DNA of 25,148 bases. Source: a virus. Positions within the stretch are counted from its first letter, which is position 1, and every line of letters begins with the position of its first letter. The translations under genes were made by a program, and so were the position numbers. Shown here piece after piece: positions 1-25,148 of this stretch. The notes under the pieces were generated by a model. That model was not told where the DNA came from and did no database searches. It was given only the letters and a program-made list of their open reading frames with translations. The stretch covers positions 1 through 25,148 of IMG/VR virus record IMGVR_UViG_3300037217_000006; one strand, written 5' to 3'.

Positions 1-189
1 TGTCGCCTTCCCTTCAGATTGCGGAAAGGTTCGGCTAGGTCATTGGCTCCTAGCGCCGTCCCTGTCGACCAACGGAGTCGGACCTGTGCCGACCACACCC
101 GTGTGAGACGTGGGGATCACCCTCAGGCTATCCGATCGTCGTTTCCGCTCCCCCTCTTGTATGGGTAATGGTGAGCCCTTGCGGCCCAG
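1..189. other. Left edge, no gene recognised
   Basis: I see no convincing coding region on either strand. Several short stems can be drawn on the minus strand (for example GTCGG with CCGAC around a 7-nt loop at about 81-97), but none assembles into a cloverleaf. This stretch probably continues the tRNA region that follows on the minus strand. Confidence 0.4.
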
Positions 190-265
190 TCGCTCGCCCG
201 GGGAGTCGAACCCTCGGTGTTTGCGGGTTATGAGCCCACCGTGGAAACCGTTTCACTCGCGTGCG
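190..265 (-). tRNA. tRNA-Met-like (anticodon CAU), divergent
   Basis: A cloverleaf can be drawn by hand on the minus strand. The acceptor CGCACGC (265-259) pairs with GCGAGCG (197-191) at 6 of 7 positions, and the discriminator is A190. The D-arm is GTGA/CCAC with three pairs and a loop containing GG. The anticodon stem GTGGG/CCCGC is fully paired when one T-G is allowed, and its loop CTCATAA has U33 and anticodon CAU. The T-loop is TTCGACT. The T-stem pairs only if A214 is bulged, giving CCG-A-GGG with CCC-CGG, which is unusual. No 3' CCA is encoded. It could be an elongator or initiator Met tRNA, or an Ile tRNA with a modified CAU anticodon. Confidence 0.68.
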
Positions 266-282
266 GTGCCGATAGTAGCAAG

Positions 283-354
283 TCAGGATGCGAGGTGCTG
301 CCCCCCGGGCCTCCCGGTTCCAAGCCGGGTGCTCTACTGCTGAGCTACATCCTG
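283..354 (-). tRNA. tRNA-Pro (anticodon UGG), unusual elbow
   Basis: This is a 72-nt cloverleaf on the minus strand. The acceptor CAGGATG/CATCCTG pairs at 7 of 7 positions and the discriminator is A283. The D-stem GCTC/GAGC is perfect, as is the anticodon stem CCCGG/CCGGG. The anticodon loop CTTGGAA has U33 and anticodon UGG. The T-stem CGGGG/CCTCG has one G-U pair. Two features are odd: the T-loop is GGCAGCA instead of a TTCRANY-type loop, and the 7-nt D-loop AGCAGTA lacks the G18-G19 pair that normally docks into it. The CCA end is not encoded. Confidence 0.72.
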
Positions 355-501
355 AAGCCCGGCGCCATGTCAGTGACGCCGGTCCTATGGATACGACTCG
401 TTGAGCGCAAGCGCTCCGGGTTCGGCGGATCGACTGGCATCACCTCCCCTCGGCTCGTTTCTTCTTGAGGGTAGACGCCTACGGGTCTTCCGACCAGCGG
501 A

Positions 502-660
502 TTAGTTATCCTCGGCATGCGACCTCAGATGCTCCACCGCCTCAGCGGCGAGGCGCAACGTTTCGATCGTCCCCGCCTTCGGGCAACGATCCACGACCAC
601 CGCCAGCCGCTCCTCACACATCTCGCAGGGGATGGTCCCTATCGTCTCGGCTTCCGCCAT
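502..660 (-). CDS. Small hypothetical protein with one CxxC, 52 aa
   Basis: A short ORF starts at ATG 660, ten bases after the stop of the membrane-protein gene. The product begins MAEAETIGTIPCEMCEERLA and ends in an acidic tail. It has a single CxxC pair (residues 12-15) and one further Cys near residue 26, too few for a self-contained four-Cys zinc site, so it may dimerise around a metal or use the pair for redox. The rest reads as a likely helix rich in Leu, Ala and Glu. No family is recognised. The start lacks a strong Shine-Dalgarno, so reinitiation from the upstream gene is plausible. It is the last CDS of the minus-strand block before the tRNAs. Confidence 0.6.
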   Translation of the reverse strand: MAEAETIGTIPCEMCEERLAVVVDRCPKAGTIETLRLAAEAVEHLRSHAEDN

Positions 661-669
661 CGGGGGAGA

Positions 670-861
670 CTACAGGAACGAAGCGAAGCCGAGCGCAAGG
701 CCGAGTCCCAGCCAGCCGAAGCCGTTGGCGTCCGTGCCGTGGACGGTGATCCATCCGAAGCTGATGAGCGTGAAGGCACAGAAACACAGAACGGCGAGGA
801 TCAGCAGCACGAACCGGACTCGCGGATGGTGCGTGGCGTAGGTGTGATCGGGAGCGGTCAT
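670..861 (-). CDS. Small membrane protein, 63 aa
   Basis: From ATG 861 the product starts with a short His/Arg-containing polar segment (MTAPDHTYATHHPRVRF). A strongly hydrophobic helix follows (residues about 17-36, VLLILAVLCFCAFTLISFGW), then a short polar loop and a second, Gly/Leu/Ala-rich hydrophobic helix to the C-terminus. It is therefore a predicted two-pass inner-membrane protein. An upstream in-frame GTG at 924 would add 21 residues, but that extension has no Shine-Dalgarno and runs through an inverted repeat, so the shorter form is preferred. The function is unknown. Small two-helix proteins in phages include holins, but nothing nearby supports a lysis cassette. Confidence 0.6.
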   Translation of the reverse strand: MTAPDHTYATHHPRVRFVLLILAVLCFCAFTLISFGWITVHGTDANGFGWLGLGLALGFASFL

Positions 862-868
862 GGACCGA

Positions 869-892
869 GGATACCCGCCAGTAAAGGTATCC
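869..892 (-). promoter_or_regulatory. Inverted repeat upstream of the membrane-protein gene
   Basis: GGATACC and GGTATCC form a perfect 7-bp inverted repeat with a 10-nt spacer. It ends eight bases before the ATG at 861. As RNA it would be a hairpin just 5' of the start codon. As DNA it could be a repressor operator. No T-run follows, so a terminator is unlikely. Confidence 0.4.
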
Positions 893-966
893 AATCCGGC
901 GGAGTCGAACTGGACCTCACTCACGGGTCGGGAGTCAGGGTGAAAAGGATCTGGGAGCAGGCCGTG

Positions 967-1188
967 TCACCAGCCATCAGCAGGCGCGACTACGACCTCG
1001 GTATGCCCGCACGCCTGGCAGACGATGGTGACGGATTCGGCCTTGAGGGTAAAGGCCATACCTTCCTCGGATATGACGCCCTTGCTCATCCCCACGTCGA
1101 CCGTGGCCGCAACCTCGCCACCGCACTCGCATGATCCCAACGTCTGCGCCAAGTCGTGATCGACCTCGATCGATGGGCAGCTCGCCAT
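967..1188 (-). CDS. Small zinc-ribbon-like protein, 73 aa
   Basis: The ATG at 1188 directly follows the TAG stop of the upstream gene. The product has a CxC-GG knuckle (CECGGE, residues about 20-25) and a second CxxC knuckle (CQACGH, about 58-63) separated by a beta-rich stretch, as expected for a small zinc ribbon. Its last residues (VVVAPADGW) resemble the end of the upstream neighbour (VMVAPKGGW), so the two may be diverged duplicates. The function is unknown. Such proteins commonly bind nucleic acid or partner proteins. Confidence 0.65.
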   Translation of the reverse strand: MASCPSIEVDHDLAQTLGSCECGGEVAATVDVGMSKGVISEEGMAFTLKAESVTIVCQACGHTEVVVAPADGW

Positions 1189-1494
1189 CTACCAGCCACC
1201 CTTCGGTGCCACCATCACACCGCAACGGGTGAACGAACCGTCCGAGCTGAACGCCACCGAGCCCGGGTCGAACACCATATCCGCCCCGCATTCCAGGCAC
1301 ATCACCCGGATCGCCACCCTCACTCCGACACGGCGGGACTGCGGGTCGTCGGGGTCGGCCACAATGTTGGCGATCTCCTGGTCCAGTCCGAACACCCCGT
1401 GTTTGCACGGTTTCGGCTGGGGCGGCTCGTAAGGCTCGCCGTCGACGGTGATGAACGCTTGCATCGGCTCGGCCGTGGTCGGCAGATTCGTCAC
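1189..1494 (-). CDS. Hypothetical Cys-containing protein, 101 aa
   Basis: The GTG at 1494 overlaps the TGA of the upstream gene by four bases (GTGA), which I use to set the start. An in-frame ATG ten codons later (MQAFITVDGEPYEPP) is the alternative. The product has a Pro-rich early segment (EPPQPKPCKHGVFGLDQE), then a CLECGADM knuckle at about 76-79, a single later Cys (RCGVMV), and the C-terminal motif APKGGW shared with the next gene. It probably binds a metal through its four to five Cys residues. No family is recognised. Confidence 0.6.
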   Translation of the reverse strand: MTNLPTTAEPMQAFITVDGEPYEPPQPKPCKHGVFGLDQEIANIVADPDDPQSRRVGVRVAIRVMCLECGADMVFDPGSVAFSSDGSFTRCGVMVAPKGGW

Positions 1495-1694
1495 CGGATA
1501 TATCCGGTGTGCCAAAGTCCGCATTGAGCGCAGCGATATGCATCGCCACCCATCACTTCCGCTGCGCCTTGCGTGAGATGCGTCAACTTCGGGCGCCCAT
1601 TCGCCGTGTAGTGGCTCAGCGGCATACGTCGGATGATGGGCTTCTGGTTGACCATCGTGAGCCGACGCCTCTTGGCGATCGTCCGCTTGCTCAC
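1491..1694 (-). CDS. Basic small protein with a C-terminal zinc knuckle, 67 aa
   Basis: The GTG at 1694 overlaps the upstream TGA by four bases. The N-terminus is very basic (SKRTIAKRRRLTMVNQK) and the C-terminus carries a knuckle of the form YRCAQCGLWHTG. This CxxCGxWHxG pattern recurs in small actinophage proteins of unknown function. With only one CxxC plus a His, it either dimerises or uses a minimal C2H site. The basic head suggests RNA or DNA contact. The gene belongs to a tightly overlapping chain with both neighbours. Confidence 0.62.
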   Translation of the reverse strand: MSKRTIAKRRRLTMVNQKPIIRRMPLSHYTANGRPKLTHLTQGAAEVMGGDAYRCAQCGLWHTGYIR

Positions 1695-1900
1695 CGGACT
1701 ATCCCGTCGATCTTCTCCAACGCTCGGTTTTTCCACTCCACCTGGGCGGCGCAGTCCAGAGCGGTCGGCGTTTGCAGACCTTCCTTGACGGCGATCTTCA
1801 CGGCCCGGAAGTCGGCGTGGTGCAAGTCGATGACCTCCTTGTACTCATCGATGACCTTGCCGAGGCGTGCGACCTCATCAAGTAGATCAGGGACGGTCAT
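1691..1900 (-). CDS. Helical protein, short paralogue of the 7356-7736 product, 69 aa
   Basis: The start is ATG 1900, eleven bases after the capsid protease gene. The protein is a helical domain that reads LLDEVARLGKVIDEYKEVID near its N-terminus, continues HHADFRAVK, then QTPTALDCAAQVEW, and ends DGIVR. By eye about 46 of 67 aligned residues match the C-terminal half of the protein encoded at 7356-7736, so it is a truncated paralogue that lacks the FIAHARQD-type N-terminal part. That larger architecture is common in actinophages with no assigned function. The stop overlaps the next gene's GTG. Confidence 0.75.
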   Translation of the reverse strand: MTVPDLLDEVARLGKVIDEYKEVIDLHHADFRAVKIAVKEGLQTPTALDCAAQVEWKNRALEKIDGIVR

Positions 1901-1910
1901 GACCGGAATC

Positions 1911-3719
1911 CTACAACGCCAGTGCGTCCCGTTCCCGTGCCACCGTCAACGTCTTCACCTGGGAACGCAACGCCAGAAGCTCGTCATGCTCGGCGGTGAA
2001 CGCCCGCTCCAACCGCTCAAGGCGGGATTCGATCGGCACGGCCACGACACGGCCGGCGGCAACCAGTGAAACGACCCGCTCGCCTCGGATGCCTTCCCTG
2101 ACGGCGCAGAAGTCCAAGATCTCGGCCGACCCGGAAGCGGCCAACGCACGAAGGATCGGGAAGCCGGGGACAGGCACGGCGAGCACGGCCACCAGTTCAA
2201 GGAAGCCGCCGCGATCACGCCAGTCGCCAGACAGCGAAAGGGCTCGCACCTGGCGAATCTGCTCGGCGGTCAGGTCGGAGCGGAGCGCACCGGCCACCCA
2301 CGGCCCGAAGTCGTCCTGTCCGGCCCGCACGTCGGCCCACTGAAACGCCCCGTAGCCGCCGTCGTAGTGGGCGACGGCCTCGGCTGCGCCCATCGAAGTC
2401 GGAGCATGACCGCAACCGGCGGTCAACTGTCCGACGCCTTCCACGATCTCGCCGTCGTCGCACACGACACCCTCGCCGGTCAGATAGAACGCGTAGTTGC
2501 TCCGCGACTTCGGCGGCTTGACCTTCTTGCCAGTGAACCCGGTGTGAGCGCATTCCCACCAGGCGACATGGCCAAACACCTGGCCGTCCTTCGTGATCGT
2601 CAACGGGCAGGCGTATGACTTGCCGTCCTCTTGGAGCACCATCCGGGGATCGCCGACATGGAAGCCGGGATCGGTGAACCAGGTCCGCGACGGCCGCAGC
2701 GGACCACCGGCAGCGGTGACGGGCATCAGCGACGGGATCGACGGCGGTGCGTTCTCGATGGCGATCGGGGAGTCCGGCAACGGCACGTCCTTCAGGGTGA
2801 TGCAGCACATTTGCAGGGCGGGCATCGGGACGATGGTCATGGCGCCCAACGTGAACGACGACATCTGGAACCATTCGTCGTAGAAACAGTCGTCGTCGTA
2901 ATCCCCGCCGCCGGTGGAGATCATGATCGCGATCCACTCGCCCTCGCAGTCGCGGGGGTCGATCGAGATGAACCGCTGCGTCTGCTCCTCCACCATCAGC
3001 TCGGCCAACTGTCCGTTGGGGTCGGACCCGAACATGCCTTCGGAGTAGGTGAAGTTGAGGCCCTGCGCCATCTGCGGGGCACACGAGTCGACCCGCCCGC
3101 AGGTCACCGCACCCCAATGGCCACCCTCGTCGGCAACCAGGAGACGGATCGAGATGGGCATGTCTGGGTAGTGCGTGGACCCGGGCAGCAACTCCCGGCC
3201 GTCGTCAGTCCTGATCCCCTCAGCGCATGCATAGGCGTGCCACGGAGCCGGTGTCACCGTCCCATCGGCGGCAACGGAGGCGGTCAGCCCCTTCTTGGCC
3301 CGCAGCGCTTCCCATGCCTCCTGGCCGCCCGCCTGCTCGAACGCGGAGGCCACCATGGCTGACAGCTTCTCGGGATCGGTGACCTCGTTGGCCCCGTCGA
3401 GCCGCCGCCGTTCCGTCTCCCCCAACCGGGCCAGCGCCGACGCCGTGACCGCTGCTGCGTGGTGGTTGTGGGACGATGACCCGGCGTGGGAGTGGAAGTG
3501 CTCATGGCTGGAATCGCCGCCTTGGCTCCCGTAGGTCGAATGCGGGTGGGAGTGCTTGCCGGTGAATCCTTTGTGGATCGCCGCCAGCGCTTCGTCCTGC
3601 GTTTCACGTGGAACGTCGATCGGAGCAGCGGCGAGACTCTGGCGCAGTTCAGCCAGCTCCGCCTCACGTGCCGCCTCGTCGGCGACCGGATCAGTGACCA
3701 GGGTTTCGGTGTCAGACAA
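1911..3719 (-). CDS. Capsid maturation (prohead) protease-type structural protein, 602 aa
   Basis: The start is a TTG at 3719, placed 8 nt after a perfect AGGAGG. Residues 1-50 are acidic and helical. A His-rich segment at about 56-87 (HSHPHSTYGSQGGD, then repeated His) is typical of actinophage capsid proteases. Residues about 160-300 match that protease fold, with a GGHWGAV segment (H201 a candidate catalytic His) and an ISIDP segment (S252 a candidate nucleophile), followed by GAMTIVPMPA. Residues about 378-525 form the associated domain with GHVAWWECAHTGF, FGPWVAGALR, SGDWR and VPVPGFPIL. The last 60 residues look coiled-coil. In this family the protein cleaves scaffold and capsid subunits during head maturation. 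I place the family by motif memory; the catalytic residues are inferred. The major capsid gene is not in view and may lie beyond the left edge. Confidence 0.82.
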   Translation of the reverse strand: MSDTETLVTDPVADEAAREAELAELRQSLAAAPIDVPRETQDEALAAIHKGFTGKHSHPHSTYGSQGGDSSHEHFHSHAGSSSHNHHAAAVTASALARLGETERRRLDGANEVTDPEKLSAMVASAFEQAGGQEAWEALRAKKGLTASVAADGTVTPAPWHAYACAEGIRTDDGRELLPGSTHYPDMPISIRLLVADEGGHWGAVTCGRVDSCAPQMAQGLNFTYSEGMFGSDPNGQLAELMVEEQTQRFISIDPRDCEGEWIAIMISTGGGDYDDDCFYDEWFQMSSFTLGAMTIVPMPALQMCCITLKDVPLPDSPIAIENAPPSIPSLMPVTAAGGPLRPSRTWFTDPGFHVGDPRMVLQEDGKSYACPLTITKDGQVFGHVAWWECAHTGFTGKKVKPPKSRSNYAFYLTGEGVVCDDGEIVEGVGQLTAGCGHAPTSMGAAEAVAHYDGGYGAFQWADVRAGQDDFGPWVAGALRSDLTAEQIRQVRALSLSGDWRDRGGFLELVAVLAVPVPGFPILRALAASGSAEILDFCAVREGIRGERVVSLVAAGRVVAVPIESRLERLERAFTAEHDELLALRSQVKTLTVARERDALAL

Positions 3720-3728
3720 CGGGGGAGC

Positions 3729-3772
3729 CTCCTACGGGGCGGACCTTTGGGAGCAAGGGTAGACCGTAGGAG
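3729..3772 (-). promoter_or_regulatory. Hairpin sequestering the Shine-Dalgarno of the capsid protease
   Basis: On the minus-strand transcript CTCCTACGG (3772-3764) and CCGTAGGAG (3737-3729) form a perfect 9-bp inverted repeat around a 26-nt loop. The 3' arm contains the AGGAGG (3733-3728) that serves the TTG start at 3719. Folding would therefore block ribosome loading, which suggests translational control of the protease. No T-tract follows, so a terminator is less likely. Confidence 0.5.
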
Positions 3773-3787
3773 ACGGTGAGGCGGGGA

Positions 3788-4018
3788 CTAGGGCAGCGAG
3801 TAGCCGCAGTTCGGGCAGACGATGGGCCCGCTCAGGTCCGTCACCGTGACATTGAGTGCATCGGCCAAGGCCTTCGTCACGACGGGCGACGGTTGCCGCC
3901 GACCCGACAGGATCTCGCTTAGGTAACTCGGCGACAACCCCGCCAACTTCGCAAGGTCCGAGGCACGCAGGCTCCGTTCCCCGCAAAGATGGCGAAGGGT
4001 TGTCGTGCTGATCGGCAT
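3788..4018 (-). CDS. XRE-family helix-turn-helix protein with a C-terminal Cys pair, 76 aa
   Basis: ATG 4018 lies two bases after the stop of the Ro60 gene. A GTG 15 bases further upstream is less likely because it lies inside that gene. Residues about 5-55 form an XRE/Cro-type HTH (LRASDLAKLAGLSPSYLSEI, then SGRRQPSPVVTKALADALN). The C-terminus ends CPNCGYSLP, half of a zinc-ribbon knuckle that may pair with another monomer. As the last gene of the Ro60 module it may regulate that module's promoter or the phage lysis decision. This is inferred from position only. Confidence 0.82.
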   Translation of the reverse strand: MPISTTTLRHLCGERSLRASDLAKLAGLSPSYLSEILSGRRQPSPVVTKALADALNVTVTDLSGPIVCPNCGYSLP

Positions 4019-4020
4019 GG

Positions 4021-5577
4021 CTAGAACGGCCACCCTTGCTCGCGACCCATCTCCAACAGAGGCATGAGCCGGAAGGTGGCATCGGTGAACCCGCCGTAGG
4101 AGTGGACGCCCGCCTGACCGTGCGGGGCCATCGCCACCCGGTACCCGGCGAGGTTGAAGACGTGCAACTGCGGGACGTTGGCGAGCGAACCCGCCTTGTT
4201 GTCGTGTCCCTGCTCATCGGTGAAGATCACGACCCGCTTGTGTCCGTCGTAGTGGGCCTGTACCGCCTGCTGGATGAACGTGGCGTGGCCCAACTGACCG
4301 GACCGCTGAAGATTGGTGATGAACTCGGTGACCTTTAGAACCGATGAACCCGGGGCGATGTCGAGCCGGGCCGACCCCTGACCGAAGCACACCAGGTCGG
4401 CCTGGTAGGAACCGCCCTTCTTCCACAACGCGGCGCCGAACAGTGCGCCGATCTCGTAGCGGGCCATCTGAGATTTGGCCGACACAGCAGAGGTCATTGA
4501 CCCGGACAGGTCCACCAGGATCAGCGTCCGACCGTCGAACGCTGGAATGTTCTTGACGGAGTGATCCAGCGCCCGTTCAAGAGCACGACCCCACGTCAGG
4601 TTTCCAGCGTTGGCCTTGTACGCCGAATAGAAGCGATACGGGAACTGGCGGGACTTGGCAACCTCATCGGGGTCTGACAGGCGGCCGATGATCCGGTCCT
4701 TCAGGTCTTCGGGGATGCCCTTCGCCTCGAAATTGCGGAGGTTGCGGAGCAGCGCCATGTACCCCATCTGCGGAACGACACTCGCCCACGCTTCAGCATC
4801 CATGCCACCGGGCAACCATCCGGCGAGGCGTTCCCACGACCATCCGGCCGCGGCCACGCGACCATCGCGGAGCGCGGAGCGCCGCTGATCCTCGGGCAGT
4901 CCCATGAGCGCCAAGTCGAGCGGGATCGTCCGTAGGCCCTCACCGATGCGGGGGTCGGCCCGCTTGTGGCGCTTGTCGAGCAGGTAGCGGAACAGTTCGG
5001 ACTGCCAACCCGCAGATGGGACCGGATGGACCAGGTCGATGACATCGCCGAAACGGATCGCCTTGTCCTGTCCGTCGTAGCGCAGCGAGGCCCGCTCCGT
5101 GTAGAGCCGCTGGCAGGCGTCCGCGATTCCCCGCTTCAGCGCGGCGGGCAACTTGCGGCCGTGCGTGGCGTGCCAGTAGCCGAGGATCTCGGCGGGCTCG
5201 TCGGCACGCTGCAACGCCGAGGATACGACGGAGCGACCATTCGGGCCACCGGCATAAACGTACTCGGCTGCCATGACGGTCGACGCGGACCGCATCTGCA
5301 TCGTGTCACGCAGGAACGGCACGAACCGACGCAACCAGTCGGAGTCGGTGCGAACCACGTCGGCGATCAGGTCCCGGTACCGCTTGTCACGGTCGGCCGA
5401 CGCCTCGTAGAACGTCGCCTCGCCCACCATGTTGGTCACAGCAAGCAGGAATAGCTCGGACTGAGCGTCCCGCAAGCGGCCGTCGCCCCCCTCGTAAGTT
5501 GGGGCAACCTGCTCGGCGACTCGGATCGGTCCCTGTGCGGGGACTCGGATCGGTGCGGTACCGCTGAACTTTGCCAT
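4021..5577 (-). CDS. rsr: Ro60/TROVE-domain RNA-binding protein (Rsr), 518 aa
   Basis: ATG 5577 follows AGGAG by 8 nt. An upstream in-frame extension to 5715 would run through the Y RNA region and is rejected. Residues about 35-345 form the helical-repeat TROVE ring (for example ELFLLAVTNMVGEATFYE, then RSASTVMAAEY and GYMALLRNLRNFEAKGI). Residues about 350-515 are a von Willebrand A-like domain with an intact MIDAS motif DLSGSM (D356, S358, S360) and FTDEQG (D454). The length fits Ro60 family members. Ro60 proteins form a ring that holds misfolded or Y RNAs. In bacteria, Y RNA can tether Rsr to the exonuclease PNPase. Three Y RNA-like elements lie directly upstream, which strongly supports a ribonucleoprotein function. 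Confidence 0.93.
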   Translation of the reverse strand: MAKFSGTAPIRVPAQGPIRVAEQVAPTYEGGDGRLRDAQSELFLLAVTNMVGEATFYEASADRDKRYRDLIADVVRTDSDWLRRFVPFLRDTMQMRSASTVMAAEYVYAGGPNGRSVVSSALQRADEPAEILGYWHATHGRKLPAALKRGIADACQRLYTERASLRYDGQDKAIRFGDVIDLVHPVPSAGWQSELFRYLLDKRHKRADPRIGEGLRTIPLDLALMGLPEDQRRSALRDGRVAAAGWSWERLAGWLPGGMDAEAWASVVPQMGYMALLRNLRNFEAKGIPEDLKDRIIGRLSDPDEVAKSRQFPYRFYSAYKANAGNLTWGRALERALDHSVKNIPAFDGRTLILVDLSGSMTSAVSAKSQMARYEIGALFGAALWKKGGSYQADLVCFGQGSARLDIAPGSSVLKVTEFITNLQRSGQLGHATFIQQAVQAHYDGHKRVVIFTDEQGHDNKAGSLANVPQLHVFNLAGYRVAMAPHGQAGVHSYGGFTDATFRLMPLLEMGREQGWPF

Positions 5578-5611
5578 GTTGCTATCTCCTGTCTGTATTG
5601 AGATGGGGTGA

Positions 5612-5733
5612 GGATTTCCAAGCGAGAACCGATTCAATCCCCATGAGATTGCATTAGCCGGATTTGAACCGGCTCGTCGCCCGAAGGCGACCACTGAAGT
5701 ATGGGAACTGGTCACTTCGCTTGGTACAAATCC
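5612..5733 (-). ncRNA. Y RNA-like element 3 (next to rsr)
   Basis: The ends pair in a long stem: GGATTT (5733-5728) with AAATCC, and CCAAGCGA (5724-5717) with TCGCTTGG (5625-5618). A 3-nt GTA bulge separates the two helices. Just inside lie the shared elements CGAAGTG (5719-5713) and GGTTCTCG (5630-5623). The enclosed module has a perfect six-bp hairpin with a cUUCGg tetraloop (5691-5676), a perfect T-arm GCCGG-TTCAAAT-CCGGC (5673-5657) and a stem CAATC/GATTG (5651-5635). No D-arm is seen, so this is a degenerate tRNA-like module. The bulged terminal helix is the expected Ro60-binding site. Confidence 0.75.
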
Positions 5734-5872
5734 ACCCGAGAACCGGGTCGATCCCGCTGCTTACTACCGGCGCTCTACCGAACTGAGCTATCCCCTGACC
5801 AGGTCGGGGGAGTTGGATTTGAACCAACGACCAACGGTTCCAAAGAAGTACGCGAGACCTGCACTTCGGGTG
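5733..5872 (-). ncRNA. yrlA: YrlA-type Y RNA with permuted tRNA-like domain (element 2)
   Basis: The terminal stem CACCCGA (5872-5866) pairs with TCGGGTG (5739-5733) and carries the shared CGAAGTG and GGTTCTCG elements. GGTC (5859-5856) pairs with GACC (5749-5746). The inner module is tRNA in permuted order: variable loop (5833-5829), perfect T-arm GTTGG-TTCAAAT-CCAAC (5828-5812), acceptor strand TCCCCCG (5811-5805), a closing loop of 7 nt, acceptor strand CAGGGGA (6 of 7 paired), TA, and a perfect D-arm GCTC-AGTTCGGTA-GAGC (5788-5772). The anticodon-like stem CGGT/ACCG continues into TACT/AGTA with an 8-nt kink. An acceptor stem without a free CCA end and a kinked anticodon stem are published YrlA features. 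Confidence 0.88.
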
Positions 5873-5881
5873 TTCAGAACT

Positions 5882-5965
5882 CTCGGCGAGAACCAAGCGG
5901 GGCCGGGCACTGGCCGAAGCCAATCCGCAGGAAGGAAGTAACCGACTGCCCTACACTTCGCCGAG
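5882..5965 (-). ncRNA. Y RNA-like element 1 (promoter-proximal)
   Basis: CTCGGCGA (5965-5958) pairs perfectly with TCGCCGAG (5889-5882). The shared elements CGAAGTG (5960-5954) and GGTTCTCG (5894-5887) sit at the inner end of this stem exactly as in the other two copies, but the stem sequence differs and compensates on both sides. The enclosed part has GGGC/GCCC pairing potential and a hairpin ATTGGC-TTCG-GCCAGT (5924-5909) with a cUUCGg tetraloop. It has no T-arm, so it resembles a simple Y RNA without the tRNA mimic. Confidence 0.68.
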
Positions 5966-5997
5966 CAAACTTGTCAACGTGCAACTACCTGACGCAG

Positions 5998-6027
5998 ACA
6001 GTACAGCGAACTCCAGCGAACTGTCAA
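5998..6027 (-). promoter_or_regulatory. Sigma70-like promoter for the Y RNA/rsr unit
   Basis: TTGACA (6027-6022) is followed by an 18-bp spacer and TACTGT (6003-5998), which predicts transcription from about 5991, just before element 1. The -35 box contains the TGA stop of the MuF-like gene. The spacer region carries the 9-nt direct repeat CAGCGAACT (plus strand 6004-6012 and 6014-6022) phased by 10 bp, which could be an operator for a regulator such as the XRE protein at 3788-4018. Confidence 0.6.
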
Positions 6028-6758
6028 GCGGATTCCTGGTCCTGCGTCCCATCGTTGTAGCTGAGCCAGCACCGGCAGTTTTCCGTGTTGCCCAGCGAAC
6101 CGTCAGGGTCCCCCGGATACAGCAACTGCTCGCCGCCGACCGTGAAGTAATCGCCCGCCGGAACCTCCTGACCATCCGCCTCGGCATGATCGTCGCGAGT
6201 CCGATCGTCGTCCGTGGCCTTCCACACCACGGTGTAGGTGAGAACCGACTGGTTCGAGGCGTGCGTGATCAGATCCGACGTGACCCAGTTCCCGACCGCC
6301 GACGCCATCCTCCCGGCCATGTCGCCCACCCAACCAGCCCCGGAGTCCAGGGCGTCATCGACGGCGGCCAGCGGATCGTCCTCGCCTGCCGCGTTCGCCA
6401 GTGCTTGCCCCAACCGTGGGCCTGCCGACAGCGCCGTATTCACGATGTGGGTCACCATCGCGGCCGTAGCAACCCCGGCGCCGGCCGTGACCGCGGGCGG
6501 GAGGTTCGCCTTCGCCTGGCGTACCAGGGTGGCTACCGCGGCGGTGGCGGCAGGTGTGACATGCTTGGCGACCGACTTCGCCCACGCTGTTGCCGACCAC
6601 ACCGCGGCGGGTTGGACGGCGGAGGCGGTGAGCCCGTGGGAACGCATCGCCGTCTTCATGCCACGACGCTGATCGTCCACCGCCAGCGCGACCGCTTTGG
6701 CTATCTGCGCTTCGGCATCGGTGATGGCCTGCTCAGGGATCAGGCGACGGCTCGTCAC
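6024..6758 (-). CDS. MuF-like minor head protein, 244 aa
   Basis: The GTG at 6758 overlaps the upstream TGA by four bases. The N-terminal two thirds are long Ala-rich helices. Residues about 178-232 hold the Mu gpF-like C-terminal core: VVWKATDDDRTRDDHAEADG, then a strand with GGEQLLYPGDP and ENCRCWLSY. In the family this domain follows the portal gene and the protein is a minor component of the head or portal vertex, sometimes involved in capsid assembly or DNA injection. Its position downstream of the portal gene fits. The end of the gene overlaps the promoter of the Y RNA cluster. Confidence 0.85.
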   Translation of the reverse strand: MTSRRLIPEQAITDAEAQIAKAVALAVDDQRRGMKTAMRSHGLTASAVQPAAVWSATAWAKSVAKHVTPAATAAVATLVRQAKANLPPAVTAGAGVATAAMVTHIVNTALSAGPRLGQALANAAGEDDPLAAVDDALDSGAGWVGDMAGRMASAVGNWVTSDLITHASNQSVLTYTVVWKATDDDRTRDDHAEADGQEVPAGDYFTVGGEQLLYPGDPDGSLGNTENCRCWLSYNDGTQDQESA

Positions 6759-7033
6759 CGGCCGGAAGTCGGCGGGCGGCGGGGGATTGAGGCGCTCCCG
6801 GTTGGTGGCGGGCGCACACCGTTGCCCGGATGCTTGCCGCCGCGGTAGACGGTGCTATGGAACTGGACGGAGGGACGGGGGTCCGGTCGCGAGGTTTCGG
6901 GCGTTGGGCGTTGGGCCAGGATCACCGTCGCACCAGCCAGCGCTGCCACCTGTCCGCGGAGTTTGATAAAGGCAATGACTACCCACAGAAGGATCACCTG
7001 CGTTGCGATCAGCGCTTCCCAGAGAAAGATCAT
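6755..7033 (-). CDS. Single-pass membrane protein, 92 aa
   Basis: ATG 7033 lies two bases after the upstream stop, and the gene's own stop overlaps the MuF-like start. Residues 1-25 are a strong hydrophobic helix (WEALIATQVILLWVVIAFIK), followed by a short Leu/Ala-rich helix and then a disordered tail rich in Pro, Arg and Ser. It is probably anchored in the membrane with the tail in the cytoplasm. Its place between the portal and MuF genes suggests a structural or infection-related role, but no family is recognised. Confidence 0.68.
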   Translation of the reverse strand: MIFLWEALIATQVILLWVVIAFIKLRGQVAALAGATVILAQRPTPETSRPDPRPSVQFHSTVYRGGKHPGNGVRPPPTGSASIPRRPPTSGR

Positions 7034-7035
7034 GG

Positions 7036-7359
7036 CTACTCGGTCGGCTTCGCTGCGCCGTAGTTCTTGCGCTTGTGGGACTGCTTCGGCTTCGGTGCGG
7101 GGGCGCCGCTACCGATCCGAGTCCTACCGATCAGTGATGGATCGGCCACCATCTCGGGCGCCGGTGCGGGCCACCAGAGCGGATCAACCGTGGCAGGTCC
7201 ATGCGGGTCATCAACTGGCTTGGTGAACCGCTCCACAAGCGGCCCGTTTGCCCAATCGAATGGCGCCGTGGTCCAGCGCCACGACTCGTCGCCTTGCGGC
7301 GGGTAGTCCGGCTCACCAGCGGCTAGACGGTTCTCACGTTCCGACGTAGGCCCCATCAC
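7036..7359 (-). CDS. Hypothetical Pro/Trp-rich protein, 107 aa
   Basis: The start is GTG 7359 or the adjacent ATG 7356. Both overlap the upstream TGA (GTGATG). The protein is low in predicted structure: an early charged stretch, a Trp/Pro-rich middle (DESWRWTTAPFDWANGP, then PLWWPAPAPEM) and a basic tail (KPKQSHKRKNYGAAKPTE). No domain is recognised. The basic tail could bind DNA or RNA. The gene is translationally coupled to both neighbours within the head-gene block. Confidence 0.6.
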   Translation of the reverse strand: MMGPTSERENRLAAGEPDYPPQGDESWRWTTAPFDWANGPLVERFTKPVDDPHGPATVDPLWWPAPAPEMVADPSLIGRTRIGSGAPAPKPKQSHKRKNYGAAKPTE

Positions 7360-7736
7360 CGAACGATCCGGTCAATCTCGGTCAGCGCCCGTCGCGCCCA
7401 TTCGACCTGACCGGGACAGTCCAGAGCGGTCGGCGCTTGCAACCCCTTAGCCGCTTGGACCTTGACGGCACGGAAGTCGGCATGGTGCGCTTCGATGACC
7501 TCTCGGTACTCGTCAATCACCTCGCCCAAGCGTCGGACCTCGGCGATGAGCGCAGGTACGTCCTGACGGGCGTGAGCGATGAACTCGGCATCGGATGGTG
7601 GCACCATGTCGGCCAAGACGGGATGCCGGTAAGGGCCCAGCGGGGGACCTTCTACCGTGTCGCCGAATCCGCCGACCACCCACGGTTCCGGCCGCGCTGC
7701 GTTGACCCGGGATTCAATCGCTGCCAACTCGATCAT
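7356..7736 (-). CDS. Actinophage conserved helical protein, long paralogue, 126 aa
   Basis: ATG 7736 overlaps the upstream stop (ATGA), so the eight-residue upstream extension is rejected. Residues about 1-55 are a helix plus a Pro/Gly loop. Residues about 50-75 hold the pattern DAEFIAHARQDVPALIAEVR, which I recognise as widespread in actinophage and actinobacterial proteins without assigned function. The remaining 65 residues match the short protein at 1691-1900 at about 46 of 67 positions. A coiled-coil, possibly oligomeric, role is likely. Confidence 0.75.
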   Translation of the reverse strand: MIELAAIESRVNAARPEPWVVGGFGDTVEGPPLGPYRHPVLADMVPPSDAEFIAHARQDVPALIAEVRRLGEVIDEYREVIEAHHADFRAVKVQAAKGLQAPTALDCPGQVEWARRALTEIDRIVR

Positions 7737-8161
7737 CGCAGCGACTCCCACCATGCCCAAGCGTCCTCATCCTGCGTCGGCCCAGGAGGGAACGAGCGCA
7801 GATAGTTAACGGCACGCGGGCGACAGGGAACAAATCGCATCCACCAGCGCCACGGTTCGACCTTGACCAAGCCGAGATCAAGTTGCCCGCCTTCGACCTT
7901 GATGCGGGTGTGGCGTTCGGTGTAAAGCGCAGGAGGCGGGCCGAAGGGATCGAAGTCGCCCGTGTTCGCCGGTTCGACGTACAACGGCGCTTCCCAGCGC
8001 TTCGTCAGATACGTTTCATGCTCAGCAATCGGGGCCTCACCGCCAGCGGGGTGGCTACGGACGAACTTGGGATCAGGTGGTGGCAGAGCCGGTGGGGGAC
8101 TGATCCCGCCAGATGCAAACCGCTTCGGCGTCGGGATTCTCAGCGCATCTTCTTGGGGCAT
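7733..8161 (-). CDS. Hypothetical protein downstream of the portal gene, 142 aa
   Basis: ATG 8161 lies about nine bases after the portal stop. The first 60 residues are Pro-rich and probably flexible (GGISPPPALPPPDPKF). The middle contains a strand-rich part (HTRIKVEGGQLDLGLVKVEP) followed by an aromatic cluster (WRWWMRFVPCRPRAVNYLR). The C-terminus is acidic with WAWWESLR. No family is recognised. The stop overlaps the next gene's ATG. Its location suggests a minor structural or regulatory role in head assembly. Confidence 0.6.
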   Translation of the reverse strand: MPQEDALRIPTPKRFASGGISPPPALPPPDPKFVRSHPAGGEAPIAEHETYLTKRWEAPLYVEPANTGDFDPFGPPPALYTERHTRIKVEGGQLDLGLVKVEPWRWWMRFVPCRPRAVNYLRSFPPGPTQDEDAWAWWESLR

Positions 8162-8170
8162 ATCTGGGAA

Positions 8171-10273
8171 TCATACGCCGATCAGCAGCGGTGCGAGCAG
8201 TTCCACCGTCAGCGACGAGTCCGACCCGTACAGCCGGTCCCGCGCCCCGGCCGCCACCAGTTTGCCGACGCCTTCGGCCACGACACCGGGATGGGGATGG
8301 CCTGCCGCCTTCGCCTGCTTCGCCACGAACCGGGAGAACGATGCCACCTCGCGGAACACGATGTCTTCCTTCCCGAGGATCCTCGCCACGGCGTCAGGGC
8401 CGAGCACCCCGGCCACGTTGCCTTCCGCCACCCCTTCGATGGCGTCACGCTCCGACGATCCGATCGCCAGCTTCGCCCGCACCCGGCCGCCGACCCGTTC
8501 GGCGCACCGTTCGATCGTCATGTCCGCGGCGCCGACCACCGAGTACGCCCAGAGCGGCAGCGAAGCCGAGGCGATGACCGCGACAACGGGTGGAGCCGTT
8601 GCCTGCGCCTCACCTGCCGTCTCCCCGGCCGGCGCGTTCTCGGCCGCGGTCGCCTGCGTGCCGATCAGCTTCGACCCAGCCGACTGCCCGGGTACGACCG
8701 CCTTCGCCGCCGCGTCTTCCAACGGCACCGCGGCGTCACCGGCGGGGGCGATGATCTGTTCCCGGATCTTCGTGAGGCGGATGGCGTCAATCCGCATCGC
8801 CTTCTCCTCGTCATCCGGTCCGCCATCAGGGTCGAGCTTCAACGCCATACGCAGTTCCTTGATCGAGATGGCGCATTGCGACACATCGGCCTTGAAGGCG
8901 TCGATGATGTCCTGAGACAGGTTCGGATGGGAGATCAGGTTCGATGCGTCGTAGTGGATACCAACCGACGTGATCGTGTCCGGGTAACCGCCCGCCTTGA
9001 TCTGGGCGTCGGACAATCCCATCTTGAGCGCCAGCGCAGGCCACAGGATCGCAATGGTGAGCGCATCGACAAGCATTTGTATGGTCGGCTCGATGTGCAG
9101 ATTGAAGGTCGAGTCGGTGATCACCGCCGCATTGGCGAAGGTCGTGTCGCCATGCCCGGTGATCACCTCACAAGGCAGATCCAATCCTTGCGACAAACGC
9201 ATCTGCGCCTCGGAGCGCATAGTTGTTTGCAACTCATCGGTCGATTGGAAAGCGATGTGCTTGACGTGGTCGAGAATGTCGGCGGGGCCTTGCAGAATGT
9301 ACGGGACGAATGCCGATGCGGCCGACGGGTCGTCAATGGCTTTGCACGCCGCGTTGATAATGTCGATCAGCAGCGACGTATTCAGTTCCGTGCCGTCCGG
9401 TGCCGTCTCGTCTATCGGGTAGTCGAGTTCTTCGGGCAGGCAGAGGATTCCCGCCAGCGCCAGGCGGCACACAGCGGAAGCTTTGACGAGGCGGGTGAGC
9501 ACGTCCAACTCGTCAAGGATCGTCAGGCACGACTTGCATGACGACGACGCCAGACGACTGAACCGGCGGTCGCGACGCCACACCCGGATAGGTTCGGTGC
9601 CCCCCTCGAGCGGCTCGTTCGGGGCGCCGTCGCCCATGACCTGCATCCAACCCTTGCGGCCCTCCTTGACCAGCTCAAGGACACTGAGCACGTCGTAGGT
9701 CATCCCGGCCAGCGTCTGCTCGGGGACCACGTACAGTTCGCCGGTGAGGAACATCTGCTCCCCGTAACGGCGAAGGAACTCGGATTGGCCACCGATCTCG
9801 CAGCGCAGCTCCGCCAGGATCTCGGCCACCCATTCGGCTATCTGCGGGTCGAGCTTCGCCTTCACCTCGTCGGAGTCATCGTCACCGCCCTCGAAGGTTT
9901 CCGATACGGTGCCGTCAGGGTTGCGAAGCGCCCCCTTCAGCTTGATCCGGCTCAGGCAGTTCCCGACGTACATGGAGGAGGCCCCCAGCTCGGGGATCGA
10001 GTCGGCATAGGCCAACACAGCGTGCTGCCAAACCCTCGTCGTGGAGGTCGGCTGTGCCCCGCCCGGGGTGTTCTCATCAGCGTTGAGCACCTGGGCGGCC
10101 GCGGTCAGAGCGGTCACCATGGACCGCAACCGGACCGACCCGGAGGCGGTCATCTTCTCCTTGCCCACCGTTCGACGGTTCGCCTGGCGTTGCGCCGCTG
10201 TGCGGGTCGGCGGCTTGCGGGTAGTGGAGAGAGGGACGGCGGGAGGTTCGGCTACAGCGGCTCGGGGTGCCAT
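8171..10273 (-). CDS. Portal protein, 700 aa
   Basis: The start is ATG 10273. After a basic, disordered N-terminus (about 45 residues) the sequence follows the actinophage portal pattern: ADSIPELGASSMYVGNCLSR, GEQMFLTGELYVV, then ILDELDVLTRLVKASAVCRL and LAGILCLPEELDYP, a helical stem region, and a long Ala-rich C-terminal region (SVVGAADMTIERCAERVGGR). The portal is the dodecameric ring at one capsid vertex through which terminase pumps DNA. The length is large for portals, as in several actinophages, and the C-terminal 200 residues are probably the barrel or an added domain. The MuF-like gene downstream and the terminase genes upstream fit this role. Confidence 0.85.
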   Translation of the reverse strand: MAPRAAVAEPPAVPLSTTRKPPTRTAAQRQANRRTVGKEKMTASGSVRLRSMVTALTAAAQVLNADENTPGGAQPTSTTRVWQHAVLAYADSIPELGASSMYVGNCLSRIKLKGALRNPDGTVSETFEGGDDDSDEVKAKLDPQIAEWVAEILAELRCEIGGQSEFLRRYGEQMFLTGELYVVPEQTLAGMTYDVLSVLELVKEGRKGWMQVMGDGAPNEPLEGGTEPIRVWRRDRRFSRLASSSCKSCLTILDELDVLTRLVKASAVCRLALAGILCLPEELDYPIDETAPDGTELNTSLLIDIINAACKAIDDPSAASAFVPYILQGPADILDHVKHIAFQSTDELQTTMRSEAQMRLSQGLDLPCEVITGHGDTTFANAAVITDSTFNLHIEPTIQMLVDALTIAILWPALALKMGLSDAQIKAGGYPDTITSVGIHYDASNLISHPNLSQDIIDAFKADVSQCAISIKELRMALKLDPDGGPDDEEKAMRIDAIRLTKIREQIIAPAGDAAVPLEDAAAKAVVPGQSAGSKLIGTQATAAENAPAGETAGEAQATAPPVVAVIASASLPLWAYSVVGAADMTIERCAERVGGRVRAKLAIGSSERDAIEGVAEGNVAGVLGPDAVARILGKEDIVFREVASFSRFVAKQAKAAGHPHPGVVAEGVGKLVAAGARDRLYGSDSSLTVELLAPLLIGV

Positions 10274-10317
10274 GTTGCGCCCGAGTGTACGCCAACGCTT
10301 ACCGTGTCATGCGGAAC

Positions 10318-10490
10318 CTACGGTTGGGGCGGCGGACCCGCCCGCATCGACGCGGAGAGGATGGTAGCCACAAGATAGATGGCTTGATCAGGAGTGAATC
10401 CGGCACCGAGCCACACACCAGGTACAGTTCGTGGACCTGGGCGGCACTTTCGGCCAAGGCCGAGAACGGATCTTGAGGTTCGTTGCTCAT
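10318..10490 (-). CDS. Small conserved phage protein split by an apparent frameshift
   Basis: ATG 10490 overlaps the upstream stop (ATGA). The first frame reads MSNEPQDPFSALAESAAQVH and continues ELYLVCGS. The natural-looking continuation AGFTPDQAIYLVATILSASM lies in the -1 frame and ends at TAG 10318-10320. Staying in the first frame would give an implausible Arg/Pro-rich tail that ends at 10299. The two halves together resemble a small actinophage protein with LHELY and AGFT-DQA-YLV motifs found near portal genes. Either one base was lost near 10410-10420 (mutation or assembly error) or a -1 ribosomal frameshift occurs. I see no classic slippery heptamer. Confidence 0.65.
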
Positions 10491-10813
10491 GGGCGCAACC
10501 TAATAGCATCGCCCGGCTCGTAGGCGTCAAACAGTGATTGGACCTTCTGACGAGTAGCGCCGAACCTGAGCCGCAGCCGATCAATCTCAGCCGAGGCAAC
10601 CGCTAACTCGATCTTCGTTGACGCCAGTTCGTCGGCCATCTCAGCGTTCAACCCGTCTCGTCGCTGCGTTTCGGCTTGGACCCTGAACTCCCGCACCGTC
10701 TCGACCAGCGACCAGGGCGCGCCGCAGTTCGGACATGGTCTGCATTCCTGAAACGCTGCCCAGATCGAGGACAAGTGAACATCGCAGACTGGACAGGTTT
10801 CCTTGTTACTCAT
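10487..10813 (-). CDS. Zinc-ribbon plus coiled-coil protein, 108 aa
   Basis: From ATG 10813 the product reads MSNKETCPVCDVHLSS and, about 20 residues on, CRPCPNCGAPW, giving a four-Cys ribbon (CxxC and CxxCG). The remaining 75 residues are a charged heptad-like helix (TKIELAVASAEIDRLRLRF), consistent with a coiled coil. The start is set by overlap with the stop of the 28-aa upstream gene. A longer reading from 10876 is rejected because it runs through that gene. The function is unknown. Confidence 0.65.
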   Translation of the reverse strand: MSNKETCPVCDVHLSSIWAAFQECRPCPNCGAPWSLVETVREFRVQAETQRRDGLNAEMADELASTKIELAVASAEIDRLRLRFGATRQKVQSLFDAYEPGDAIRLRP

Positions 10814-10892
10814 GGCGTTGCCTGTTGTCCGCAGGCAAGATCGGGGCCATCTGCGGGCGGTTGGTTGCATTCTCAATACGAATACCGCTCAT
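10806..10892 (-). CDS. Mini-protein, 28 aa
   Basis: ATG 10892 has a good Shine-Dalgarno (AAAGGA, 6-7 nt upstream) and overlaps the preceding stop (ATGA). The stop TAA overlaps the next gene's ATG (ATGAGTAA). The product starts MSGIRIENATNRPQM and ends ADNRQRHE, with no recognisable domain. Overlap at both ends argues that it is translated, either as a real peptide or as a coupling leader for the zinc-ribbon protein. Confidence 0.55.
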   Translation of the reverse strand: MSGIRIENATNRPQMAPILPADNRQRHE

Positions 10893-11128
10893 AACCGTCC
10901 TTTCAACAGGTCATCCGTGACCGATTCCCATGCCATTACTTCGGGGTCACCCGGTCGATATGCAATGACGAACAGGGCGTGACGGTGGGCGATCTCGTCG
11001 CCGATCATCTTCTGCCACCACTCATCGACTGGATGCTGCACCAATGCCATGAGCAACCTCTCGCCGACCTGATACCGCCGTGTCGTCACGTCGATGCCCA
11101 GTTGAGAAAGCGGTACGAGCGGCATCAT
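10889..11128 (-). CDS. Hypothetical protein, 79 aa
   Basis: Two adjacent ATGs (11128 and 11125) overlap the upstream stop. I use the first. The product begins MMPLVPLSQLGIDVTTRRYQ and has a helical middle (ERLLMALVQHPVDEWWQKMI) and an acidic end. It carries several His and Trp residues but no Cys motif. A much longer reading to 11533 in the same frame is a shadow of the DUF1360-like gene. No family is recognised. Confidence 0.62.
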   Translation of the reverse strand: MMPLVPLSQLGIDVTTRRYQVGERLLMALVQHPVDEWWQKMIGDEIAHRHALFVIAYRPGDPEVMAWESVTDDLLKGRL

Positions 11129-11505
11129 CCCACCACGTCCACGACCAGCGCTACCGCGCCGGCGACCCCCAGCCATCCGAGGCCGACCAGCGGCCAACGG
11201 TCCAACAGCCCAACTCCGTGACACGCCAACACGGCCCCCAACGATAGCCAGATCGTCAGACAACGATCGCAGTGAAGGAAGGCGACCAGCGGATGAGGCC
11301 GGACCTGTACCGCCTGTTCCATCTCCTGGGTTGCGTCGTTGCGGATCAGTGCCGGGTCTCCGTTCGGGTCCAACATGGGGACGATCCGTGACGGGTAGCG
11401 CCTTGCCAGCCGGCGGTGCAGAGGCTTGGTGATCTGATCCCTTGTCAGCAGGGTGGAGATCCGGTAGACGGCGAAGACACAGGCGAGCAGGACGAGCGCG
11501 GTCAT
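11125..11505 (-). CDS. DUF1360-like membrane protein, 126 aa
   Basis: ATG 11505 overlaps the upstream stop. An N-terminal hydrophobic helix (ALVLLACVFAVYRISTLLT) is followed by a cytoplasmic basic region, a CDRCLTIWLSLG motif at about residues 79-90, and two C-terminal hydrophobic segments (residues about 80-97 and 103-125). The layout of first helix, R(I/L)xxLxTRD, then CxxCxxxWLG, matches the DUF1360 family, common in actinophages and in Bacillus sporulation-related proteins. The molecular function is unknown. Confidence 0.75.
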   Translation of the reverse strand: MTALVLLACVFAVYRISTLLTRDQITKPLHRRLARRYPSRIVPMLDPNGDPALIRNDATQEMEQAVQVRPHPLVAFLHCDRCLTIWLSLGAVLACHGVGLLDRWPLVGLGWLGVAGAVALVVDVVG

Positions 11506-11681
11506 CGCTTGCCTTGATGAATGTTCTCGGCATCTAGAAGGCTCTTGGCGACAGCACCGATATGTTCACCCCACCACCATGACGGGTTCGACTTGCCGTG
11601 GTTTTCACGCTCGGCCAGCCACGACTTGGAGTCAAACTCGATCGGCTCATCCTGACCATCGGCCACCATGAGAACCTTCAC
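11502..11681 (-). CDS. Small hypothetical protein, 59 aa
   Basis: The GTG at 11681 overlaps the upstream TGA by four bases and lies just after GACAGGAG. An ATG four codons on is the alternative. The product starts with a strand-like segment (KVLMVADGQDEPIEFDS), then has a Trp-rich centre (SNPSWWWGEHIG) and a helix (AVAKSLLDAEN). No family is recognised. The longer frame up to 11792 overlaps the upstream gene and is not used. Confidence 0.58.
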   Translation of the reverse strand: MKVLMVADGQDEPIEFDSKSWLAERENHGKSNPSWWWGEHIGAVAKSLLDAENIHQGKR

Positions 11682-11953
11682 TCCTGTCGCCCGCGTTCGC
11701 TGATCGGATTCGATAACGGTCCGAAGGTCGGTGTCAGCCTCGACAACAATTCGGCCTTGTGGGCATCCGCCTCTCGGCTCAGCGCTTCGCACCCAAAGGC
11801 GAGGCAGTCAACGATCAGGGCCGTGGATTGCGCCATCGCTTCGATGGCACAGTGGAACTCAGGGGAGTGGTCGAACAGCTCCCAGCGGTCATCCACCAGC
11901 GCCTTGACGAGATCTCTGACCCGATCCTCTTTTACCAAGTGGTCCGTTCTCAT
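11678..11953 (-). CDS. Small helical protein, 91 aa
   Basis: ATG 11953 overlaps the upstream TGA (ATGA). The product is almost entirely helical and acidic (RVRDLVKALVDDRWELFD, then MAQSTALIVDCLAFGCEALS and READAHKAELLSRL). It has two Cys but no zinc pattern. It might be a small antirepressor-like or chaperone-like helix bundle, but there is no basis for naming it. Confidence 0.6.
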   Translation of the reverse strand: MRTDHLVKEDRVRDLVKALVDDRWELFDHSPEFHCAIEAMAQSTALIVDCLAFGCEALSREADAHKAELLSRLTPTFGPLSNPISERGRQE

Positions 11954-12171
11954 TCGTGGTCCGCCTTGTGCCGATCAACCAATATCGTAAGGGCTTCATC
12001 AATGGTCGGCGTCGGATTGTCCAGCAACCCACATCGCGCTGTCAACCGCCTACCGCACCTTGGGCAACGCCATGACCGGTGCGTGTCCCGATAGAACAGA
12101 ACGACCAAGCGGCCGGCGAAGTTACCGATGAAGGTGACGACCGATAACCAGATCAGATCATTGATGCTCAC
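11950..12171 (-). CDS. Membrane-anchored zinc-knuckle protein, 73 aa
   Basis: The GTG at 12171 overlaps the upstream TGA by four bases. Residues about 5-27 are a transmembrane helix (LIWLSVVTFIGNFAGRLVVL), directly followed by WRCPRCGRRLTARCG, a three-Cys knuckle facing the cytoplasm, then a short helix with HKADH at the end that may complete a metal site. The function is unknown. Confidence 0.62.
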   Translation of the reverse strand: MSINDLIWLSVVTFIGNFAGRLVVLFYRDTHRSWRCPRCGRRLTARCGLLDNPTPTIDEALTILVDRHKADHE

Positions 12172-12416
12172 TCGTCGTCGCCGTCGAACTCGCAGCCCTC
12201 AGCGAGGGTCATGGCGAGGTTATGCCATTCTTTCGCCACCTTCAACCACTTCGGGTGCTTCGTGACAGTAGTTGCACCAGAGGGGATGAGCCTTACGGTG
12301 ATCACCTCCTCTGCCTGCCGTTCGGCTTCGACCATCGCATGGATAGCCCGTTCCAAGGCCCCCACAGCGGACATCTCGATGATCCCTCTGGGTGTATCAA
12401 CCTTGCGGTATGCCAT
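12168..12416 (-). CDS. Small hypothetical protein, 82 aa
   Basis: ATG 12416 follows GGAAGAGG and overlaps the stop of the Lys-rich protein gene by one base (TGATG). The product has a basic start, a long helix (AVGALERAIHAMVEAERQAE), a strand pair (EVITVRLIPSGATTVTKHP) and a second helix. The helix-strand-helix layout may be a small dimeric fold. No family is recognised. Confidence 0.6.
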   Translation of the reverse strand: MAYRKVDTPRGIIEMSAVGALERAIHAMVEAERQAEEVITVRLIPSGATTVTKHPKWLKVAKEWHNLAMTLAEGCEFDGDDE

Positions 12417-12577
12417 CAGAACCTCTTCCCTTGCTCCCGGTGTTCCCCGTGAATAATGGTCCCCTTCACCTTCGGGACCTTGACAGCCTTGGCATGTATC
12501 GCCTTCGCCTTTTTGGCCGGATGCACCTTCACGACCCTGGGACGTTTCGGCTTCTTGACCGCCCGAGCCTTAGCCAC
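12416..12577 (-). CDS. Lysine-rich basic protein, 53 aa
   Basis: The GTG at 12577 overlaps the end of the 445-aa protein gene by eight bases, and the stop overlaps the next ATG. About a third of residues are Lys or Arg, with repeats of the AK, VK and PK type (AKARAVKKPKRPRVVKVHPA, then KKAKAIHAKAVKVPKVK). This composition resembles histone H1-like or nucleoid-associated tails and suggests nonspecific binding to DNA or RNA, possibly for genome condensation in the head. No defined domain is visible. Confidence 0.6.
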   Translation of the reverse strand: MAKARAVKKPKRPRVVKVHPAKKAKAIHAKAVKVPKVKGTIIHGEHREQGKRF

Positions 12578-13907
12578 TCTTCACTGTCCCATCCCCGCCG
12601 TAGACGACCGGCTGGGCTGGTTCGGGGCCGTCCTCGGGTTGCCAGTGGTTGCTACACCCGACAGTCTCGGTCCCGTGCCCCCGGGGAGTCCAGCCGTGGT
12701 CGATGGGGCGTACACAGTGACTCCCCCAAGGATCTCCGACCGCTTTATCACAGCGCTCCACCGGCCCGGGGTCGACATGCAATCGCCAGCCGGGCGCCGC
12801 TCTGCCCCGCAACTTCACAGCGCTTTCTGGCTCCGCCTCGCCGCTGGAGTCGGTAGCTCCCGCAGTACCCACCGTTCGTTCGCTTTGAAGTCGCTTCGCT
12901 TCGGCATAGGGATCAGGGGTGTACGTGAGCCCGCTGGCCGACGATCTGGCGTCTTCTACTGGCGCTGAGGCAGCGCTCTCGGCCCAACCCTTGATCGTTT
13001 CGTACGCGAACTGCTCATCCGCTGTCCTCGGTACGTCTACCTCTGCGAGTCCTTCACCGTCGTTCGGCCGCGCCTTGCATTGCCAGACAGCCTCCAGCAG
13101 TTTGTACGTGGCACCGACGACATGCCCACGGCAGATGTACCGAACCGCCTGCTGGTACAGCGCCTCGAACGCTTCGGCGTCCAGTTCGATCCGGTACGTG
13201 GGTGCAGGGTTGTCGGCGGCTTCCCATGCTTCGAGAGCGTCATTAATCCGATCCGGCAGTGTTTTGTAGTCGCGAGGATCGGCAACAACCCCCGCTATCA
13301 CGTCTCGGCGGCTCGGCTTTACTGGCGGGTCTACCCGGACACATCGGATGGCGCTCACGACTGGGGCTTTGTAGACGTAGCGATGGACGTCGATGGGATC
13401 GACCTTCACGAGTCCCTTGGGGTCGAGATAGCAGGGTTCCCCAGTGTCGAACCAGCGGGCATTCGGGTAGACGCTTCCACCCGTCCAAACGAACAGGTTG
13501 GACCGTTTCAAGTCCATAGCAGTACTGGCCGCTCCCGGTGAAGTCACCAGCGTCCCGGGGGGTAGGTCATCGGCAGGAGCGGCGGCTATGTCCGCTTGCA
13601 GTTTCGCTATGGCTGCGTCAAACGCCGACGTGTCGGCGCGGACAGTCACGACCACATCGGGCAGCGGCTTCGGCTTGTCGAACGCCTCCGGTCCGATCTC
13701 ACGCTCCAACCGTCGAACCAGTTTCCGCAGGGCGCGCAGGGTCGCCAGATTGCGTCCGAGGTCGCGGTCACGCTTGTCCCCCGCCCTACGTTTCGATGAG
13801 CCGTCGAAACGCCAAGGGTCACCACCGGTCGGCCACTCGATCTCCACGCCGCATATGTCATCGTTCTGCGCGAGGACAATCCCCATCGCTCCGTTGGACA
13901 CTTCCAT
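12570..13907 (-). CDS. Large composite protein of unknown function, 445 aa
   Basis: ATG 13907 has AAGGGA upstream. A longer reading to 13982 overlaps the RHH gene and is rejected. Residues about 1-70 include DRDLGRNLATLRALRKLVRR, which resembles the helix of DUF1876-type domains. Residues about 85-115 (VVVTVRADTSAFDAAIAKLQ) resemble the start of tape-measure proteins. The central part is mixed alpha/beta with a YxxAVRYICRG segment. The C-terminal 100 residues are low-complexity and then Cys/His/Trp-rich (CDKAVGDPWGSHCVRP, then GCSNHW), possibly metal-binding. It heads the operon after the RHH protein. It is too short for a tape measure, so its role is open. Confidence 0.6.
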   Translation of the reverse strand: MEVSNGAMGIVLAQNDDICGVEIEWPTGGDPWRFDGSSKRRAGDKRDRDLGRNLATLRALRKLVRRLEREIGPEAFDKPKPLPDVVVTVRADTSAFDAAIAKLQADIAAAPADDLPPGTLVTSPGAASTAMDLKRSNLFVWTGGSVYPNARWFDTGEPCYLDPKGLVKVDPIDVHRYVYKAPVVSAIRCVRVDPPVKPSRRDVIAGVVADPRDYKTLPDRINDALEAWEAADNPAPTYRIELDAEAFEALYQQAVRYICRGHVVGATYKLLEAVWQCKARPNDGEGLAEVDVPRTADEQFAYETIKGWAESAASAPVEDARSSASGLTYTPDPYAEAKRLQSERTVGTAGATDSSGEAEPESAVKLRGRAAPGWRLHVDPGPVERCDKAVGDPWGSHCVRPIDHGWTPRGHGTETVGCSNHWQPEDGPEPAQPVVYGGDGTVKSG

Positions 13908-13909
13908 GC

Positions 13910-14095
13910 TCAGTTCCCTTTTGTCTCTCTGGTTAGCTTGAACTCGTCGACCGGAATAAGCCGGTCCAAGAACTCCTCGCACGCCTGCGCCGTCAGCACC
14001 CGGAGATGGATGCCCCGCTCCTGCGCGGCCGCCTTCATCCGCTCGTGCAGTTCCCGATCCAACACGATCGGTGATCCAACCGCTCTACGTTCCAT
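13910..14095 (-). CDS. Ribbon-helix-helix-type DNA-binding protein, 61 aa
   Basis: ATG 14095 is the first gene of the minus-strand block. The product has an Arc/MetJ-like layout: a strand (GSPIVLD), a helix (RELHERMKAAAQERG) and a second helix (LRVLTAQACEEFLDRL). This length and order fit a small RHH repressor. It lies beside a divergent intergenic region of 44 bp, so autoregulation and control of the plus-strand operon at 14140 are likely but inferred. Confidence 0.7.
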   Translation of the reverse strand: MERRAVGSPIVLDRELHERMKAAAQERGIHLRVLTAQACEEFLDRLIPVDEFKLTRETKGN

Positions 14096-14139
14096 GCCCG
14101 CAACCGTATCACGTTTCGTTGTGTAGTAGTCTGGTGCGC
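14096..14139. promoter_or_regulatory. Divergent promoter region with two leaderless-type -10 boxes
   Basis: On the plus strand TAGTCT (14127-14132) ends seven bases before ATG 14140. On the minus strand TACGGT (14108-14103) ends seven bases before ATG 14095. Neither gene has a Shine-Dalgarno, which fits leaderless transcripts. No good -35 boxes are visible. The RHH protein next door is the obvious candidate regulator. Confidence 0.42.
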
Positions 14140-15372
14140 ATGACCGATGACCTGCTACCCGAGAAGTTGTCCCCCGCCGCGAAGCGTCAGCGCCGCCGGT
14201 ACATCGCTGAGGCCAAGACGGCTATCGAGAAGGGCGACAAGGCATACGCCGAGCTGGGCCAGGCGTTGTGGGCGCTCCAAGACGAGGGTCTGTACGGCGA
14301 GGACGGGCTCACGTTCCCCGAGTTCGTGTTGGCCGAGTTCGGCATCTCGAAGTCCAACGCCTACCGCTGCATCGAGATCGCCAAGTACGTCACCGCTCAC
14401 CCGTTGGAACCGATCCCGTCGCAGTACGCCATCGAAGCGGCACGGCCGAAACGTCCCAAGGTTGGGACAGGTGGCGACCGCCATCCGGCCTCTGACCAGC
14501 CCGTTCCCGCGGTCATCGACGCCGAAGGGTGGGAGGAACCCGAGCCGAAGGCCCTACCGGCGCCCGCTGCGGTAGTCTCCGAACCGCTGGGCCGGAATGC
14601 CGAGCCCGACTCGCCCGGGGCCACCCCTATCAGTCAGCCCGAAGTGACAGCCGGACTGACGGCCCCAGGCGGGACGGTGGACGAGACTCCGGTCGACTGG
14701 CAGGCGGTGACGGAGAACGTGAGCGCTCACGCCCGAGCGGTCGAGGACGCAACCAGCGACCACGATGACCGGTGCGAGTCCGAGATCATTGACGGGACGA
14801 ACCATCACAGCCCATGCGGGTGCGCCCGCCGCCGCTCGGATGCTGGACTGACGGGCGGGAAGACAGACGGTCCTCTCGCCCATGCTCTCGACGCTGGCGT
14901 CATCGATGACGCGGCACGGAACTCGGCCAACGTCGTCAAGCCCGCGGAGATGACGCAGGCCGAGTACGACGCATGGACGACGAAGCTCCACGACTACGCT
15001 AAGGCTCGGCTCGACGCTAAGCATCCGAAGCCCGGTCTTGCCGTGACAGATGATGGCCAGGTTTCCGGCTACATCGCCATCTCGACGCCAGCCAGTCGAC
15101 TCATGGCGTGGTGCGCCGAGCACGACCTTGACGCCATCGGCCAGGAGTTGACCGCCGATCAGATGGGCACGCTCACCAAGGCGTACGAGCAGATCCGTGA
15201 GTCCTGGACCGTCACCCACAAGGCCCGCAAGGACTGGTCCAAGGAGCTTCGGGCACGACGGCCGGCGGAGTCGAACGGTCGGCCCCCGGTGGCGTCACGT
15301 TCGGGCGGCGGGTTGGACCGGCGCGAGGTCGAGCCGCGGTTCAAGCAGGGGAAGGAGAAGGTGGCACGGTGA
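14140..15372 (+). CDS. Putative DNA-binding protein with N-terminal HTH-like domain, 410 aa
   Basis: ATG 14140 is chosen because there is no Shine-Dalgarno or conserved sequence before it. Residues about 10-85 (KAYAELGQALWALQDEGLYG, then LTFPEFVLAEFGISKSNAYRC) match the pattern seen in plasmid, ICE and phage proteins with a large helical DNA-binding domain related to ParB/KorB-type regulators. Residues about 100-245 are acidic, Pro-rich and probably disordered, with a Cys/His patch (CGCARRRS). Residues about 265-365 form a second helical domain. The tail is basic. It heads a four-gene operon and may act in partition, replication or transcription control. Confidence 0.6.
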   Translation: MTDDLLPEKLSPAAKRQRRRYIAEAKTAIEKGDKAYAELGQALWALQDEGLYGEDGLTFPEFVLAEFGISKSNAYRCIEIAKYVTAHPLEPIPSQYAIEAARPKRPKVGTGGDRHPASDQPVPAVIDAEGWEEPEPKALPAPAAVVSEPLGRNAEPDSPGATPISQPEVTAGLTAPGGTVDETPVDWQAVTENVSAHARAVEDATSDHDDRCESEIIDGTNHHSPCGCARRRSDAGLTGGKTDGPLAHALDAGVIDDAARNSANVVKPAEMTQAEYDAWTTKLHDYAKARLDAKHPKPGLAVTDDGQVSGYIAISTPASRLMAWCAEHDLDAIGQELTADQMGTLTKAYEQIRESWTVTHKARKDWSKELRARRPAESNGRPPVASRSGGGLDRREVEPRFKQGKEKVAR

Positions 15373-15974
15373 GCGAAGAAACGTCTTCGGGCGAGGAGAT
15401 CCGCATGGAATGGGGCGACATGAGAGGTATCTCTATCCGCCACGCCGACCCGGTACCTCTCCAGCCGACGAAGGACGGCAATGTGATCGGCTGGGTGCGC
15501 TTGACGCTGGAGTACCCGATCGAGTGTGCGCCCGAGTACTTGGAGATGACCCACGACTCCGACATGGGCGACGTGACCCACGGGACATGGCATCGTTCAA
15601 TGGGAACGTGGTGCGGCGACAACATCACCGACGAACTGGAGGCGGCGCTGGAGCTTGTGCGCACCTCGACCGTTTACACCACGATCAACTCGGCCATGAA
15701 CGGCGGCTGTCTCTGCGAGTTCGTCGTCAACCATGATGCCTTCGTGAATGCCGAGAAGTCGACACCGGGCGGTCCGACGCGGGAGGAATTGCTGGCGGTG
15801 GTTGCCGACTTGGCGAAGATCACGGCCGTGGAGTTGGAGGTAGCTGGTCAAGGCCCTATGCAGTTGGGTTGCAAGTTCTGTCGGGGCGATGATTGGGGTC
15901 ACCCCTTCACCCATAAGCCGACCTGCCTATGGCAGCGGGCCGGGGCCCTGCTGGCCCGAGAGGTGGCGCGGTGA
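15369..15974 (+). CDS. Hypothetical protein with C-terminal CxxC-H-C-W motif, 201 aa
   Basis: The GTG at 15369 overlaps the upstream TGA by four bases. The main part is strand-rich (NVIGWVRLTLEYPIECAPEY). The C-terminal 40 residues read CKFCRGDDWGHP, then HKPTCLWQRAGALL, a likely zinc-binding C-x2-C...H-x3-C element followed by Trp and a helix. The same element occurs in the protein at 16441-16947. The function is unknown. Confidence 0.65.
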   Translation: MSEETSSGEEIRMEWGDMRGISIRHADPVPLQPTKDGNVIGWVRLTLEYPIECAPEYLEMTHDSDMGDVTHGTWHRSMGTWCGDNITDELEAALELVRTSTVYTTINSAMNGGCLCEFVVNHDAFVNAEKSTPGGPTREELLAVVADLAKITAVELEVAGQGPMQLGCKFCRGDDWGHPFTHKPTCLWQRAGALLAREVAR

Positions 15975-16441
15975 GCCAACCGACGCAGGATCTGATCGAA
16001 CGGCTCGGCGCCGCCGCTCTCGATTGCCGTGCAGCCATCCGTGAAGCACACGAGGCGACACGGGATCTAAAGCAGGCGAGACGGGAACTGGACACGGCTC
16101 TGGCCGACTTTCGGGCCAAGCTTCTAGCGGGCAAGCAAGAAGCTGTGGACTCGATCACCGAATCATTCAGTGAGCAGACCGTCACGAGGTTGCTCGTGCA
16201 GATCAAGGAAGCTCACAAGTCATGGTCCGATGAACTCGGATTCGTGACCGACTGCCATGACGACATCGAAGCCATGCGAGTCCTGACTCAGGAACGGACA
16301 GCGCAAATGCAGGAGGCGATCGATGATGCGGGAGTCCGGTTGCAGAAGATCATCACCGAGGCCCGAGAGTCGATCCCAGCAGCGGCCGCTGCGATCGCTG
16401 CTGGTAACCACGTCGCCTTCATCTCGAAGTCGATGCTCTGA
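15971..16441 (+). CDS. Coiled-coil protein, 156 aa
   Basis: The GTG at 15971 overlaps the upstream TGA. Nearly the whole product is charged helix: LIERLGAAALDCRAAIREAH, then DLKQARRELDTALADFRAKL and LTQERTAQMQEAIDDAGVRL. It is probably a long coiled coil or helical hairpin. The C-terminus ends in an Ala-rich helix and a short FISKSML. No family is recognised. Confidence 0.65.
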   Translation: MSQPTQDLIERLGAAALDCRAAIREAHEATRDLKQARRELDTALADFRAKLLAGKQEAVDSITESFSEQTVTRLLVQIKEAHKSWSDELGFVTDCHDDIEAMRVLTQERTAQMQEAIDDAGVRLQKIITEARESIPAAAAAIAAGNHVAFISKSML

Positions 16442-16947
16442 TGGGCTATCGGATCGTCAAGCAACCGGACGGCAAGCTCGCCGTGTTCTCGTCTTACTGC
16501 GATCAATGGGCAGCGTGTGACGCCTCGGCCGCCGACGTGCGGGATTGGTTCGCTGCCAGCGCCGTCGAGTCCTCGAATATCAGCTGCGACCGGATCACCG
16601 AGGCCGTCTTGGATGACCGACCGGAAGATGTCTACTACCGGGACGTGTCCACGATCGAGGAACTGGACGCCCGCTCTCTAAGGCACGGCGGCAAGACGTT
16701 GGCCGATCTGATCGCTACCGCTCCACTGATCGAGCCGAAGACGCATGAACCGGACTGGCGCGCTCTACTGACAGCGGTCATCGAAACCGGGTGCTACTCG
16801 GCCATGCCGCATTCCGGTGACTGCCAGTATTGCGATGCCGTAGAGAGGATCAGGCCGAGCCGAATCAGCATGGTCTACGCCCGTGAGCCGCTTCGCCACA
16901 ATGACGGATGCCCGTGGGCAGCGGCAGAGAAAGCGCTCGATCGATGA
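16441..16947 (+). CDS. Hypothetical protein with C-terminal CxxC-H-C-W motif, 168 aa
   Basis: ATG 16441 overlaps the previous stop by one base (TGATG). The N-terminus is strand-rich (YRIVKQPDGKLAVFSSY). The C-terminal part carries DCQYCDAVERI and, about 25 residues on, RHNDGCPWAAAEKAL. This is the same C-x2-C...H...C-x0/1-W...A layout as the product of 15369-15974, so the two share a small metal-binding module attached to different N-terminal parts. Confidence 0.65.
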   Translation: MGYRIVKQPDGKLAVFSSYCDQWAACDASAADVRDWFAASAVESSNISCDRITEAVLDDRPEDVYYRDVSTIEELDARSLRHGGKTLADLIATAPLIEPKTHEPDWRALLTAVIETGCYSAMPHSGDCQYCDAVERIRPSRISMVYAREPLRHNDGCPWAAAEKALDR

Positions 16948-17357
16948 GTCAGACCGTGACGCTGCTGGTCGAGGGTGTCACCACCGATGACGGACGGATC
17001 ATCGAGCGCGGAGCGTCCCGATGGCGGCTCGGGCCGTTGCCGGCGTTCAGGATCGCACAGCCGTCCGACCCTTGGCCCGGCCATGACTGCCGCGCGCCCA
17101 TAGCCACGCTCCACGACATGCGTCGAGAAGCCAACAGGATCGTTGCCGAAATCATCTTCGGCGGGGACCGCTATGCCGGTTGGGCGTTCTCGGTAGGGGC
17201 CGATGTGATGGGGATGGAAGTGGAGTGGGACGATCAGCGCTGGCCGTATTCGAGGGCGATCGAGCTTGAGATAGTCGGATGCCATCTCAACCCGCCCGCG
17301 CTGGCTATCTGGCCTCAGACGATCTTCACAGTTCCATCGCCTCCTGAGCGCACCTGA
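16944..17357 (+). CDS. Hypothetical protein, 137 aa
   Basis: ATG 16944 overlaps the upstream stop (ATGA). The product starts with a strand pattern (SQTVTLLVEGVTTDDGRIIE), continues with further strands and one helix (HDMRREANRIVAEIIFGGD), and ends Pro-rich. It looks like a compact beta-rich domain. It is the last gene of the plus-strand operon, and its 3' end overlaps the 3' end of the opposing gene at 17326-17550 by 32 bases. Confidence 0.62.
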   Translation: MSQTVTLLVEGVTTDDGRIIERGASRWRLGPLPAFRIAQPSDPWPGHDCRAPIATLHDMRREANRIVAEIIFGGDRYAGWAFSVGADVMGMEVEWDDQRWPYSRAIELEIVGCHLNPPALAIWPQTIFTVPSPPERT

Positions 17358-17550
17358 CCGCCAACCGTTCCCGCCCCAACCTCAGACACCGCCCGCAGGT
17401 CACCCGCTTGGGATCAACGGTCAACCGCAACGTCAACCATCGGAAGCGGACATGGCAGGCCGGTGCGTCATGCGCTCGGAGATGGACCGCTTGGCGCCGG
17501 ATGGGTGACAGGTTAAACCGACGAGGCGTGAACCGCTGCCATCTGCTCAC
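17326..17550 (-). CDS. Small Cys/His protein downstream of the terminase gene, 74 aa
   Basis: The likely start is GTG 17550, inside the terminase 3' end (38-base overlap). The informative part is VHLRAHDAPACHVRFRWL followed by LTVDPKRVTCGRCLRLGRE, which matches a pattern I recognise in small actinophage proteins beside terminase genes (H, C, then VTCxxC). This suggests a small zinc site of one His and three Cys. It may be related to HNH or zinc-finger partners of terminase, but no catalytic motif is present. Confidence 0.6.
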   Translation of the reverse strand: MSRWQRFTPRRFNLSPIRRQAVHLRAHDAPACHVRFRWLTLRLTVDPKRVTCGRCLRLGRERLAVRCAQEAMEL

Positions 17551-19165
17551 CGGCAGGCTTGGGCGGTCGACGTTCCCCGATCTTGTGAATACGGGCCAGA
17601 GCTTGGCTCATGGTGTCCACCTGGTCATCGTGTCCACCGTTCGGGAATGATGCCGCCTCGTCAAGGAATGCGCCGAGCCACGTCGCCCTCGCGTCGAGAT
17701 GCACGTCGCCCGCCTCGATGTACGGGGCGACGGCACGCATCCGGACCTTCTTCGATCCCTTCACGTTCTGAGGGATGATCCCGCCCAGCCCGCGACGACG
17801 GAGCGACTGGACCATCTCCCGCTCATCGCCCACCATGCCGAGTTGGCCTGCCATTTCCTCGGACACCTCGTAGTCCTTCGCCGGGGATTTCAGCGCCTCC
17901 ATGACTTCGGGGCCGTTGCCGGTGTTCTCGATCACATGCTGCGCCGCGTCAGGCCAACGAACCGCCATCAGCACTATAGCGTTGATCGTCATGGCGTAAC
18001 CCCACTGGCCGCGCAACTGGTCGAGCAACCAGCAGTCCTTCCCGGTCCTCGCCCAACACTGGCCGACCACATAATCGCCCGTCTCCTTGTCTTTCAGTTT
18101 CATATCCCAGCTCGTGATGAGTTGGTCCACCTTGGCGGGCATCGCGTCCTCGATCCGGAACCATGCCCGTTTGATCTCACCGCCTTCCTCCGGTGCCGGC
18201 CGTTGCTGCATCATCGAAGAACTCAGATAGCTCCCCAGCGCCAGCGACCGGGCTCTGACGGACTCCAACGAGAAGCGTTCCGGTTCCAATATCTCACCCG
18301 GCTGGCGGCCCAATGGATCAGGCATCCGAAGCAGCGGATTCGGTGAGGTTGGGTCGGCCGCCTCGGCGATCGTCGGCAACCGGACCACTTCCCAGTCCTC
18401 GCCGGTACCGTCCTGCATTTGCTGCAACAGGCGACCGGACAGATCGTCCTCATGCCAGCGGTTGTGGACGATGATCACCCATGAGTCGTCCGTCTCGAGG
18501 CGGAGCCGGATCACCGATCGGTACTGGTGGTCCACATGATCGCGGCGGGCCTGCGAATGCGCCTCAGGCCAGTTCTTGAACGGATCGTCCAGGATCGCCC
18601 CGTCGGCGCCGAAGCCGGTGATGCCGGCGTCGATCCCGGCCGCCAACAACCCTCCACCGGCCGTGGTCACGAAACGGTCGATCTTCTGGCGGTCGCGGCG
18701 CAGGTCAACCCGCAGCACATCGGAATGGGCCCGCAAGATCGACCGGACGGCATCGGCGTTCTCGTCGGCCAGCGCGTCACCGTAGGACGACAGGATGAGC
18801 CGGGTTGTCGGGTCCCGGTCCAACGCCCATACAGGACCCCACTGAGACGCCAGGATCGACTTCCCATACCTGGCTTCCAGATTCCAGATCTGCCGTTTGC
18901 TGGTCCCGTTCACGGCGTCACGGAACTTCTCACCCAGCAGCACCGTGTAACGCCACAGTTTGAACTCGCCTCGGGTCAGATGGTTCGCCATTGTCGTCGG
19001 TGTCGCCCGCCAACCGATCGCCGCCTTCTCGGCCATCGCCCGCTCACAGACCGCCAGATCCTCCGACGACCGGGACAGCAGGAAGGCGGCCCGTTGCGCC
19101 GGGGGCATCTCCAGCAGCCACCAGGCGAGCGCTGCTAGATCAGACTCAAGCTCCATTGCTGGCAT
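17513..19165 (-). CDS. terL: Terminase large subunit, 550 aa
   Basis: The start is ATG 19165 or ATG 19156. Both overlap the small-terminase stop. Residues 97-103 (EARYGKS) form the terminase-type Walker A and residues 190-194 (AILDD) the Walker B, followed by DPFKNWPEA. The C-terminal nuclease has SWDMKLKD (D354), IENTGNGPEV (E413) and GGHDDQVD (D513, D514), the expected RNase H-fold acidic residues. The protein cuts concatemeric DNA and pumps it through the portal. Length and domain order are standard. The plus-strand operon at 14140-17357 separates it from the portal gene. Confidence 0.94.
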   Translation of the reverse strand: MPAMELESDLAALAWWLLEMPPAQRAAFLLSRSSEDLAVCERAMAEKAAIGWRATPTTMANHLTRGEFKLWRYTVLLGEKFRDAVNGTSKRQIWNLEARYGKSILASQWGPVWALDRDPTTRLILSSYGDALADENADAVRSILRAHSDVLRVDLRRDRQKIDRFVTTAGGGLLAAGIDAGITGFGADGAILDDPFKNWPEAHSQARRDHVDHQYRSVIRLRLETDDSWVIIVHNRWHEDDLSGRLLQQMQDGTGEDWEVVRLPTIAEAADPTSPNPLLRMPDPLGRQPGEILEPERFSLESVRARSLALGSYLSSSMMQQRPAPEEGGEIKRAWFRIEDAMPAKVDQLITSWDMKLKDKETGDYVVGQCWARTGKDCWLLDQLRGQWGYAMTINAIVLMAVRWPDAAQHVIENTGNGPEVMEALKSPAKDYEVSEEMAGQLGMVGDEREMVQSLRRRGLGGIIPQNVKGSKKVRMRAVAPYIEAGDVHLDARATWLGAFLDEAASFPNGGHDDQVDTMSQALARIHKIGERRPPKPAGEQMAAVHASSV

Positions 19166-19616
19166 GGTTCACCGCGGCGTCATGGGCGCCGGCCGCGTAC
19201 GCCTCGACCTCGGCCAGCAGGTTCTTTGCTCGCTCCGCCGTGTCGTCCACATGGACCGTGAGGTCACCTCGGACGCTCACCTTCGTCGGGGCATCCAACC
19301 CGAGCAGGCGCGCCCGTCGCTTCTCCAAGCGTTCCATCGAAGCGTGAGCATCAGGTTCACCCTTCTGGTAGGCGTCCCAGATGGCAGTGACACCGGCGTC
19401 AAGACGGCGCAGCATGGCCGCTACTTCCTCGTCAGCTCCGTGCTGGCGAAGGATGAACCGGGCGCCGACATCGACCGCCTCGAAGACCGTCTGGGTAGAG
19501 CATCGAAGCTCGGATGCGATCTCCCGGTAGGTCATGCCTTGCGCCTTGAGCTCGAAGGCATGCGCCGACAGCCGGATGATGTAGGGACTTGGGATCTTCG
19601 CTTTGCTCATGCCCAT
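19146..19616 (-). CDS. terS: Terminase small subunit, 156 aa
   Basis: ATG 19616 follows GGGG by 7 nt. ATG 19610 is the alternative. Residues about 15-50 hold an HTH (AQGMTYREIASELRCSTQTV) for recognition of the packaging site. The remaining helices (DEEVAAMLRRLDAGVTAIWD, then MERLEKRRARLLGLDAP) form the oligomerisation region, and the LLGLDAP-type motif is typical of small terminases. It binds phage DNA and hands it to the large subunit, whose gene overlaps this one by about 20 bases. Confidence 0.85.
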   Translation of the reverse strand: MGMSKAKIPSPYIIRLSAHAFELKAQGMTYREIASELRCSTQTVFEAVDVGARFILRQHGADEEVAAMLRRLDAGVTAIWDAYQKGEPDAHASMERLEKRRARLLGLDAPTKVSVRGDLTVHVDDTAERAKNLLAEVEAYAAGAHDAAVNHASNGA

Positions 19617-19696
19617 CGGTTGACCCCGCCCATGGTGTTTGTACTCATTGGGTCTAAGGTAGCGCCAAAGGTCACGGATGGCTAGGAGGTCACCGG

Positions 19697-20017
19697 ATGC
19701 CGAGCGGTATGCGTCGAGTCCCGAAGGTTGACCCCGTTGAGGAACCGCCTGAGCCGACCATGCCGACCCCGGCGCCGTTGGACGAGGGCGACGGGCACGT
19801 CAACGAGGTTCCGGTGCGACCCCGGTTGCAGAGACGGAGGCGGATGATGGGCGATGCGATACGGCAGGCTGGGAGGGTGAAACCGGGGGCGGTGGACCCG
19901 GACAAGGCGACGGCGGAGCGTTCCCATGTCGAGTTGCGGCGGGTCTACACAACCGGTGGGGTCAGTAAAGGGGAGCAGGCGGGGTTCGGTGTCGCGTTCT
20001 ACCGGGAGAAGGATTAG
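19697..20017 (+). CDS. Hypothetical basic protein, 106 aa
   Basis: ATG 19697 has a textbook AGGAGGT Shine-Dalgarno about 6 nt upstream, which confirms the start. The first 45 residues are Pro/Glu-rich and disordered (VEEPPEPTMPTPAPLDEGDG). A basic patch follows (RPRLQRRRRMMGDAIRQAGR), then a short folded tail. It could bind DNA or a protein partner. It is a single plus-strand gene, divergent from the small terminase gene and convergent with the next minus-strand gene. No clear promoter boxes are seen in the 80-bp gap. Confidence 0.65.
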   Translation: MPSGMRRVPKVDPVEEPPEPTMPTPAPLDEGDGHVNEVPVRPRLQRRRRMMGDAIRQAGRVKPGAVDPDKATAERSHVELRRVYTTGGVSKGEQAGFGVAFYREKD

Positions 20018-20065
20018 AAGCTTCTCTGGGGCCAGCATCGCGGCCACTGGCGCTCAACTCCCGTG

Positions 20066-20365
20066 CTACCCACCCGTCGCCTGCTCGGGCCGGTCCAAGG
20101 ACACGAACCGCCGGCAGCGGGCACCACGGGGCGGGCACGCTTCCAGGGCGTCCAACGGCTCGGGACGGTGACGTTTCACCCACGGTAGGTCCGGGAAGGG
20201 GCGGGCGAAGGGGTTGGCGTCGTTCGCCCAATCGGCAGGTTGCGGGTACGGCCGGTCGTTGTAGTACGTGTCACGTGCGTCGATCGCTGCTTGCACGAAG
20301 TCTGCGGCTTGGATCACGGGAAGGTCGTTGTCGGCCCACTCCTGCGCTCGGTCGGTGGTGGTCAT
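20066..20365 (-). CDS. Hypothetical protein, 99 aa
   Basis: ATG 20365 has a distant GGAAGGGG. The N-terminal half is an acidic helix (DRAQEWADNDLPVIQAADFV, then AAIDARDTYY). The second half is Pro/Arg-rich with PFARPFPDLPWVKR and two Cys near the end. No family is recognised. It is the last gene of the 20-23.6 kb minus-strand operon, separated from the previous gene by 63 bases. Confidence 0.58.
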   Translation of the reverse strand: MTTTDRAQEWADNDLPVIQAADFVQAAIDARDTYYNDRPYPQPADWANDANPFARPFPDLPWVKRHRPEPLDALEACPPRGARCRRFVSLDRPEQATGG

Positions 20366-20428
20366 GTTTTCTCAGGCCCCTTCCGGTTGTCGGTTGTCAG
20401 ATGTTGTCGAGTGGGTGTTACGGGTAGA

Positions 20429-20557
20429 TCACGAGCCGGTTGCGAGTCGTCGCATCGCCCCGCCGCTGAGAGCCTTCATCATCTCGGCCTCGACGCGTGC
20501 GTTCACCGCCGAGACGATCGTGGCGTTCAGGTCAGGTACTGGATCAGGTGTGCTCAT
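20429..20557 (-). CDS. Mini-protein, 42 aa
   Basis: ATG 20557 overlaps the upstream stop (ATGA) and has AAGGGGAA about 6 nt before it. The product is one amphipathic helix (NATIVSAVNARVEAEMMKAL) after a Pro-rich start, ending SGGAMRRLATGS. No family is recognised. Overlap and ribosome site both support translation. Confidence 0.6.
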   Translation of the reverse strand: MSTPDPVPDLNATIVSAVNARVEAEMMKALSGGAMRRLATGS

Positions 20558-20817
20558 TGCGATTCCCCTTCGTTCGGATGCGGTCGGTAGATCAGACATA
20601 TTGGATGATGGCAGGACTTGGCGAGGCAGAGCCCTTGACCGTCGATATGGGTCCGCTTGGCGTGACCGCAGAAACAGGGATCAGTGGTCACGGCATGGGA
20701 CGCAGCAACGCTTCTGGCTCTACGAAGACTCCGCGCATCTTGCTGCAATATCCTCAAGAGGTCTGCTGTCGCCCCGCCCCTCCATGAGAGATCACCCTGT
20801 CGTGGGTAGTCGGTCAC
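20554..20817 (-). CDS. Small Cys/His zinc-type protein, 87 aa
   Basis: The GTG at 20817 overlaps the upstream TGA by four bases, so the longer reading to 20835 is not used. The C-terminal half carries DPCFCGHAKRTHID, then GLCLAKSCHHPICL, a dense set of Cys and His residues (CxCGH...H...C...CHHxxC) that could bind one or two zinc ions. This pattern (CxCGH...H) appears in small actinophage proteins of unknown function. Confidence 0.65.
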   Translation of the reverse strand: MTDYPRQGDLSWRGGATADLLRILQQDARSLRRARSVAASHAVTTDPCFCGHAKRTHIDGQGLCLAKSCHHPICLIYRPHPNEGESQ

Positions 20818-21050
20818 AGTTTCCCCCGCTTCCACTGCTCAATAAGGGCCACTACGGCAGCTTTCCGTGTCGGATACTCGACCTTGTCGATATCTAGCCC
20901 GAATACCCAAACCGGGACCGGGGGCCCCTTTCTTCGACCGCCGCGCAGGCGCTCACGGTATAGGAGATAGACCTCATCTACCGTTACCCCATCAAGGGTG
21001 ACCAACCAGGAACCTTCCGTGCGAACAAACTTGACGTAATCGTGGCTCAC
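20814..21050 (-). CDS. Hypothetical protein, 78 aa
   Basis: The GTG at 21050 overlaps the Lsr2-like stop (GTGA). The product is strand-rich at the start (YVKFVRTEGSWLVTLDGVTV), has a basic middle (RERLRGGRRKG) and ends in a helix (KAAVVALIEQWKRGKL). The compact alpha/beta layout may be a small nucleic-acid-binding fold. No family is recognised. Confidence 0.6.
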   Translation of the reverse strand: MSHDYVKFVRTEGSWLVTLDGVTVDEVYLLYRERLRGGRRKGPPVPVWVFGLDIDKVEYPTRKAAVVALIEQWKRGKL

Positions 21051-21466
21051 GCCGTCGCCTCCTGCGCCGCTTCGTACTCGGTGACGATCTTCACCGGGAC
21101 GCGTCCCCGCTTGCCGGGCCCGTACTCCGGGTGACCGTTCGCCGCGGCCCACTCGCGAACCTTCAGGGTGTCGGCACGAGTCCGCCGGTTGGGATGCGGG
21201 GTCGGAGCGGGCCTCACTTTGGCCGGGGACCGGCGGGTATTCTTCGCGACCCGCAGACCATCGATCCACTCGTCCAGTTCGGCCACCGCCTCAGCGTGAG
21301 CCGCCTCAAGCTCGGCCAGTTCGCCAGCCGCGTCGGGATGCAAGTCGAGCGTCAGCTTCTTGCCCCGATGTGTCAAGGTTCGCTGCACCACCTCGTCGGG
21401 TGCCAGATCCTTGCCGGTTTTGTCGCACACGATCTGGTCGGTGACGGTAACTACCTGCTTCTTCAT
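21047..21466 (-). CDS. Lsr2-like nucleoid-associated protein, 139 aa
   Basis: ATG 21466 starts a protein whose C-terminal domain (residues about 92-131) reads RADTLKVREWAAANGHPE, then GPGKRGRVPVKIVTEY, the Lsr2 DNA-binding pattern with an RGR minor-groove hook (120-122). The N-terminal part (residues about 1-60) has strands (VVTVTDQIVCDKTGKDL, then LTLDLHPDAAGELAEL) like the Lsr2 dimerisation domain, followed by an acidic helix and basic linker. In actinobacteria Lsr2 silences AT-rich foreign DNA. Phage copies are thought to affect host silencing or phage repression. It lies mid-operon among small proteins. Confidence 0.78.
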   Translation of the reverse strand: MKKQVVTVTDQIVCDKTGKDLAPDEVVQRTLTHRGKKLTLDLHPDAAGELAELEAAHAEAVAELDEWIDGLRVAKNTRRSPAKVRPAPTPHPNRRTRADTLKVREWAAANGHPEYGPGKRGRVPVKIVTEYEAAQEATA

Positions 21467-21489
21467 TGGCTCTCTTTCGTTTGTCGGGA

Positions 21490-21765
21490 TCAGTCAGGGT
21501 CAGCGATGCTCATGCCGTTGCGCTCCAGCCACGCCTCGAAGCGTTCATGGTTCGCCAGCCACCGCTCAGCGTCGTCGGCCACGGTCCGTCTGCCGGCGTC
21601 AGGGGCCAGTAGATATGCCTCGACATGGTTCCGGGGCGACACGATCGCCTCCCGCTCGAAGTCTTCCTCGGTATGGATGATCGAACCGATCGCGACGGCG
21701 AGGACGGTGGACAGGAACAGCCAGACGGCGGCTAAGGCGATCGCAAGTTGCCAGTCGGGGGACAT
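21490..21765 (-). CDS. Single-pass membrane protein, 91 aa
   Basis: ATG 21765 overlaps the upstream stop (TGATG). Residues about 5-27 are a transmembrane helix (LAIALAAVWLFLSTVLAVAI). The rest is a cytoplasmic acidic helical domain (TEEDFEREAIVSPRNHVEAY, then DDAERWLANHERFEAWLERN). It follows another small membrane protein and the two may act together. The function is unknown. Confidence 0.65.
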   Translation of the reverse strand: MSPDWQLAIALAAVWLFLSTVLAVAIGSIIHTEEDFEREAIVSPRNHVEAYLLAPDAGRRTVADDAERWLANHERFEAWLERNGMSIADPD

Positions 21766-21965
21766 CACTTGACCGCCTTGATACAAGCTGTCACATCGGT
21801 GGAATGCGAGCAGGCGTTGACCTCAGCCCGGTGGAGACTCGCCGCACGCCCGGCGTTCAGGTAGGTAATGACGATCCAGATCACGACCAGCAGGAAGATG
21901 CAGAGTCCAACCCACATCTCGCTGATGTAGTGCCACTTGCCGCCGTCTTCGTCGTTATCGCTCAC
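21765..21965 (-). CDS. Single-pass membrane protein with Cys pair, 66 aa
   Basis: The GTG at 21965 overlaps the upstream TGA. An acidic N-terminus (SDNDEDGGKWHY) leads into a strong hydrophobic helix (VGLCIFLLVVIWIVITYL) and then a short tail with two Cys (NACSHSTDVTACIKAVK). If the acidic end is cytoplasmic, the tail could form a periplasmic or extracellular disulfide. The function is unknown. An excluder or accessory lysis role would be speculation. Confidence 0.65.
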   Translation of the reverse strand: MSDNDEDGGKWHYISEMWVGLCIFLLVVIWIVITYLNAGRAASLHRAEVNACSHSTDVTACIKAVK

Positions 21966-22180
21966 GGTTTCGCTCCCTTGCAGTATCCGGTCAGATGGCT
22001 CGCCAGCCAGCGCTCAGCCTCGTCGGGTGTTGCGAAGGTGCACAGACTCCGCTGACGACAGTCGGGGCAGAGCCAGCGGAAGGTCACATACTCGTTCGTG
22101 TCGATGCTCTGTGGCCCAAAGCGGTTCGTGCTGCCCTGGCGGGGCTCGCGCATGGCGACGGGGCATGTCAGGACGCTCAC
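21962..22180 (-). CDS. Small zinc-type protein, 72 aa
   Basis: The GTG at 22180 overlaps the upstream TGA. The product has a Cys near the start, a CPDCRQRSLC element at about 38-47, then a helical end (DEAERWLASHLTGYC) reminiscent of zinc-finger proteins that end in H...C. The repeated ERWLA-H phrase resembles one in the protein at 21490 (AERWLANHERF), which may be coincidence. No family is recognised. Confidence 0.6.
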   Translation of the reverse strand: MSVLTCPVAMREPRQGSTNRFGPQSIDTNEYVTFRWLCPDCRQRSLCTFATPDEAERWLASHLTGYCKGAKP

Positions 22181-22254
22181 GACTCACCCGCTGGCGGTAC
22201 GTCGGCGTCAGGGGTGCGAATGAACTCGGCCCTCGCGTCGTCATGGCGACTCAC
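22177..22254 (-). CDS. Mini-protein, 25 aa
   Basis: The GTG at 22254 overlaps the stop of the 22-aa gene before it, and its own TGA overlaps the GTG of the next gene. The product reads SRHDDARAEFIRTP in its first half and ends in an Asp/Pro-rich tail. It has no domain. Overlap at both ends is the only support, so it may be a coupling peptide. Confidence 0.45.
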   Translation of the reverse strand: MSRHDDARAEFIRTPDADVPPAGES

Positions 22255-22319
22255 GATGCCACCGCCCTCAGACGGAGTAAGGCGTACTTTCCATCGACCT
22301 TGATCTCGCTGAGCTTCAT
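22251..22319 (-). CDS. Mini-protein, 22 aa
   Basis: ATG 22319 overlaps the upstream stop (ATGA), with GAGAGGA about 7 nt before it. The product starts MKLSEIKVDGKYALLRLRAV. The MKLSEIKVG-Y type start is one I recognise from small actinophage proteins, which are usually longer, so this may be a shortened relative. The stop overlaps the next GTG. Confidence 0.5.
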   Translation of the reverse strand: MKLSEIKVDGKYALLRLRAVAS

Positions 22320-22504
22320 ACTGAAATCCTCTCCGGTTCCGGTGCGTAGAGTCCGCCGAACATCGCATCCCACTCGGCAACCAAGTCGTCCACCCATGCC
22401 GAGCACTCGCCGCGGGTGCCGGCATACATCTCGACGCCGTCGACCTCGACCACCGCCCGGTTGCAACGAGGGTCGGAGTGGACGATGACCTCGGGGCGCT
22501 TCAC
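22316..22504 (-). CDS. Small hypothetical protein, 62 aa
   Basis: The GTG at 22504 overlaps the upstream TGA. The product begins MKRPEVIVHSDPRCNRAVVE, continues with a strand (VDGVEMYAG), and has a C-terminal helix with two Trp (AWVDDLVAEWDAMFGG). The RPEVIV phrase and its coding DNA are repeated in the 20-aa gene at 22824-22886. No family is recognised. Confidence 0.62.
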   Translation of the reverse strand: MKRPEVIVHSDPRCNRAVVEVDGVEMYAGTRGECSAWVDDLVAEWDAMFGGLYAPEPERISV

Positions 22505-22827
22505 CGCGGCACCGCTGGCACGTCGGCCGAAGGGAGGTATCCGTCAGCGCCACACTTCGGGCATGCGTAGGTGTCGCCGTACTCATCGGCGGTGACCCAT
22601 GCCCATTCATGCTCTCGGCAGGGATCGTGCTTAGTGTAGACCTCGACTATCGCCGCGTTGTCGGCCCGCTTGATCCGATACTCGAACTCGTGCACAAGAT
22701 TGACTCCCGCCTCGTCGGCGTCGGGGTAGGTCCCCATCCAGTCGGCGTCGGTGTAGACCTTCGTGGCGCCCGTCTCGGGGTCGATCTCGAAGCGGACCTG
22801 CATGGTGAGGGAATGGGGTGCGGTCAT
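22501..22827 (-). CDS. Hypothetical protein with zinc knuckle, 108 aa
   Basis: ATG 22827 overlaps the stop of the 20-aa gene (ATGA) and has GGAAAGG upstream. The product is strand-rich (SLTMQVRFEIDPETGATKVY, then VNLVHEFEYRIKRADNAAIV), with a C-terminal CREHEWAW and, about 20 residues on, ACPKCGADGY. The Cys-His and CxxCG residues could form one zinc site. The longer reading from 22914 overlaps the HTH gene and is not used. Confidence 0.63.
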   Translation of the reverse strand: MTAPHSLTMQVRFEIDPETGATKVYTDADWMGTYPDADEAGVNLVHEFEYRIKRADNAAIVEVYTKHDPCREHEWAWVTADEYGDTYACPKCGADGYLPSADVPAVPR

Positions 22828-22886
22828 CGTCCAGCCTTTCCGCTCATGGCCCGGTTCAGTACGATGACCTCGGGGCGGCAAATCAC
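22824..22886 (-). CDS. Mini-protein, 20 aa
   Basis: The GTG at 22886 overlaps the HTH gene's TGA by four bases (GTGA), and the TGA overlaps the next ATG by four bases (ATGA). Exact coupling on both sides suggests it is translated. The product is MICRPEVIVLNRAM plus a short basic end. Its RPEVIV part and the 17 bases encoding it match the start of the gene at 22316-22504, so it may be a remnant of a duplicated gene. Confidence 0.45.
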   Translation of the reverse strand: MICRPEVIVLNRAMSGKAGR

Positions 22887-23092
22887 GGCTCAGTCCCGTT
22901 CGTAGCAGGTTCATGGCGCTTCACGATGTAGGACACCGACTGCGCCGACATACCAGCAACCTTGGCGATGGCATTGAACGAGTGGCCCTCGGCGCGCATC
23001 TGGAGGATGAGCAGGTCCCGCCGCTTCACCATCTCCGCATTGGTCGCCAGAGCGGCCACGACCTCGGCCAGCTCGGACTCGGTACTCGACAT
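22883..23092 (-). CDS. Helix-turn-helix protein, 69 aa
   Basis: ATG 23092 overlaps the upstream stop (TGATG) and has AAGGGA upstream. The N-terminal 25 residues are an acidic helix. Residues about 28-62 hold an HTH of the resolvase or sigma-region-4 type (LLILQMRAEGHSFNAIAKVA, then GMSAQSVSYIVKRH). It probably binds DNA as a small regulator. As an early gene of the operon it may control the divergent promoters at 23601-23699. Confidence 0.72.
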   Translation of the reverse strand: MSSTESELAEVVAALATNAEMVKRRDLLILQMRAEGHSFNAIAKVAGMSAQSVSYIVKRHEPATNGTEP

Positions 23093-23382
23093 CAGCGTCC
23101 CTTCCTGGCGCACTCGGGGCCGAGATCGGTGTGCGCCCTATGCGTCGAGTCATGTTCGGCCGCAGCGTCGAGACCACCCTCGAAATAACGGCTCTGGACA
23201 TAGGTCCACGAGCATTGGGTGCAAGCAAGTGACCGGTCGTGAAGCATGTGGACATAACCCACGGACAGCAAACACGATCCCGCAGAATGGTGGATATGTG
23301 CCGGGCGCTGGCGCAGATCGGGAATCGGAGTATCCGTCCGTTGACCCGCTGGACTCAGCGCCCTTCGGCTTGTTACGGCCAT
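23092..23382 (-). CDS. Hypothetical protein with C-terminal C2H2-like motif, 96 aa
   Basis: ATG 23382 is preceded by GGAGG at 7-8 nt and overlaps the end of the upstream gene by ten bases. The N-terminal half is basic and low in structure. The C-terminal half reads LACTQCSWTYVQSRYFEGG, then AAAEHDSTHRAH, a C-x2-C...H-x3-H pattern that fits a single zinc finger of the type found in actinobacterial and phage small proteins. An internal ATG (MLHDRSLACTQC) would give just the finger. Confidence 0.6.
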   Translation of the reverse strand: MAVTSRRALSPAGQRTDTPIPDLRQRPAHIHHSAGSCLLSVGYVHMLHDRSLACTQCSWTYVQSRYFEGGLDAAAEHDSTHRAHTDLGPECARKGR

Positions 23383-23600
23383 GTCAGATCCTCCGGGCGG
23401 TCGAGTGGCGGACCACGATGCCATCCTCGATGACGGCGTGGATGCTGTGTGCCGCCGTGCCGGGTGACGATGCAGAAGTGGGTGTAACCGTTCGGCGTGG
23501 CCCGAGGGTGCTCATTGGCCGACTCGACCGTCCAGACGATCTCACGGCGGCTGTTCTGGTCGATCGTGGTGATCGTGCGGGGGGTCTGTGTCGTGGTCAT
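23373..23600 (-). CDS. First gene of the leftward small-protein operon, 75 aa
   Basis: ATG 23600 lies six bases after a -10 box, so the mRNA is probably leaderless or nearly so. A GGAG three bases before the ATG may help. The product has a Thr-rich start (TTTQTPRTITTIDQNSRREI), a strand (VWTVESANE), a Cys/His region (YTHFCIVTRHGG) and a basic, Pro/His-rich end. No family is recognised. The longer reading to 23930 crosses the promoter region and is rejected. Confidence 0.6.
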   Translation of the reverse strand: MTTTQTPRTITTIDQNSRREIVWTVESANEHPRATPNGYTHFCIVTRHGGTQHPRRHRGWHRGPPLDRPEDLTWP

Positions 23601-23606
23601 GTCTCC

Positions 23607-23635
23607 ATTAAACCATGTGGCAGACCGTATGTCTA
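23607..23635 (-). promoter_or_regulatory. Sigma70-like leaderless promoter, leftward
   Basis: TAGACA (23635-23630), a 17-bp spacer and TTTAAT (23612-23607) fit the sigma70 consensus. The -10 box ends six bases before ATG 23600, which predicts a transcript that starts at or next to the start codon. An AGAC/GTCT inverted repeat (plus strand 23622-23634) overlaps the -35 box and could be an operator. Confidence 0.65.
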
Positions 23636-23664
23636 GCACTCTCTCAGATTCTCTCTCATACCTC

Positions 23665-23693
23665 TTGACAGACAGTATGGATGAGAGTACATT
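23665..23693 (+). promoter_or_regulatory. Sigma70-like leaderless promoter, rightward
   Basis: A perfect TTGACA (23665-23670), a 17-bp spacer and TACATT (23688-23693) lie with the -10 box six bases before ATG 23700. No Shine-Dalgarno is present, so a leaderless mRNA is likely. CTCTCAT (23653-23659) and ATGAGAG (23681-23687) form an inverted repeat across the -35 box, a possible operator. Confidence 0.75.
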
Positions 23694-23699
23694 GAGGGT

Positions 23700-23966
23700 A
23701 TGGCAACCACCGCAACCACCGAGCCCACCACAGTTGGAGCCTTTACCTACGACCCGATCACAAGCACCGTTTCCGGCCCCGCCGACTACATGCGCTCCGC
23801 CGACTACGCCGAGTGCATCGCCGGGATCACGAACGGCACCAGCCACACGTTCCGGGCGTGCGTAGAGCACTCGCCGACACCCGAGATCGCCCTCTTGGTC
23901 ACGATCCAAACCAACTACGCCGGGTGGCACGGAATGGAAACCTTCAACCGGGCGAGGGGATTGTAG
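23700..23966 (+). CDS. First gene of the rightward operon, 88 aa
   Basis: The start is ATG 23700, directly at the predicted transcription start. The product has a Thr-rich head (ATTATTEPTTVGAFTYD), then a compact strand-rich region (AECIAGITNGTSHTFRACVE, then IALLVTIQTNYAGWHGME). No family is recognised. A strong promoter and first position suggest an early-expressed protein, perhaps acting on the host, but this is inference only. Confidence 0.68.
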   Translation: MATTATTEPTTVGAFTYDPITSTVSGPADYMRSADYAECIAGITNGTSHTFRACVEHSPTPEIALLVTIQTNYAGWHGMETFNRARGL

Positions 23967-23968
23967 AC

Positions 23969-24175
23969 ATGACCACCGCCGACACCTACCCCCCGACGTA
24001 CCCGACCTACTTCAACGGTCGCCCCATCACCGTCGTCTCAGCGGACATCTTCCAGGTCTGCCAGTGCTCCTACAACGATGATGGGACGATGTTCGAGATT
24101 GACGCCGTGGACATCGACTACGTGCGCCCGGATGGGTCCGTCGTGCAGAAGCCGTGGAAGCGGGTGACGATCTGA
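23969..24175 (+). CDS. Hypothetical protein, 68 aa
   Basis: ATG 23969 follows GAGGGGA at about 8 nt. The product is strand-rich with many Tyr and Asp residues (PTYFNGRPITVVSADIFQ, then TMFEIDAVDIDYVRPDGSVV) and a CQC pair. It looks like a small all-beta fold. No family is recognised. It lies two bases after the stop of the previous gene. Confidence 0.62.
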   Translation: MTTADTYPPTYPTYFNGRPITVVSADIFQVCQCSYNDDGTMFEIDAVDIDYVRPDGSVVQKPWKRVTI

Positions 24176-24176
24176 G

Positions 24177-24449
24177 ATGGCGACTTCCACCATCGACACC
24201 GAGACGGTACGCCGTCAGATCCGGGTCGCCAAGCTGGTCATGGCCGCTCGATACTTCGACTTCCGTGGCTCATGGATTGCAGAACAGGAGACGGCACGGG
24301 GTCAACTGGTCGCCTATATCCGCACGGTCGATCCCGCCTTCCGTGACCCGTCGGCGGAGACATGGCGGCTCGTTGTCGCCCACCTATCCGTGGTCGATGC
24401 GGTCCACAAGATCCACCTCGATGAGCCGATCCCAGGGGTGGCGTCGTGA
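24177..24449 (+). CDS. Small helical protein, 90 aa
   Basis: ATG 24177 lies one base after the upstream stop. The product is helical (VRRQIRVAKLVMAARYFDFR, then QETARGQLVAYIRTVD and WRLVVAHLSVVDAVHKIH). It has no Cys or obvious binding motif. The stop overlaps the next gene's GTG. No family is recognised. Confidence 0.62.
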   Translation: MATSTIDTETVRRQIRVAKLVMAARYFDFRGSWIAEQETARGQLVAYIRTVDPAFRDPSAETWRLVVAHLSVVDAVHKIHLDEPIPGVAS

Positions 24450-24676
24450 ACCTCGCCGACCGCTCCGTGGCCCACCTCAAGGCCCGCCGCGCCTATTGCC
24501 TCTCGACCTTGGCTGACCCGGCAACGGCGGAGCATCGCAAGCCCCGGATCATCGCCGCACTCGACCAGCTCGACGCCTGCCTACGGGATCGGTGCGAGTT
24601 GTGCCATCGGCATTTGACCGACCCGACAAGCATCGCCAACGGCCGCGGAGACGTGTGCCTTCACAAAGGGGAATGA
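24446..24676 (+). CDS. DUF6011-like treble-clef zinc protein, 76 aa
   Basis: The GTG at 24446 overlaps the upstream TGA. The N-terminal 45 residues are a basic helix pair (DRSVAHLKARRAYCLSTLAD). The C-terminus reads CELCHRHLTDPTSIANGRGD followed by VC, matching the C-x2-C-(G)R-x-L-TDP-x-S...G...C pattern of DUF6011-type zinc domains found in many actinophages. It probably binds zinc through three Cys and a His. The function is unknown. Confidence 0.7.
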   Translation: MNLADRSVAHLKARRAYCLSTLADPATAEHRKPRIIAALDQLDACLRDRCELCHRHLTDPTSIANGRGDVCLHKGE

Positions 24677-24678
24677 CA

Positions 24679-25008
24679 ATGACCCCCGACTTCTGGCCTC
24701 ACTCCCCCGGTGTCCATTCCGCTACCTGTCCGACCTGCACCTGTCGGGGCAACATGTCGGCCTTCTGTGATTCCGAGGCCACCCGCCTGCACGAGACGTT
24801 CTCCTGCCTTGAGTCGCCGAACCATCCGATGCCCCACAAGGGGAGCCTCGTGCCCGTTCCCTGTTCCGTCTGCGGCGGTTTGGAGCAGCACTCCGACACC
24901 TGCGCCGATGGGGACTCGACATCCGACGCCTGCCCGTTCGAGGTCCAGTGGGACGACGGGGACACCGAGCCGCGGTTGGTGCTGTGGGCGAGCGGGGCGA
25001 CGGCATGA
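24679..25008 (+). CDS. Cys-rich hypothetical protein, 109 aa
   Basis: ATG 24679 has AAAGGGGA at 6 nt. The ATG two codons earlier overlaps the previous stop but is too close to that site. The product contains ATCPTCTCRGNMSAFC, FSCLESPNHPMPH and PCSVCGGLEQHSDTC, about a dozen Cys in all, which suggests two or more zinc knuckles or disulfides. The C-terminus is acidic (VQWDDGDTEPRLVLW). No family is recognised. Confidence 0.63.
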   Translation: MTPDFWPHSPGVHSATCPTCTCRGNMSAFCDSEATRLHETFSCLESPNHPMPHKGSLVPVPCSVCGGLEQHSDTCADGDSTSDACPFEVQWDDGDTEPRLVLWASGATA

Positions 25009-25148
25009 CGACCTACCGGGTGGAAGTGACCCGCGACAAGCGCAAGGTCTTCTATGTGGAGAACTCCAACTCGGCAGCCGCCCGACTTGATGCTGAGGAA
25101 CTGGTAGATCATCCCTCTGCTGGCGCGTGGGAGGACGAGCCAGACGAC
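25005..25148 (+). CDS. Partial hypothetical protein, cut by the window edge
   Basis: ATG 25005 overlaps the upstream stop (ATGA) and the frame stays open to the last base, giving 48 residues. The visible part begins MTTYRVEVTRDKRKVFYVEN, a strand pair, then a helix (NSAAARLDAEELVD) and an acidic stretch. The layout recalls small actinophage proteins of the YxVxxxR...F-V type, but there is too little for a call. Confidence 0.6.
   Translation, partial: MTTYRVEVTRDKRKVFYVENSNSAAARLDAEELVDHPSAGAWEDEPDD

What the first reader, a model, noticed from the sequence alone, without database searches (positions are those of the whole stretch)
4021..6027. Phage Ro60 (Rsr) gene with three tandem Y RNA-like RNAs
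The roughly 445-bp gap upstream of rsr is filled by three RNAs on the same strand. Each has CGAAGUG at the inner end of its 5' stem strand (5960-5954, 5868-5862, 5719-5713) and GGUUCUCG at the 3' strand (5894-5887, 5744-5737, 5630-5623). The flanking stems differ but remain paired: CUCGGCGA/UCGCCGAG, CACCCGA/UCGGGUG and CCAAGCGA/UCGCUUGG. That is covariation within one locus. Ro60 proteins are known to bind the terminal helix of Y RNAs, and Y RNAs near Ro60 genes are known in bacteria and phages. A cluster of three distinct types in one phage is the notable part.
Basis: partly seen in the sequence, partly recalled or inferred. Interest (0 to 1): 0.87.

Follow-up and report, generated by a model that had tools for sequence, protein, structure and literature searches.

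The report
Phage Ro60 with three Y RNAs
This virus of actinobacteria carries a gene for the RNA-binding ring protein Ro60 together with three small partner "Y RNAs" of three different designs; such sets turn out to be normal next to Ro60 genes in actinobacteria and their phages, but the standard RNA catalogue does not flag them.

Summary
The 446-nt gap upstream of a phage Ro60 gene (rsr, 4021-5577, minus strand) holds three RNAs of 84, 140 and 107 nt. I add a third shared motif (UACUUC) and, in units 2 and 3, a strong second helix (P2; weaker in unit 1). P1, an internal loop and P2 make up the Ro-binding stem of Y RNAs. A covariance model built only from relatives finds units 1 and 2 (E about 1e-6). 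Unit 2 carries a YrlA-type permuted tRNA mimic. Unit 3 carries a hairpin plus a T-arm only. Unit 1 has no tRNA-like part. Unit 3 is not found by the model but has perfect 8-bp P1 and 10-bp P2 helices. The protein is a Ro60: its closest solved relative by sequence is Ro60 of Thermus phage phiLo. Rfam's YrlA model reports none of them at its threshold. Verdict: a genuine Ro60/Y RNA locus, a variant of a known kind. Expression, Rsr binding and effector partners remain untested.

The parts
4021..5577 (-). rsr: Ro60/TROVE protein, 518 aa, with HEAT-repeat ring and vWA domain; DxSxS metal site at D356-S360; invariant H184 aligned to Ro60 H187
   Evidence: Pfam TROVE E 4e-13; PHROG_850 E 7e-45; AlphaFold pLDDT 89.7 and fold matches only to Ro60/Rsr at E<=1e-3; profile match to 1yvp, 2nvo, 9kop
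5882..5965 (-). Y RNA unit 1 (84 nt): P1 5965-5958/5889-5882, UACUUC 5940-5935; small UUCG hairpin, no tRNA-like part
   Evidence: model R2, built without the window: 39.9 bits, E 5.8e-7; R1 30.5 bits
5733..5872 (-). Y RNA unit 2 (140 nt): P1 5872-5866/5739-5733, UACUUC 5850-5845, YrlA-type tRNA mimic
   Evidence: R2 37.1 bits, E 2.4e-6; Rfam YrlA 32 bits, sub-threshold
5768..5836 (-). permuted tRNA-like module of unit 2: T-arm 5828-5812, closed acceptor-like hairpin 5811-5791, D-arm 5788-5772
   Evidence: Rfam YrlA model positions 23-85, E 4.6e-5 over 601 bases; minimum-energy fold of the module shows the same three hairpins
5618..5724 (-). Y RNA unit 3 (107 nt): P1 5724-5717/5625-5618, P2 5710-5701/5644-5635, UACUUC 5701-5696, hairpin 5691-5676 then T-arm 5674-5656, no D-arm
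   Evidence: minimum-energy fold with exactly these helices, z -4.6, 0 of 200 shuffles as stable; duplex energies; not found by R1/R2
6000..6027 (-). possible promoter of the array: TTGACA (6027-6022), 16 nt, TGTACT (6005-6000)
   Evidence: read from the sequence; below the threshold of the promoter scan; inference only
3788..4033 (-). small Cro/C1-type HTH protein overlapping the end of rsr, probably co-transcribed
   Evidence: Pfam HTH_31 E 3e-13; overlap of reading frames

Best explanation
The locus encodes a phage Ro60 ribonucleoprotein with interchangeable RNA arms. The three RNAs are Y RNAs. Each has the same Ro-binding foot: terminal helix P1, an internal loop with conserved bases, and helix P2. 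Each carries a different effector head: a small hairpin, a full permuted tRNA mimic, or a T-arm with a hairpin. They are probably transcribed with rsr and trimmed to separate RNAs. Rsr binds the foot on its outer surface, which protects the RNA and gates the central hole. Each head is proposed to tether a different protein to the ring, such as PNPase (as in the RYPER machine of Deinococcus) or proteins that recognise tRNA elbows or T-arms. The ring would thereby be aimed at structured host or phage RNAs during infection. Shown here: Ro60 fold, Y RNA architecture, covariation in relatives, three head classes, genetic linkage. Inferred: transcription, processing, Rsr binding, partner tethering (the tethering of different partners by different heads I hold at about 0.4).
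For: Ro60 identity. Unit 2 matches YrlA with T-arm, acceptor-like hairpin and D-arm in YrlA's permuted order. Relatives: UACUUC in the 900 nt upstream of rsr occurs 52, 197 and 199 times on the sense strand against 2, 11 and 6 antisense, in 15 phage, 78 viral and 80 chromosomal loci. P2 was not used to choose the units and covaries: 82% of cells paired, covariation score 0.416 against 0.137 shuffled and at most 0.168 slid. Models trained without the window find units 1 and 2 and nothing else in 25 kb. In 668 kb of viral rsr loci all 195 model hits lie on the rsr strand. In a 10.7-Mb Streptomyces chromosome R1's only hit lies at rsr. The internal loop keeps UGC on the 5' side and ACUUG on the 3' side, as in the Rfam YrlA consensus. 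[quoted passage not shown] smegmatis (PMC4726728); the D. radiodurans Y RNA tethers PNPase to Rsr (PMC8394870, PMC4726728).
Against: No expression or binding data were available. Unit 3 is not recognised by either model, and its foot departs from the consensus (no GCAG, no 3' CUUG). Unit 1's P2 is weak, and its free energy is no better than shuffles. The Rfam YrlA match is far below its gathering score (32 against 69 bits). The partner-tethering step rests on analogy with one Deinococcus complex.
Confidence: 0.82

Rival explanations
1. The region is a structured 5' leader that regulates rsr in cis, for example by Rsr binding its own leader, rather than a set of RNAs acting in trans.
For: The array lies directly upstream of and on the same strand as rsr. 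In L017 the 3' strand of the last unit runs into the ribosome-binding region of rsr.
Against: Units also lie downstream of rsr in Arthrobacter phage Atuin and 1-2 kb upstream in L018, L066, L072 and L091. Effector heads include full tRNA mimics, which a leader does not need. In the window the last unit ends 40 nt before the ATG.
Confidence: 0.07
2. The heads are tRNA decoys against host anti-phage tRNA nucleases or tRNA-targeting toxins; Rsr merely stabilises them.
For: Full and partial tRNA mimicry; many related phage rsr loci sit inside tRNA arrays. A competitive-inhibitor role for the YrlA tRNA-like domain was suggested for Salmonella (PMC7790460).
Against: No anticodon arm in any unit; unit 1 has no tRNA-like part; the same arrays occur at chromosomal rsr genes of actinobacteria, where phage counter-defence is not expected.
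Confidence: 0.08
3. The RNAs are decaying tRNA genes.
For: Canonical T-loop sequence in units 2 and 3; related phages carry tRNA clusters here.
Against: The order T-arm, acceptor, D-arm is permuted relative to tRNA and matches YrlA. ARAGORN finds no tRNA. The closing helices covary across 125 sequences.
Confidence: 0.02

Closest known systems
YrlA RNAs (Rfam RF02553; Chen et al. 2014) with Rsr, in Salmonella, Mycobacterium and mycobacteriophages
   Same: Linked to rsr; P1, internal loop, P2 foot; unit 2 has the same permuted tRNA mimic.
   Different: Score far below Rfam's threshold. Units 1 and 3 lack the full mimic. The actinobacterial group has a conserved UACUUC just above P2, not seen in the Rfam YrlA consensus positions printed.
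Deinococcus radiodurans Rsr/Y RNA/PNPase complex (RYPER)
   Same: Ro60 ring plus Y RNA; the profile of the window protein and relatives aligns to Rsr 2NVO over most of its length.
   Different: No PNPase partner was tested; several RNAs instead of the tether described in the papers read.
Ro60 of Thermus phage phiLo (PDB 9l5y, 9kop)
   Same: Closest solved relative by sequence (E 1.9e-33) and also phage-encoded.
   Different: About 24% identical by structure alignment; its Y RNAs were not examined here.
Listeria phage CKA15 putative Rsr with three abundant small RNAs (PMC12282133)
   Same: A phage rsr-like gene near three highly transcribed non-coding RNAs, suggested to be Y RNAs.
   Different: No sequence or structure comparison was made here; different host group.

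Membership tests
Ro60/Rsr (TROVE) proteins | TROVE domain above the curated cut-off, with C-terminal vWA domain | tested here: met
   TROVE 49.8 bits against cut-off 23; VWA_2 25.2 against 27 (slightly below its cut-off)
Ro60/Rsr (TROVE) proteins | Ring fold of Ro60 | tested here: met
   all 13 PDB fold matches with E<=1e-3 are Ro60/Rsr, TM-score up to 0.79
Bacterial Y RNA | encoded next to rsr | tested here: met
   446-nt gap directly upstream, same strand
Bacterial Y RNA | terminal helix, internal loop, second helix (Ro-binding foot) | tested here: met
   units 1 and 2 match R2; unit 3 folds this way at z -4.6 but is missed by the model
Bacterial Y RNA | bound by Rsr in the cell | not testable with these tools
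   needs pull-down or CLIP
YrlA (RF02553) | score at or above the Rfam gathering threshold (69 bits) | tested here: not met
   unit 2 scores 32 bits; units 1 and 3 do not match. 0 of 34 other actinobacterial or actinophage rsr loci scanned passes
YrlA (RF02553) | permuted tRNA-like module with T-arm, closed acceptor and D-arm | tested here: met
   unit 2 only; unit 3 has only a T-arm and unit 1 none

The most novel reading that the evidence does not exclude
Actinobacteria and their phages use a previously uncatalogued Y RNA family, with an invariant Ro-binding foot and interchangeable effector heads (none, T-arm only, full tRNA mimic). One Ro60 ring can thus be fitted with several different partner proteins at once, and phages carry their own kit to redirect host RNA decay.
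Probability: 0.3. Interest if true: 0.75.

Novelty: new variant of a known kind. Interest (0 to 1): 0.5.

Why it matters
What phages gain from Ro60 and why cells keep several Y RNAs are open questions. A small phage locus with one protein and three distinct heads is a compact place to test which head recruits which partner. Independently, Rfam's YrlA threshold reports no Y RNA at any of 34 actinobacterial or actinophage rsr loci scanned, and several annotated phage tRNAs overlap Y RNA units. A better model would add hundreds of Y RNAs and correct those entries.

Tried and rejected
Rfam at gathering threshold: nothing in the array. ARAGORN: no tRNA. Folding energy alone: not discriminating for units 1 and 2. 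Reading UACUUC as pairing with GAAGUG: possible in the window (GAAGU/ACUUC) but not kept in relatives, whose consensus is GGUGCG; P2 fits better. The consensus promoter scan found nothing. R1 with filters off lost unit 2, probably because of its long insert, and did not recover unit 3. Nucleotide search found almost no relatives. The key papers (Chen et al. 2014; Sim and Wolin 2018) could not be read: Chen 2014 is not held and Sim and Wolin 2018 was seen only as a citation. I cannot exclude that arrays were described there. The test that own P1 partners beat swapped ones gives only a modest gap when the search is free (mean 22.0 against 17.5), because of GC-rich sequence; the anchored tests are the convincing ones.

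Full report
WHAT IS THERE. The window is a whole IMG/VR record of 25,148 bases with phage terminase, portal and head genes. On the minus strand, rsr (4021-5577) follows a head-morphogenesis gene that ends at 6024. The 446-nt gap holds three RNA units at 5965-5882, 5872-5733 and 5724-5618. The closing stems pair with their own partner and not with the others: -13.8, -12.7, -12.0 kcal/mol against -1.3 to -5.9 when swapped.

THE PROTEIN. It is a Ro60: TROVE domain, PHROG RNA-binding protein, and a confident model (pLDDT 89.7) whose only strong fold matches are Ro60/Rsr structures. The nearest by sequence is Ro60 of Thermus phage phiLo. A profile of 44 relatives aligns its invariant H184 to H187 of Xenopus Ro60. 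From my own knowledge that residue contacts Y RNA; I did not test it.

THE RNAs IN COMPARISON. Rfam at its threshold sees nothing in the array, but at relaxed threshold YrlA matches unit 2 at 32 bits (E 4.6e-5 over 601 bases), in the order T-arm, closed acceptor, D-arm. I then collected 15 phage or viral, 78 further viral and 80 chromosomal rsr loci. Upstream of rsr they carry repeated units with UACUUC on the sense strand: 52, 197 and 199 against 2, 11 and 6 antisense, and 1, 11 and 4 in the first 1,500 nt of the rsr coding region. The consensus 5' side is CCCGG-UGCG(C/A)A-GGC..CGG-UUACUUC, and the 3' side ends CUUGAUC-UCGGG. The short class (about 72 nt) shows the plan: P1, internal loop, P2, loop. 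The Rfam YrlA consensus printed has the same plan, with AUGC opposite AaAcUuG between two helices.

COVARIATION AND MODELS. On 34 short units, P2, which was not used to choose them, is paired in 82% of cells with covariation 0.416 against 0.137 shuffled. P1 was part of the selection, so its 100% pairing is biased. The model from these (R1) finds window units 1 and 2 and nothing else in 25 kb. It gives 195 hits in 93 viral loci, all on the rsr strand, and 102 in 44 chromosomal loci, also all on the rsr strand. In a 10.7-Mb Streptomyces chromosome R1's single hit lies at rsr (that tool scores only the best 150 candidates of a loose first look). A second model from 125 hits (R2) raises the window units to 39.9 and 37.1 bits. 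It shows three consecutive units at rsr in each of two Streptomyces genomes, plus one hit elsewhere in one of them. Unit 3 is missed by both; its support is the exact motifs, perfect P1 and P2, and z -4.6.

THREE HEADS. Classified by T-arm and D-arm, 292 units (related loci plus the window's three) fall into 114 with both, 73 with a T-arm only, 94 with neither and 11 with a D-arm only. The detector is crude, and some "T-arm only" units are long and may be full mimics with a divergent D-arm. Hairpin-then-T-arm heads like unit 3 recur in L023, L035, L064, L103, L127, L146 and L162. Having all three classes in one array is a minority state by this detector (7 of 78 viral and 5 of 74 chromosomal loci), but having three or more UACUUC motifs upstream is common: 36 of 78 viral, 37 of 80 chromosomal.

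MECHANISM AND LIMITS. The published model is that Rsr binds the lower stem of Y RNA and that, in Deinococcus, the other end tethers PNPase (PMC4726728; PMC8394870). Applied here, one ring would take three different heads. Expression, binding and partners are untested. Phage Rsr and Y RNAs as such are known (Chen et al. 2014, as cited in PMC12282133), so this is a variant of a known kind. I could not read Chen et al. 2014 or Sim and Wolin 2018, so priority for arrays is open.

Noticed in passing
L009 2126-2197; L013 2274-2347; L014 2269-2343; L012 2245-2335: Genes annotated as tRNA-Arg, tRNA-Ser, tRNA-Arg and tRNA-Pro in phages VanLee, LuckySocke, GiJojo and Frankenweenie overlap Y RNA units. 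Rfam tRNA scores are near or below the threshold of 29 (26.9, 29.5, 24.1 and none listed). They are probably Y RNAs mis-called as tRNAs; VanLee's only reported tRNA is one of them.
   Followed up: partly
window 283-354, minus strand: A tRNA-like sequence (Rfam 51.9 bits, anticodon loop reading UGG, so Pro) that ARAGORN does not call; its T-arm lacks the usual UUC loop.
   Followed up: no
L017 2925-3003: In the closest relative the last Y RNA unit ends about 10 nt before the rsr ATG, so its closing helix covers the ribosome-binding region; possible feedback control of rsr.
   Followed up: no
L006 4579-4742 and L013 4467-4699: Sub-threshold manA RNA matches (49.7 and 47.8 bits, threshold 55.2) between tRNA genes downstream of rsr in Streptomyces phages.
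   Followed up: no
L008 4248-4830: Arthrobacter phage Atuin has four Y RNA units downstream of rsr as well as at least one upstream, so the array is not tied to the 5' leader.
   Followed up: partly
Streptomyces genome of L113, position 1872999-1873140: One model R2 hit 0.6 Mb away from rsr (43.6 bits); may mark a second rsr or a solitary Y RNA.
   Followed up: no

Follow-up and report, generated by a model that had tools for sequence, protein, structure and literature searches.

The permuted architecture of YrlA has reportedly been published already, in Chen 2014 and Wang 2018, and phages are said to be among those listed in Chen 2014. A tRNA-like elbow within a longer RNA is also familiar from tmRNA. 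According to PMC8394870, Rsr sits on the basal stem of YrlA, PNPase is bound by the tRNA-like domain, and the RNA is a substrate of both DusA and TruB. PMC7790460 proposes that the YrlA tRNA-like domain competitively inhibits an anticodon nuclease, and PMC7824862 mentions that some jumbo phages have TROVE proteins and that the partner in cellular organisms is tRNA-like. As far as the available text of the literature searched goes, no answer was found to what Ro/Y RNPs do for phages.

The window analysed here is a whole stretch of 25,148 bases, positions 1 to 25,148 of IMG/VR record IMGVR_UViG_3300037217_000006. Judged by its gene content, which includes matches to the large terminase subunit, to a portal and a MuF-like head protein, and to a capsid maturation protease, it is a tailed-phage fragment; most of the terminase and protease matches come from actinobacteriophages. 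On the minus strand, three Y RNAs and then rsr form a cassette flanked by a MuF-like gene (6024-6758) and a protease gene (1911-3719):

5882-5965, minus strand: Y1, a Y RNA whose effector is a plain hairpin lacking any tRNA piece (shared motifs; outer stem in the fold)
5733-5872, minus strand: Y2, the middle Y RNA, with ends as defined by the outer stem (5' and 3' motifs; alignment with relatives; fold)
5618-5724, minus strand: Y3, a Y RNA in which a hairpin is accompanied by a T-arm (5657-5673) but by no D-arm (shared motifs; fold z −4.41; T-arm match 12.5 bits)
4021-5577, minus strand: rsr, a Ro60/TROVE protein of 518 aa with an ATG start (Pfam TROVE; solved TROVE proteins; phrog_850)

The TROVE plus VWA-type combination that marks Ro60/Rsr is present in the rsr product, which matched Pfam TROVE at 49.8 bits (cut-off 23) and VWA_2 at 25.2 bits, slightly below the cut-off of 27. 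An alignment to solved TROVE-protein chains spans both the TROVE and the VWA-type parts (1.9e-33), and the protein also matched phrog_850 (RNA-binding protein) and 92 phage records. The gene is full length, on the same strand as Y2 and 156 bases downstream of it, which places Y2 beside an rsr/Ro60 gene.

Because the cassette sits between the MuF-like and protease head genes, on the same strand, its position suggests late expression together with the virion genes. In Microbacterium phage Megan, just two small hypothetical genes separate the same two head genes. No head-gene setting of rsr was seen among the 10 flanking ORFs scanned in the IMG/VR relatives L002-L004 (relative loci are given L numbers throughout); the flanking ORFs were integrase-like and DNA-binding in L003, tail-fibre-like and endonuclease VII-like in L004, and the rest had no assigned function. 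A search for viral relatives with the protease ORF of the window found none. By eye, TTGACA, 18 bases and TACTGT at 5998-6027 (minus strand) form a candidate promoter just upstream of Y1, overlapping the MuF-like stop codon; a strict upstream sigma-70 scan returned nothing, and this site fails it too. The single terminator-like match of the upstream scan was rejected as the Y2 acceptor hairpin read from the opposite strand. Elsewhere in the window, positions 283-354 (minus strand) matched Rfam tRNA at 51.9 bits, with a non-canonical T-loop and without an ARAGORN call.

The three Y RNAs have both ends in common. The 5' motif CGAAGTG-N-TACTTC is found in Y1, Y2 and Y3, with three matches in the window vs. 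0 in 100 shuffles. The 3' motif GGTTCTCG likewise has three window matches, all inside the three Y RNAs, and because 1.4 matches are expected by chance in the whole window, the weight of this motif lies in its register. Both motifs align with the ends of Y RNAs adjoining rsr in relatives (the full-length alignment, A3, comprises 12 Y RNAs only). In Y2 these end motifs, common to the relatives, Y1 and Y3, would form the putative Rsr-binding outer stem; its upper part, by eye GGTC/GACC, is short and is paired differently in the MFE.

Within this frame, the strands of Y2 run in the order anticodon-like 3' strand, variable loop, T-arm, acceptor 3' strand, closed loop, acceptor 5' strand, U8A9, D-arm, position 26 and anticodon-like 5' strand. 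The elements were placed as follows:

5766-5838, minus strand: permuted tRNA-like domain (covariance model R1, 58.9 bits, E 2.5e-18; Rfam YrlA 5768-5836, 32 bits; pair counts)
5834-5838 and 5766-5770, minus strand: anticodon-like stem, 3' strand ACCGU and 5' strand CCGGU, 4/5 pairs (segmentation and comparison; absent from the whole-RNA MFE)
5829-5833, minus strand: variable loop UGGUC, five bases, with C48 at 5829 facing G15 of the D-loop (15-48 covaries in relatives)
5812-5828, minus strand: T-arm, five pairs GUUGG/CCAAC, loop UUCAAAU (pair probabilities 0.95-0.99)
5791-5811, minus strand: acceptor-like stem, 3' strand first, UCCCC at 5807-5811, loop at 5796-5806, 5' strand GGGGA at 5791-5795, closed and without CCA (pair probabilities 0.85-0.97)
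5789-5790, minus strand: U8A9 (segmentation)
5772-5788, minus strand: D-arm, four pairs GCUC/GAGC, loop AGTTCGGTA, also written AGUUCGGUA (pair probability 0.65)
5771, minus strand: position 26, a G (segmentation)

An earlier, sequence-only reading had claimed this strand order and these loop sizes (T-loop TTCAAAT, variable loop of five), which proved exact on segmentation; the strand, which it left unstated, is the minus strand. Segmentation also confirmed the closed acceptor without CCA that it described. In strand order Y2 corresponds to a tRNA whose anticodon loop has been cut open and whose acceptor has been closed, with no free CCA, and its acceptor helix consists of five pairs, then a C.A mismatch, then three more pairs in the MFE. 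Numbered by analogy with tRNA, Y2 has the letters that make tertiary contacts in a canonical tRNA: U8, A14, G15 with C48, G18G19, U54U55C56 and A58. Since U54, U55, C56, A58 and the D-loop GG are present, and YrlA is a reported DusA/TruB substrate, it is plausible from the letters of Y2 that its modification sites are retained.

Y2 was compared with its counterparts in 24 relative loci, each carrying a relative of the window's Rsr and comprising 4 IMG/VR contigs, 11 phages picked from the 92 matching phage records and 9 bacterial-genome contigs. Twenty-five permuted sites including the window were segmented, the L005 sites and the T-arm-only L002:2750 standing outside this table. Each site was required to have at least 4/5 T-stem pairs and 4/4 D-stem pairs; TA before the D-stem, a D-loop GG and long acceptor pairing were favoured. 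L012:2301, which is in the wrong register and has an extra T-arm between the acceptor strands, was excluded from the 24-site counts, and alignments A1 and A2 exclude L004:2777, L012, L015 and L023 (long or off-register loops). U8 was found in 23/24 sites and A14, the D-loop GG, TTC and A58 each in 24/24, with T-stem, D-stem and some loop-letter counts being conditioned by the choice of sites. The 15-48 pair and the anticodon-like stem played no part in this choice. Position 15-48 is G-C in 12 of the 24 sites, A-T in 11 and G-G in 1; in the MAFFT alignment of 21 domains it is G-C in 11 and A-U in 10. Across these 21 sequences, both-sided changes occur in 17/22 pairs, standard pairs make up 94.1% of 461 pair cells vs. 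67.1% when shuffled, and the covariation score is 0.733 vs. 0.209 shuffled and at most 0.183 slid. The anticodon-like stem is paired in 88/120 cells, a value reached by 0/2000 whole-strand shuffles (mean 49.6), where shuffle counts among relatives of shared ancestry are not probabilities.

Covariation of the 15-48 pair in relatives is evolutionary evidence that the three-dimensional elbow, beyond its hairpins, is kept. The exit of both ends through the anticodon-like stem, as the sequence-only reading had it, is upheld by the comparison as well, but in Y2 itself the stem is weaker than implied, with 4/5 pairs and none of them in the whole-RNA MFE. The YrlA-type circular permutation is supported by the Rfam YrlA match, the held-out R1 model and the pair counts of the 21 domains, and we are highly confident that Y2 is a YrlA-type Y RNA with a tRNA elbow.

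The relatives include several other arrangements. Loci encoding the Rsr proteins closest by identity (48-50%; L017, L018, L019 and L021) have no Rfam YrlA match, L017 comprising just 66 bases upstream of rsr. In L018 and L019, a Y-like RNA was recognised by eye within the 620 bases upstream of rsr, with a conserved, different effector that has no T-arm-then-D-arm order. One of four units upstream of rsr in L005 (IMGVR_UViG_3300045836_000108, positions 2695-2830) has an in-order tRNA core (D-arm, anticodon arm, T-arm) between Y RNA end motifs. ARAGORN calls a tRNA-Thr there at 2736-2811 and Rfam tRNA gives 40.2 bits for 2740-2805; here a tRNA piece that is not permuted sits in the frame of a Y RNA. 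When this in-order domain was searched in phages, the matches listed were mainly annotated tRNAs. The Y RNA of Gordonia phage Rabbitrun (L012:2225-2351) has an additional T-arm after the first one and before the D-arm, which looks as though the closed acceptor loop had received a fragment of a tRNA. In Streptomyces phage Kela (L013:1681-2433), the permuted Y RNA is separated from rsr by a gene annotated as an RNA ligase.

Taking the locus and the comparison together, we think it likely that Y2 is a phage YrlA-type Y RNA and a partner of Rsr. Comparison supports an effector end that folds into a complete tRNA elbow, with the T-arm beside the acceptor-like helix, the D-arm, and the contact positions 8-14, 15-48, 18-55 and 19-56; the circularly permuted strand order sends both ends through the anticodon-like stem into the predicted Rsr-binding stem. 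For Rsr binding, enzyme action and a host tether we infer the following. The phage Rsr would bind the outer stem. The elbow could be acted on by TruB, Dus and other tRNA-modifying enzymes of the host, and through it Rsr may be tethered to a host protein that handles RNA, a part played by PNPase in the characterised bacterial case; in infected cells the tethered Rsr might then gate structured RNA, or feed it to the host protein. The same Rsr ring would also take up Y1 and Y3, with their different effector ends. By analogy with YrlA, the phage Rsr should be bound by Y2, whose tRNA elbow should then face a host protein, and a tether of the PNPase type is offered tentatively, as something that may or may not hold here.

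The elbow might instead serve as a tRNA-mimic decoy which, lacking a cleavable anticodon loop, sequesters anticodon nucleases or tRNA-directed enzymes and protects translation, with Rsr mainly stabilising or delivering Y2. Consistent with a decoy, Y2 has the elbow and neither anticodon loop nor CCA, tRNA clusters occur in many rsr phages, and competitive inhibition of an anticodon nuclease by the YrlA tRNA-like domain is what PMC7790460 proposes; however, PMC8394870 describes PNPase tethering as the established role, and we consider the decoy unlikely. Our preferred reading remains an Rsr-bound Y2 that would present its elbow to a host protein. Phage Ro/Y-RNA loci could also be modular, with one Rsr ring, several Y RNAs and interchangeable tRNA-piece effectors (none in Y1, a T-arm in Y3, the permuted elbow in Y2, the in-order core in L005) making up a set that, during infection, would offer decoys or handles to the tRNA enzymes of the host and to defences that cut tRNA, a generalisation that seems to us quite unlikely. 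Neither a phage array of Y RNAs with different tRNA pieces nor the covarying 15-48 pair was found in the available text of the literature searched, which is weak evidence of absence, the main YrlA papers being outside its reach.

Thermodynamic prediction departs from the comparison in one helix. In the fold of the whole 140-nt Y2, GGAACCG/CGGUUCU displaces the anticodon-like stem (per-pair probability 0.71-0.99 vs. 0.00), and imposing the anticodon-like stem carries an energy cost of 4.6 kcal/mol; in the MFE, the T-arm, the acceptor and the D-arm (0.65) persist. Y2 folds mildly better than shuffles (z −1.87), and the permuted domain alone has z −0.56. Because these z-scores are small, the case for Y2 rests on comparison and not on energy, and folding energy alone was dropped as proof. 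Y2 could adopt the MFE fold favoured by prediction, in which case its T-arm and acceptor hairpins would be real, its elbow loose and its tRNA likeness partly vestigial. This is very unlikely in our judgement: the relatives speak for the anticodon-like stem and for pairing of 15 with 48, GGAACCG/CGGUUCU consumes part of the 3' GGTTCTCG motif common to all three Y RNAs, and the T-arm, acceptor and D-arm are available in both folds.

The training set of model R1 consisted of 20 relatives and excluded the window, where its match covers all 71 positions. Run over 25 sources (189,978 bases), R1 gave 145 matches, the top 23 of which are Y RNA sites (the 20 training sequences and the held-out window, L023 and L015). 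The best match straddling two annotated tRNAs reached 47.7 bits (L008:4398-4529, tRNA-Ala and tRNA-Lys). Tandem tRNAs do give rise to false YrlA matches, and the window scores above all of them in the 25 sources. That Y2 is the seam of two decayed tandem tRNA genes, with the T-arm of one and then the D-arm of the next mimicking permutation, is almost certainly wrong: such seams do match YrlA models, R1 as just described and Rfam at L024:2024-2085 and 2382-2438, which straddle tRNAs, but at 58.9 bits the window exceeds every one of them, no tRNA adjoins Y2, the sequences on either side of the domain pair into a Y RNA stem whose motifs recur in Y1 and Y3, and the anticodon-like strands covary across the permuted domain, so that the seam, largely refuted by the R1 run on tRNA-rich loci, was rejected.

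With Rfam, YrlA was the best family on a 601-base stretch (5768-5836, 32 bits, E 4.6e-5). This does not reach the RF02553 gathering cut-off of 69 bits, and Y2 is outside the curated Rfam YrlA set. Rfam YrlA matches lie near rsr in 19/24 relative loci (4/9, 10/10 and 5/5 in three batches), with a best score of 47; because every one of these matches is also below 69 bits, the score fails to separate the window from its relatives. With the same model, 7/14 control genomes match at E <= 0.001, none of them over the cut-off, and weak YrlA scores are therefore unspecific.

Y2 lacks the features of a canonical tRNA, in which the 5' acceptor strand comes first, the 3' end is free and the arms are in order. 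A covariance model scoring it as a normal split tRNA, named in advance as the outcome that would speak against permutation, did not appear: Rfam tRNA covers the T-arm stretch 5812-5832 only, at 13.8 bits. The prediction that tRNA finders miss or misplace such a domain was borne out by ARAGORN, which reported 0 tRNA genes and no tmRNA in the whole window and called a 'tRNA' overlapping the permuted domain in 6/20 relative loci scanned (L004, L008, L010, L011, L014 and L023). Deposited tRNAs overlap the permuted domain in VanLee (L011:2126-2197, tRNA-Arg), GiJojo (L008:2269-2343, tRNA-Arg), Alone3 (L010:2274-2347, tRNA-Ser) and Frankenweenie (L014:2245-2335, tRNA-Pro). These four annotations are probably spurious, and tRNA annotation in sequenced phages thus overlaps Y RNAs.

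YrlA (Rfam RF02553; Salmonella YrlA, PDB 6CU1 according to PMC8394870) resembles Y2 in its order of T-arm, closed acceptor and D-arm, in its exit through the anticodon-like stem and in its place beside rsr, and the Rfam alignment of YrlA has the same D-loop, T-loop and five-pair acceptor. Y2 differs from YrlA in scoring 32 bits against a 69-bit cut-off, in being phage-borne, in its 5+3-pair acceptor with a mismatch, in its longer D-loop (nine bases) and in belonging to a three-RNA array. In Streptomyces, Gordonia and Arthrobacter phages (BRock, VanLee, Atuin and others), the Y RNAs that precede a Ro-like gene have both the outer-stem motifs and the permuted domain of Y2. The Rsr proteins of these phages are 35-41% identical to that of the window; in most of them rsr lies among tRNA genes or small genes, whereas in the window it lies between head genes. 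Like the tRNA-like domain of tmRNA, Y2 carries an elbow inside a longer RNA, but its acceptor is closed and without CCA. The permuted architecture is known from bacterial Y RNAs, and Y2 adds a phage example rather than another kind: a well-supported case, in a phage, of a permuted strand that forms a tRNA elbow.
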